Assembly (NCBI GenBank): GCA_015057615.1
Contig: SVEA01000016.1
Span: 1-51,762, forward strand
DNA: 51,762 nt
Direction: 5' to 3'
Origin: Lachnospiraceae bacterium
GTDB taxonomy: Bacteria; Bacillota; Clostridia; Lachnospirales; Lachnospiraceae
The notes beneath the pieces were generated by a model. It was not told where the DNA came from and ran no database searches. It saw only the letters and a program-made list of their open reading frames with translations. This document shows positions 1 to 51,762 of this stretch, in pieces. Position numbers and translations under genes: made by a program. Position 1 is the stretch's first letter, and each line of letters opens with the position of its first letter.

Positions 1-609
1 CTTCTGTTATTGTTCAACTCTTATTTTCAAGTAATCATTAACATATTCAAATGCATTTAAATACAGCTTCTGTTATTGTTCAACAGGTGTTAATGTTTGC
101 TTACTGTTATATCCTTTTATTTAAATACAGCTTCTGTTATTGTTCAACGATTCTAATTCTTGTGGTAAACAACATACAAATTCGATTTAAATACAGCTTC
201 TGTTATTGTTCAACGTAATTTTGTTTAAAATTATGCTATTTTTCAAATGCATTTAAATACAGCTTCTGTTATTGTTCAACTTGCATTAACTCTAGTAATG
301 TTCTGGTTTTATCCTCATTTAAATACAGCTTCTGTTATTGTTCAACCAATGAATATTGGATACTATGTGCATATTGTATAATATTTAAATACAGCTTCTG
401 TTATTGTTCAACGGACTTGCACCCGATTCATGTATGCTCTTAGTCCAAATTTAAATACAGCTTCTGTTATTGTTCAACTATATACTTGATTCTCGTTTGG
501 TTCTGGTATTTCTTATTTAAATACAGCTTCTGTTATTGTTCAACAATTTTTATTTGCCAGTGTCTTTTTATACTCTTCCATTTAAATACAGCTTCTGTTA
601 TTGTTCAAC
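1..609 (-). CRISPR. Type I-B CRISPR array (partial; runs off left edge)
   Basis: Nine full 30-bp repeats start at 55, 119, 185, 251, 317, 383, 449, 515 and 580, and all nine are identical by eye. Bases 1-18 are the end of another repeat, so the array continues beyond the window. The nine complete spacers are 34-36 bp and unrelated to each other. On the minus strand the repeat begins GTTGAACAATAACAG and ends CTGTATTTAAAT. That orientation gives a clostridial I-B style 5' handle (ATTTAAAT) and an ACAG-AAG-CTGT hairpin, the expected Cas6 substrate. Transcription is therefore leftward, away from cas2, and the newest spacers should lie at the right end. The identity of all visible repeats is consistent with an active or recently active array, but I cannot match spacers to invaders. 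Confidence 0.98.
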
Positions 610-783
610 CATAGCAATTAAGCCATTCTCATATAAAGTTTATCCTAAAGTCCTTATAAAATCAATACTTTACACAATTTTACCAACTATATTTAAATTC
701 AAAGAATAAAAGTCTAGCATGATATATAACCCTTACATTATATGTAGTTTGGCAATTCTCAAACTAAAAACAGCCTGGTAAAA
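610..783 (-). promoter_or_regulatory. CRISPR leader
   Basis: This AT-rich stretch between the cas2 stop and the leader-proximal repeat has no ORF and lies on the side expected from repeat orientation. It should hold the array promoter and the Cas1-Cas2 integration signals. Several -10-like A/T hexamers are visible on the minus strand, but I could not choose one promoter with confidence. Confidence 0.75.
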
Positions 784-1113
784 TTATATGATCAGGTCTT
801 CTCCGGTTTCATTGGGCCTGTTACCAAGAATATCTTCCCCATATACATTATTATTTTTTAGTTTTATGATACACACAAAATCTTCATCTGGTTTAATCAC
901 CTTCTTCAACTCATTTTTTAACAATATCATTTTTGATGGCGTTATTTCTCCTCGAAATACTGATTTTTGAAAATGAGATAAATACTTTTTGCATATCTTA
1001 AATACTTTTGCAACCCTATCTTCATTTACATCATAGAACAGAAAAGCATAATTGTATTTATATTCTTTCTTTTTCACATTTTTCCTCATTTCTACGCATT
1101 TTTTGCACATCAC
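784..1113 (-). CDS. cas2: CRISPR-associated endoribonuclease/integration protein Cas2
   Basis: Small ferredoxin-fold partner of Cas1 in spacer integration. The core begins MRKNVKKKEYKYNYAFLFYDVNEDRV, where the first beta strand ends in the conserved Asp (FYD), followed by the RVAKVFKICKKYLSHFQKSVFRGEIT helix-strand typical of Cas2. The gene is the last one of the leftward cas operon, next to the leader. The start is uncertain: the longest frame opens with GTG at 1113 and has a Cys-rich 8-residue extension, while the ATG at 1089 gives the usual Cas2 N-terminus (101 aa). Neither has a clear Shine-Dalgarno sequence. Family assignment is firm. Confidence 0.93.
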   Translation of the reverse strand: MMCKKCVEMRKNVKKKEYKYNYAFLFYDVNEDRVAKVFKICKKYLSHFQKSVFRGEITPSKMILLKNELKKVIKPDEDFVCIIKLKNNNVYGEDILGNRPNETGEDLII

Positions 1114-1226
1114 AAGTTTGTATGATACCGCACAGACATTAAACTTGCTGGCTGAAAGATTATAAGTATTTCACTATTACCTTTTTTGTCAAAACATCTT
1201 ATAACCATGTTTCATATCCATAAAGC

Positions 1227-2225
1227 TTAATATTTGTTTTTTAAAGAAAAAGGCATAAATTCTTTGTCTTCCAATATGCATTTAATCAACTTATAACAAT
1301 CCAATTTAATAGCTGTTCTATATGTGACTTTTCTACCAAGCTTATCATTCAGAAATGTAGTTTCAATGCGTTCTTCAAAAGCTTTGATAAAAATATTACG
1401 CCCCTCTTCATTAAGTAAACAATAATTATATTTCCTGTTAAAATGCTTTTCAACTTGTAGCTTTCTGTTATTTACCAGGTCAAATATCGTTCGAAAAACA
1501 ATCACAGGTTTAAATGCTTCACTAATATCAAGACTTAATGAAAATCTCCGGTCAGCCAATTCATGTAAAAAGCTTATTCTTTGATCAAGATGTGTCTGAT
1601 AAATGGCTGTCACTGTTTTACCATATAGCAAGGTATTACCAAACGATATCAGTGCATTTATTGGATTATCTGGTGGGCGCTTTACTCTTCTGTTCATAAT
1701 AAATTCCTCTGGTAAGATATGCTTGAATTCTCCATAGAATCTTTGCCAAGCCTCTCCTTCAACTTGTAGAACCTGTTTAATACCATCTGCTTGATTCAAA
1801 TTCATTTTTGCCTCTTTATTCAACCAATCAATTGTCTCCTTTGTCTCTTTTTTATCATGCTTATAATAGTGATATAACACTTCATATAAATTCCCTATTA
1901 TTCCAGAAACAAATGCCTTTGCGATATATAATCTCTTATCCCGGTATGCTTCCACCTGCTTTACCAATAATTTTCCACTACAATAATGTTCTTTGGGATA
2001 GAATGTTCCACTATATCCTTCGTAATAATTGAAAAAATGCATAACAATATGATTCCGAGACAAAAAGTCCAATAGTTTTGTATTAATGCTGATTTCTGAC
2101 AAGCAATATATTTCCTTTGTATTTTCCACCGGAATATATATGTTTTTCCCCTCTTTTCGAAACATTAAAGAGTTGTCTTTCCTGCTCAGTTCTCCCATCG
2201 AGGTTATGTATCTGGTACTACCCAT
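1227..2225 (-). CDS. cas1: CRISPR-associated endonuclease/integrase Cas1
   Basis: Metal-dependent integrase that inserts prespacers at the leader-repeat junction with Cas2. At 332 aa the length is normal for I-B Cas1. The N-terminal beta domain (MGSTRYITSMGELSRKDNS...IPVENTKEIYCLSE) precedes the all-helical catalytic domain. Likely metal ligands are E156 in VEGEAW, H221 in FLHELADRR and D233 in SLDISEAFKP. The ATG has a good ribosome site (AAGGAGACGAATT). A 130-bp gap without an ORF separates it from cas4, wider than elsewhere in the operon, so an internal promoter is possible. Confidence 0.97.
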   Translation of the reverse strand: MGSTRYITSMGELSRKDNSLMFRKEGKNIYIPVENTKEIYCLSEISINTKLLDFLSRNHIVMHFFNYYEGYSGTFYPKEHYCSGKLLVKQVEAYRDKRLYIAKAFVSGIIGNLYEVLYHYYKHDKKETKETIDWLNKEAKMNLNQADGIKQVLQVEGEAWQRFYGEFKHILPEEFIMNRRVKRPPDNPINALISFGNTLLYGKTVTAIYQTHLDQRISFLHELADRRFSLSLDISEAFKPVIVFRTIFDLVNNRKLQVEKHFNRKYNYCLLNEEGRNIFIKAFEERIETTFLNDKLGRKVTYRTAIKLDCYKLIKCILEDKEFMPFSLKNKY

Positions 2226-2355
2226 AATTCGTCTCCTTTTCCGAAAGCCACTACGGCTTCATATTACTTATGTAAAAATGAAACGATGTACAGCCCCTTT
2301 CATATTGCCACTATATTAAATAATTAAAATCAGTCTGAATTTAATAGCTTTAAAA

Positions 2356-2847
2356 TCAAATATAGCAATATTCATAATATGCACACTTTTTACATTTTCC
2401 TTTTTTCGTGATAGTAGGTACATCTTCTTGTGAAAGAAGATGCTCAATTTCTTTTTCTGTTTTTTCTAGTTCTGCTGCTTTATCATTATCAAGCTCAATA
2501 TATATAGTGTTTTTAGTTTTATTCTTTTCTATAAACTCCAGCTTTCCTTTCTTTTGAATTCCTTTCTCTCTTAGAATTTTCAAGTAGAAAAGTAACTGCC
2601 ATTTGGCCGCCTCCACATCAGCATCAGATTTTTTTATTTCTATAAGGTATTCACCGGATATCTTATCAATCTTAATATTATCAATGCTAATTTCTGTATC
2701 TTTCTTTTCTTGTTGTTTTATCTCATGAATAGATTTACCGATTCTAACATCTTCACTATTGTCTTCCAGATTAATTCGATTCCCATGTAACCAACATTGC
2801 CTTTTACAGTGAAAGTAATAATTCATAAGTGTTCCATTAACCTTCAT
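2356..2847 (-). CDS. cas4: CRISPR-associated exonuclease Cas4
   Basis: Short (163 aa) Cas4 of the I-B type, which trims and PAM-selects prespacers together with Cas1-Cas2. The four Fe-S cluster cysteines are visible: C14 (or C18) in HCKRQCWLHG, and C152, C155 and C161 in the C-terminal GKCKKCAYYEYCYI. The middle holds the RecB-like nuclease core: GKSIHE, then an acidic strand ending LIEIKKSDADVEAAKWQL. It lies between cas3 and cas1 in the adaptation part of the operon, with no sign of truncation. Confidence 0.95.
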   Translation of the reverse strand: MKVNGTLMNYYFHCKRQCWLHGNRINLEDNSEDVRIGKSIHEIKQQEKKDTEISIDNIKIDKISGEYLIEIKKSDADVEAAKWQLLFYLKILREKGIQKKGKLEFIEKNKTKNTIYIELDNDKAAELEKTEKEIEHLLSQEDVPTITKKGKCKKCAYYEYCYI

Positions 2848-2893
2848 ACCGATTCTCCTTTTTTCTTTTTGACGCTGGTTATCTTAACAAATT

Positions 2894-5458
2894 TCAGTTA
2901 ATGAAAAGATCATTATCAAAATTCTTTCGAATAAATTTCCCATCCTCAAAATACTCTTCCGTATCGGACAGATAATACAAATCTCCAATATGCTTTTCCC
3001 ATTTAAAAGCTGGATCTCTGGTCTGAATTACAAAATATTGAAGCTTTACGGCCACCTCAGAGAGACGTACTCTTTTCTCGGCATAATCCATTTCCGTATT
3101 CTCCAATAGGTTAACATAATCCTCCCATACGATATCACCATCTAATACCTTGCCATCCTCCAGTTCAATTTTTCTACTTAAGAATACGCTGTATTTAATA
3201 TCACCCTGAATCAAATTCATCGTTTTTTCAACTTCAGGAAAGTTTAAAGTTTCAACCTGATCGACACAGAAATCCTGAAAGATATGCCCTCTGCTCTTTA
3301 GAAATGCAATCACTTTATCATAGTAAGTTTTAAAATCTTTTTTAATTAAAACTTCCTTCATATCATCCTGAGCTAAAGTTAAAATTTTATCCTTTCTGAT
3401 ATCATTTCTATAAATCAAACCTGCATTATCCATATCGAAAAAATATACAATGCCATACTTATTATGTCCTGCATAATGCCGGTTGATTCTCCCCAGAAAC
3501 TGTTCTTCTGAATCCAAAAGAGATATGTCTTTGTATCCAATATCTGCATCAATATCAATCCCGGCCTCGACCACCTGAGTTGCTACTAGGATTAGATTTT
3601 TTCTGCTGCAAAATTTGTGAATTATATTTTTACGTTCATAACTGGAAACATCTCCGGTCAACATTTGAACTTCTTTCCCACTTATGTCTGTATCTTTAAG
3701 AATTTCATAAGCTTTTTCTGCGCTGGATCGAAAAATGAATTCTATCAGAATATTTATATTATCTATTTCAGCAGTTTTTTGAATATGCTTAATCAGCTTC
3801 TCCATCTTATCTTCCTTTAATTCCATAAGAGAAAAATCCAATTTTACCCGATCCTTAAACACAGGGTTTAAGAAATATTTATTCCTATCCTTGATAAGTC
3901 TCGTAATATAAGCTTGTGTATCTGTTAGTTTTCCCAGATCTGGAAGAGTAGCAGACATTAATATCATTTTAATATTAAGAATTTTTGCATAATGTTGTAA
4001 AAATATAATTATATTCTTCCATATATCATTACGGTAACTATGAATCTCATCAAAAATAATAACACTGTTAGCTAATTGAATAAGAGGAAACAAGTCTTCC
4101 TTCCCACAGCCAAAAAAATAGCGGAATAGGCTGACATGAGTAGTAAGATTCATGGGATACAAAAGGAACTGCCAACTTAGTAAGGACCTGTCATAGTCAA
4201 TATTATCACTCATTTCTTCAGTTTCTTCCTTGGTTTCTATTTTATACTTCTTTATAGGTACCAAAGAATTGATTACAGAAATATTCTTCTTAGTTTCCTC
4301 TTCCCCAAAGATTTTAGCCAAGCTATTCATGTTTTGCTCAACTAAAGTATTATATGGATATACATAAATGATCTTATTTAACTCCTTATTTCCAGAGATT
4401 AATTGAAACGCCAAGTGAAAGCTTACCATACTTTTTCCCGAACCGGTCGGAGCCTCCAAAAAATAGATGTTACTATGTTGATTTTTTTCCAGCTCTTCTC
4501 CCGCCTCCAGAAACATTTCATTACGAAGAACATTAATATCCTCTGTTTTCTCAACCTTCTGTTTTGTATATCTGGACTTTCTATAGGTCTGAATCGATTT
4601 GTAAATTGGATTACTTTTATAAATGTCAAAGAGATGCCATACATCTTCTATTGTTCCGAAATCCATTATCTCTTTTCTGGTTTTAAATTCTGTTGTCGCA
4701 TAATAATCACAAGAGAAAAGCAAAGAAGACAAAAAACGCACATAGATATAGAAGTCAATGGATGCTTCCTTTTGCCTTTCTTTTAAATATTTTCTACTCC
4801 TATTTATTATGCTCTGTAAACAAGCCCTGGGATTACCCTGAAAAACTTCTCTTATATACACATCCTCATATATGATCTTTTGTTCAGTAGCTAATTGCTG
4901 ACCATCCCCATCGGGATTAAGCAATCGATCTTCAAAATCCTTCATACTGATCAGGTTGCCATGATGCCTCGATATAACATATGCATTCATCACCATGAGA
5001 GCAATGAATTGATTTCTTGCTGATAAATCGACATTTTTTTTGATTTCCGGATAATATTCATTCATATATAATATGGAAGATAGCATAGAATGCGTGCTAT
5101 TATTGCTATCATAAGATAAATATTTTCTATGATAATTATTTTTCATTTTATTCACTTGATAATTACAGTTTATCTTTCCGATATCATGAAGATAAATAGT
5201 ATGATATAGCATTTCGCGAAAAAGCTTTATATAATCAGGATTTCTTTTACTAAACAAGATTTTTTCCATATTTTCAAATACCTTTTCTAAATTTTTAACA
5301 TGGATCAATCTCTTAAAATATACTATACATAGATCAGCGTGTTCTTCCAGAGTTTCTATCCTGTCATCCTTATTGCTTAAATGTGCATAAATCTTATCTG
5401 ACTGATTAAGGATATCACCATACCTTATCTTTTTAATTTTTTTAAAATAATCCGACAT
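2894..5458 (-). CDS. cas3: CRISPR-associated helicase/nuclease Cas3 (HD + DExH)
   Basis: Single-chain Cas3 that is recruited by Cascade and unwinds and degrades the target. I start it at the ATG after GGAGGTGAAG (854 aa), four codons inside the longest frame. The N-terminal HD nuclease has H40 (EEHADL), the HD pair H91-D92 (YLHDIGK), H123 (THSMLSS) and RHH at 164-166. The SF2 helicase has Walker A APTGSGKS (about 336-343), the DExH box FDEIH (469-473), then the C-terminal helicase domain with ATQVVEAGIDID and the arginine-finger region EEQFLGRINRH. All motifs are intact, so interference should be functional. Confidence 0.97.
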   Translation of the reverse strand: MSDYFKKIKKIRYGDILNQSDKIYAHLSNKDDRIETLEEHADLCIVYFKRLIHVKNLEKVFENMEKILFSKRNPDYIKLFREMLYHTIYLHDIGKINCNYQVNKMKNNYHRKYLSYDSNNSTHSMLSSILYMNEYYPEIKKNVDLSARNQFIALMVMNAYVISRHHGNLISMKDFEDRLLNPDGDGQQLATEQKIIYEDVYIREVFQGNPRACLQSIINRSRKYLKERQKEASIDFYIYVRFLSSLLFSCDYYATTEFKTRKEIMDFGTIEDVWHLFDIYKSNPIYKSIQTYRKSRYTKQKVEKTEDINVLRNEMFLEAGEELEKNQHSNIYFLEAPTGSGKSMVSFHLAFQLISGNKELNKIIYVYPYNTLVEQNMNSLAKIFGEEETKKNISVINSLVPIKKYKIETKEETEEMSDNIDYDRSLLSWQFLLYPMNLTTHVSLFRYFFGCGKEDLFPLIQLANSVIIFDEIHSYRNDIWKNIIIFLQHYAKILNIKMILMSATLPDLGKLTDTQAYITRLIKDRNKYFLNPVFKDRVKLDFSLMELKEDKMEKLIKHIQKTAEIDNINILIEFIFRSSAEKAYEILKDTDISGKEVQMLTGDVSSYERKNIIHKFCSRKNLILVATQVVEAGIDIDADIGYKDISLLDSEEQFLGRINRHYAGHNKYGIVYFFDMDNAGLIYRNDIRKDKILTLAQDDMKEVLIKKDFKTYYDKVIAFLKSRGHIFQDFCVDQVETLNFPEVEKTMNLIQGDIKYSVFLSRKIELEDGKVLDGDIVWEDYVNLLENTEMDYAEKRVRLSEVAVKLQYFVIQTRDPAFKWEKHIGDLYYLSDTEEYFEDGKFIRKNFDNDLFIN

Positions 5459-5534
5459 CTTCACCTCCATAGATTAAGGGGATTAACATTTTATGCTGCA
5501 ATCCCCTTAGTTGTCTTAGTGATTATTTATTTTT

Positions 5535-6287
5535 TTAGAAAAAGCAAATATGTTCTTCCTCACATAATAGAACAGAACAAGGTACCTTTGAATCACATTC
5601 TTCCCTTACAGTTACCTGGCCATTCGTAAACTGAAACATCTCAATTATATATTGATTTGTTTCGGCTGTTAAGCCAAACGGAAGTCCTTCTTCATATTTA
5701 AACAGTGAGAAATCATCTTCATCCATGTGCAGCGTAAATGCTTCCTTTGGATATAGACTTCTAAGAATGACAGGAATATCTAAAGATGCTTTCTGACCTT
5801 CTATCACTTGCACCTCACTAATATTCGCATAATGATCATTCTTACCAAGATAAGGAATATATATGGCCCGAGCATTCATCAGATAATCACATATTATTTC
5901 TTCTATTTCCCCTTGAAGTTGAATATATATCATCCAGCTTGGATTTTCGAGCCACTGTTCCTTTACTATGAGATTTCCGTCTGTGTTCGCATAACCTACT
6001 GTATTTACGAAGGTCTGTATACTTTTTTTAAAATATCCCTGCTGTAATTCGTTACTTTTATTAGGCTTTATACCTATCTTCAACTTTTTCAGCTTATCAT
6101 AAAATTCAGGGTACTCCTCTTTGCCTCTGGATTGTTGATTGTATCCTCCATATCCCAAGACCGCTCCCAAAAGTCCCAATAAAGCAACCTTATGAATATG
6201 CCCATAGGTGAAGTAATAAAAAGCATTTACCTCCGGTATTTTAAAGAATGCATGCTCCCCGCTTAATTTGAATCGTAGAACTTTCAT
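5535..6287 (-). CDS. cas5b: Cascade subunit Cas5 (type I-B)
   Basis: RAMP protein that caps the 5' handle of the crRNA in Cascade. It is 250 aa, starting MKVLRFKLSGEHAFFKIPEVNAFYYFTYGHIHK with a typical Cas5 first strand, then the glycine-rich LLGLLGAVLGYGGYN. An upstream AGAGG is present. It lies between cas7 and cas3, as expected in the I-B order. No defect seen. Confidence 0.93.
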   Translation of the reverse strand: MKVLRFKLSGEHAFFKIPEVNAFYYFTYGHIHKVALLGLLGAVLGYGGYNQQSRGKEEYPEFYDKLKKLKIGIKPNKSNELQQGYFKKSIQTFVNTVGYANTDGNLIVKEQWLENPSWMIYIQLQGEIEEIICDYLMNARAIYIPYLGKNDHYANISEVQVIEGQKASLDIPVILRSLYPKEAFTLHMDEDDFSLFKYEEGLPFGLTAETNQYIIEMFQFTNGQVTVREECDSKVPCSVLLCEEEHICFF

Positions 6288-6362
6288 GAAAACCTCTTTT
6301 CTGAAACAAATCCAACCAGATATGTTTCGTACAAATCTGGAATTCCTTGCAATTTAAGTGTC

Positions 6363-7334
6363 TCAAATCTGTTTCTGAGTAAAGATATTATATTCTTTCG
6401 CCTTTTTTATCCCATGGTTAACCTTGAGCGTATAAGGATTATAATAAATTTCAATAGTCTTAATTCTATCCTCTAACGTGTTCAGCAGATTATCCAGCTG
6501 AAGGTCTATCATATTGATAGATTCTTCTTTTGCAAAATAAATATATTGGGATAAATCAGGAAGATAAAGCTCCTGCTCTGTCTCGACAAATAGAGCAAAT
6601 TCATTTTCACAGCCTATTTTAGCATTGGTATGAAAAGATGTCGCAGCTACTAAAGCAGTGGATTTAAAGGTCATGTAATCTTCCTCTGTATAGCCTTCGG
6701 TTACATCAAGCTGAACAAATTCATCATATGCCTTTGGATTAATCACAAAAGGATAAAAATAATGAGCCTCATCACTAACAATTTTAACACCAAGCGACGC
6801 CTGTCTGGCTTCCTTCTTTTCACCATCTTTACCTCTCTTTTCCTGTTTTTCAGAATCATCTCTGAAAGGGGATAGTATTTGCTGTTCTTGCGCTCTGCTA
6901 TCTACATATTTATTCATGCCCTGCCCGATCTGCACTGCACCAGTGATGGATAGATTCGCACCTTTTGCAGCAAAAGTTGCACCAAAATTCTTTACATCGA
7001 TAGCCAAAAATAGATTTCTTAACAAATCCATTTTATCACTTGGGTTTTTCTCCTTCTCGGAATCCGCTTTCCCAAATAGAAAATCGTATCTTTCCGTAAG
7101 AGAACGAGGAAGCAAATCAATTTCATTTTTCTTATTCTTTTGTTTCTTCAATGATTTGAAATAAAGAACCTTTTCGCCCTGCTGGTTCCACATGAATTTC
7201 ATCGGATATTTTAGTGCCTTATCACTCCCGAAAATGCTACCGTCCGAAGTGGTTTTCGGATACCCGGTAAAATCCGCATTCCAATTACTCATCCTAGAAG
7301 CAATGCCTATTACTCCATAAACACGTTTATTCAT
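6363..7334 (-). CDS. cas7: Cascade backbone subunit Cas7 (Csh2-type, I-B)
   Basis: RNA-binding backbone protein that coats the spacer part of the crRNA; one finger of each copy flips out every sixth base. I start it at MNKRVYGVIGIASRMSNWNADFTGYP (ATG after GGGAGGAGAAAA, 323 aa), not at the longer in-frame ATG that would overlap cas8b. N-terminal RAMP strand, a lysine-rich linker (KSLKKQKNKKNEIDLLPRSLTERYDFLFGK), then the family segment NLFLAIDVKNFGATFAAKGANLSITGAVQIGQGMNK. The short gap to cas8b suggests translational coupling. Its expected 6-nt periodicity matters for the regulatory target described at 9914-9942. Confidence 0.94.
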   Translation of the reverse strand: MNKRVYGVIGIASRMSNWNADFTGYPKTTSDGSIFGSDKALKYPMKFMWNQQGEKVLYFKSLKKQKNKKNEIDLLPRSLTERYDFLFGKADSEKEKNPSDKMDLLRNLFLAIDVKNFGATFAAKGANLSITGAVQIGQGMNKYVDSRAQEQQILSPFRDDSEKQEKRGKDGEKKEARQASLGVKIVSDEAHYFYPFVINPKAYDEFVQLDVTEGYTEEDYMTFKSTALVAATSFHTNAKIGCENEFALFVETEQELYLPDLSQYIYFAKEESINMIDLQLDNLLNTLEDRIKTIEIYYNPYTLKVNHGIKKAKEYNIFTQKQI

Positions 7335-7350
7335 TTTTCTCCTCCCATTC

Positions 7351-9111
7351 TTAACCATTTGACTTTTCCTGATTTGTATTTGCAGTTGAATCCTCTTTTC
7401 CTTTGTATATCATATTCGGATATAGATATCCTCCTATCAAAGCATCCTCATTAATTCCTTTGATATCAATTTGACACAAAGACACTAAAGAATACATGGT
7501 ACGAAACCTCTGATATTTGGGCTCTGTTGTGATCGAATAGTTGTATTTATCAAACAATTTTCTTAGTTCTTTCTTCATAGCAGCGGCTGATGACGCATTC
7601 AATATCGGCTTTGAAAGAGATAAAGCTTTAGTGCCTGCTTTACTCAAGGTAAGAAAATAATAGGTGAGCTGTCCTACATAGAAAAAGAATTCAGCTTCAT
7701 TTTCTATTTTGCTTGGATTACTATTATTTATTTTTTCTTGTAACAAATCAATATTAACTAGAATATCATTCACGGTATTGCCCCCTTCAAATCTCTCTTT
7801 TAATGAAAGATATAAATTATACTGTTCTTTTGCTTTTTTATAAGAGCCGTTAAGAATTGAATTCTTGATTAAGTCAATGGATGAAGCTTTTAAAACCTGC
7901 CAGACACCGTCTTCCATTCCTAGGTAAAACCATTTGAATAATATGGATCTTGTTAGCAAAATATTTCTTTTTAAACAACTATCGCTAATGCGTATTTTAT
8001 CGCTTGGATTAAAATAATTCCCTGCCAGACATTTTCTAAATAAGTATTCATTTATAATCCCTCTCAATGTCTTAATCTGATTCACTGAACGATATTCCAG
8101 ACTAGACTTCTCAAAATGAAGATAATTTTTAATTAAAATCTTTGGGATTACTTCCTGGTAATTTAAAACTGTGTCATAATAAATGATTTCCGGTTCCATA
8201 CCTTTCTGGATTCTAATAAAGTATCCTGTGAAAGATCCACTCGGCGATTCGCCGTCTTCAAAGGGCTGTAATCCATCTTCATTTATATATAGATTACATT
8301 GATTTTTTTTCGATAAATTACTTAAATAGTCAAAGAACTTTTTTTGTAATAACACTTCATCTTGTGTAATTAGGACAGGAGAAACATTCTTTCTGGTTTT
8401 CTGCTCCAAATAAGGTTTCTTTGCGTTTAGCGCCATATTATTATTTGGAACCCCATAAATCTTGCCATCTATTTCCACATTATAATCTGCACTATTATAA
8501 AGATTTGTAAGGATATACTTTTCACTTTCCTTCTTATAATCCTCCTTACTATAATAGAAAAAAAGCTTAATATAACCTTTTTCATCACCAAAATCCATAC
8601 AAAGAAGGTGATCCTTGACCCAGTTTTCAATTTTGTTAATTCTGGCAATATCTGAGGGACCATATTTCTCTTCTAATGCTTTATAAGCTTTTTTTAGATT
8701 AGGCTTATTATACTTTTTATAAGGATTCCGAAACACATCATAATATTTCGTCAGAGTTTCTCCTGTTATTTTCCCGTTGGTTATGTTCTCTTTCTTAATA
8801 AAAAGGGTAAGATAATTATTACTGTGTATGTTCTTATCAGCAATTGCCTTATTTGATTCTAAGTATTTGCTATGATAATCCGCATATTGAATAAAATCGT
8901 AGTAATAATAACCTGTATCGGGCTCTATGTTCTTCTTGTCTGTTTTTATCGTAATCGTTTCTAGTGGCTCAAATCCACTGTCCGTTTCGCCTAGTATAAG
9001 ATAATCCCCATTTTCCGGAACATGGTTCTTCGTAAGAAAAAAGTCCGGATTATCCGGTTGCATTTTACTTTTATATTCCTTTTCAAATAATTGCAAAATC
9101 TCTTTTAACAT
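7351..9111 (-). CDS. cas8b: Cascade large subunit Cas8b (Csh1-type)
   Basis: Type I-B large subunit, which recognises the PAM. At 586 aa it is a normal length. Sequence is fast evolving, as is usual for Cas8; I assign it from its position between cas6 and cas7, its size, and Csh1-like segments such as NYFNPSDKIRISDSCLKRNILLTRSILFKWFYLGMEDG and the C-terminal FFFYVGQLTYYFLTLSKAGTK...ALIGGYLYPNMIYKGKED. A strong ribosome site (GGAGGTGAATT) precedes the ATG, 15 bp after the cas6 stop. The PAM cannot be read from the sequence; the regulatory target nearby suggests TCA. Confidence 0.9.
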   Translation of the reverse strand: MLKEILQLFEKEYKSKMQPDNPDFFLTKNHVPENGDYLILGETDSGFEPLETITIKTDKKNIEPDTGYYYYDFIQYADYHSKYLESNKAIADKNIHSNNYLTLFIKKENITNGKITGETLTKYYDVFRNPYKKYNKPNLKKAYKALEEKYGPSDIARINKIENWVKDHLLCMDFGDEKGYIKLFFYYSKEDYKKESEKYILTNLYNSADYNVEIDGKIYGVPNNNMALNAKKPYLEQKTRKNVSPVLITQDEVLLQKKFFDYLSNLSKKNQCNLYINEDGLQPFEDGESPSGSFTGYFIRIQKGMEPEIIYYDTVLNYQEVIPKILIKNYLHFEKSSLEYRSVNQIKTLRGIINEYLFRKCLAGNYFNPSDKIRISDSCLKRNILLTRSILFKWFYLGMEDGVWQVLKASSIDLIKNSILNGSYKKAKEQYNLYLSLKERFEGGNTVNDILVNIDLLQEKINNSNPSKIENEAEFFFYVGQLTYYFLTLSKAGTKALSLSKPILNASSAAAMKKELRKLFDKYNYSITTEPKYQRFRTMYSLVSLCQIDIKGINEDALIGGYLYPNMIYKGKEDSTANTNQEKSNG

Positions 9112-9126
9112 AATTCACCTCCCAAC

Positions 9127-9828
9127 TCATAGATATTTATACCCTAGGAACCCAGAACCTCTGCTTCCATTTTCTCCCACTCCTGTGCCAAGTGAAAAAT
9201 ACGCCAACTCTTGTGCCAGATTACTATAACTAAGATAAAGCGTGACTTTGTCTCCCAGAAGCGTAATGTTTTTAAATGATACTGGAACCGGTTTATGATT
9301 GTTAAATTCAAAATGTGTGTATAATTCGAAGCCTTCATCAATTTTAGTGTTGTTAAATTCGTTATAATTTTTTATCAGATTTATTTTTAATCGAGCCTCA
9401 TATTCTGCTAATGACAAATGTCCTCTCCAGTAGCCAAAATTATCATCTTTAATGATGATCGGTGTAATTGAGAATATCTTTTCAAGATAATGTTTTGGAA
9501 TAACTCTACTGCTAACTGTAAGAACTTTCAGCGTTTCTGTATAAGAGGTAAAAAGCTGCTTAATCAAATAGGAACTTAAATAATCGTCTATCGTTCGAAT
9601 TCGATAGGTATAGATATTACCCTCATGGTAAACGCCTTCTTTTTCCACGGGATGGAGTCCATCATAAACATAATTTTTATATTTGTTTTGCTTGTGAAAC
9701 TTTAAGTATTTTTCATCCTTTGCAAGAGCGTTGTCAATTAATCTAGTAATCTCTTCTCTTACATCAACCACTGGGATATCAATTAATAAATAAACTTTGA
9801 TGCTTAATTCTGTCACAGTAAATGCCAT
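9127..9828 (-). CDS. cas6: crRNA-processing endoribonuclease Cas6
   Basis: Cuts the repeat hairpin to release crRNAs with an 8-nt 5' handle. The start is set at MAFTVTELSIKVYLLIDIPVVD (233 aa) because AGAGGTG stands six bases before this ATG; the longer frame begins seven codons upstream without a good site. The C-terminus carries the glycine-rich Cas6 loop GTGVGENGSRGSGFLGYKYL. First gene of the cas operon. The same enzyme should process the pseudo-repeats at 10021-10099, whose hairpin stem is kept by paired changes. Confidence 0.95.
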   Translation of the reverse strand: MAFTVTELSIKVYLLIDIPVVDVREEITRLIDNALAKDEKYLKFHKQNKYKNYVYDGLHPVEKEGVYHEGNIYTYRIRTIDDYLSSYLIKQLFTSYTETLKVLTVSSRVIPKHYLEKIFSITPIIIKDDNFGYWRGHLSLAEYEARLKINLIKNYNEFNNTKIDEGFELYTHFEFNNHKPVPVSFKNITLLGDKVTLYLSYSNLAQELAYFSLGTGVGENGSRGSGFLGYKYL

Positions 9829-9877
9829 TGTATCACCTCTTTTCTCCATTATTGGTGTTTATTTATTTTCTTAACTT

Positions 9878-9907
9878 ATTTTAGCACTCAATGGCATAAT
9901 ATGTCAA
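9878..9907 (-). promoter_or_regulatory. cas operon promoter
   Basis: On the minus strand a perfect TTGACA (9907-9902) is followed after 18 bp by TAAAAT (9883-9878). Transcription should begin near 9871, about 40 bases before the cas6 ATG. It is the only strong promoter directly upstream of cas6 and lies just downstream of the pseudo-spacer match. Confidence 0.75.
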
Positions 9908-9913
9908 TAGCTA

Positions 9914-9942
9914 TTTTCTTATTTATTAAATATTATTATTGA
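9914..9942 (-). promoter_or_regulatory. Putative Cascade docking site (pseudo-spacer target) upstream of the cas promoter
   Basis: On the minus strand TCA (9942-9940) is followed by ATAATAATATTTAATAA, which matches the first 17 nt of the pseudo-spacer except at position 6. Beyond position 17 the match collapses (18, 19, 20, 22 and 24-26 differ). TCA is among the PAMs known for clostridial I-B systems. A partial match of this kind would let Cascade bind without full R-loop formation, and its far edge would lie beside the -35 box. The region is very AT-rich, so chance must be considered. Confidence 0.55.
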
Positions 9943-9956
9943 TATATAGTAATTTG

Positions 9957-10015
9957 CAATTGATTCAAGTATAATAAACATAGCTGAGACATTTGCATGG
10001 CACTTGAATCAATTG
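9957..10015. repeat. 14-bp perfect inverted repeat between mini-CRISPR and cas promoter
   Basis: CAATTGATTCAAGT (9957-9970) and ACTTGAATCAATTG (10002-10015) are exact inverted copies around a 31-bp centre. In leftward RNA it would form a long-stem hairpin just 3' of the pseudo-repeats and could define or protect the 3' end of that RNA. No T-run follows, so it is not a standard terminator; a protein operator is the alternative. Confidence 0.6.
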
Positions 10016-10020
10016 TTTAG

Positions 10021-10099
10021 CATTCTAATTACATCTTATGTTATAGTTCAAAAGGTTTATATTATTAAATATAATTATTTTTAAATACATCCTATGTTC
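10021..10099 (-). ncRNA. Degenerate mini-CRISPR encoding a crRNA-like regulatory RNA (CreR-type)
   Basis: Reading leftward there is a pseudo-repeat whose 3' part matches 16 of 20 positions of the array repeat (10099-10079), a 26-nt pseudo-spacer (10078-10053, starting ATAATTATATTTAATAA), and a second pseudo-repeat (10052 to about 10021) with 4 mismatches in its first 23 positions. The Cas6 stem is preserved by paired substitutions: ACAG/CTGT in the array becomes ACAT/ATGT in both pseudo-repeats. The 5' half of the first pseudo-repeat has decayed, which should not matter because only its 3' handle enters the mature RNA. Predicted product: handle, 26-nt guide, 3' hairpin. Known creA and creR genes have this layout. 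The guide points at the cas6 promoter, which favours autorepression over a toxin antidote role; no toxin ORF is evident. Confidence 0.7.
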
Positions 10100-10185
10100 T
10101 GCCAATTAACTTAAATTGGACATAAATAAATTTCTTTAATACCAATTACAAAATCCAAGTTAATAAGCATTGTTCAATCTACTCT

Positions 10186-10214
10186 ATTAGATAATATTTT
10201 TGCTCACTTGTCAA
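10186..10214 (-). promoter_or_regulatory. Promoter of the mini-CRISPR RNA
   Basis: On the minus strand TTGACA (10214-10209) and TCTAAT (10191-10186) are separated by the ideal 17 bp. Transcription would start near 10179 and enter the pseudo-repeat about 80 bases later. The remainder of the gene-free stretch to 10434 shows no ORF or further structure I can name. Confidence 0.7.
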
Positions 10215-10434
10215 TCATAACCTAATTCTGGTCCATTTAATTAATCCCAATCCAATATATATTTCTCCAATAATTCCTGTGCAAATTTTCTGATATTCCA
10301 TCAGGCATCCATCACATTATTTTATATACTTAAACCGGATACTGCAAGGGCAAATACATTTTCTTGCTATGCAAATAAATCCCTCATTTGCTACTGCAAA
10401 ATATTGCTGATTTTTATTTACCCAGCGCCTCTTT

Positions 10435-12378
10435 CTAACGTCCAAAAGCCGACTGCATATTTTTCCCTACTGCCTTTAGAAGTTCTTTCGGGAGCTTTTC
10501 CACTTGCTCGCCGATGATTACGCCGTGCGGCTGCTTGTAGCCTTCATTCCATACGAAATGAAAGATTTTTTCATTTGTCTCGTTATTTTTTCCGATTTGA
10601 AAGGCATAGATTTCGACATTTTTTGATAACAACTCTTGTACTGCTTCTTTTGCTGCTCCTGGGAAGCTTGATGCTCCGTCGGTTATTTCAAAAATGATTT
10701 TTATCTGCTTTCCTTTCTTAAGTTCGCTTTCCTGCAGGGGCGTAATGCTATCTGATATTTTTCTCAGACAGCCTGCATCATCGGTTGCTCCATCTGCAGC
10801 ATTCAGTTTTACAATGGAACGAATGATATCACTATTTTCTTTTTCCTTCCCATTCTTATCATTAAATTCTTTCACATTATAATATTTGCTGCCAAAAAAC
10901 CAGGTTTCACTTAATACCTCTATTTTTTGATTCAATTGCTCCGCATTACTTTTTAAGTATCCATTAAAATCATCAATGGACAGTAAAGTCACCGCCAGCG
11001 CCTTTCTTGCCGCCTCGATTTTTGACGCATTCATGGAACCTGAATTATCTATGACAAAGGAAATCTCAATTCTTTCCGGTAATTTATCTGCTTGCGCCTC
11101 GAGTAAGTATCGGTCAAAGATCGGAAGGTTTTTGTAATTTCCTTTTTTCTCCGCCTCTACAAAATCCGGATAAGCGTGTATAAAGCTGTCAATATTCAGC
11201 TTTCCCTTTACCTGTCCATTCTTTTTTACACTAATTTCTTTCTTTGCATCCCCGATCAGCTTTCTCCAAAACTGACGCATTTGTTCTCTTTCCGGCTTCA
11301 TCTTGTTGGAATAAAACTGAAATAGCTGCTGATCGGATTGGCTGATCCCATATGTCTCTAAATCCAATTTCCCTTGTATCGCATTCTGCACGCTCTCACT
11401 GATCTGGTCCTGCTGCTCCAGCATCTCATCTAAAATTTTTTCTACTTCTTCCTGCGTTGATTCCAGCGAATCTGGCATATCCTCTTCTTTTGACGGTTCA
11501 AACGAACCTTTCCCTCCCTTGCCTTGCTCTTCTTTTTGCCCGGTTGACTGATAGAACATCATTTCATCGATCTCCTGCTTCCATAGCTGCTCAAAGGTCG
11601 GAAAAACAAAAGAACGAAGGAACGGATCTCTTTCGATAATTCCGTGACCATTATTGATTTGCCTGATGAATTGATCATGAATAAAACCAAAAAACGGCTG
11701 ATTGAAAATTTTCTTATCAAAGGGGTTTTCCGCACATTCATCAAACATTGGCTCTCTCTTATACAGTTCAATCCTTAAGAAACTATTTGCAAAAGCCCTG
11801 TGTCTTGGCATTTCAGAAATTGACTCCATGGTCTTCCCCGTCTGTTTCATATAGGAAACAATTTTATCGAAATTCTCTTTCTCCCGGTAGATCGGACACA
11901 TCTGCAGGACTCTTAGAAAGGATATCTGCTTATCCATCTGATATAAAAAATCAAGAATCTCTCTTCTTACATAATTTGATATAATTTTAGGTTCATATGC
12001 CGGGTCATTTTCCAATCCCTCTTTTCTTATCCTTGCCAGAAGATAGCTTGTCATGTGATCGAATTCTTTCTGCCAGTCTTTTTTTCTGTCTCGGTATTTT
12101 TTTGTCTGCCTTTTCCAATCCGAATATAAGGCAAGCTCATAGTAAATATGCCATAAGATCTGATTCTCATCTAATTTTCTATCGAGAAAGCTCTCCAACG
12201 GCAGATACAGGATACCTTTGGAAGGATCTAGCAGAAATCTTTGCAGTTTGGAAGCAGGAAGATACCGTAAACTAGAATCTCCCGTAAATGTGGCTAAGGA
12301 GCGCTGCTCTTTCTGCAGAAATTCTTCGCAGTGCTTTTTCGCTTCCTCAATCAGTGCCTGTTCATCATATTCAAACAT
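10435..12378 (-). CDS. VWA-domain protein of a MoxR-VWA operon
   Basis: Soluble 647-aa protein. The C-terminal third is a von Willebrand A domain with a full MIDAS: DNSGS (about 444-448), then the Thr/Asp loop DGATDDAG and FEITDGASS. The N-terminal two thirds are helical and charged. They include LWHIYYELALYSDW, which resembles a decayed HExxH-type metallopeptidase helix found in other VWA-like proteins of this kind (inference), and a Glu/Gln-rich linker (EEVEKILDEMLEQQDQISESVQ). I start at the second ATG because AGGAGGG is eight bases before it. Last gene of a three-gene operon, six bases or so after the propeller gene. The family (CoxE-like VWA partners of MoxR AAA+ ATPases) commonly assists assembly or remodelling; the substrate is unknown. 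Confidence 0.85.
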   Translation of the reverse strand: MFEYDEQALIEEAKKHCEEFLQKEQRSLATFTGDSSLRYLPASKLQRFLLDPSKGILYLPLESFLDRKLDENQILWHIYYELALYSDWKRQTKKYRDRKKDWQKEFDHMTSYLLARIRKEGLENDPAYEPKIISNYVRREILDFLYQMDKQISFLRVLQMCPIYREKENFDKIVSYMKQTGKTMESISEMPRHRAFANSFLRIELYKREPMFDECAENPFDKKIFNQPFFGFIHDQFIRQINNGHGIIERDPFLRSFVFPTFEQLWKQEIDEMMFYQSTGQKEEQGKGGKGSFEPSKEEDMPDSLESTQEEVEKILDEMLEQQDQISESVQNAIQGKLDLETYGISQSDQQLFQFYSNKMKPEREQMRQFWRKLIGDAKKEISVKKNGQVKGKLNIDSFIHAYPDFVEAEKKGNYKNLPIFDRYLLEAQADKLPERIEISFVIDNSGSMNASKIEAARKALAVTLLSIDDFNGYLKSNAEQLNQKIEVLSETWFFGSKYYNVKEFNDKNGKEKENSDIIRSIVKLNAADGATDDAGCLRKISDSITPLQESELKKGKQIKIIFEITDGASSFPGAAKEAVQELLSKNVEIYAFQIGKNNETNEKIFHFVWNEGYKQPHGVIIGEQVEKLPKELLKAVGKNMQSAFGR

Positions 12379-12390
12379 CCTCATTCCCTC

Positions 12391-13641
12391 CTACCGGTAC
12401 AGTGGCAGATTCCACAAGTCGTTTGGGGTATTTATCCGATCAATGTATAGCATATTTAATTTACCCTCGATATCCATAAGTAAATATTTTGAATTCTCCA
12501 ATGCTATCATATTGGTAAAATCGCTATCCTTGACGGCTGCCTCTTTCTTTTGATACCACTCACCAAAATTTTCTTCCAGTAAGTACAAAATTCTGTCTTC
12601 ACTTAAGATTACTGCGGTGCCTTTTTCCGACCGGACTTCGAACAAATTCCCCTGCCAATCCTTCCACTCATTTTTTATTGCTTTGGAAGCTCCATTAATG
12701 GAAAGGATCGTAAGCTGCCCCTGATTGCCCGTCACAATAAGGGATTTTGCCCTGCCGTTTTCCTCTTCCAAGCATTGAATCTGCCTTATTTCATCCTCTA
12801 GCAGATCCATTTCTTCGGTAATCATAAGCTGGTCGTTCTCATATTTGATAAAATATAGCCTTCCCGTCTTTGTTCCAACGGCAAAATAATTATCCTCTAT
12901 TTTTCCCATTGTCGTCCATTCTGGAATGGTGCATTCGATCTCTTTATGAAAAACCAGCTGATATCCCTCCTTTTCTTTTACCAGTTCCAATAAACCCAAT
13001 GCTTCTTCTCCGTTTTCCACGACAAACAAACCCTCCCGGATTGCGATACATCTTCCAAATCCATCGAAATCATGGTCGGTCGGAATCCTCTTCACGTTAA
13101 TCTGTTCATCCACATCGGGTAGATGATCAAAATGATCGCTGGAAAGCAGATAGCATCCCCCTCGGACCCCCAAAAGCAGGATTTCCTTGTCACTCAATTG
13201 ATATAGAAAGGAAATTGTCTCCTTTATTTCTTTGACTGGAGGGCTCCACTCTCCTTCTATTTGCTTCTGATCGGAAAAATCCTCTGGTAAATCAATAGAA
13301 AAGAATTGAACCTTTCGATCGATACTGCTTGCAATAAAAAGATTGTTATTAATCCGCAGCATGGTATGCAAAAAGCTGTCAAAACAAAAAGCTCCCAGCT
13401 GCTTTATGGGACTTATCCGCATTGCGGTCTTCTTGATATTCTTTGCATAAACCCGGTAATAGGGAATTAAGCCCGTCAGCAGCTCGCCTTCTGCTTGTAG
13501 AAGTTTTTCTAATTCTTCTTCAAAACCATCCGGCAAATTTCCATCTATCTGACTTTTGTTCAGCTTTTCTCTCAGCGTTGTAACCCGGCTCTTAAACTCT
13601 TCTTGGTTTACCGGCAAATCTATTTTCATTTTAATAACCAT
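12391..13641 (-). CDS. Beta-propeller-like (WD40/PQQ-type) protein of the MoxR-VWA operon
   Basis: A 416-aa protein with no signal peptide. After a helical N-terminus (LPVNQEEFKSRVTTLREKLNKSQ...LLQAEGELLTGLIPYYRVYAK) come repeated short strand blocks of about 40-50 residues: LGAFCFDSFLHTMLRINNNLFIASSIDRKVQFFSIDLPED, ILLLGVRGGCYLLSSD, NYFAVGTKTGRLYFIKYEND, SLIVTGNQGQLTILSINGAS, KYLLMDIEGKLNMLYID. These read as blades of a cytoplasmic propeller, a usual target-recognition or scaffold part. No catalytic motif is visible. It sits between the AAA+ and VWA genes. The start is either the first ATG or the one four codons later. Confidence 0.7.
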   Translation of the reverse strand: MVIKMKIDLPVNQEEFKSRVTTLREKLNKSQIDGNLPDGFEEELEKLLQAEGELLTGLIPYYRVYAKNIKKTAMRISPIKQLGAFCFDSFLHTMLRINNNLFIASSIDRKVQFFSIDLPEDFSDQKQIEGEWSPPVKEIKETISFLYQLSDKEILLLGVRGGCYLLSSDHFDHLPDVDEQINVKRIPTDHDFDGFGRCIAIREGLFVVENGEEALGLLELVKEKEGYQLVFHKEIECTIPEWTTMGKIEDNYFAVGTKTGRLYFIKYENDQLMITEEMDLLEDEIRQIQCLEEENGRAKSLIVTGNQGQLTILSINGASKAIKNEWKDWQGNLFEVRSEKGTAVILSEDRILYLLEENFGEWYQKKEAAVKDSDFTNMIALENSKYLLMDIEGKLNMLYIDRINTPNDLWNLPLYR

Positions 13642-13708
13642 GCCCTTTCTTAGACCACCTGCAAACTTTGTGCCGCAGGCGAGGTATTTGCAAAGCGAAT
13701 TAATCTGC

Positions 13709-13732
13709 GTGTGAAAAATTTATTTTTCACAC
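13709..13732 (-). other. Intra-operon hairpin at the AAA+ stop codon
   Basis: GTGTGAAAAAT and ATTTTTCACAC are 11-bp inverted copies around two bases and begin at the stop codon of the AAA+ gene. No T-run follows on the minus strand. It may stabilise the upstream message or lower expression of the two downstream genes. Confidence 0.45.
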
Positions 13733-15870
13733 TATCCTCGCATTCCGCCGCCATTGGCCGCACACGCCTTCCCATCACGTTCCATATATTCAAGCAGATC
13801 CTTGGAATGCTCCAAATGAAATAATTGCTGGTCTAATTTCTGATACTTTTTCTCATCCATGTGCGATAAATTATCCCCATCCGCCTCAAAGGCTCCTTTC
13901 AGCTCCTGGGGCAAGGTTTTTCTTGGCGTTCCCTTTCCAAATATCAAATGAACGACGTCGTAGCAGCTCAAGGTTTCCATTAATGGGCGGATGTAGTGAT
14001 AGGGGCGAATACGGATTTCATCATAGGTTGTCGTTGCTTCCCCAATTCCTTTTGTCTCAATGCTCCATCCTTCTCCAGCAGGGAAAAATCCAAAACGCAC
14101 CGCTTGCGAAAGAATGTAATTCTGGTCATCCGGATATGTGATGGAGCTGATAAAGCCGTCCCACAGGGCTTTGCTTAAGTCTTTCTCTTCACCCCGATTC
14201 CAATTATCTAAAACGTGCAGAATATTACGAATAGATAATACCGATTCCCTAAGTTCTAATTCATCCGTTCCAAGTTCCTTTTGGGATTCGTCCTCTTTCC
14301 ATTTTCCCATGAAAACATTCTGCGTAACCTTACATAATTGACAAAATCGGAACAATTCCTCCAGTGTCCTTTTGGAATCAGGAAGGTGAAGATTTCCATT
14401 CTGATCCGCCAATCGAGCTATGATAATTCGAAAAAGCTCATTCTTTTCCGGAAACTCCTGATCCTTTAAGGAACCGATTGTCTTCTGCGCTACATAATTG
14501 TATTCGATCGTTACAAACCGCGACTTAAATGCCGGATTCAGCTCATTCGTTCCTTCATAATTGACCATTTGGCTTGACAGGTTTCCTGTACCGATAAATC
14601 CAAATCCGGGTTTTATCAGCACCGGGCCGACTCCGGTAATATAAGCTGTATTTCCCGCATGCCGCTGTAAAATATCATTTAGCGCAATTAAATTCTGCAT
14701 AGCAATCGTATTCAATTCATCTACAATGACAGGGCGGCCTTCTTTTACCGCAATCAAAATTTCTCTTTCTATTTTTTTGATTTCCGTACCAAACGCGCTA
14801 TTGCTTGCTACCAATAAATCGGAAAAACTCTTCCATATTTGTATTTTCAGCTGCAGCTGTTCATCATCCGTCATCTGCTCCAGCCGGGTTCTATGCTCAT
14901 CCATCCACTCATAAAAATCCCCGATAATCAAGTTCAGATAGTCGGAAAAGGAGCCTCTGGAAAAGCTGTGCTTAAGCGACAGGGTCTTCTCTACAAACAT
15001 ATCTTCATAGGTTAAATTATGAGAACCGGATATAAACAGCGGCTGTAAAGCTTCGATTTCCTCCTTGCTTCCCTCTGTGAAAATATTTTTATAATAAAGC
15101 TTTCTCTCTTCATGAAATTCTTCGAATTTTTGAATTGCCTCATTTTCGGTGGCATTCGGATTGGAAGAAAACCACACTTCCATTTTATTTTCCAATTCTC
15201 TCTGTATTCTATTTTGAACCGTAAAATCTATGGCTGCTTCCGTTGCCAATTGTGTCTTTCCGCTTCCCAGATGTCCTACAATATATACCGGAACACCTAA
15301 ATTCAGCGAATCGATTACCTTTTGTTTTGCAGCAGCTACATAGGGAACCGCCACCAGCCGCTGCCGATGCCCTGTTTCGATATCGTTTAATAATTGACGT
15401 TTGTAATAGAATTCCCATGCTTCCGGAGAACTTTCCAGAAGCGTCTCCAATTCCTCTTCCAGTGCCTGTATACGATCAACGCGGTATCTTGTCGCCGAAC
15501 TGCTGCCATAATGGCTGTAATGATTGCTCTCGCTATTGACTTTCCGTTCCCAGCGAAGAAAAAACCTTTCATATTCTATGGCATTTTCCATTTCTTTTAT
15601 TTTTTGGCCCTGGTTTGCTGTCTCTTCCTCTACATATGCTTTATATTTATCGTAATAAATATTATCTTTATTAGAATACAGCGGAATTTTTCTACCCCTT
15701 TCTTCAAATCTGCGAAAAGTTTTGAAAAACTCCCCCTGCTCTTCTATTATTTTATCATTCTCGTATTCCGATGCTTTGCAGGCTTCTTTGCGTAAATCCT
15801 CTTCATACCGGCTCTGCATTTCTTCGATCGTCGGAATATAAGTCTGCCTGCGCTCTGTTTGTTGTTCCAC
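13732..15870 (-). CDS. MoxR-like AAA+ ATPase
   Basis: A 712-aa ATPase, long for the MoxR class because of an N-terminal helical, charged extension of about 165 residues (TIEEMQSRYEEDLRKEACKASEYENDKIIEEQ...). The AAA+ core has Walker A GHLGSGKT (199-206), Walker B PVIVDELN (about 390), a sensor-1 strand FGFIGTGNLSS, and an arginine-finger candidate in NPAFKSRFVTIEY. The start is GTG nine bases after AAGGAG. First gene of the operon with the propeller and VWA genes. AAA+ plus VWA pairs remodel protein targets, and adjacency to CRISPR-Cas makes a defence or conflict role plausible but unproven. No nuclease or other effector domain is seen. Confidence 0.85.
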   Translation of the reverse strand: MEQQTERRQTYIPTIEEMQSRYEEDLRKEACKASEYENDKIIEEQGEFFKTFRRFEERGRKIPLYSNKDNIYYDKYKAYVEEETANQGQKIKEMENAIEYERFFLRWERKVNSESNHYSHYGSSSATRYRVDRIQALEEELETLLESSPEAWEFYYKRQLLNDIETGHRQRLVAVPYVAAAKQKVIDSLNLGVPVYIVGHLGSGKTQLATEAAIDFTVQNRIQRELENKMEVWFSSNPNATENEAIQKFEEFHEERKLYYKNIFTEGSKEEIEALQPLFISGSHNLTYEDMFVEKTLSLKHSFSRGSFSDYLNLIIGDFYEWMDEHRTRLEQMTDDEQLQLKIQIWKSFSDLLVASNSAFGTEIKKIEREILIAVKEGRPVIVDELNTIAMQNLIALNDILQRHAGNTAYITGVGPVLIKPGFGFIGTGNLSSQMVNYEGTNELNPAFKSRFVTIEYNYVAQKTIGSLKDQEFPEKNELFRIIIARLADQNGNLHLPDSKRTLEELFRFCQLCKVTQNVFMGKWKEDESQKELGTDELELRESVLSIRNILHVLDNWNRGEEKDLSKALWDGFISSITYPDDQNYILSQAVRFGFFPAGEGWSIETKGIGEATTTYDEIRIRPYHYIRPLMETLSCYDVVHLIFGKGTPRKTLPQELKGAFEADGDNLSHMDEKKYQKLDQQLFHLEHSKDLLEYMERDGKACAANGGGMRG

Positions 15871-15900
15871 AGAAGTTTTCTCCTTTCCATGATAAATTAA

Positions 15901-15927
15901 AATCCCGATTTTTATATACTCGGGATT
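15901..15927 (-). terminator. Hairpin downstream of oleate hydratase gene
   Basis: AATCCCGA and TCGGGATT form an 8-bp stem around an 11-nt AT loop, followed leftward by TTAATTT. It fits a weak intrinsic terminator of the leftward ohyA transcript, or a hairpin in the 5' leader of the AAA+ operon. The rest of the 248-bp gap to 16118 shows nothing else I can name. Confidence 0.5.
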
Positions 15928-16118
15928 TTAATCAAATTATTTAATTCATAACAAATCGGCTTCTTCAATTTGCACAAATCAAGGTAAAACTTAAGTAATA
16001 GGTGAGACCATGTGTTGCAAATGAAATATGTTCCTATTACTTGTCAACGCATAGATTGTGAAAGTTGGTGAAGTTGACTTAATAATTGGTTTTTGGCACT
16101 TGAATTAAGAAATATATT

Positions 16119-17912
16119 TTAAATTACTCCATATTCTTTTAATAGCTGTTCAATCTCTGTTCCTGCTATTTGTTTTAAAATTTTACGTCGAACCAGGGGC
16201 GGTAAATCCAGTTTCGGCTTCTCTCCATCCAGCAGGCATGTTCCTGCATTTAGCAAATAGCGAATATCGTATTTGGATGCGAATACCTCCGGTACTCCTT
16301 TTTCAACTCCAGTCAGAACATATACTGCTTCCATCGCGGTACGTCCAGAATATTCGATTGTAAATACCGTATCACGTCCCGGATCATCCAGGGTTTCCGC
16401 AAATTGTCCAAGAAAAGCAAAGTTCACTGCATTCTTCGGTACAACATAGGGACGATCGCCAAATTCACGAGGCATAAACTGCGATGTAATAAACGGCATC
16501 ATAACAGGAATTGCACTGCAGGATTGGGCTAATTCTTCGATCTGATTGGTCGGAACACCGATATGATACAGCCATTCCTTTGTGATTTCTTTACCGGTAC
16601 AATCTCTCATCGGTTTTTTAATGTAGTCGCCCGGAACATCCGAGAACAAACCATATACCCAGACAACAACATCCTTATCCGGCTGTCCGTAATATTGCTC
16701 CTGACGGTTGATTGTCCAGCTCATCAGCCAGGAAGAGTCAAGTGCAGTAACAATACCGCCAGTTACCGTGTGGCCTCCGTACGGGGAACGCTTTGTGATC
16801 TTTTCAATATACGCAGGAACACGTTCATCGTGGCAGGTTACGGTACAGGATTCCCAATTGGATTTTTCCGGATCGGTACAGAATTTATCCGGATGTCCGA
16901 ATTCATCGGATTGCGCTGCGATATTTCTCCACAGTGTCCAGCATCCGCCCGGTTCCTTGTAAAACGGTGCAGACGTATTGTCATCCCCATATCCGGAGCC
17001 TTCCGTCATAGAACCATTCGTGATAAATACCAGGTCATTTTCCGTTAAGTCTATCGAAATGTCCTTGCCGGTTTTGTCTTTTGCAACGATTTTCTTTGCA
17101 ACCTTTTTATCCTGGGAAATTGCGAACTCGACATTATTAACCGTAACTCCGTATTCAAATTTAGCACCATGGTCTTTTAAATATTTAACCATCGGTTTTA
17201 CAAAGGAGGTGTATTGATCATGGCGTGAAAACTGCAAGGCTGAAAGATCTGGCAGTCCGCCGACATGATGGATGAAACGGGTCATATATAATTTCATTTC
17301 CAAAGCACTATGCCAGTTCTCAAAAGCGAACATGGTTCTCCAATAAGCCCAGAAATCCGTATTTAGAAGCTCTTCGGAAAATACATCTTCGATCGTTTTA
17401 TCCTGAAGTTCTTCATCGGTTAAGCCAGCAAAAGCAGCTAATTCTTTTGCCAGGTCCTGACCCAGATTAAATTTACCGTTGTCATAGCGCTCGCCCTGGT
17501 TTTTCGTAATACGGCAATTACTGAAGTTCGGATCATCGTAATTGGTATAATAGAAATGATCCAGCACCGACATATTGGGATCTTCCGTCGAAGGTAAGGA
17601 ACTAAATAAGCTCCACAGAACTTCAAAATGATGGCCCATCTCACGTCCGCCACGTGCTACATAACCCAGATTCTGACGAATTTCGCCGTCCAAAGATCCG
17701 CCGGGAATGTCTAACTGCTCCAAAAATGTAATCTTACTGCCATCCATATGTGCATCCCGAATTAAAAAACAGCCGGCAGCCAAAGCACCAATTCCGGTGC
17801 CGACGAGATAAGCTTTTTTGTCATCAATTCCCTTCGGCTTTCTTGCATGTACTAAAGCATGATAAGATCCATTGGTAAGGGTAAGTCTGTCATCATGTGT
17901 TTTTAACTTCAT
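16119..17912 (-). CDS. ohyA: Oleate hydratase (MCRA family)
   Basis: FAD-dependent hydratase that adds water to the cis-9 double bond of oleate to give 10-hydroxystearate, a detoxification of unsaturated fatty acids at the membrane face. At 597 aa it is a usual length. The N-terminal FAD site is AYLVGTGIGALAAGCFLIRDAHMDG followed by the MCRA hallmark ITFLEQLDIPGGSLDG. Other family blocks are GYVARGGREMGHHFEVLWSLFSSLPS, YNTD-like FYYTNYDDPNFS, and GQFAETLDDPGRDTVFTIEYSGRTAMEAVY. A strong AGGAGGAAATTTC site precedes the ATG. A TetR gene and an operator-like palindrome lie upstream. Confidence 0.96.
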   Translation of the reverse strand: MKLKTHDDRLTLTNGSYHALVHARKPKGIDDKKAYLVGTGIGALAAGCFLIRDAHMDGSKITFLEQLDIPGGSLDGEIRQNLGYVARGGREMGHHFEVLWSLFSSLPSTEDPNMSVLDHFYYTNYDDPNFSNCRITKNQGERYDNGKFNLGQDLAKELAAFAGLTDEELQDKTIEDVFSEELLNTDFWAYWRTMFAFENWHSALEMKLYMTRFIHHVGGLPDLSALQFSRHDQYTSFVKPMVKYLKDHGAKFEYGVTVNNVEFAISQDKKVAKKIVAKDKTGKDISIDLTENDLVFITNGSMTEGSGYGDDNTSAPFYKEPGGCWTLWRNIAAQSDEFGHPDKFCTDPEKSNWESCTVTCHDERVPAYIEKITKRSPYGGHTVTGGIVTALDSSWLMSWTINRQEQYYGQPDKDVVVWVYGLFSDVPGDYIKKPMRDCTGKEITKEWLYHIGVPTNQIEELAQSCSAIPVMMPFITSQFMPREFGDRPYVVPKNAVNFAFLGQFAETLDDPGRDTVFTIEYSGRTAMEAVYVLTGVEKGVPEVFASKYDIRYLLNAGTCLLDGEKPKLDLPPLVRRKILKQIAGTEIEQLLKEYGVI

Positions 17913-17936
17913 TGAAATTTCCTCCTTTTTGCCTGA

Positions 17937-17966
17937 CTAGACATAAATGGTATTGAAAATGTCTAG
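17937..17966. promoter_or_regulatory. Operator-like palindrome upstream of ohyA
   Basis: CTAGACAT and ATGTCTAG are exact 8-bp inverted copies separated by 14 bp, just upstream of the ohyA ribosome site. Spacing and position suit a TetR dimer pair acting as a roadblock. Related half-sites (TAGACA at 18088, TGTCTG at 18105) lie just below the tetR gene. Confidence 0.55.
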
Positions 17967-18040
17967 CATGTTTGATGTTTTTGTTTTGGTTATGGATTTA
18001 TAATATAGCCTTTATATATTTTTTTCATTAGATAAAACAA

Positions 18041-18069
18041 CTGCGGTGTCCGAATTTCGAACACCGCAG
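18041..18069 (-). terminator. Intrinsic terminator of the tetR gene
   Basis: CTGCGGTGT and ACACCGCAG pair as a 9-bp GC-rich stem, extended inside by CGAA/TTCG. Leftward it is followed by TTGTTTTATC. It separates tetR from the ohyA promoter region. Confidence 0.75.
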
Positions 18070-18136
18070 CTACTTTATCTGATTTTTAGACACTGGGACT
18101 AAAATGTCTGATATAAAGGTTTTTCTTTCTATTTAC

Positions 18137-18703
18137 CTACACATCAAAACCGGCACTTCGCTTAAGCGAAAGGGCAATATTTCCGTCGAAAAGCTGTCCG
18201 ATTCTTTTGATGATCGTCTCTGGGTCTTCCTTCATTCCGGAAGCGATCCAGCATAGTACCATTTCCGTAAGGGCACATTGATAAAAAGAAGCAATCAGTT
18301 TTTTATCCGACGAAGTGGCTGGGATTCCTTCGCTTATCTTATCAATATACCGGATCATGACATTTCCGGACACATTATATAGATACCTTTCCAATTGTTC
18401 TCTCTGCATGGAATTAAACACATGATAAATGGCTGTTCTATTTTCTAACGCGAACTTCGTCGCCACCAAAAATGCCTCCTCCCAGGAGAGGGTATCATTA
18501 TATTCATCTATGGCTGTCTGAAGCTCCGTTTGGAAGATCTCAGACAGAATTGCATATATATCAGGGTAGTAATAATAGAACGTATTTCGGTTAATCCCGC
18601 ATGCCGATACAATCGCTTTCACTGTTATTTTGTTAAGTGGACATTCATTCAGCATCTTTATGAATGCCTTACGGATCATCTTTCTGGTATATTGTTGTGC
18701 CAA
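18137..18703 (-). CDS. TetR/AcrR-family regulator
   Basis: A 188-aa regulator. The N-terminal HTH is clear: YTRKMIRKAFIKMLNECPLNKITVKAIVSACGINRNTFYYYYPDIYAILSEIF (residues 5-57). The C-terminal ligand domain is all-helical, close to the TetR_C_7 style found in Firmicutes. It lies directly upstream of ohyA in the same direction but is separated by a terminator and a palindrome. It probably represses ohyA in response to fatty acids (inference from context). Confidence 0.9.
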   Translation of the reverse strand: MAQQYTRKMIRKAFIKMLNECPLNKITVKAIVSACGINRNTFYYYYPDIYAILSEIFQTELQTAIDEYNDTLSWEEAFLVATKFALENRTAIYHVFNSMQREQLERYLYNVSGNVMIRYIDKISEGIPATSSDKKLIASFYQCALTEMVLCWIASGMKEDPETIIKRIGQLFDGNIALSLKRSAGFDV

Positions 18704-18790
18704 ATTGCCGCCTCCTTCATGCGAATGCTTTATTGTAATTCAAAATTATAACACATGACAGGCGATTTACAAAGAAAAATAGGGGAGTAT

Positions 18791-19294
18791 CTAATTCCCT
18801 GATTCATAAAACGCTGTATTTACCATGGTACTGTTAGTATGACACCCTTCATTCGTGATTGCTAAAATATAGTTGGTATTATACTGAAGGATTCTTTCGT
18901 AAAGGGTTGATTCCACCGGGGAACCTCCATAAAATGCACACCTTGGTATCATGCTTTCCTCCAATATTTTTCCACCATAAACATTTGAGGCATCGGAATA
19001 AAAGGAAGTAGCTGCCTGTATTTTAGATCTGCCATCCAGATTAATTACCGGTATCGGTTCGCTTCCAGCTTCAAACCATGGATTTTCTATCAGTTTTATC
19101 CCAAGCTGCTCGATCTGACTTGTGATCATTCTGTTTGTTACATGGGTAATGGTATCTTTTCCGGTGGATATCTGGATATATAAACTGGCTCCGGGTTTTA
19201 TCATGCTCCTGTAAGACACCGTAAACGCCTGACCTGCAAATACAAAACCAAGTCCATAGGGCTGGTTTCTGAATTGATAACTTGTTAATGCCAT
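18791..19294 (-). CDS. Virion-type structural protein, orphan (prophage-like)
   Basis: A 167-aa beta-rich protein without signal peptide or membrane segment. Its layout (YIQISTGKDTITHVTNRMITSQIEQLGIKLIENPWFEAGSEPIPVINLDGRS...FYSDAS...GGKILEES...LQYNTNYILAITNEG...NTAFYE) follows the pattern of phage head or tail decoration proteins: TGxD strand, IENPxFxxG, NxxRxS, GG, NTxYxLxxTN, FYE. That assignment is from pattern memory, not a search. Its ribosome site GAGGTG lies in the last codons of the preceding gene, so the two are translationally coupled. No other phage genes are nearby. Confidence 0.55.
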   Translation of the reverse strand: MALTSYQFRNQPYGLGFVFAGQAFTVSYRSMIKPGASLYIQISTGKDTITHVTNRMITSQIEQLGIKLIENPWFEAGSEPIPVINLDGRSKIQAATSFYSDASNVYGGKILEESMIPRCAFYGGSPVESTLYERILQYNTNYILAITNEGCHTNSTMVNTAFYESGN

Positions 19295-19295
19295 A

Positions 19296-19616
19296 TTATT
19301 TCACCTCGAATACTCTGATTGTCACCGGATATTCCTTTGTCTTGGCATAAATGGTCAAATCCTCGTTTGGATCAAGATCATATACAATTACTTCGGCTGG
19401 TACATTAAAGATGTATTTCCCACTTTCAAGAGTAAAATTAGGATCGGTAGAATGATAAATATACGTTGCAGCGTCATTGACCACCCATAGCTGTCTTCTT
19501 CCCGGAAGATTTTCCGATTCAACCCTTAAAGGCGTCGGTTCGGTCGTAATTCTTAACTGACCTATTCTGGTATCCTTTGTCCAGTATAGCGCAGATGGAT
19601 CATTATAAATATTCAT
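19296..19616 (-). CDS. Small virion-type protein, orphan (prophage-like)
   Basis: A 106-aa beta-rich protein, begun at MNIYNDPSALYWTKDT where GAGGT stands seven bases before the ATG; an 18-codon longer frame lacks such a site. The core (ENLPGRRQLWVVNDAATYIYHSTDPNFTLESGKYIFNVPAEVIVYDLDPNEDLTIYAKTKE...IRVFEV) resembles small phage accessory proteins that read L.GRR.L...N....Y.G...V....G........LYA......VRV.E. Paired with the next gene. It may be a remnant of a phage module or a domesticated particle gene; function is not known. Confidence 0.5.
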   Translation of the reverse strand: MNIYNDPSALYWTKDTRIGQLRITTEPTPLRVESENLPGRRQLWVVNDAATYIYHSTDPNFTLESGKYIFNVPAEVIVYDLDPNEDLTIYAKTKEYPVTIRVFEVK

Positions 19617-19793
19617 AATTTTACCTCGAAATATTTCCAATAATTCCTGCTTTATATTATGCCTTCGCATTATCTTCCGTTACTTACTAAAGCTTTTTAT
19701 ATAGCACAGGCAAGTCGATAACATTCTCCCTTTTTCAGATCTTTCAGCTTTTTTGTTCTTTTTTTATTTATCGGATTTTCTTTGCATTAAGTG

Positions 19794-20546
19794 TTATCTC
19801 GTTATTTCTACAATAAATTTATTTCTTTCTCCCGGATACATGCTCTCCGAGTACTCGATAACAGAGCCATCCTCCCCATAACCAAAAGAGGATATAAAAT
19901 GGATCGCAGAACCTTCCTTGATTTTTAACAGGCTGCTGGTTTCTTTATTTGACAGCTTTGCTTCGATTTCCCTGATTGCTTTTTTAATGTAAATATTGTT
20001 TTCTTCAAACACTTCATAAAGAGAGCGTTTTTCAAAATCATACATAATCAGATTCGGGAACTTTTTATAGGGGATATAAACCGTAGTCAAGAGGATCGGC
20101 TTTTTATCCTTTTCCTCGTTACTATAGGCATATCGAAGCCTTTTCAGCTTAATAATTTTATCTCCTTCTTCGACACCAAGCTTATCGATCAAAGAATGCG
20201 GGCAGATTTTAATTGCTATTTCCAGCACTTTTGTCTCAGGGATCAACCCTTTTTTATGCATCTCTCGATTGTAGCTTTCTATAAAACGGGTATTCTCCTT
20301 AAGGATTTTAGGTTTGGTGACAAAGGTGCCTTTTCCCTTCTGTCTTTTTAGGTACCCTTTTGCAACCAGAGTATTTAATCCCTGTCTTACCGTGGGGCGG
20401 CTTACATGGAACATGCTGCTAAGCTCCATTTCTGTCGGGATGAAATCTCCTTCTTTTAGCTTATTACTTTTAATAAGATCTAATATATAGCTTTGTACCT
20501 TATAGTATAAGGGCATATTTGGCTCAGACTCCGTATTTTTAAGCAT
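19794..20546 (-). CDS. GntR-family (HutC/UTRA) regulator
   Basis: A 250-aa transcription factor. The winged HTH is PLYYKVQSYILDLIKSNKLKEGDFIPTEMELSSMFHVSRPTVRQGLNTLVAKGYLKRQKGKGTFVTKPK (about 12-79). The UTRA sugar-binding domain follows (about 90-245), with PILLTTVYIPYKKFPNL and the closing SVIEYSESMYPGERNKFIVEITR. It follows the GH38-like gene by 75 bp in the same direction, so the pair forms an operon in which the regulator probably controls the hydrolase through TTTACAT/ATGTAAA half-sites at the promoter and answers a sugar or sugar phosphate. Confidence 0.92.
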   Translation of the reverse strand: MLKNTESEPNMPLYYKVQSYILDLIKSNKLKEGDFIPTEMELSSMFHVSRPTVRQGLNTLVAKGYLKRQKGKGTFVTKPKILKENTRFIESYNREMHKKGLIPETKVLEIAIKICPHSLIDKLGVEEGDKIIKLKRLRYAYSNEEKDKKPILLTTVYIPYKKFPNLIMYDFEKRSLYEVFEENNIYIKKAIREIEAKLSNKETSSLLKIKEGSAIHFISSFGYGEDGSVIEYSESMYPGERNKFIVEITR

Positions 20547-20621
20547 GAAAATCTCCTTCCTATATAAAAGACCTTATTAAAACCGGAACGACATATTCCA
20601 ACCCTTACTATGTCAGCTCCT

Positions 20622-23018
20622 TTATTCTTCATCAATCATAAAGGTTACAACACCATAACCTTCGTCCTTCATTTTTTGAAAGCTTTGCTCTGCATTCGTT
20701 GTTTTAATAAGGTCCAGCGTATAGCAGAACTCTGTAATACCGGATAGGTCCATCTTGAAATTAGTCTCCCAGGTATTATTCATAATCCAGGAGTACACAT
20801 CTCTTTTGTTGTTTTCTTCCTTGTTATCACAAAGTAATATTGGATGATGCTTTAGTTCTCCCATATAGATCAGAGGTGCATCCTTGGTTTGAATTAAAAT
20901 CGTATTTTCCTTGGTTTCATAAATCAAACCATGATCGACAAGATAGTATTCCATACAAGTACCGGGAATCTGATCTATACCCGGCCGCATAATCGCATCA
21001 CTTTTATCGATATACAACTCGGCCTCAAGATTTAATGTTAATGGCAGGTAAATGCTTTCAATATCGGTAGATAAATTCTTCGCTATCTTATACTTAAATT
21101 CCAATTTGGGGAGTGTATTATAAAGCTTGATCACTACCGAGCTGAAAAAGGTACCTTCCAATTCATAGATAAGCTCTACCGTTGTAAAAATATCACCATC
21201 ATCTATGACTTTTACTTCTACCAGATCTCCTATATATTTATGCGCATGAAGACCTCTTATATTTCTTCCCAAAAGCCTTCTTTCTTCATAGACATTTGTT
21301 CTGGTTTTTGTATTTTCATAGATTGGAGTAAAAAATCTGGCATCGCCCTGCTTTAGCATCTCAATACGATCGACTTTATTGTAGAAAGAAGTAACGCCTT
21401 TGCCTATTTCATAAGCTATTTTGAAATAGTCGTTCTCGATCTGGTAAGGAAGCTGATAGCTTTTCGGATCGTAACTGTTCACAATATCTTTTACTCTTTC
21501 TGCTCCGACATAGGCTACTCTTGAATTGGCTACTTCCACTTTCCCTGCTGCTTCTTCAAATCGGTATATTTTCTCTTCCCTTGCCTCAAAGGAATCGACA
21601 AAGCTGATAAGGACACCCCTTGGATGGGAAGACAACTGGGTAACCATCTCCTGTCCGGATGTTTCACAGATCACCTTTACTCCCGGGTATTTCCATGCCT
21701 CTATATAGAATTCTACTACTCTTTCTCCCTTACTCTCCGATGCGTTGATTGCTTTTATCTTCCCGTTCAAATCATAGTACCGAAGCTTATCTCCTCTGCT
21801 ATGTGCGATACGGTTTAGGTTTTTGGCAGATGCCTCATGAGCCTTTGAAGCATAACTAGTTTTTCTGATATCCAGGTTCTGCACCATGGTATCGTAAGGA
21901 TTTGTTATGGTTGCGGAATGTCCCCATGTGTGTTCCGCATAGAGCAGCAGGTTATCCTCCGCTTCTCTGACCAATTCCTTTTTACTGATCGTTCCGTTTT
22001 CGTCCAATCTTTCGCATAAATGATACATTCTTTGCGCTTCTTTATAGTGCTTAACTGCATAAGGCGTACTTGCCACACCATTTGCCCACCAGTCATTTAG
22101 GTCACCTTTATAAACTGGTGCGTCTTTCACCTGATCCTTAATCTTATCATAGAATTCCTGAATGGTAACCATCTCCAGGCGTATATCATCACCGTAAGCC
22201 TCATTAAAGGCTGTAATCGTACGGATAATATCAGGGTTTGGCGGTGCATTATCACTAAACACTCCCGATACGCATGCGGGAATAAAGTCATAATCATAAC
22301 CATTTTCTTCACATGATGTTAAATAGTTAACGATATTATCTCTCAGCGTTTCAATATGCGTTTTCTGCTTCGTATTTCCACCAAAATAATTTTCCGTCAT
22401 AAAGTTAATATTTTTATTATAAATTAAGCCCAGAGCATTTCCAAGATTATAATGCTCTCCATTGAAAACCAAAAGTCTCTTTCCGTCTTTATTTTCCCAA
22501 TAGTAAGGCTTCTGGTTCTGATAGAGCGGGTACATTCCATGATGTGTGTGGATGTTTGTGAACAAGAACTCGATTCCGTTATCAATAAGCACATCCAGCG
22601 TTCCCAAGGATATACCGTTAACATCCGCATTCATTGCCGTCTTTACATCAATTCCCTGTGCTTTAAAACGCTCAACCATTTCCTTCGTTCTTTTACTTAA
22701 TACCTTTTTATCCACCAAATCATTAAAATTAAGGTAGGTTGCCGATAATCCTATATTGTTTGATTTAATCATTGCATAGAAATCTTGCTTTTCTTCTTCT
22801 GTTGCTTCTTCTAAAAATCTTTCCACACAGTAATAGGTCTCACAATTCCATCTGAAATCTTTATCAACTGATCCGGTCTTATGCCCTTCTTTTGCAACCT
22901 TTACCGCTGTTTTTATATAGTCAATATGGTTGTAAATGATTCTTTCCTGCAAATCGGTATAACCAATATCCGTATGGGAATGATGCAGGATATACATGGT
23001 CCATTTTCTATTCAGCAT
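20622..23018 (-). CDS. GH38-type alpha-mannosidase-like glycosidase
   Basis: A 798-aa cytoplasmic enzyme with the GH38 N-terminal domain. Zinc-site motif HHSHTDIGYTD (H13, H15, D17), and MNADVNGISLG around residue 185 as the candidate nucleophile Asp region. It lacks the canonical EPDTFGH of classical alpha-mannosidases, so the substrate may differ. The remainder (about 430-790) is the beta-sandwich part. No signal peptide, so the substrate is probably imported or phosphorylated. Good ribosome site AAGGAGG. First gene of an operon with the GntR regulator. Confidence 0.8.
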   Translation of the reverse strand: MLNRKWTMYILHHSHTDIGYTDLQERIIYNHIDYIKTAVKVAKEGHKTGSVDKDFRWNCETYYCVERFLEEATEEEKQDFYAMIKSNNIGLSATYLNFNDLVDKKVLSKRTKEMVERFKAQGIDVKTAMNADVNGISLGTLDVLIDNGIEFLFTNIHTHHGMYPLYQNQKPYYWENKDGKRLLVFNGEHYNLGNALGLIYNKNINFMTENYFGGNTKQKTHIETLRDNIVNYLTSCEENGYDYDFIPACVSGVFSDNAPPNPDIIRTITAFNEAYGDDIRLEMVTIQEFYDKIKDQVKDAPVYKGDLNDWWANGVASTPYAVKHYKEAQRMYHLCERLDENGTISKKELVREAEDNLLLYAEHTWGHSATITNPYDTMVQNLDIRKTSYASKAHEASAKNLNRIAHSRGDKLRYYDLNGKIKAINASESKGERVVEFYIEAWKYPGVKVICETSGQEMVTQLSSHPRGVLISFVDSFEAREEKIYRFEEAAGKVEVANSRVAYVGAERVKDIVNSYDPKSYQLPYQIENDYFKIAYEIGKGVTSFYNKVDRIEMLKQGDARFFTPIYENTKTRTNVYEERRLLGRNIRGLHAHKYIGDLVEVKVIDDGDIFTTVELIYELEGTFFSSVVIKLYNTLPKLEFKYKIAKNLSTDIESIYLPLTLNLEAELYIDKSDAIMRPGIDQIPGTCMEYYLVDHGLIYETKENTILIQTKDAPLIYMGELKHHPILLCDNKEENNKRDVYSWIMNNTWETNFKMDLSGITEFCYTLDLIKTTNAEQSFQKMKDEGYGVVTFMIDEE

Positions 23019-23074
23019 AATTAGAAGCCTCCTTAATCTCCTGAGTTTTGATCATCATATCAATATGATATGTA

Positions 23075-23125
23075 TTTACATTTGTGTTACATGTAAATTA
23101 TATACTCATTTATCTTATATGTAAA
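23075..23125 (-). promoter_or_regulatory. Promoter and GntR-type operator of the GH38-like operon
   Basis: On the minus strand TTTACA (23125-23120) and TATAAT (23102-23097) are 17 bp apart. Overlapping and just downstream of the -10 are TTTACAT (23075-23081) and ATGTAAA (23091-23097), an inverted pair typical of HutC-type sites; another ATGTAAAT lies at the -35. Binding here would block the polymerase. From 23126 to 23333 I see no gene, only AT-rich DNA. Confidence 0.65.
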
Positions 23126-23333
23126 TATACTAATTTAAGGAATTTTCAAGCTATGTAATTACATATATGCTTATATTCGTATAATATGTCATTACATTAC
23201 TAGCAGGCTCCTTGCTTTCCATCCATCTCCATGCAATCCATCCACTCTTCCTAAAGCAGCCGAATACTATCTGGTATCCTTAACATCAATCCAGATACAT
23301 TCCCATTCATCTAATTATTCAACAAAAAAATTA

Positions 23334-23845
23334 TTATACTGCCCGAATATGCGCATAGTAGTGAATGCCCTTGACCTACCGCTCTTTCCCGACATAATCC
23401 TGTATCTTACATAGAGACATGATTTGAAATCCTTCCAAGATTTCGATTATTTCTTCTTCCTTTACGTAGCAATGAGGTATTCCGGCTTCTATACCTCCCT
23501 GCTTTATTATAGTGTATCCATCCATGGCTTCAGCTTCCTAAAATTTCACATTTTCTTTTGAATTGAAAGAAATAAAGGCTTCTCCTCCATCCTTAAGCAC
23601 TCTCTTTATTTCACTAATCGCTTTCTTCCTTTAAAGTCAGAATGATAGATTGTGTGAAAGCATATGACACAGTCAAATTCAGCGTCACCAAACGGAAGAT
23701 CCGTCATATCACTTACAATCGCCTTTACCTTCATCCCCTGTTCTTTTGCAGTTCGCTGAATCAGCTCGATGCTGCTCTTAGATAAGTCTACCGAGCAGAC
23801 ATCAAACCCACTTTCTGCGAAATAAAAAGAATGTCTTCCCATAAT
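23334..23845 (-). pseudogene. Broken SAM-dependent methyltransferase
   Basis: The intact part MGRHSFYFAESGFDVCSVDLSKSSIELIQRTAKEQGMKVKAIVSDMTDLPFGDAEFDCVICFHTIYHSDFKG is a class I methyltransferase from the end of motif I to past motif II. The N-terminal part and the start of the glycine-rich motif are missing. A frameshift near 23622 moves to AISEIKRVLKDGGEAFISFNSKENVKF, a TAG stop at about 23546 interrupts EAEAMDGYTIIKQGGIEAGIPHCYVKEEEIIEILEGF, and a last frameshift near 23365 is needed to reach the typical end KGIHYYAHIRAV. At least three lesions plus the truncation show that it is dead. The spared codons suggest recent decay. Confidence 0.88.
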
Positions 23846-23882
23846 CTCAATGCGTCATAATATCTTACATGATTTTACAAAT

Positions 23883-23912
23883 AGTATAGCAAAGTTTAAA
23901 AAACATTGTCAA
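23883..23912 (-). promoter_or_regulatory. Promoter in front of the methyltransferase remnant
   Basis: On the minus strand TTGACA (23912-23907) and TATACT (23888-23883) are 18 bp apart. It would transcribe the methyltransferase remnant that starts about 30 bp downstream; the missing 5' end of the gene may have been deleted up to this promoter. Confidence 0.6.
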
Positions 23913-24080
23913 CAAAGAATATATATACTCCATAAATAAACTGGTCATTTGTATATTTTCTATGATTATAAGAAGCATTTAGGATTTTTTAAGAAGGAAG
24001 TGGCTATTTGGGTTAATTCTTTATAAATATTAATTTCCTATCTATGATAAATTAATATATTGCCTCATAGCAATTTGCAT

Positions 24081-24141
24081 TTACGTAATTACGTATTGAC
24101 ATACACTGGAATTTATTGTATTATGATATTACGTAATTACG
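24081..24141 (+). promoter_or_regulatory. Promoter flanked by two TTACGTAATTACG operators
   Basis: TTGACA (24096-24101) and TATTAT (24119-24124) are 17 bp apart. The palindromic block TTACGTAATTACG occurs twice, at 24081-24093 (followed by TA) and 24129-24141, one before the -35 and one after the -10. Both would be occupied by the dimeric HTH regulator encoded directly downstream, giving tight autorepression. Confidence 0.8.
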
Positions 24142-24173
24142 CTTTAATAAAATAAAAAAATGAGGTGGTATTT

Positions 24174-24803
24174 TTGGAAAGAGATTATGGCGTAGAGATT
24201 GACTCTCTAAAAAATGAATTAAAGGAAATCAAGCAATTGCTCTTTGCATTTGCAAATCCAAAAGAAAAAGCAAAGGAACCACAGAATTCAAACGGGCGTA
24301 TTCATAAAATGAAGAATATGCATCCAGACCCTAGCATTATGAATATTCTTCATAATCTTGAAAACACTTGTGATCAAAATGAACAAAGCGGTGCAATAAC
24401 GTATTTAGGCGTATATGAATCCGGTGGACGTCAATCTACATGGATCAGAAATGAGGTAAATACCGATGGTTTACTTTTTCTTATCGAAAACAAAATGGCA
24501 GAAAAAGTCCTACACTGCATTGGAAATAGTGACCGTCTGAATATTCTTCTGAATATTCTAAAAAAACCAATGACCGTTGCTCAACTAGTTGATGAGTGCG
24601 GATATAATTCAACAGGTCAAGTCTATCACCACCTTAAGCCGCTAATTGCTGCGGACTTAATTGTAGAAAATACTAAAAATGCAGACAGAGGTGTTTACAT
24701 TATCCAGCCTCATCGAGTGCAAGGAATTATTATGCTTCTTGCCGGTATAAGTGATATGCTCGACCCGCAATATACACAGGGGGATTGGGAAGCTAAGGAA
24801 TAA
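24174..24803 (+). CDS. ArsR-like winged-helix regulator
   Basis: A 209-aa protein. I use the TTG at 24174 because GAGGTGG ends five bases before it; a GTG three codons upstream overlaps that site. The N-terminus is a short coiled coil (ERDYGVEIDSLKNELKEIKQLLFAFA). The C-terminal half is an ArsR-type HTH: KVLHCIGNSDRLNILLNILKKPMTVAQLVDECGYNSTGQVYHHLKPLIAADLIVE, then a wing and a hydrophobic tail. No metal-binding CxC motif is seen, so it is not a classical arsenic sensor. It sits alone with twin operators around its promoter; its target beyond itself is unknown. Confidence 0.8.
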   Translation: MERDYGVEIDSLKNELKEIKQLLFAFANPKEKAKEPQNSNGRIHKMKNMHPDPSIMNILHNLENTCDQNEQSGAITYLGVYESGGRQSTWIRNEVNTDGLLFLIENKMAEKVLHCIGNSDRLNILLNILKKPMTVAQLVDECGYNSTGQVYHHLKPLIAADLIVENTKNADRGVYIIQPHRVQGIIMLLAGISDMLDPQYTQGDWEAKE

Positions 24804-24839
24804 TTGTTTCGGAGCAAAAGATTCACCGTTTATAATACA

Positions 24840-24880
24840 CCAATGGGCAAGAACCACTGTAGAATGGTCTTGCCCATTGG
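24840..24880. terminator. Hairpin between convergent genes
   Basis: CCAATGGGCAAG and CTTGCCCATTGG pair as a 12-bp stem, extended by partial pairing inside. It lies after the regulator gene and before the end of the oppositely directed kinase gene. There is no T-run on either side, so termination strength is uncertain. Confidence 0.55.
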
Positions 24881-24945
24881 TACCTAATAAAATTCATATG
24901 CGTTTTTAACCGAGACTTTTCATTGAGGTGATTTAATACCTGTTG

Positions 24946-25863
24946 CTATTTTAAATACTTTTGACAATCGTTCTCCCAACGAAGCAGCCAATCATATTGC
25001 TTATCAAAGAATTCCACAATACTACCGTCATAACCATGAAGCTCAAGCATGGTAGCCTGTAATTGAAAATGATATATAGCAATGAAGCTGTGAAAAGTGG
25101 ATACTTCCTCCTGACTTAATTGGCAATATTTTTGATAGCCCTTTACAAATTCTTCGAGTCTTACCTTTGTTTTTGTGTATCCGTTTCTATCATAATCAAA
25201 ATAGTGCGTGTCATTACAAAACAGTACGATATCATAAACCGGAAACGCTATACAGGATGTGTCAAAATCTAAAACATACATTGAATGATCGCTTGTCTTT
25301 TGAAGATTACCGCGATATAAATCGCAGTGACAATATCCCCGCGGAAGATCCTTAACTCTTTCCCAAAGCTCATTCCCGTAAAAGAGAAAAAACTCCGTTT
25401 TTTCATACTGAACTTTTTTCATAATATCTATATATCTGTCAATGAAAAAATCTTTCCCTTTCACCACCAGCTTGCCAGGATAATTTTTCATAACTTGATG
25501 TAACCTTCCGATCAGCTCACCTACATTTTCGGTATCCTCAGGCGCTGGTTCATCTCCAGGAACATAATCAAAAAGTACAAAAATGCACTCCTCGCCATAC
25601 TCTGTAACGCGGACATAAGGATGCCCTGATTTTGTCAGAATAATTGGTATCACCGGAAACTGAACCCTTAATAAATACATTTGAACATCGATAGACTGTA
25701 ATGCTGTTTCTAAAAATGGTGCACGAATGATTTTCAAAAAGTAATGTCGCCGTATATCACGAATGACATACGAACAATTTCCGCCCTCGCGAAACAACTC
25801 AATATTCTGAATGTTTACATCGTAATTTCTATTTAACATACTAAAAATGTTGTGAATATCCAT
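24946..25863 (-). CDS. APH-fold phosphotransferase (aminoglycoside/choline/homoserine kinase-like)
   Basis: A 305-aa soluble kinase, begun at MDIHNIFSMLNRNYDVN because GAGGGATTGACA precedes this ATG; the longer frame adds 24 residues without a site. The P-loop-like strand is LFREGGNCSYVIRDIRRHYFLKIIRAP (K for ATP). The catalytic loop is GYCHCDLYRGNLQ (HxDxxxxN) and the metal-binding Asp is in YVLDFDTSC. The family includes homoserine kinase, choline kinase and aminoglycoside kinases; the substrate cannot be told. It is alone and there is no resistance context, so calling it an antibiotic-resistance gene would not be justified. Confidence 0.85.
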   Translation of the reverse strand: MDIHNIFSMLNRNYDVNIQNIELFREGGNCSYVIRDIRRHYFLKIIRAPFLETALQSIDVQMYLLRVQFPVIPIILTKSGHPYVRVTEYGEECIFVLFDYVPGDEPAPEDTENVGELIGRLHQVMKNYPGKLVVKGKDFFIDRYIDIMKKVQYEKTEFFLFYGNELWERVKDLPRGYCHCDLYRGNLQKTSDHSMYVLDFDTSCIAFPVYDIVLFCNDTHYFDYDRNGYTKTKVRLEEFVKGYQKYCQLSQEEVSTFHSFIAIYHFQLQATMLELHGYDGSIVEFFDKQYDWLLRWENDCQKYLK

Positions 25864-26084
25864 TGTCAATCCCTCTTTTGATATCATACTATCGATTCTG
25901 TATGCTTGTATGCTCCGATCGCATATTGCAAGCAAGCTTTACATATGCTCACTACGCTTTTATTCTATCACAATCCGTTCACATGGACACTTGGAAATTT
26001 CCATGTGTTGTAGTAACTCTACCGTTGGTAGGTGTACTTTTTGCCCCATTATTATAGAATGAATGTCGAAGGGAAGACTTTCAA

Positions 26085-28460
26085 TTACAATTCCCGCATC
26101 TGCTCCGTTAGAGATTGCTTTTTCAGGCTATTGTTAGAAACGTAAGAAATTGCAATTTGTATCATCAGAAATACGGCTATAAATAGGATCGCCTGCACTA
26201 GAGGAAAATGGTAATTGATATAGGAAACCTCGGAGAAATGACTGATGCCTTTGCATAGCAGCCAGCCCAATCCGGTGCCTGCCGTAAGGGTAGCGATAAT
26301 CGTACTCAGTGTATAAATCATTCCTTCACTTTGCAGCATACAATTAAGCTGCCTGTTGCTTAGACCGATAGCCTGCAGCACACCAAGCTCCTGCCTGCGG
26401 GACAGAATATTCGTAACGGTAGTATTCACAAGGTTGATGATTCCGAAAAAGGTTACTACAAGAACAATTGCATACAGAATAAATGAGTACGTCTGAGCTT
26501 CAACACTTTTTTCGATGATAATATCATCCAGAATATCCAGCTGGAAGAATGGATTAGAAGCCGCAATCGTACGAAGCTCCGCTTTAACGCTGTCTTTCTT
26601 TTCCGGTTTGGTAGCGATGGAAAATTGACTATTGATGTTCCTATCCATGATGTTTTGCAGAGCCTCTTCCGGCATTAAAAAAGAGCCCTCCTTTAGCCTT
26701 GCATCCATTACGCCCAAAACTGTGTATTCTTTTTGTACCATGCCCCCGGCAGTATAAAACTCAAACGTGAGTTTATCCCCTGCAATGGGCTCCTTCCCAT
26801 AAATTTCTTCAAATACGCTAGCTACCATCACAATTATGCCGTTTTGTTCCATGCACTGGCGATAATCACATGTTCCGGATTGTAATTTACTGTTGATACG
26901 ATCGGTTTCATTTTCAGAAAACCCGGAAACGAAATCCCCGCCCCTTGTTCCATCAGGAAATGTATAATGAATTTTGGTTGCTTTCTCAATTTGGACATCC
27001 GTAACACCATCGATTTCCAGTATCGCATGTTTCATGGATTCATTCAGTGGATTATCCTGCTGGATGCGGCTGATTGCATACCCGTCCGAATTATTGCTGT
27101 TCTTACTCGTCAGGGAAAGTTGAAACTCCCCATAAGAAAAGAGCTCCCCCCTTGCCATGGTTTCCGCAGACAAAGAACTGCTATAAGAGGCTGCACACAT
27201 CAGCAAAACACCGCTGAATCCAAGTGATAAGAGCGTCAGAACAGATTTTTTACGGTTGCGTGAAAAATTCATTACGGCCAGATGAAGGGGAGTGATCCTT
27301 CGGTGTATCTTTTTTGTTTTTACAGCTTTCATCCGATTGGAAGCTGCAGAATATCGTATCGCCTCCACCGGAGAAGTGGCAGCTGCAATCTTCATAGGTC
27401 TGCGGATTGCAAGAGAAACTATGATAAACGTCAATATGGCAGTCGTAAAGCAGACCTTCCCTGCATTTGTTATGTTCCAGCCCTTCGGTACAATCGCCGC
27501 TGCCAGCAGACATGCGACAAGCAATCCAATCGGAATGCCAACCAGAGAAAGATAATATCCTTCTTTTGAAACCAGCTTTTGGATTTGCTTTTTTGTCATT
27601 CCAATGGTACGTAATTGTCCGTATTCCCGAACCTTTCCTGTAACAGAAATGTAAAAAATACTGTAAATTACCAACACAGACGCAAACGCTACCACTACAG
27701 CGATCCCAGCCATAATAAGAAGATTTCCACCACGGATTGGCTCAATGGCGTTAAAGTACCGATAACTCATGGATACATCTTTCCGGGCGATACCATGACG
27801 CTGTGCAACATTATAAATGGCGTTTTCCAACGTATTTGCAGACATTCCGGAAGAATCTGAAACGCGGATATAGACAATACGGGAAGCATCGTTCGCTATA
27901 AAACTGCTTTGCGAACGAATAACACTATAATTGGTAGCATCGGCACTCTTAGACTTAAACTGAATAAAGCCTGTTACATGGTACTCTTTTTCGCCGTCTC
28001 CGAAATCAAGGACTACCGTGTCTCCGATATCAGCAGTTTGTTTGATTTTTGTAAGATACGCTCTTTCGAGCATAACGTCTCTCTCTTGTTTGGGCAAATA
28101 CCCCTCCCATATAAAATTACCCAAACGGATTGTATCGTCATCTACATAGACACAATTAACCGAATAATTTTCTGTTTCTTTTTCCGAGATGGAGACGTAC
28201 TCTCCCGCTCCATCCAAAGCAGAATCAGCCTTCAATGCCGCAAGTGTTTCTTGAGACACATTCAGAAATGCGGCTTGATACATCCCGTCTATCTCATTGA
28301 TTCTTTCTTGTCTGACCCCCATGCTTATCAAAGAAATGGTTGCCATCAGACAGGCAGATATGGCAATCGTAAGAATTATAAAGATATTTCTCCGCTTGCT
28401 GGCATGCAGACTGGCTTTTGTAAGATTTTTTACTACCGCGCCGTTATTATTTTGAAACAT
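26085..28460 (-). CDS. ABC transporter permease, FtsX/MacB-like (permease 2)
   Basis: A 791-aa membrane protein. One N-terminal TM (about 27-48), a first extracellular region (about 50-240), three TMs (about 245-355), then a cytoplasmic linker and a second half with a TM (VLTLLSLGFSGVLLMCAASY), a large extracellular region and three TMs near the C-terminus (YSFILYAIVLVVTFFGIINLVNT ... ILFIAVFLMIQIAISYV). It has two FtsX domains, each with the YGQLRTIGMTKKQ or LGVLQAIGLSNRQ coupling helix. It follows the ATPase gene by 11 bp. N-terminal FQNNNGAVVKNLTKASLHASKRRNI is similar to that of permease 1, so the two are paralogues. Confidence 0.93.
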   Translation of the reverse strand: MFQNNNGAVVKNLTKASLHASKRRNIFIILTIAISACLMATISLISMGVRQERINEIDGMYQAAFLNVSQETLAALKADSALDGAGEYVSISEKETENYSVNCVYVDDDTIRLGNFIWEGYLPKQERDVMLERAYLTKIKQTADIGDTVVLDFGDGEKEYHVTGFIQFKSKSADATNYSVIRSQSSFIANDASRIVYIRVSDSSGMSANTLENAIYNVAQRHGIARKDVSMSYRYFNAIEPIRGGNLLIMAGIAVVVAFASVLVIYSIFYISVTGKVREYGQLRTIGMTKKQIQKLVSKEGYYLSLVGIPIGLLVACLLAAAIVPKGWNITNAGKVCFTTAILTFIIVSLAIRRPMKIAAATSPVEAIRYSAASNRMKAVKTKKIHRRITPLHLAVMNFSRNRKKSVLTLLSLGFSGVLLMCAASYSSSLSAETMARGELFSYGEFQLSLTSKNSNNSDGYAISRIQQDNPLNESMKHAILEIDGVTDVQIEKATKIHYTFPDGTRGGDFVSGFSENETDRINSKLQSGTCDYRQCMEQNGIIVMVASVFEEIYGKEPIAGDKLTFEFYTAGGMVQKEYTVLGVMDARLKEGSFLMPEEALQNIMDRNINSQFSIATKPEKKDSVKAELRTIAASNPFFQLDILDDIIIEKSVEAQTYSFILYAIVLVVTFFGIINLVNTTVTNILSRRQELGVLQAIGLSNRQLNCMLQSEGMIYTLSTIIATLTAGTGLGWLLCKGISHFSEVSYINYHFPLVQAILFIAVFLMIQIAISYVSNNSLKKQSLTEQMREL

Positions 28461-28471
28461 TTTTTGCCTCC

Positions 28472-29137
28472 TTACGAAACAATTCTTCCATCCTCAATGC
28501 GAATAATCCGATCAGCAAGCTGGGCGATTTCATCGTTATGGGTTATCATAACAATGGTCTGATGGAATTGCTGGCTTGTCATCTTAAGAAGCCCCAGCAC
28601 TTCCTGACTGGTCTTGCTGTCCAGATTTCCGGTGGGCTCGTCGGCAAGAATAATAGCAGGTTTCGTAGCAAGTGCCCTTGCGATGGCAACGCGCTGCTGC
28701 TGACCGCCAGACAGATTATTCGGCAGATTAAACAGCTTTTCCGCCAATCCAAGCATCCGCACGATCTGATCAATAAATTCCTTATCCGGCTTTTCTCCGT
28801 CCAGTTCAATCGGCAGGACAATATTTTCATAAACATTAAGAATCGGCACAAGATTGTAATTTTGAAAAATAAAACCGATATTCCTTCTTCTAAAAATAGT
28901 AAGCTGGTCATCATTCATTTTGGACAGTTCTTTTCCATCTACCTCCACGTTGCCGGAGGTCGGATTATCCAAGCCCCCCAGCATATGAAGCAGTGTGGAC
29001 TTGCCACTGCCCGAGGTTCCGACAATTGCAACAAATTCGCCTTGCTTCACATGCAAATGAACTCCGTCTAGGGCTTTCACAATATTCGGTTCTGTGCCGT
29101 AATATTTTTTTAATTCGCATGTCTCCAATATACTCAT
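28472..29137 (-). CDS. ABC transporter ATP-binding protein (MacB/LolD-type)
   Basis: A 221-aa ATPase complete in all motifs: Walker A GTSGSGKST (about 40-48), Q-loop FIFQNYNLVP, signature LSGGQQQRVAIARAL, Walker B AIILADEPTGNLD, and switch MITHNDEIA. It energises FtsX-type permeases that move peptides or lipids without crossing the whole membrane in one step. It is the only ATPase of this locus and may serve both permeases. Its own upstream region carries a copy of the control sequence also found upstream of permease 1. Confidence 0.96.
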   Translation of the reverse strand: MSILETCELKKYYGTEPNIVKALDGVHLHVKQGEFVAIVGTSGSGKSTLLHMLGGLDNPTSGNVEVDGKELSKMNDDQLTIFRRRNIGFIFQNYNLVPILNVYENIVLPIELDGEKPDKEFIDQIVRMLGLAEKLFNLPNNLSGGQQQRVAIARALATKPAIILADEPTGNLDSKTSQEVLGLLKMTSQQFHQTIVMITHNDEIAQLADRIIRIEDGRIVS

Positions 29138-29154
29138 AACAATCCTCCTGTTTT

Positions 29155-29280
29155 TGTTTTATATACCATTAATTCAACTAGAGCGTTTCTTAATTACCTA
29201 CTCTTATCTCTTATCATACAGGGAAAATGTCTCGCAATTATCTCAAATTTAAAATCAATTATCACAATTTCGAGACATTT
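29155..29280 (-). promoter_or_regulatory. Duplicated control region, copy A (upstream of ABC ATPase)
   Basis: It shares an almost identical block of more than 100 bp with the region upstream of permease 1. Inside are ATGTCTC (29227-29233) and GAGACAT (29272-29278), 38 bp apart, and on the minus strand a -10-like TATGAT (29218-29213) without a good -35. That arrangement fits promoters activated by a bound OmpR-type regulator. Confidence 0.7.
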
Positions 29281-29288
29281 TACATTTG

Positions 29289-31841
29289 TTATTCTGCCTG
29301 CCTAAGCTGCTCAACTACGTTAACCCTATTGTTTTTCATTGCAGCTAATAAAGGAACCAATGTCCCCACAAGAAGATAAAAAGGCAGTACGATAATTACC
29401 GGGGTCAATGTAAAAGTGAAAGTACAAAACCATATGGAATCTGTTATCGGGCGCACCAGCAGCAACGAAAAAATGGTACTAAAAATAAACGAAAGAATTG
29501 CCGCTATGATCGCATACCATAATCCCTCTAACATCAACATTTTTCTTAACTGCCGTTTGGTCATTCCAATACTCCGCATAACAGCAAACTCTTTTTGTCT
29601 GGATAGAATCCCTGTGGCAATCACATTGATAAAATTGAGCAGCCCTATAACTGCAAATATGGCGGCAAGCACCATCCCTGCAATATTGTATGTCTGTTTT
29701 GATTCATAGAAATTATCTTCTACCGTCTGTTTTGAAGTATACTTTAGTCCAGGCTCAATTTGTTCCGTATAATCCTGTAAAAACGAGTTCATCTTCATGA
29801 AATCCGCGCTTTCTCCTACATTAAAAAGATAATGCCGGGGCGGTTGTGAAGGGAAATTGTTAAGAAATTCAGAAGAAGATACCGTCAAAAATGTAGAAGA
29901 AGTAGTTGAACTATATCCTAAAACAACTCCGGAATCCATGCCTCTTTTGCAGGCAGCCCTTGCCAGGACTTCGTATTCTCTTTTCACACCATCGATTTCA
30001 AGCACAATTTTATCACCAGGATTAAATTTATAATCCTCTGCATCTACCCTATGATAGTCATTATAAAGGGAAAATTCTATGGCATACTTTCCAGTATTGA
30101 ATTTCTCCCAATCTAAGTCTCCTTCTGATACATCAAGTAATGAAAATGGGAATTTATCCATTCCATAAAACTGCATCCACCAGTCACTCTTGCCTTCTTC
30201 CGTTTTCATTCCGTTATAAGATGTGATATGTGTCAAGGTGTGTTCCACCAATTCATCTATTTTATCAGTTTCTATATCTGACTGATGATAATAGACGGAG
30301 CCTCCATCTTTAAAAGTAGATTGTTGCTGTATGGCATGAATGACGCTTTTGCTTATTCCTGATACCCTTCCAAATGGATTCCCCCTGCCGTATTGAGCAT
30401 CAGAAACAACGAAGTCACTTATGACATCCCTATCAATGAACTTTTGCAATTGAAAGCTATCTGTAAAAGTCAGTACCGAATTGATTAATACCGTACTTAA
30501 AGATATTGAGAGTAAAACCACAAAAGTTTTGCGTGGATTTCTGATAAGGTTAGATGCCGCCATTCTAAATGTTTTTGATCCGCCTTTCGACTTCTTTTGC
30601 TTTCGCTTTCCGGTTTCAACTCCGCTATATCGCATCGCTTCAATTGTCGAAATAGTTGCGGCTGTTTTAGCAGGCTTCCGAAAACTGATTAAAACGGTGA
30701 GAAGTGCAAAAATTGCAGCTCCTATGAAAACAAAAGCATTTGGCGGGGGTATAATTCCTTCATAGTTAGAAACATTCATAATAACCGGCACCAGTAATCT
30801 GCCTAAGAAGTGGCCAATCAATAATCCGATGGGGATGCCAATAACTGAAAGTATCAACCCCTGTCTGCGAACAATAATGCGTAACTGTTTCGGTGAAGTA
30901 CCAAGAGTTTTAAGCTGGCCATACAGTCGGATATCCTTCACGACTGAAATCTGAAAGATATTATAAATAATAAGATAGCCCGATATTAAAATCAGAACCA
31001 GTAAACCGGAAACAGCAAGTATCATTTTTATATCAATACCGTTGTCTTTACTTGAAATGTATACCGGGTTTACATCCGTAGCCACATATAGAGAATCGCC
31101 TAAAACAGCATCGGGATCATAGCCTGAATCTATCAGAGCCTTATTTATCTGTTCCTGCAAATTTCGATGGTTTGAAAAATCAACGTCCAAAAAGTAATTT
31201 CCTGCTCCGGAATACCCATTTTCCGGCAGTGGAATACCTGCTAACTCACGATTAATAAAATCTTTAGACACCCAAAGATAACATAAATCATCGTTTGCTT
31301 CACCATCCCAATACCCGCAAAGAGTGACCTTGCGCTGTCTTTGTTCGCCGTTTATGCTGAATACAAGTGGTATTTCTACACCTATTTCATGCGGTATCCC
31401 AAGCAAGTCCAACACAACCGTATCGACAGCAGCTTCCTCTATTGACTCAGGCATCCGGCCAGTGGTAGGTACACTGTATTTTCCTTCTGCTTCTGGCTCA
31501 TTTCCATAATCAATTTCCACCCATTGCTTAATCAGTTCATCATTCTCCGCGAGGGCAAGATATTGGCGTTCCCCAATATTTTGAAAGGAAGGGTGCGACT
31601 TAATTTTCAAAAACTGTTCTTCTGTCAAAAATTTATATCCGGTATCAAACTTTGTTCCGACTTGTCGAAGCATTTGCTGCTCCCCTGAATAAATTGCACC
31701 ATGTCCCACAGTAAAAACGGTTGTAAAAAGAATCGTCGTCAGTAGAATAGCGATAACCGCAATCATATTTCTATTGCTGCTTGCTTGCAGACATTTAAGT
31801 GATAAGCGTTTTGCTATAACATCGTTATTGTTCTGAAACAT
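29289..31841 (-). CDS. ABC transporter permease, FtsX/MacB-like (permease 1)
   Basis: An 850-aa paralogue of permease 2. Topology is the same: N-terminal TM (MIAVIAILLTTILFTTVFTVGHGA), extracellular domain, three TMs (about 275-390), a second TM (FVVLLSISLSTVLINSVLTF), a large extracellular domain, then three TMs at the end. Coupling helices YGQLKTLGTSPKQ and FAVMRSIGMTKRQ. It begins MFQNNNDVIAKRLSLKCLQASSNRN, like permease 2. It has no ATPase of its own directly attached but lies between the kinase and ATPase genes with its own promoter region. Confidence 0.93.
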   Translation of the reverse strand: MFQNNNDVIAKRLSLKCLQASSNRNMIAVIAILLTTILFTTVFTVGHGAIYSGEQQMLRQVGTKFDTGYKFLTEEQFLKIKSHPSFQNIGERQYLALAENDELIKQWVEIDYGNEPEAEGKYSVPTTGRMPESIEEAAVDTVVLDLLGIPHEIGVEIPLVFSINGEQRQRKVTLCGYWDGEANDDLCYLWVSKDFINRELAGIPLPENGYSGAGNYFLDVDFSNHRNLQEQINKALIDSGYDPDAVLGDSLYVATDVNPVYISSKDNGIDIKMILAVSGLLVLILISGYLIIYNIFQISVVKDIRLYGQLKTLGTSPKQLRIIVRRQGLILSVIGIPIGLLIGHFLGRLLVPVIMNVSNYEGIIPPPNAFVFIGAAIFALLTVLISFRKPAKTAATISTIEAMRYSGVETGKRKQKKSKGGSKTFRMAASNLIRNPRKTFVVLLSISLSTVLINSVLTFTDSFQLQKFIDRDVISDFVVSDAQYGRGNPFGRVSGISKSVIHAIQQQSTFKDGGSVYYHQSDIETDKIDELVEHTLTHITSYNGMKTEEGKSDWWMQFYGMDKFPFSLLDVSEGDLDWEKFNTGKYAIEFSLYNDYHRVDAEDYKFNPGDKIVLEIDGVKREYEVLARAACKRGMDSGVVLGYSSTTSSTFLTVSSSEFLNNFPSQPPRHYLFNVGESADFMKMNSFLQDYTEQIEPGLKYTSKQTVEDNFYESKQTYNIAGMVLAAIFAVIGLLNFINVIATGILSRQKEFAVMRSIGMTKRQLRKMLMLEGLWYAIIAAILSFIFSTIFSLLLVRPITDSIWFCTFTFTLTPVIIVLPFYLLVGTLVPLLAAMKNNRVNVVEQLRQAE

Positions 31842-31849
31842 TTTTTGCC

Positions 31850-31977
31850 TCCTGTTTTATACACCATTAATTTAACTAAAGAGCTTCGCAATTACCTGCT
31901 CTTACTCTTATCATACAGGGAAAATGTCTCGCAATTATCTCAAAATTAAAATCAATTGTCACAGTTTTGAGACATTG
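31850..31977 (-). promoter_or_regulatory. Duplicated control region, copy B (upstream of permease 1)
   Basis: Second copy of the block at 29155-29280, with ATGTCTC (31924-31930) and GAGACAT (31969-31975) at the same 38-bp spacing and the same TATGAT (31915-31910). The remainder of the 320-bp gap, 31978-32161, shows no ORF or structure I can name. The match includes the ribosome site GGAGG and a block of 30 or more bases without change. Confidence 0.72.
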
Positions 31978-32161
31978 GAGTTGCAATAACGGCTTCGATA
32001 ACACAAGGAGGCCTGCAACCATCCTTCCTACACAGAATTAAGAACAAATCATTTGTTTTGTATGCCATAATCGCTATTTGCTTATGTCTCACAAAATGAA
32101 CAACCTATCTTTCAAGCAGTGCATTATAGGAAGGCCACAGACCTCTTTGTATTTTATGTAT

Positions 32162-33205
32162 TTATGTTGCAATAACTCCTTCATTGGGAAGAAACACTGA
32201 GAAAGTGGAACCCCTGCCTAGTTCCGATTTCACATGAAGGTAGCCACCCTGTTTAGAGATAATCTCACGGCATAAATAAAGTCCAATGCCGACCCCTTCA
32301 ATCTCATGTACATCATCCTCTCGGTAAAACCGTTTGAAGATTTGTGCAAGATGCTGTTCCGGAATTCCCTTTCCTGTGTCAATAATGTCGATTTTTGTTG
32401 CCGTTTCCCAGCGTTGTGCAACTACAGAGATTTTGCCTCCGGGCGGAGTATACTTGACCGCATTATCCAAGAGGTTAAACAGAGCTTCCGCTGTCCACTT
32501 CTTATCATGCGGCACATTTAGAGAAGGATTGCAATCTATGTTAACTTCTATGTTTTTTTCCTCCGTAGGCAGGACAATTCCACTAAGGGCAAGACCTAGC
32601 GTATCATATAGCGGAGTAGATTGAATAGAGAGGGTAATAATTCCCGATTCCAACCGTGACATTTTTACCATCGCCTGCATTAAAAAGTCCAGTTTATCGA
32701 TTTGCGTTTCCATAAGTAGATGGAACTCCTGCTGTTTTTCAGGAGAAAGCCGGCGTTCCAGCAGGGTAGCGTTATACATTTTCAAGTTTGCCACAGGCGT
32801 TTTAACCTGATGGGAGATGTCGGAGATCGTTTCCTGTATCGCTTGTTTTTCTTCTTTAAGGTGATTTTTGCTATGGTTCATGATTTCATACAGACGTTTC
32901 AATTTGTGATTAAATTTACCTATCAGAGTCTCCGATTCTAACGCTAACTGAATATCTTCCTTCCCATTAACGATCTCGTCTATACAGGAATTTAACGTTT
33001 CGGAAAAGACAAGGAGCTTCTTTCGCAGTAATAGAAGCAATATTATGCCAAGAAACAGCATCAAGAGAGAGAATATAATTGCAGTACCTCTTATTACCAG
33101 ATCTCTCGTATAAAGAAATATAATGCTATGAAAGCAGGCTGTAATAACGGTAAAGACAGCTCCAACACCGATATAGATTCGATTTGTAGATAAGCTTTTT
33201 TTCAT
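32162..33205 (-). CDS. Two-component sensor histidine kinase
   Basis: A 347-aa kinase. Two TMs in the first 62 residues enclose only a very short outside loop (about 32-40), the layout of intramembrane-sensing kinases that detect peptide antibiotics through a partner transporter. HisKA with H132 (ISHQVKTPVANL); HATPase with N box LFNLLDNAVKYTPPGG, G1 DTGKGIPEQ, F box FKRFYRED and G2 GVGIGLYLCREII. Overlaps the end of the regulator gene by four bases (translational coupling). Confidence 0.95.
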   Translation of the reverse strand: MKKSLSTNRIYIGVGAVFTVITACFHSIIFLYTRDLVIRGTAIIFSLLMLFLGIILLLLLRKKLLVFSETLNSCIDEIVNGKEDIQLALESETLIGKFNHKLKRLYEIMNHSKNHLKEEKQAIQETISDISHQVKTPVANLKMYNATLLERRLSPEKQQEFHLLMETQIDKLDFLMQAMVKMSRLESGIITLSIQSTPLYDTLGLALSGIVLPTEEKNIEVNIDCNPSLNVPHDKKWTAEALFNLLDNAVKYTPPGGKISVVAQRWETATKIDIIDTGKGIPEQHLAQIFKRFYREDDVHEIEGVGIGLYLCREIISKQGGYLHVKSELGRGSTFSVFLPNEGVIAT

Positions 33206-33930
33206 CCTTCATCACCGTCCCATAAATAACCCATACCGTATACTGTTTTAATATATTTTCTATCTTTCGTTTCGATCTTATTTCTTAATCGGTTGACATT
33301 GACCGTCAGGGTGTGCTCATCCACAAAGTTCGCATCCACATCATACAATTTTTCAAGAAAAACCTGCCTCGATAAAAGAATGTTTGGATTGCTTGTAAAA
33401 ATCTTAAGTATTTTATATTCGGTAGGCGTAAAGATAACCGGCTCGTCCTTGATGGAAGCTGCCAGCTTGTCAAAATCAATAACAAGATCACCACATAAAT
33501 ATAGATTCTTATCTGCTGATTTTTCAGAGCGTTTCAAAATCACAGCTACTTTCTTTCGGAAAATATTGATATTAAATGGCTTTGTGATGTAATCGTCCGC
33601 ACCTAATTCAAATCCTGCCATTACATCACTTTCCAAATCACGGGCTGTCAGGAACACCACTGGCGTATCCTGGATTGACTTGATTTTCTTACATAGGTCA
33701 AATCCATCCCCATCCGGTAGATTTACATCCAAAATAATTAAATCGAAGGATTCACCTTGTATCTTTTCAAGAGCCGATGCTGCATCATGAACCGGTATTG
33801 CCTTGTATTCATCTAGCTCAAGATTGTAGCACAAGCCGGAATTTAACATAACATCATCTTCAACTACAAGAATTCGCTTAATTTTTATCATCTCCCGTTC
33901 TGCTTTACTTTTTTCGAACCGCTTTTGCAT
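33202..33930 (-). CDS. OmpR-family response regulator
   Basis: A 242-aa regulator. Receiver with acidic pair ED(D)25-26, phospho-acceptor D68 in LIILDVNLPDGDG, T/K switch (FLTARD; DDYITKPF). The C-terminal winged helix has FTPTEYKILKIFTSNPNILLSRQVFLEKLYD and DEHTLTVNVNRLRNKIE...IKTVYGMGYLW. The first 14 residues are an extension; a start at MIKIKRILVVEDD is possible but its ribosome site would be too close. First gene of the locus. It probably activates the duplicated control regions at 29.2 and 31.9 kb. Confidence 0.95.
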   Translation of the reverse strand: MQKRFEKSKAEREMIKIKRILVVEDDVMLNSGLCYNLELDEYKAIPVHDAASALEKIQGESFDLIILDVNLPDGDGFDLCKKIKSIQDTPVVFLTARDLESDVMAGFELGADDYITKPFNINIFRKKVAVILKRSEKSADKNLYLCGDLVIDFDKLAASIKDEPVIFTPTEYKILKIFTSNPNILLSRQVFLEKLYDVDANFVDEHTLTVNVNRLRNKIETKDRKYIKTVYGMGYLWDGDEG

Positions 33931-33966
33931 TCTTCGTTTGAACCTTTGCCTCTTAATGACGGCTTG

Positions 33967-33990
33967 TCATACATATATATCATCAAGCAT
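33967..33990 (-). CDS. Seven-codon leader ORF upstream of the response regulator
   Basis: ATG CTT GAT GAT ATA TAT GTA TGA has a strong GGAGG five bases or so upstream (33998-34002), stronger than that of the response regulator gene itself. It could be a translated leader that tunes expression of the two-component genes, or a start whose original gene has been lost. No conserved attenuator hairpin follows. Confidence 0.35.
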   Translation of the reverse strand: MLDDIYV

Positions 33991-34022
33991 TTTGCTTCCT
34001 CCGTGATATACCTTTCTTCTTC

Positions 34023-34050
34023 AGTATATACACAAAGCGAGTAAAATCAA
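34023..34050 (-). promoter_or_regulatory. Promoter of the two-component operon
   Basis: On the minus strand TTGATT (34050-34045) and TATACT (34028-34023) are 16 bp apart, giving a start near 34016, upstream of the leader ORF and the response regulator gene. Between it and the hairpin at 34151 nothing else is evident. Confidence 0.55.
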
Positions 34051-34150
34051 GCTTACGATTTTAATTCAGACTTTACACCTTATGTGGTTGTCCAGGAATC
34101 GAAACTCAAAAACGATTAATTTGTTATCCAAATTCATTTCGTTTCTTCCA

Positions 34151-34197
34151 TAATATAATATAGCACATGCGAAAGCCGCATGTGCTATATTATATTA
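34151..34197. terminator. Perfect 21-bp hairpin
   Basis: Bases 34151-34171 and 34177-34197 are exact inverted copies with a 5-nt loop, GC in the middle (GCACATGCG) and AT outside. The T-rich side (TTATTTTCTTAAT) is on the plus strand, although the nearest gene ends on the minus strand. It may terminate in both directions or protect the lipoprotein message. Confidence 0.6.
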
Positions 34198-34303
34198 TTT
34201 TCTTAATACTTGTTAACAAAACAATCTAGTTTAATGGAGCAAAGTTCATTCTCAACAGCTCATGATGAACCCTGTTTATCCCCTTTTACCTCCATTCAAT
34301 TTA

Positions 34304-35116
34304 CTACTTCTCCGTGATGTAATCATGCCAGATGATACCATCTTTATTTTCCTGTTCATCGCTGTACTTTATGAAATCTTCTTCCGGGACTTCCTTGTCT
34401 CCAATATAATAATGAATTACAAATTCTTCTCCTGATGAATCTGATTGACTGTATGCGGCTACAATTTCTTTCGCCTTTTCCTCATCAAAGGAAAGATGTA
34501 AATAATAATTATCCGCCGCACCATTCGATCCGATATAGATACCATCGGCATTTGGATCCTCAAATCCCCGGTAAACAAAAGAAAAACTGAATACTTTCCC
34601 GTTATCGTAATGCAGGACTTTATACCAACCATCCCCGCCATTTGCCATTTCCACCAAAGCTTCCGGCTGTCCGTCATTATCCATGTCTGCGAATGCATAC
34701 CGGACGATCTGAAGGGGTTTTTCAAACTGATATCCCAGAATATCCATTACTTCATCAAGATAATAGGTATTGCCCGTCTTAAGACCATCATAATAAGAGT
34801 TTCCTTCGATAGACCCTTCCGTTATAGTCTCCTCCAGACTAAGGGCACGAATCAGTGCGTCTAAAGCTTCCGATGATTTCCAGTCTTCATATCCGGTTAT
34901 CTTCCTCGTATCCTGTGTTTCATCCTGACTCGGTTCCTCCTCTTTTGGAGCCGGTGTCTCTGACACGGCTGGGGCATGGGGTTCCTCTTTCTCCGTTTGC
35001 TCCGATAAAATGTCTTCCGACGCTTTTCCCAGCGACGTCGAGATGGGAGCACTTGTACTGCAAGCGCAAAGACTTAAACTAATCCCTATACATGGCAACA
35101 ATTTTCTTATTTTCAT
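34304..35116 (-). CDS. Lipoprotein of unknown function
   Basis: A 270-aa protein exported as a lipoprotein: MKIRKLLPCIGISLSLCACSTSAP, lipobox LCAC with Cys19 as acceptor (or C17). A disordered acidic/Pro linker (KEEPHAPAVSETPAPKEEEPSQDET) leads to a domain with FADMDNDGQPEALVEMANGGDGWYKVLHYDNGKVFSFSF, a D-rich repeat like those of integrin/FG-GAP-type or lipoprotein domains common in Lachnospiraceae. Not otherwise recognised. It resembles, in its DxDxDG motif, the lipoprotein at 36209-37072. Confidence 0.8.
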   Translation of the reverse strand: MKIRKLLPCIGISLSLCACSTSAPISTSLGKASEDILSEQTEKEEPHAPAVSETPAPKEEEPSQDETQDTRKITGYEDWKSSEALDALIRALSLEETITEGSIEGNSYYDGLKTGNTYYLDEVMDILGYQFEKPLQIVRYAFADMDNDGQPEALVEMANGGDGWYKVLHYDNGKVFSFSFVYRGFEDPNADGIYIGSNGAADNYYLHLSFDEEKAKEIVAAYSQSDSSGEEFVIHYYIGDKEVPEEDFIKYSDEQENKDGIIWHDYITEK

Positions 35117-35343
35117 CTGTCATTTCTCCTTCTTATTCTGTCTTCCGCCGAACCGTAATTCGTTTTATCATTACCACTGTTTTATATACCTTGAGAATAC
35201 AATAGTGATGTCAAATACGCCTTCTATCCCCTTAATGGCTGAGTATATTTATAAATAATTATGATATCGGCAACTGTTATTACAAATTTACAGTATACTC
35301 TGACATTTTTCAATTTTCAATACGAAATAGTATTATTTACCTG

Positions 35344-35463
35344 TTATAATTGATATGTATATTTGATAAATAACAGAATCTCTGCAAAAGTTTCTTCTGC
35401 TGCTTCAAAGGATAAATCTTTGGGATATGACACTAGGATTAATATAATTCCTTTATCAGCCAA
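35344..35463 (-). other. Coding-like remnant downstream of the membrane protein gene
   Basis: Directly after the TAA of the membrane protein, in the same frame, 39 codons stay open: LADKGIILILVSYPKDLSFEAAEETFAEILLFIKYTYQL then stop. No ribosome site is present. The composition looks like the end of a real protein, so it may be a fragment of a lost gene or an old extension. The other part of the gap (35117-35343) shows no gene. Confidence 0.3.
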
Positions 35464-36126
35464 TTATAATGCAAACATGATAAACAATGCTATATATGTC
35501 TTTTTTATATCTCTATTCACTAATAAATACATTACTCCTAGGAAAAACCCCAAGACAATTCCTTCTAATCCAATCCATATACTACCTTTTGTAAATGCAT
35601 GCGCCAATCCCCATGTAATACCGCAGATCACTCCTCCATATGGGATGTTTTTTCTTTTATACCATACCTCGAATGCCTTCTGGGTAAAAATTATAATAAG
35701 CATAAATAGCACTGTTTCGAACGCATAATATATATATTGAAAAACAAATAACACAAGCTCTTTATTCTGGAATTCTCTAATAATCTTAAATCCTTTCCAA
35801 TTTATGTAGTTTGACACTAACGCTAGAGTAATACAAAATATAACCGATATCCATTGCCATTTTGCCATTTTATCTGCTGCTTCAAAAAGATTAAACTGAT
35901 ACTTCTTCTTCGATGCAAGAATGAGTAAATAACCTACTACACCCCAAGAAATACAGGTTATAATCCAGTGAATGATTATCTGATTTGTATTCCAGTTCTG
36001 TGCTGCGACTCCATATATCATCGGTTCTAATACATAAGCATACAATGCTTCTAGCCCTAATCCAGCAAATGCAAGCATTCCTAAGGAAAAATAATCCCAT
36101 CCCGTAACCTTCTTGTCCATATCCAA
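35464..36126 (-). CDS. Multi-pass membrane protein (CPBP-like)
   Basis: A 220-aa integral membrane protein with about six hydrophobic segments (for example DYFSLGMLAFAGLGLEALYAYVLEPMIYG, IIIHWIITCISWGVVGYLLILAS, WISVIFCITLALVSNYI, and the last GLEGIVLGFFLGVMYLLVNRDIKKTYIALFIMF). The segment GGVICGITWGLAHAFTKGSIWIGLEGIVLGFFLGVMYLL resembles motif 2-3 of the CPBP/CAAX-protease family, but the EExxxR motif 1 is not there, so protease activity is doubtful. Function unknown. Confidence 0.75.
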   Translation of the reverse strand: MDMDKKVTGWDYFSLGMLAFAGLGLEALYAYVLEPMIYGVAAQNWNTNQIIIHWIITCISWGVVGYLLILASKKKYQFNLFEAADKMAKWQWISVIFCITLALVSNYINWKGFKIIREFQNKELVLFVFQYIYYAFETVLFMLIIIFTQKAFEVWYKRKNIPYGGVICGITWGLAHAFTKGSIWIGLEGIVLGFFLGVMYLLVNRDIKKTYIALFIMFAL

Positions 36127-36208
36127 TCCCTCTCTTTTATACTAATATTTGATAAGCGTTTTTTACTTTGGTGTACCATCCATCTGTCTAGGTATGATTT
36201 AACCTAAT

Positions 36209-37072
36209 TCAATCTCCGATCCAAAAATACAGCAGCCCTTTCTCACCATCTGGCAGTTCGACGTAGAACCAGTTTAGTACCCGGTCATCCGGACTAATAT
36301 GGATATCAAGTAACTTAATCTGCATTGCTTTAAATTCCCTCTGGACCTCCGGATCCCATACCGTATAATCAAAATAGTCTTCCGGATTTTTATCTAAGGG
36401 TACGAAATAGCCGGTGTCATCAACTTCATAGGTTTTCCCAATATATTGCTCGACATCATGATTCGTTATAACGTATTTATTGTCCTTCAATTCTCCCCAT
36501 GCAGAATAAAATTTTGGCTTAAAATAATTTGCCATATAAAACCAGGATATGAATTTTCCTTGTCCATCCATCAATGCATATCGATCAATTGATCCTATAG
36601 AATAAAACTCTTTCCCATCATATCGAAAGAATGAAAAGTTCGGATCTCCACTTGGTCCGTCATCAAAAACAGCAACTTCGACATAGCTGTCCCTGTTATC
36701 CAGATCAATAATCTGTACTTCACCAGATGGGTTTTCTGGATTTAATGCCAGCTTTATACCCTTCACCTCTATATAGGAGCCATCCTCACAGTCAGATTTT
36801 AATACAATATTTATCCGATCTGCTTCACCATCTCCATCCAAGTCATATTCACCATGAATATCATAGGTTCGCTGATAATATTCTAATTTTTCGTCATATG
36901 AAACATCAAAAGTATAACCCTTAAAATACTTATCCAATTCCGAAAAATCTTCCAACTTAGGCTCCTCCGTAGTTTTCCTTGATCTACATCCAGAAAGTAG
37001 ACATAGCAGGAGTAAGCATAGAATTAATGAGATGCATTTTGTTTTCTTTCTGTTTCTGTAATTAATTAACAT
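36209..37072 (-). CDS. Lipoprotein of unknown function
   Basis: A 287-aa protein begun at MLINYRNRKKTKCISLILCLLLLCLLSGCRSRK, with GGAGGG before the ATG; ten more codons upstream lack a site. Lipobox LLSGC with Cys at about 29. The rest contains IHGEYDLDGDGEADRINIVLKSDCEDG, a DxDxDG calcium-type loop, and AVFDDGPSGDPNFSFFRYDGKEFYSIG, as in other secreted Lachnospiraceae proteins with VCBS-like repeats. Precise role not known. Alone, followed by the membrane protein gene about 80 bp on. Confidence 0.8.
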   Translation of the reverse strand: MLINYRNRKKTKCISLILCLLLLCLLSGCRSRKTTEEPKLEDFSELDKYFKGYTFDVSYDEKLEYYQRTYDIHGEYDLDGDGEADRINIVLKSDCEDGSYIEVKGIKLALNPENPSGEVQIIDLDNRDSYVEVAVFDDGPSGDPNFSFFRYDGKEFYSIGSIDRYALMDGQGKFISWFYMANYFKPKFYSAWGELKDNKYVITNHDVEQYIGKTYEVDDTGYFVPLDKNPEDYFDYTVWDPEVQREFKAMQIKLLDIHISPDDRVLNWFYVELPDGEKGLLYFWIGD

Positions 37073-37215
37073 GGAATATTTCCCTCCAGAAACAAGTACC
37101 ACAAATATAATAATAGATACCTATTAGGTTACCAAAATATAGTAATATTATATGTTAAACGGTGAAGTAAAGTCAATCAATGAATTCTTACTTTATTGTT
37201 ACGTTATTATTACAT

Positions 37216-37420
37216 GTTACTGTTCACACATGGGCAAAATCTATCATATGATTTCGACAAATGATATCCGATCAGGAGTATTTGCATTCGTTGGTACTTT
37301 GGCTCCGTATTTTAGAGCCTTATGTACCGCTACGTAATGAATCTTAAGCGAAAGCGTCTCCGATTCAGATACATTTGGCGAAATCATAACATGGTATACA
37401 TGGTGGGTGTGAACAGTAAC
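37216..37420. mobile_element. 205-bp MITE with 14-bp terminal inverted repeats and 8-bp target duplication
   Basis: GTTACTGTTCACAC (37216-37229) and GTGTGAACAGTAAC (37407-37420) are perfect inverted termini. Immediately outside them TATTACAT occurs on both sides (37208-37215 and 37421-37428), an exact 8-bp direct repeat. There is no transposase, so it is a non-autonomous element mobilised in trans. An 8-bp duplication fits IS66- or IS256-type transposases; the end sequence differs from that of the IS256-like element at the right edge. It fills the gap between the lipoprotein and xylanase genes. Confidence 0.85.
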
Positions 37421-37471
37421 TATTACATTTCAGCTACAGTACTGTCGTCTTCTTATTAATCTCACCTCAAA

Positions 37472-37510
37472 ATCACCCCACCGATATCGTAATAATATTG
37501 GTGGGGTGGT
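37472..37510 (-). terminator. Intrinsic terminator of the xylanase gene
   Basis: ATCACCCCACC and GGTGGGGTGGT pair as a GC-rich stem around a loop of 17 nt. Leftward the stem runs into ATTTTGAGG. It lies 36 bp past the xylanase stop. Confidence 0.75.
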
Positions 37511-37545
37511 GATAAACAGAGAATCCTCCCTTGTTCAACCGATGT

Positions 37546-38577
<1,032 letters not shown>

Positions 38578-38675
38578 CTACATAATAAACCCTCGAGGTC
38601 ATTACTATATTATGCTTATTGTCTTTAATTAGTCCATTGTACTAACAAAGTTATTATGAACATGATTATATAAAT

Positions 38676-38710
38676 GAAAAAAGCCGCCTGTTTAATAGAC
38701 GACTTTTTAT
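38676..38710. terminator. Bidirectional terminator below the cupin gene
   Basis: AGCCGCCT and AGACGACT pair with G-U allowance, with A-tract on one side and TTTTTT on the other for leftward transcripts. It closes the cupin transcript before the xylanase promoter region (about 38550-38670). Confidence 0.75.
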
Positions 38711-38739
38711 TAAATATGAATTCTCCTTCCCCCTATTGT

Positions 38740-39078
38740 TCACTCATTTGGGAATATTACCGTTAATTGCATTTTGAAGGCTTCCTCCGCATGGACTGAA
38801 TGAGGCTTATTTGCAGGCATAACAAGAGTTTCGCCCACAGACAGATTATACTCTTTACCGTCTACAACAAATCTACCGTTACCTTCCAGTATAGTTACCA
38901 TAGCGTCTCCTGTAGAATCATGAGTACCAATCTCCTCACCCTTTGAGAAAGCAAAAAGTGTAATGCTTACATAAGCATTTTGAGCCAATGTCTTACTTAC
39001 AACTTGCCCTTCTGGTGCTGAAATTTCCTCAGATAAATGCAAGATTTTTTCATGTTCCATATTTTTAATATATTTCAT
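38740..39078 (-). CDS. Single-domain cupin protein
   Basis: A 112-aa beta-barrel protein begun at MKYIKNMEHEKILHLSEEI, because AAAGGAGAAGTA lies before this ATG. Cupin motif 1 is altered: GTHDSTGDAMVTILEGNGRFVVDG (H then D/T instead of HxH). Motif 2 is intact: GETLVMPANKPHSVHA. Divergent from the Crp/Fnr gene, an arrangement seen in many anaerobes in which the regulator controls a cupin of unknown substrate, often tied to redox or nitrosative stress. Confidence 0.88.
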   Translation of the reverse strand: MKYIKNMEHEKILHLSEEISAPEGQVVSKTLAQNAYVSITLFAFSKGEEIGTHDSTGDAMVTILEGNGRFVVDGKEYNLSVGETLVMPANKPHSVHAEEAFKMQLTVIFPNE

Positions 39079-39259
39079 TACTTCTCCTTTCTGCTGGTTA
39101 ATCACCACAGCCACTGCACTTTTCTTCCTTTATTTGAATAGTCTGTCTTATCATAATAATAACTATTCCTTGCTTGACTACCTGCAGGCTTTGGGCTGCA
39201 GGCTCTAAGCTTCCGTTGACTTTATGCTGTGATTATACTACAATAACTACAACAAGTAT

Positions 39260-39273
39260 GTTGTTATAACAAC
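39260..39273 (+). promoter_or_regulatory. Palindromic site upstream of the Crp/Fnr gene
   Basis: GTTGTTATAACAAC is a perfect 14-bp palindrome located 15 bp before the start codon. It lies in the divergent cupin-Crp/Fnr intergenic region and could be an operator for the Crp/Fnr protein itself. Confidence 0.5.
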
Positions 39274-39288
39274 GCATTGGAGAGAATT

Positions 39289-39951
39289 ATGGATTTTTTA
39301 TTTTTAACTAAAACATTTTTGTTTCGCGGTTCTACCATATCAGAAATTCAGGCTATACTGCAATGTCTTGGTGCGTCCATTAAAACCTTCCATAAGGGCA
39401 CGCCTATTTACCATACTGGAGAAATTATAGAATGCATGGGACTCGTGTTGTCCGGCAGCGTAAATATTGAAAATAATGACGTTTGGGGTAACAAAAATAT
39501 TCTCAGCCATATCGATGCCGGACAAATATTTGCAGAAACCTATGCATGTATTCCCGGTGAACCACTGATGGTTAATGTAACTGCCGCAGAAAAAACAACG
39601 GTCATGTTCTTAAATACTGCTAGGTTACTTCAAACATGTCCTCATTGTTGCATTCATCATAACAAATTAATTAAAAATTTGTTGCAGATTACAGCACAAA
39701 AGAACCTGAATCTTTCTTGCAAAATCCTAAACACTTCGTCCAAAACGATTCGAGGCAGACTGCTTTCCTATTTTTCTGTGCAAGCTATGCAGTACGGAAG
39801 CTATCAATTTACAATTCCTTTCAATCGCCAGCAGCTCGCTGATTACTTAAGCGTTGACCGCAGTGCCCTGTCAAATGAGCTTTCCAAAATGAAAAATGAG
39901 GGCATTTTGACTTATGAAAAGAATACTTTTATATTGAAACAAGGTTTATAG
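39289..39951 (+). CDS. Crp/Fnr-family regulator
   Basis: A 220-aa regulator begun at MDFLFLTKTFLFRG after GGAGAGAATT; a frame four codons longer lacks a better site. The cyclic-nucleotide-binding-like barrel is about 25-140 (IYHTGEIIECMGLVLSGSVNIENND...GQIFAETYACIPGEPLMVNVTAAEKTTVMFLN). The HTH is near the end (FTIPFNRQQLADYLSVDRSALSNELSKMKNEGILTYEKNTFIL). Cysteines at FETYAC, LLQTCPHCCIHHNK could hold a cofactor; a CPHCC cluster is unusual and may bind metal. Divergent from the cupin gene. Confidence 0.93.
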   Translation: MDFLFLTKTFLFRGSTISEIQAILQCLGASIKTFHKGTPIYHTGEIIECMGLVLSGSVNIENNDVWGNKNILSHIDAGQIFAETYACIPGEPLMVNVTAAEKTTVMFLNTARLLQTCPHCCIHHNKLIKNLLQITAQKNLNLSCKILNTSSKTIRGRLLSYFSVQAMQYGSYQFTIPFNRQQLADYLSVDRSALSNELSKMKNEGILTYEKNTFILKQGL

Positions 39952-40034
39952 CATAGAGCAATAAGACTTTATTAATCGAAAATATAGCACTTTCGAAAAT
40001 ATTCTTAGAATAAATAATGCAAATGCAGGAGAAA

Positions 40035-40119
40035 GGTTGAAAGAAATACACTTTCAACCACAAATTTTGTGCCTGCGAAATCCTCGGCACAAATTCGGAT
40101 GCACAGAAATACATGTGCA
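40035..40119 (+). promoter_or_regulatory. Structured 5' leader of the AraC/GyrI-type gene
   Basis: Two hairpins precede the coding sequence: GGTTGAAAG/CTTTCAACC (40035-40043 with 40051-40059) and TGCACA/TGTGCA (40100-40105 with 40114-40119). The second ends six bases before GGAGGA, so it could affect translation. No known riboswitch class is recognised. Confidence 0.4.
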
Positions 40120-40135
40120 GGAATGGAGGATAAAG

Positions 40136-40969
40136 ATGATAGCCAACGAATATGTAAATCGTGCAATAGAATATATATTAAATCATATTGGTGAAGAGAT
40201 TTCTGTTGATGAAGTTGCGAAACATTGTAATTTTTCAAAATACTACTTCTCAAGATTATTTAAAATGACAACAGGCGAAGGTATCTATGAATATATTAAA
40301 AGAGTTAAAATGGAACAGAGTGCGTTCCGACTTAAGGTTGAAAAAGGAAGGAGCATAACGGATATTGGCTCTGAATATGGCTATAGTGCTTCTAACTACA
40401 GTTCGGTTTTTAAACAGCATCATCACGTTTCGCCAATCGAGTTTCGCCGTAGTGTCATAGACCGTTCTCTGATACATCCAATCTATAATTATGCAGGGAC
40501 TCAATTGGAAACCTATGAGGACTGTGACGCCAAAATCTCTATCGAGTATCTTCAAGATTGTCCTGTCATTTATGAGCGATACATTGGAAATTATGAGGAT
40601 TTGTCTGCCAATTGGGGCGCCTTTCAAGATAAATATAGAGAATATATCACCGATAAAACATTGATGATTGAGCGTACGTTTGACGATCCATCGATTACAG
40701 ATAAAAACAAATGCCTCTATGACCTATGTATCAGCGTTGACATCAATTGCTTAGTGGAAAACACTTATATTTTAACGGGTGGTAAATTTGCAATCTATCA
40801 CTATAAAGGCTTTATGGAGGAAATCTACTCTGCTTATCAAAGCATATTTAATGTATGGATCGCACAAAGTGGTTACTCCATTGATGAACGCTATGGTTTT
40901 GAAATCTATCGAAAAGTGGACTGTTCTTCCATGTATATGGAAATAGATATCTGCATTCCGATTAAGTAG
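40136..40969 (+). CDS. AraC-family regulator with GyrI-like effector domain
   Basis: A 277-aa regulator begun at MIANEYVNRAIEYILNHIGEEIS after GGAGGATAAAG; the 33 extra codons upstream lack a site and are non-conserved in appearance. Two HTHs at the N-terminus: VDEVAKHCNFSKYYFSRLFKMTTGEGIYEYIKRVKMEQSAFRLK and SITDIGSEYGYSASNYSSVFKQHHHVSPIEFR (about 20-105). The C-terminal half (about 125-275) is a GyrI-like/BmrR-C-like small-molecule domain (VIYERYIGNYEDLSANWGAFQDKY...YDLCISVD...GGKFAIYHYKG...FEIYRKVD). It lies 82 bp before a MATE exporter gene in the same direction: a drug-responsive activator of that pump is likely. Confidence 0.93.
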   Translation: MIANEYVNRAIEYILNHIGEEISVDEVAKHCNFSKYYFSRLFKMTTGEGIYEYIKRVKMEQSAFRLKVEKGRSITDIGSEYGYSASNYSSVFKQHHHVSPIEFRRSVIDRSLIHPIYNYAGTQLETYEDCDAKISIEYLQDCPVIYERYIGNYEDLSANWGAFQDKYREYITDKTLMIERTFDDPSITDKNKCLYDLCISVDINCLVENTYILTGGKFAIYHYKGFMEEIYSAYQSIFNVWIAQSGYSIDERYGFEIYRKVDCSSMYMEIDICIPIK

Positions 40970-41002
40970 AGCAAGAATCCAGAAGTATCTTAACTCCATT
41001 AT

Positions 41003-41042
41003 CCCTATAATCGATCTTGTTATTATGAACTTGATTATAGGG
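41003..41042 (+). promoter_or_regulatory. Inverted repeat overlapping the MATE ribosome site
   Basis: CCCTATAATC (41003-41012) and GATTATAGGG (41033-41042) are 10-bp exact inverted copies. The right arm ends in the GGG that begins the GGGAGG ribosome site of the MATE gene. It may be the operator of the AraC/GyrI protein, or a hairpin that hides the ribosome site. Confidence 0.5.
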
Positions 41043-41051
41043 AGGAAAAAC

Positions 41052-42389
41052 ATGAATGTAGATCACATTAAAAATCAAAGAGTAAAGACAATTTTTCAGT
41101 TTTCGATACCTGCCATCATTGCAATGGTGTTGACTTCGTTAATTACTGTTACGGATGGCTTTTTTATTGGAAACTATGTAGGTACCGACGGAATTGCTGC
41201 CGTTAACTTGGGACTTCCCATTATTTATCTCTATCTAGCCGTAGGGCTTATGATTTCTGTAGGCGGCGTTGCAATTGCAGGTATCTCTCTTGGCGAGAGG
41301 AATCAAAAGAAGTGCAACAATGTTTTCAATCAAACCTTATGCACTACAGCAGTGGTGTCTTGGATATTAAGTTTACTTGTATGGCTCTCTTTTGACACTA
41401 TACTCCGCATTTTAAATGCAGATGCACAGGTGGCAGTATATTTCAAAGAATATTATATGATTATGCTGTTTGAGCTACCCATTATGGTGATAAATGCTTC
41501 TTTTGGAATGTTTATAAGAAGTGAAGGAAATCCCCAATATTTTATGAAGGTCAATATTCTTAATGTTTTGCTGAATATTATTCTTGACTATCTGTTTGTT
41601 AATTGGTTTTACTTAGGTGTGGCGGGAATCGCTGTGGCATCACTTATATCTGCCACTGTTACCTTACTGTGTCTCTTATACTTTTTTGTAAAGAAATCTA
41701 AGGTCTATAAATTTAGGAAATTCATCTTTTCTGCTGAGGTATTCAAAAGCACATTTCTCAACGGCAGCTCTGAATTTATAGGTGAAATGTCCCTCTGCAT
41801 TTCAATGTTTGCATATAATTTTGTAATTATGCGGCATATTGGCGTAGACGGTATAACAGCATTTGCTATCGTGGGATATATTTCTTATATATTCAGCATG
41901 ATTATTATTGGCTTTGGACAAGGTGCAAGCCCGCTAATCAGCTTTACTTACGGTGCAAAGGAGTATACATTGACATCCGACTTGCGTCGAATAACCAATG
42001 TGATTGTATTCCTAGTCGGAGCCGGAGTGCTTCTTTTGGTGTTATGCACCTCTCAATGGTATAGTAGTCTCTTTATAGAAAATGAAGTGGTTGAGCAGAT
42101 GATTTGTTCCGGTGTTAAAATATTTGCAGTATCCTTTCTGTTTTCCGGAGTTAATACCATTACATCCTTCTATTTTACATCCATCGGCAGGGCTCTCGAG
42201 TCAGCTATTGTATCCTCTGCACGAGGATTGGTCCTTTTGCTAATCTGCATATTTACTCTGCCGGCAGTTCTTGGAATGATCGGTGTATGGCTTGTGTCAC
42301 CCATTACAGAAGCATTGACTTTACTTATAAGTTTGTTCTTTATATGCAAAGAACGCAAACATATGCAACTTGGATTAACGCAAGAATGA
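41052..42389 (+). CDS. MATE-family multidrug/sodium antiporter
   Basis: A 445-aa exporter begun at [18 protein letters not shown] after GGGAGGAAAAAC; nine extra codons in the longer frame are not needed. About twelve TMs, beginning [41 protein letters not shown], a MATE hallmark region, and repeated in the second half ([41 protein letters not shown]). Follows the AraC/GyrI gene, so export of a toxic or signalling compound is likely under its control. Substrate unknown. Confidence 0.94.
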
Positions 42390-42393
42390 TAGA

Positions 42394-42443
42394 AAAATAT
42401 CCAGTAACCATCCCTCCAGATAGATGGCTACTGGATATTTTTT
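42394..42443 (+). terminator. Intrinsic terminator of the MATE gene
   Basis: A long stem: ATATCCAGTA-CCATC (from 42398) pairs with GATGG-TACTGGATAT (42424-42439), with an A-tract before and TTTTTTCTCC after. It starts just past the stop codon. Confidence 0.85.
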
Positions 42444-42643
42444 CTCCAAAAGACCTGTATGCGCCTATCAGGTTAATCATCCGGCAGGGGAACTATGGGA
42501 GCTTTTTCTCATTAATAGCAGGTTCAAAACGCAATTTCTGGGAACTAATGGACAATGCCCGGGAAGATAAGCATATATTAATCCGATATAATAGTATTGT
42601 AGGCAAAAACCTAATTTTATTATTTGAGGAGGTAGATTTAAAT

Positions 42644-45067
42644 TTGAAAAATCACTTTTTTTTGATTCTTTTGGGAATCATTCTGGTACTCTCACTGTTC
42701 AATGGGGCGGCCAGCGCCAAAGAACCATCCAATGATTCAAAGACAAACCCGCTTCAAAAACCTTCGGTCGGCGGTGCACTTCAACTACTCCAGAAGGACG
42801 GACAGATGACATTATGCAATGCAAAGGGTGAACCCATCCAACTGCGTGGCATGAGTACCCATGGTCTGCAATGGTTCCCCGGCATACTCAACAATAATGC
42901 CTTTGCTGCACTTGCCAACGATTGGGGCTCCAATGTCATCCGGTTAGCTTTATATGTGGGTGAATCCGGATATGCAACCGATTCGTCCTTAAATGAAAAA
43001 ATCATTGAAGGAATTAACCTTGCCATTCAAAATGATCTCTATGTCATTGTCGACTGGCATGTTCTCACCCCCGGTGATCCGAATGCGCCAATTTATAAAG
43101 ATGCCATGGCTTTCTTTCAGGAGATATCCGATTTATATCCCAATGATCCGCACTTAATTTATGAGCTTGCTAACGAGCCCAATGGTGGTGATCCCGGTGT
43201 CACTAATGATGCAAAGGGATGGGAAAAGGTTAAATCCTATGCGGAGCCTATCATTAAGATGCTTCGTGATAAAGGTAACGAAAATCTGATCCTTGTCGGT
43301 AGCCCAAACTGGAGCCAGCGCCCGGATTTGGCCGCAGATAATCCAATTAAGGATAGCAATACGATTTATACGGTTCATTTCTACACTGGTACCCACAAAT
43401 CCGCTGCGGACAGTAAGGACCGCGCCAATGTCATGAGTAATGTCCGCTATGCACTCGAGCACGGTGTTGCGGTCTTTGCATCCGAATGGGGGACAAGCGA
43501 AGCCAGCGGTAATAATGGCCCGTTCTTAAAGGAAGCAGATGAATGGCTGAACTATCTTGATGCCAACAATATCAGCTGGTGTAACTGGTCTTTGAGCAAT
43601 AAAAATGAAACCTCAGCAGCCCTCCAGCCGTTTGAGCTGGGTAAACAGGATGCCACCTCTTTGGATCCGGGCAAGGATCAAAAATGGTCCCTTGAAGAAC
43701 TGAGTATCTCTGGCGAATATGTTCGCTCGAAAATACTTGGTATTCCCTATAACCCCATTAACCGTACATCAAGGACTGTATTCAGTGATGTTGTCTGGAA
43801 CTTTGACGATGGCCTCCAGGGCTTCGGTATCAACGGTGATAGCCCGATCCAGTCCGTGACATTGACAAATGTCAATCAATCATTAAATATTGCCGGCCTG
43901 GAAACAAGCCACGATATTTCCGAAGGTAATTATTGGGCAAACGTCCGCTTGTCCGCTGATCAGTCCTCTGCAAGACCGGATATATTCGGCGCAGAAGCCT
44001 TAAGCATGGATGTAATCTTAACAAACCCGGATACCGTTGCAATTGCAGCTATTCCTCAGAGTTCAACCCACAGCTGGGCAAACCCTCTTCGGGCAGTCGC
44101 AATTAAACCGGAGGACTTCACCTTGCAGTCCGATCATACTTATAAAGCTAAACTTACTATAACAACAGCAGACTCTCCGAGCTTTGATACCATTTCAAAG
44201 GATAGTACCGACAGTATCATGACTAATATTATTCTGTTTGTCGGCACCGAAAAATCCAATGAAATTCGTATCGACAACATCACCGTTTCCGGTAATAAAG
44301 TCGTTCCAGAAGCGCCCATCGTGCATGATCCGTTGGGAAAGGCGTCTATTCCGTCTGAATTCAAAGACGGCACACGCCAGGGTTGGGCATGGGATTCCGG
44401 TTCAGGAGTAAAAACAGCCATGACCATAAAAGAAGTCAACGGCTCAAAAGCATTAGCCTTTGAAGCCGCTTATCCAGAAGTAAAGCCGACGGATGGTTGG
44501 GCAAGCGCCCCCCGTATGATTTTAAGCGGTGTTAATACGACGCGCCAGGCCAGTGACTGCCTATCCTTTGATCTTTATCTTAAGCCGGTGAAGGGGAATA
44601 CCGGAACGCTGTCCGTCAATCTTGCCTTTGCGCCGCCGAGTCTGGGTTATTGGGCACAGGCTGCCACAAATTATAATATTGATTTGACCAAATTATCGAA
44701 GGCTGAAAAAACAAAGGATGGCTATTATCATTATACCGTTACGTTTGATTTAACCAAAATTGCTGATAACAAGGTAATTGCCTCGGACACTCTCCTGCGT
44801 GATATTACCATCGTTGTGGCAGATGTTCAGAGTAATTTTGCCGGCACAATGGCTATTGATAATGTTCGCTTTGAGAAAGAGAAAAAGGCATCCTCTGTTA
44901 AAGAAGCAGAGAAGACAAAAGCTCCTTCTGCCTATATTGTAAAACGGGGTGATTCTCTCTGGAAAATCGCCAAAAAGTTCAATACAACTTATAGGGAGCT
45001 TGCACGCAGAAATAATATTAAAAATCCAGCCTTGATCCACCCCGCTCAAAAACTCATACTTCCTTAA
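42644..45067 (+). CDS. Secreted GH5 cellulase with two CBMs and a C-terminal LysM
   Basis: An 807-aa extracellular endoglucanase. The start is a TTG seven bases after GAGGAGGTAG; only this start places a signal peptide at the N-terminus ([24 protein letters not shown], about 1-25). The longer frame upstream overlaps the MATE gene and its terminator. GH5 about 45-360 with acid/base E178 ([10 protein letters not shown]) and nucleophile E281 ([13 protein letters not shown]). Then two tandem beta-sandwich CBMs: CBM17-like about 370-555 ([23 protein letters not shown]...RIDNITVSG) and CBM28-like about 570-745 ([25 protein letters not shown]...[10 protein letters not shown]). At the end a LysM (about 762-805; [43 protein letters not shown]), which should anchor it to peptidoglycan. 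Confidence 0.94.
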
Positions 45068-45146
45068 ATCGCATTTCTTATTCTGCTTTCTACGCCGGAC
45101 GAATTAGCGGAAGCTTCATGTACTAGTATAAGGGGGATTTAACAAA

Positions 45147-45187
45147 AGGTGCCCAGCAATGACGTTCTCATTGTAACGGGGCACCTC
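45147..45187 (+). terminator. Terminator hairpin of the GH5 gene
   Basis: AGGTGCCC pairs with GGGCACCT, and inside CAATGA with TCATTG, giving a long two-part stem followed by CTTGTTGATTT. It lies 80 bp past the GH5 stop. Downstream, about 45190-45326, is the promoter region of the AraC-type gene. Confidence 0.7.
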
Positions 45188-45326
45188 TTGTTGATTTATA
45201 TGCTGGCTTTTTATGCGGATTTTCTTTCCAATCGCCTTCACTTTTGTGACAGCCTCTTGTGATATCTGCGTTCTTTTGATACGATATCCTTATTATGACA
45301 ATGATCTTATGGAAAGGGGAGTCCAT

Positions 45327-46580
45327 ATGGAATATCATTATAGGCATCGTAATATTGCACTCTATGAACTTATTAACAAGGAAAATGATTGGCGCTATGT
45401 CGACTTTAGCCTCAATGCATCGATTGATACGGACGAGCTCGTCAAATCTCTGAAGGGCGGAACATGTCAAAATGTCAGGCTACAGGCAGATTGGAACCAG
45501 TATACGGAGAAAGCCTTCAAGATTGATATTATTAAGGATTATGACGAAGATGTCCGCCTAATGACTCACAGACCCTATAACGAATCCGTCATGCATCAGC
45601 TCTATCAGCATTATTTGGAACTCGTTTCATTGCGTAAATCTCAAGGGCGAAAGCTCTATAATAAATTCATCAGCTCCCAGGATCTGGATCAGCGCATCCG
45701 CAAGCTGGTCACCTTTGATAGGGATGGTGATCCGATTATTAAGCCGTACTATCAGCGGGTCGCTCTGGAAACCGGTTATAATTTTGCGGCCTTTTTTACC
45801 AACGAGACCAGCTTTCCGCCTCACCGCCATGAAGAGGCCGAAATCATTTATACCTTATCAAGCACGATTCAAATATCACTTAATCAGACAATCTATGAGC
45901 TGAAACCCCGGGATATCCTCATTATCGGCCCAAGAGAAGTCCATTCCTTCATGACACCTGCTGCACCATGTGACAGATTAGCCCTTATCTTTAAAGTACC
46001 AAATGAGAACGATATCTGGGGATACCGTGGCAAAAATCGAATCACAACACCGCATCTTCCATATAATAGCCATAACTCAGTGATTAAGACATTGCATTCT
46101 CAACTCGAAGTACATTTGCAGACAATTATTCTGGAGCTCAATAACCTGGATATTGCTTACAAGGCAGCAATTACTGCACATATTTACCATCTTTTATATT
46201 TGATCTCCCGACAAATGGTCTTTCAGTCCATCGGGGCTGACAACAGTAAGCATTACAGCAAGCAGGTGGAAAATCTGGAGCGTGTCATGCGCTATGTATC
46301 GATAAATTACATGAATGATATTACATTAAAGGAGGTCGCGGATTTGTCGAATTACAGTATCTTTTATTTCAGCCGCCTTTTTAAAGATTATACCGGCATG
46401 ACCTTCGGCAATTTTCTCAACCAGTACCGCATTCAGCGTTCAATCAATCTGCTCTTTGAAACCAATCAGTCAATCACTGAAATTGCTTATAAATGCGGTT
46501 TCAACAGTATCAAGACCTATAATCGTCTGTTCAAGGAAATTAAAAAAATCAGCCCGAGCGCCTATCGCAAGCAAGGCTGA
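45327..46580 (+). CDS. AraC-family regulator with cupin sensor domain
   Basis: A 417-aa regulator begun at MEYHYRHRNIALYELINKEN after AAAGGGGAGTCCAT. A long N-terminal region (about 1-130) precedes a cupin-type AraC sensor (about 140-230: FAAFFTNETSFPPHRHEEAEIIYTLSSTIQISLNQTIYELKPRDILIIGPREVHSF). C-terminal double HTH about 315-415 (MNDITLKEVADLSNYSIFYFSRLFKDYTGMTFGNFLNQYRIQRSINLLFETNQSITEIAYKCGFNSIKTYNRLFKEIKKISPSAYRK). Convergent with the alpha-mannosidase and after the cellulase, it probably senses a sugar and activates a glycan-use gene, but which is not shown. Confidence 0.93.
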   Translation: MEYHYRHRNIALYELINKENDWRYVDFSLNASIDTDELVKSLKGGTCQNVRLQADWNQYTEKAFKIDIIKDYDEDVRLMTHRPYNESVMHQLYQHYLELVSLRKSQGRKLYNKFISSQDLDQRIRKLVTFDRDGDPIIKPYYQRVALETGYNFAAFFTNETSFPPHRHEEAEIIYTLSSTIQISLNQTIYELKPRDILIIGPREVHSFMTPAAPCDRLALIFKVPNENDIWGYRGKNRITTPHLPYNSHNSVIKTLHSQLEVHLQTIILELNNLDIAYKAAITAHIYHLLYLISRQMVFQSIGADNSKHYSKQVENLERVMRYVSINYMNDITLKEVADLSNYSIFYFSRLFKDYTGMTFGNFLNQYRIQRSINLLFETNQSITEIAYKCGFNSIKTYNRLFKEIKKISPSAYRKQG

Positions 46581-46582
46581 AG

Positions 46583-46616
46583 ACAACGACAGGTGGCAAC
46601 CCGCCTGCCGTTGTTC
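46583..46616. terminator. Bidirectional terminator between convergent genes
   Basis: ACAACG-CAGGTGG pairs with CGCCTG-CGTTGT with single mismatches, forming a GC-rich hairpin between the AraC-type gene and the end of the GH38 gene. Confidence 0.7.
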
Positions 46617-46629
46617 AATAAACCCAAAC

Positions 46630-49479
46630 TTACTTTTTTAAAGAAACCTTTAGAGTAGCTACTTTATAAGGAGATACGGATAGGCTGACCGCATTCCGGT
46701 TATATTCGAGTTTTTGGAGCACTCTTTCCAAATAATCCGTTTTATACGCACTTTCTATATTTGTTGTAAAAGTGAAATTAACTTCTTCATTTTTATCCGA
46801 TATGCTATACATGCGGATGACAACGCCATCCTCTTTCTCACTGTTTTTCACTGCGGATACCATGATATTTGGGTTATCCTTGTTAATAAATGATTGTGTA
46901 GCATCAAGCCTTCCCGTCTGGTTTATCGGTCCGCTGACAACATCCATGGGATTATTGAATTGCTTTGATTCTCTTAAGGCATCCTTTATATTTCCGTATC
47001 CGATTCTAAAACCAAAGTAATGCACTCCTGTCTCCGGATGGGTATCCGGATTAGATGTACTCCGGAGTAATGTCAGTGAAAGGCTGTCTTCCAGCCCACG
47101 GTAACCGTATTTTGATTCGGTTATCACATATAGCCCTAAATCATCCTTGAACTTTGCATAGGCAAATGTGTTTCCAGGTACCTCATCGTTGACCGGGTCA
47201 CGTTCGATTAACCCCATTGGAATATCATAAATATATTTCTTTTGATGATTTTTCAATGGAATATGAAACTTTAGCTGAGGAGTATACATCGGATCGCCAA
47301 TCTGATTCCATAGGGCTACAACTTTATATTCCAGGCTTTTCGAATCATTTTTTAGAATTACCTCTACATCGAGTTTGGAATCAGCAATTTCCAAGGTGTA
47401 ACGAATTTTTTTCAACAAATTATTGCTCGTGAATTGTTTTTTCACAATTTGCTTGCGGCAATTGTCAATGGTTACATAATCGCCTACAACCCAGGCACTG
47501 CTGTTCTTTGCATTTTCCTGTATATAACGGAAATTCGCCCTATTTTCAATCAGAACAAGACCGTTTTGCTTGTCTGTCAATTTGATTAAATCCATGGTTA
47601 TCGGGTCAAATTCAGCATATATATAATCATTTTCAAGGATATCATCTACATAATGGTTCACTCGTGGATCATGCTTGGACGGTATATAAGAGCTTTCTGG
47701 GTAGTCTTCATTTTCCTGCGTAACAACAACCGTTTCGTAACCAAAGGAAGGGACCGTAACCTGCACCAGTATTTCGGTATACCAATGGCCCCAATATTGA
47801 TTGTAACCATCCCCCACTTTTACAAATGGGAGTTTCTCTTTATTCGAAGAATAAACTGCCAGCCTACCAAGATCGTCCTTATAATCCCATAACATAATGG
47901 AAACGATATCATTACGGCCGTATTCCGTACTGTTAAAAATATAGAATGCACGGTTTGGCCCGATTCCTCTGGAAACCTGGGACAGATTTAGGCTAAATGA
48001 CAGCCCTCCATCTCCATAAAGGCGGGATGGATTGACACCTACCCCTGCACCATAAGCTGTTTCGTTTTTATTAGCAATGGAAGTAAAATTGGATAACCTT
48101 ATTTCATCAATTATTTTTGAATAGCTTGCCCTTTTTATTTGATTTGCTGTTGCTAATATCTCTTGGAATTTACCTAATGCAAACTCTCTTGTAAATACCA
48201 TACCGCAACCGGGAAGTATATCATGGAATTGATTAAAAAGCGCATTTTTCCAGGCTTTAGAAAGCTTATTGCTTTCGTTTTTCATTGTACTCAATTCATG
48301 TCCCAATAAATTTGCAAATTCGGCCTGATAAAGGGATGCTTCGGAGTAACGGTTTGCCAGTTTCATCCTGGATGATGAAGTATAGCATCCGGTTAATACG
48401 AAATTCATCTCACCGGTCACTACTGGAAACTGTTCCCGATACTTTTCTGCATATTGAAAGAACTTATGGTAGGTGCTGAAGATAAATTTGGGAAACAAAG
48501 GCCAGGTATTCATATCGAGGATTGCCTCGATATCCCGCCTTGTAGGCCCGCCGCCATGGTCGCCAACTCCATATACATAAAGCATCTCAGCCAGGCCAAA
48601 CGTTTCACAGGTACTGGGAATATGCCTTGCTGTATTCGGTGTTATGGAATTACCATACCAGATGGGATCCCGGAATACTAAAATCCGTTCCCCGCTGCTG
48701 CTCTCCCAGTTATACAGGATATTATTTTCATTGCCGCGGCAGTGGTAATAATATTTTACCCCTCCATTCGCAAGTATTTCAGGTATATTTGCATTATGTC
48801 CGAAGGTATCCGGTTCAAAATCAACCTTGATTTCATCCGGATTCGCCCCAAACACATCCTGTAAATACTGTTTTGTTGTAGTAATGTGGCGAACCATGCT
48901 TTCCCCATTCGGCATATTTTTATCATTTTCAACCCATGTGGAAGCCGCAAGTTCCCAGCGCCCTTCTTTTACCCTTGCCTTGATTTCCTGAAGCATATCG
49001 GGGTCATATTCTTCAACGATTCTGTATACAGACCCTTGCGATTGCGAATAAGTAAAGTCCGGATACTCCTTCATAATATCAAGCATTGTCCTTAAGGTAT
49101 CCAGCGTTACCTGAACCGTTTCATGGTACCCCCATAGCCAGTTCATATCAATGTGGGCATGAGAAACACAGTGGACTGTGTATTTCTTCGCTTCCTCTTC
49201 AAGTACCGGTTTAAGCTCCTCTTCCACTTTTAGAACGAACGGCTTTGTGACCGAACCCGCTTCTTCGATGGTATCTATAATCTTTTTTGACGTTTCCTCA
49301 ATTAGATTAAGATACTTATGATTATTAACAACCGATATTTCCATCAGATAAATCAATTCATAGGCAATCCGGTCCTGCCAGTAGTTAACTTTCCTGCCGG
49401 GATTATTGGCAGAAGTCATTTGCACCCAGGGTATACTTAAGTCATCTACTAAATGCTTAATCCTTTCAAAATAGCTCAT
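46630..49479 (-). CDS. GH38 alpha-mannosidase
   Basis: A 949-aa cytoplasmic enzyme with all parts of GH38: zinc motif CVSHAHIDMNWLWGYHETV (H107, H109 region, D111), the nucleophile D224 in VDFEPDTFGHNANIPEILANGG, an acid/base region GVGDHGGGPTRRDIEAIL, then the middle three-helix domain and the C-terminal beta-sandwich (about 620-949). No signal peptide. It probably hydrolyses mannosides or mannosyl-oligosaccharides taken up by transport. It is longer than the other GH38-like enzyme at 20.6 kb and closer to the classical family. It lies convergent with the AraC-type gene. Confidence 0.94.
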   Translation of the reverse strand: MSYFERIKHLVDDLSIPWVQMTSANNPGRKVNYWQDRIAYELIYLMEISVVNNHKYLNLIEETSKKIIDTIEEAGSVTKPFVLKVEEELKPVLEEEAKKYTVHCVSHAHIDMNWLWGYHETVQVTLDTLRTMLDIMKEYPDFTYSQSQGSVYRIVEEYDPDMLQEIKARVKEGRWELAASTWVENDKNMPNGESMVRHITTTKQYLQDVFGANPDEIKVDFEPDTFGHNANIPEILANGGVKYYYHCRGNENNILYNWESSSGERILVFRDPIWYGNSITPNTARHIPSTCETFGLAEMLYVYGVGDHGGGPTRRDIEAILDMNTWPLFPKFIFSTYHKFFQYAEKYREQFPVVTGEMNFVLTGCYTSSSRMKLANRYSEASLYQAEFANLLGHELSTMKNESNKLSKAWKNALFNQFHDILPGCGMVFTREFALGKFQEILATANQIKRASYSKIIDEIRLSNFTSIANKNETAYGAGVGVNPSRLYGDGGLSFSLNLSQVSRGIGPNRAFYIFNSTEYGRNDIVSIMLWDYKDDLGRLAVYSSNKEKLPFVKVGDGYNQYWGHWYTEILVQVTVPSFGYETVVVTQENEDYPESSYIPSKHDPRVNHYVDDILENDYIYAEFDPITMDLIKLTDKQNGLVLIENRANFRYIQENAKNSSAWVVGDYVTIDNCRKQIVKKQFTSNNLLKKIRYTLEIADSKLDVEVILKNDSKSLEYKVVALWNQIGDPMYTPQLKFHIPLKNHQKKYIYDIPMGLIERDPVNDEVPGNTFAYAKFKDDLGLYVITESKYGYRGLEDSLSLTLLRSTSNPDTHPETGVHYFGFRIGYGNIKDALRESKQFNNPMDVVSGPINQTGRLDATQSFINKDNPNIMVSAVKNSEKEDGVVIRMYSISDKNEEVNFTFTTNIESAYKTDYLERVLQKLEYNRNAVSLSVSPYKVATLKVSLKK

Positions 49480-49659
49480 TTTCCTATCTCCTTCGCTTAT
49501 TTTTTCAATGTTAATAAAATAGATTAAAGCCGCAGGTTAAACCTCGGTCAAGCTCAGTCTTATTGACATTTATTAGTATATCATAGGTTTGTTCATACTG
49601 GTATAGCCTTTATTTTATATGAATGTAAAAATGGCTAAGAAGTAATAGCCTCATTTTCG

Positions 49660-50355
49660 TCATTCAAATTCAATGAATCCCATAGCATCATAGTCCTCAC
49701 GTGTAATTGTATTTTTAACTTTAAGGTTATTATCTTCCTGAAACCTGTAAACAGCATTTTTTAAATCTTCTCCATATATTCCGGACACATTTCCCTCAAA
49801 ATATTGCAGTTCTTTAAGCCTTTCCTGAACAGCAAATACATCGGCTCCCCTATCCCCAGGCTTTAAATTTCTAAACCCTGTTCCAAATGGGCCATAAGGT
49901 CCATTATTTATTATAACGGCAGTGCCTAATGGGACAATATTATATAATTCTTGTATATCCTTATTGTACATTCTAATACATCCGTGACTGGCAGCACTTC
50001 CAATGGAATCCTCTCTTGTAGTTCCATGTATCCCATAAGTTCCCCATGGCACATCAAGTCCCATCCAATGACCCCCAAAACTTTTGCCCCATTTCCCCTT
50101 ATCTTTTACTTTCCATGTACCGATAGGCGAAGGCATGTTTTTCATACCTGAGGCTATTGGGTACTTCTTTATGAGTTGGCTGTCTTCAAATAAATACAAC
50201 TTTTTCTCATCAATCTCAATTAAAATAGTATACTCAGGTTGATTATTTACGGTATATTTATGAATACTTCTAATCAAAATACTGCAACCAAAAATGACTA
50301 ATAAAACGTATAAAAGCAGTATAAAATATAAAACTCTCTTTTTTATAATAATCAT
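49660..50355 (-). CDS. L,D-transpeptidase (YkuD) with peptidoglycan-binding domain
   Basis: A 231-aa cell-wall enzyme. N-terminal TM anchor (about 7-28: VLYFILLLYVLLVIFGCSILIRS) places the rest outside. YkuD domain about 42-150, with the catalytic HGCIRMYNKDI (Cys as nucleophile; HGTTREDSIGSAASHGCIRM) complete. C-terminal PG_binding_1 domain about 165-225 (LKPGDRGADVFAVQERLKELQYFEGNVSGIYGEDLKNAVYRFQEDNNL). It forms 3-3 crosslinks or attaches proteins to the wall. Divergent from the splB-like gene; a spore or wall role is possible. Confidence 0.95.
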   Translation of the reverse strand: MIIIKKRVLYFILLLYVLLVIFGCSILIRSIHKYTVNNQPEYTILIEIDEKKLYLFEDSQLIKKYPIASGMKNMPSPIGTWKVKDKGKWGKSFGGHWMGLDVPWGTYGIHGTTREDSIGSAASHGCIRMYNKDIQELYNIVPLGTAVIINNGPYGPFGTGFRNLKPGDRGADVFAVQERLKELQYFEGNVSGIYGEDLKNAVYRFQEDNNLKVKNTITREDYDAMGFIEFE

Positions 50356-50480
50356 TGTATCTCACCTCTAAAAATATATATGCAAAAAGCAAAAGCAGTA
50401 TAATCATTATAGAGAGTTATGACAGAATAGCTTGCTATCGAGGCTTTTTATATATGCTCTAAAATATAAATTTCATATAT

Positions 50481-50523
50481 TTTTAGTTTGGCATATTTTT
50501 TTAAAAAAGAAGGCAAACTAAAA
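50481..50523 (+). promoter_or_regulatory. Inverted repeat just before the splB-like ribosome site
   Basis: TTTTAGTTTG (50481-50490) and CAAACTAAAA (50514-50523) are exact 10-bp inverted copies four bases before GGAGG. As RNA it is a hairpin next to the ribosome site; as DNA it could be an operator. I could not identify a clear sigma-G promoter in the 183-bp gap. Confidence 0.45.
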
Positions 50524-50538
50524 ATTGGAGGTGGTCTA

Positions 50539-51534
50539 TTGAAACCAAATATTGTGTATTATGAAGAAGAAGCATTAAATTACTTGCTTGGAAAAACTCT
50601 TTTAGAAAAATATAAATCAGCTGAATGGGTTAGAATTGAAAATCATAATAATATTCCGGAACTTAGAAGCAATCCAAATTGTGAGTTTGCTAGAATGAAG
50701 CAGAATCTTGTGATTGGTATCAGAAAAACTCATAAATATGTACCTAATTCAAAAACATCTGACTTTTTAGTACCATATACATCTTCAGGATGTAGTGCTA
50801 TGTGTCTTTATTGCTATTTAGTATGCAATTATAATAAATGTTCGTATCTGCGGCTTTTCGTAAATAGGGAACAGATGCTGGACAAACTAATTAAAACGTC
50901 AAATCTAAGTAGTTCAGATCTGACGTTTGAGATAGGAAGTAATAGTGACTTGATACTTGAAAATACTATTACTGGTAACCTTGAATGGACCATAGAGAAT
51001 TTTGGGAAGAATGGCCGAGGATATATAACACTTCCTTCCAAATTTGATATGGTGGATTCATTATTAAATCTCGAACATAAAGGCAGGACAATAATCAGAA
51101 TAAGCGTTAACCCGCAGGAAATTATTAAAAAAGTAGAACTTGGTACTTCTTCTCTGGAAAACAGAATAAAAGCAATCAATAGTTTAAAAGAAGCCGGATA
51201 CAAAGTCGGCATATTAGTAGCTCCTGTGGTTCTTCTTGAAAACTGGGAAGTTTTATATAGAGAATTATTTAATATTTTGGCTGAAAAATTATCTCAAAAG
51301 GTCAAGAATGAGATGTTTTTTGAAGTAATTTTTATGACATACAGTTATATTCATAGAATGATTAACACCGAGGCTTTCCCTAATGCAATTGACTTATATA
51401 ATAAAAATATAATGACAGGAAGAGGACGGGGGAAATACTGCTACAACTCAATTACAAAAGAAAAAGGAGAAGAATTTTTAAGATTTGAAATTACAAAGCG
51501 TTTTCCCAAGAACAAAATCATGTACATTGTATAA
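50539..51534 (+). CDS. splB: Spore photoproduct lyase-like radical SAM protein
   Basis: A 331-aa radical SAM protein begun at TTG (MKPNIVYYEEEALNYLLGKTLL) because GGAGGTGG precedes it; a 17-codon longer frame exists. It follows SplB end to end: VIGIRKTHKYVPN, then the cluster site SGCSAMCLYCYL (C85, C89, C92; CxxxCxxC), YLRLFVN, FEIGSNSDLILENTITG, GRTIIRISVNPQEIIKKVELGTSSLENRIKAINSLKEAGYKVGILVAPVVL. Compared from memory with Bacillus SplB, the H-donor Cys of FEASCTSD is Ser134 here, and the second Tyr of YIRTYVN is Phe107. It may be a divergent photolyase or a related enzyme with altered chemistry. It indicates a spore former. Confidence 0.85.
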   Translation: MKPNIVYYEEEALNYLLGKTLLEKYKSAEWVRIENHNNIPELRSNPNCEFARMKQNLVIGIRKTHKYVPNSKTSDFLVPYTSSGCSAMCLYCYLVCNYNKCSYLRLFVNREQMLDKLIKTSNLSSSDLTFEIGSNSDLILENTITGNLEWTIENFGKNGRGYITLPSKFDMVDSLLNLEHKGRTIIRISVNPQEIIKKVELGTSSLENRIKAINSLKEAGYKVGILVAPVVLLENWEVLYRELFNILAEKLSQKVKNEMFFEVIFMTYSYIHRMINTEAFPNAIDLYNKNIMTGRGRGKYCYNSITKEKGEEFLRFEITKRFPKNKIMYIV

Positions 51535-51638
51535 AGTTAGTAAGAGTATTACTTTCGCTTTATAATTCAAAATATAATTGTACTTGATTATATGATTAAT
51601 TTGTAAAATAAAAAGAAAATTATTCGAAGTTAACGTGC

Positions 51639-51762
51639 GAGTCTGTGAAAGTTTTTCTGTAAATATGGCTTTATAGAGGTCTTCTATGGTAAAATATTAA
51701 ATCATAGGAGGCCTTTTATTATGGCAAGAGAAAAGAAACCAGTACACAAGGTACAAATGACA
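51639..51762 (+). mobile_element. Left end of an IS256-like element, transposase 5' end (partial)
   Basis: At 51721 an ATG opens MAREKKPVHKVQMT, running off the window; it resembles the opening of IS256-type transposases of Lachnospiraceae (from memory). It is preceded by AGGAGG and by a stretch from about 51639 (GAGTCTGTGAAAGTTTTTCTG) that resembles an IS256-type terminal inverted repeat. The other end and a target duplication are outside the window. Confidence 0.55.

Follow-up and report, generated by a model that had tools for sequence, protein, structure and literature searches.

A probable CreR-type guide RNA gene aimed at the cas6 promoter of a type I-B CRISPR-Cas locus in a Lachnospiraceae bacterium

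Organization of the locus

The window, i.e. the whole 51,762-nt stretch of DNA that was analysed, is contig C148 of genome G000 (4.07 Mb). A complete type I-B operon was located on its minus strand, in the order cas6, cas8b, cas7b, cas5b, cas3, cas4, cas1 and cas2, followed by a CRISPR array, and each of the eight cas genes is an open reading frame with a family match (Table 1). The array runs off the end of the contig. Seven further copies of the repeat, one of which has one mismatch, open contig C140 of the same genome (positions 21-438), and the array seems to have been split by the assembly between the two contigs. Regarding cas6, translation perhaps starts at codon 8 (9828) instead of 9849 (region 9849-9826), because the closest relatives align from residues 10-14 and a ribosome-binding-like AGAGGTG stands ahead of that codon. 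Elsewhere in the window, the stretches 29155-29279 and 31853-31976, which are 85-94% identical and lie just upstream of two minus-strand reading frames, appear to be a duplicated gene-start region.

Table 1. Positions of the features of the cas locus, in window coordinates
Feature	Position	Strand	Basis or remark
CRISPR array	1-609	minus	9 complete 30-nt repeats; cut by contig end
cas2	784-1113	minus	family match
cas1	1227-2225	minus	family match
cas4	2356-2847	minus	family match
cas3	2894-5470	minus	family match
cas5b	5535-6287	minus	family match
cas7b	6363-7358	minus	family match
cas8b	7351-9111	minus	family match
cas6	9127-9849	minus	NCBIfam cas6 match below cutoff
cas6 operon promoter, TTGACA-18-TAAAAT	9907-9878	minus	promoter scan, 11/12
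Target (protospacer) ATAATAATATTTAATAA	9939-9923	minus	16/17 to psi-spacer, lone mismatch at position 6
PAM TCA	9942-9940	minus	guide-target comparison, assembly-wide search, survey of relatives
Perfect 14-bp inverted repeat, 31-nt loop	9957-10015		between psi-R2 and target
Pseudo-repeat 2 (psi-R2)	10052-10023	minus	23/30 identity with array repeat; stem ACAT/ATGT intact
Pseudo-spacer (psi-spacer; guide), 26 nt	10078-10053	minus	begins ATAATTATATTTAATAA
Pseudo-repeat 1 (psi-R1)	10108-10079	minus	8-nt 5' handle ATTTAAAA; stem ACAT/ATGT intact
Putative mini-CRISPR (creR) promoter, TTGACA-17-TCTAAT	10214-10186	minus	TTGACA 10214-10209, TCTAAT 10191-10186; sequence and weighted scan

Beside the cas operon, and on the same strand as cas6, lies a mini-CRISPR (10108-10023) with the layout of an ectopic crRNA-like gene, in which two degenerate repeats enclose a short spacer. 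A preliminary description of this DNA had pointed to two pseudo-repeats around a 26-nt pseudo-spacer, about 10 kb away from the real array, and both points hold, the array being situated on the same strand about 9.4 kb off. Outside the array, psi-R2 is the best match to the array repeat in the window, the runner-up reaching 20/30, and its score was attained by 0/2000 shuffles of the intergenic region. The pseudo-repeat pair scores 52, against a maximum of 34 across 1160 shuffled loci. The likeness of psi-R1 to the array repeat is restricted to its 3' two thirds; the handle is kept in psi-R1 and absent from psi-R2. The letters of the stem are ACAG/CTGT in the array repeat and ACAT/ATGT in the pseudo-repeats, so that the same stem is preserved. 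The array spacers are 34-36 nt long, as opposed to 26 nt for the psi-spacer.

The guide is directed at the promoter of cas6. No target had been given in the preliminary description, and the site reported here is new relative to it. The match between guide and target is broken past the first 17 nt. When guide positions 6 and 12 are left out, positions 1-17 match at 15/15 beside a TCA at the cas6 promoter, a result reached in 0/20000 shuffled regions, the best of which gave 14. The corresponding pattern, TCAATAATNATATTNAATAA, occurs a single time in the 4.07-Mb assembly, at the cas6 promoter, and the reversed control does not occur at all. Between the start of the target and the -35 box downstream of it the distance is 32 nt. 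The targeted promoter leads into cas6, the distance from its -10 box to the start of cas6 amounting to 28-49 nt. The array spacers showed no match to phage records, and the PAM is therefore uncheckable from spacers; its assignment as TCA is based on 29 of 29 PAM-free targets in relatives (see below) together with the confirmation of TCA as PAM with the type I-B system of C. autoethanogenum, as given in the available part of PMC10328091.

The promoter that had been proposed about 80 bp upstream of the mini-CRISPR, TTGACA-17-TCTAAT, is present, its -10 box ending 77 nt before psi-R1. It was the top site upstream of psi-R1 in the weighted promoter scan and was missing from a stricter scan because TCTAAT is without the usual A at position 2. 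Across 34 loci, the best promoters upstream of psi-R1 were above the shuffled 90th percentile in only 41%. With its imperfect -10 box and weak support in relatives, the putative creR promoter is only moderately supported. The longest inverted repeat in 20 shuffles measured 7 bp, compared with the 14 bp of the one found between psi-R2 and the target, and perfect arms of 14-17 bp occupy the same gap in L113, L041 and L140 too. A scan for terminator-like sites between creR and cas6 found none, while an Rfam search of 9700-10500 returned three matches, each below the gathering score and all on the inverted repeat.

Recurrence in the cas6 loci of relatives

The region was compared across related genomes, as the preliminary description had proposed. 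Cas6 searches covered 34 genomes of the genus, 397 of the family, 392 of the order, 391 of the class, and 206 and 71 of two further families, some genomes recurring. Twenty further stretches were added, as were 80 loci from a protein scan of named genomes, the first round of which yielded 0 relatives and the second, with alignment, kept 80/82. From 195 located loci, 51 near-duplicates and 6 with less than 150 nt upstream were removed, leaving 138 non-redundant loci in which cas6 was relocated by tblastn. An earlier set of 116 loci (130 minus 14), where a few minus-strand loci at contig ends are possibly misplaced, was used for pair scores, the first target search and the guide swaps. Repeats were scored with a template that was a consensus of our own, based in part on observed repeats, which favours the ATTTAAAT kind and would miss other repeat kinds. 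An element was called where a repeat-like handle was followed by a guide with at least 12/13 matches (positions 1-5, 7-11 and 13-15) to a TCA site before cas6.

It can be observed that the layout recurs. Handle, guide and TCA target were detected in 35/138 loci, with differing psi-spacers, compared with 2/1380 shuffled loci; this search found no element in the other 103. When the PAM was left free and a stricter handle imposed, 29/138 loci were recovered, in all 29 of which the best target carried TCA, while shuffles gave a match in 2/414. In the earlier set, a locus's own guide and target agreed at 9 or more of 10 seed positions, beside TCA, in 20/31 loci, whereas swapped pairs did so in 12/930, indicating that guide and target change together. 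As the sequence is AT-rich, one match that lacks a PAM carries little weight: swapped pairs reached 9/10 without a PAM in 155/930.

The 31 loci of the swap test had a pair score of at least 36, with regular array pairs removed by eye, as were array ends such as L068; L030 and L137, both without a target, were retained. L092 and L074 (score 34) contributed to the PAM and position tallies of that set alone. L138 was scored as a miss since the search extended over 300 nt and its target is farther away, and L088, L098 and L140 were missed through wrong boundaries and found by the later searches. In L098 the handle is weak and the match nearly full-length, and this locus may be a plain duplication.

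Within the genus, a DNA search gave matches in 4/33 other genomes; one of them (G024) has the mini-CRISPR, and in the three others, where the matches are short, a repeat scan found no repeats. The closest Cas6 relative found, Anaerocolumna aminovalerica (Lachnospiraceae; L063), has a psi-repeat pair. It shows no TCA target, with a 12/13 match beside TCT elsewhere on the other strand. The upstream region of L008, from the same-family genome G057, duplicates that record, which makes Lachnospiraceae very likely the family of the window as well. L070 likewise has no TCA target, its only 13/13 match standing beside TCG about 2.3 kb upstream of cas6, and none was found in L099 or L015. Among 107 higher-scoring Cas6 loci, 15 of which are taken stretches placed there without a score, 73 had no detected element.

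Two variants were encountered. The guide of L120 has a 13/13 match beside TCA in the promoter region of its own mini-CRISPR, some 240 nt ahead of cas6, an arrangement seen in 1/138 loci and 0/1380 shuffles, which suggests autoregulation of a joint creR-cas transcript. In L140 (Clostridium tyrobutyricum ATCC 25755), a small winged-helix gene (HTH_11/Rrf2-like; 2615-2875) is located between the targeted site and cas6, as is also the case in L041 and L153. In these three loci the guide would control a regulator-plus-cas operon.

Pairing pattern, pseudo-repeat stem and distance to the promoter

Type I effectors skip every sixth base, and position 6 is not read. Among the 35 loci, matches were found in 33-35 at positions 1-5, 7-11 and 13-15, which were the positions used to choose the targets, making this high rate partly a product of construction. 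Positions 6, 12 and 16 onward were not used for selection. Here, positions 6, 12 and 18 match in 15, 17 and 17 of the 35 loci, and positions 16 and 17 in 27 and 29. From position 19 the match falls to 21-22 and then to 9-14 of 35, near background. In the first set of 29 loci, positions 6 and 12 together gave 25/58 matches versus 47/58 for positions 16 and 17 (p about 5e-5). At least one mismatch at position 6, 12 or 18 is present in 31/35 loci, a pattern with the 6-base period of type I effectors. With every sixth position passed over, pairing extends for at least 13 nt in 31/35 loci and at least 17 nt in 21/35. Mismatches at position 6 are mostly guide T against target A (13 among the 35 pairs, versus 0 in reverse), and target positions 1-6 have an AT-rich consensus common to the loci. 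This bias may arise from common ancestry or from a preference for the flipped base. Selection behind it is not claimed, since the shared consensus and common ancestry may explain it.

The four-pair stem ACAT/ATGT just before the handle was examined in 40 of 44 psi-repeats, where 98.8% of 160 cells are paired, and changes on both sides, i.e. compensatory changes, occur in 3 of the 4 pairs. Shuffling reached four of five measures in 0/500 trials and the fifth in 1/500, a test that related sequences can exceed. The four left out are the register-shifted psi-R1 of L066, L089, L138 and L142; the omission favours the stem, as three of them break it when read ungapped. Over all 44 psi-repeats read ungapped, 167/176 stem cells are paired.

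The position of the target relative to the promoter was examined as well. When the best promoter within 70 nt of each target is taken, the target begins between -34 and -19 relative to the -35 box in 24/35 loci, the target in the window being at -32. These loci form one group at -34 to -29 and another, about ten bases away, at -25 to -19, and one further locus lies at -49. For the 25 upstream targets, phasing at 10.5 bp gave a Rayleigh p of about 0.002, post hoc. In the other 10/35 loci the target begins farther downstream, 22-50 nt after the beginning of the -35 box; a complex bound there could block initiation or elongation.

Interpretation and comparison with known systems

Taken together, the element very probably represents a CreR gene, whose crRNA-like guide would repress its own cas operon, a reading to which we assign a probability of about 0.93. 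The preliminary description had supposed that a crRNA-like RNA uses Cascade to regulate the cas genes; the PAM with its 16/17 match, the recurrence in 35/138 loci and the compensatory stem all argue for this. The guide is partly complementary to the promoter of its cognate cas operon with a PAM present, and at the targeted locus the promoter runs into cas6 with no toxin gene coupled to it.

From these features we infer the following course. The compensatory stem and the 6-nt spacing of mismatches would fit processing by Cas6 and loading into Cascade, and the place of the target relative to the -35 box would fit repression of the cas genes. The mini-CRISPR would be transcribed toward cas6, and both degenerate repeats would be cut by Cas6 at the small stem, releasing a crRNA-like RNA with the 8-nt handle AUUUAAAA, the 26-nt guide and about 22 nt of psi-repeat 2. 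Cascade (Cas5-Cas7-Cas8b-Cas6) would load this RNA, recognize TCA and pair the guide with the sequence immediately ahead of the -35 box in the cas6 operon promoter; in the simplest mechanism this would keep RNA polymerase off, so that the operon would repress itself. Since the pairing ends after about 17 nt, Cas3 would presumably be unable to destroy the chromosome. Repression would be lifted when crRNAs occupy the Cas proteins or an anti-CRISPR disables Cascade; self-limitation of the operon until such competition is proposed on the basis of the CreR literature (available parts of PMC12737573 and PMC13131331).

Three other explanations were weighed. The element might be a decayed remnant of a lost array whose match to the promoter is due to chance in AT-rich DNA, and indeed its repeats are degenerate, the region is AT-rich and 103/138 loci are without such an element. 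The preliminary description had excluded a remnant on account of the orientation. That argument is itself weak, but the pairing of guide and target does speak against a remnant, as guide and target change together across loci, with the PAM and the 6-nt period retained. Moreover, only 4/94 array-type spacers have such a target, and by position all four are mini-CRISPRs themselves. An ordinary array would have near-identical repeats and standard spacers, whereas here the repeats have diverged and the spacer is short, and we consider a remnant scarcely credible. Greater, if still low, probability attaches to a functional guide that acts mainly on read-through from its own promoter, or on that promoter itself, instead of on a separate cas6 promoter. 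The transcript of creR may enter cas6, as no terminator-like site was seen between them, and the guide of L120 does target its own promoter region. Yet the target in the window precedes a cas promoter that is both strong and separate, and its offset from that promoter recurs in other loci; this explanation is judged improbable.

It is very improbable that the element is a CreA antitoxin, the guide of which would repress a small gene next to the cas genes that encodes a toxin (CreT RNA or CreP protein). CreA has been published with this gene layout and this seed rule (in the portion available of PMC8501985). Its guide acts on the promoter of a toxin gene, but here promoter 9907-9878 leads to cas6, and the interval from the -10 box to the start codon is too short to hold a toxin gene; across the relatives, 28/35 loci have their target within 210 nt of cas6. 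The element is accordingly classed as CreR and not as CreA/CreTA, because the targeted promoter leads straight into cas6.

Assuming the CreR reading, a wider picture can be offered tentatively, and we regard it as rather doubtful in its entirety: one old CreR family of Clostridia I-B systems, in which Cascade would dock at set, roughly helically phased distances ahead of the cas -35 box, with pairing that is often at least 17 nt, exceeding the published seed of CreA without extending to full length, whereby the promoter would be blocked and Cas3 not engaged, and a few loci would form a two-layer circuit via the small winged-helix regulator.

Judged from sequence alone, it is very probable that a bacterial type I-B system uses an RNA guide to set its own expression. 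The 35 natural guide-target pairs are comparable to a mutational scan of what Cascade needs for binding a promoter without destruction, and the needs read from them are the PAM, the readable positions as far as about 17 and how far from the -35 box Cascade docks. A member is predicted in C. tyrobutyricum ATCC 25755, where removal of the guide might raise Cas levels. This species is named, in the accessible part of PMC10328091, among those whose own CRISPR PAMs served genome editing.

CreR is reportedly the cas-regulating RNA of Liu et al. 2023. According to the available parts of PMC12737573 and PMC13131331, CreR is a crRNA-like RNA with partial complementarity to a cas promoter, generally with no toxin gene, and type I-B systems are included. 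The element resembles it in being a crRNA-like RNA of a cas locus, in its partial complementarity to the cas promoter, in having no toxin at the targeted promoter and in its type I-B setting. The comparison, by these review descriptions, concerns an element whose pairing is at least 13 nt in 31/35 loci and at least 17 nt in 21/35. No CreR of clostridia or Lachnospiraceae appeared among the matches listed in the open-access literature, and Liu et al. 2023 may list some loci.

Racr, the RNA anti-CRISPR of phages, likewise is a repeat-like RNA outside an array; it consists of solitary repeats in viral genomes, whereas the present element combines two repeats with a guide and lies within a cas locus (as far as described in the part of PMC10651486 available). 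With the CreA of CreTA from Haloarcula and Halobacterium, as presented in the accessible parts of PMC8501985 and PMC9458426, the element shares two degenerate repeats, a handle only in psi-R1, a seed of positions 1-5 and 7-11, unread positions 6 and 12, and a PAM beside the target. For CreA, mutations at position 6 or 12 were harmless and those at any of the remaining ten among positions 1-12 mattered (PMC8501985), and psi-R1 keeps the handle while psi-R2 loses it (PMC9458426), both as stated in those parts. The two differ in that CreA targets a toxin promoter with the PAM TTC, and the element described here a cas promoter with the PAM TCA (same parts of PMC8501985 and PMC9458426). CreR is an already known kind of regulator, and the bacterium is a new one for it; the extension of pairing beyond the published CreA seed and the clustering of docking positions are possibly new.
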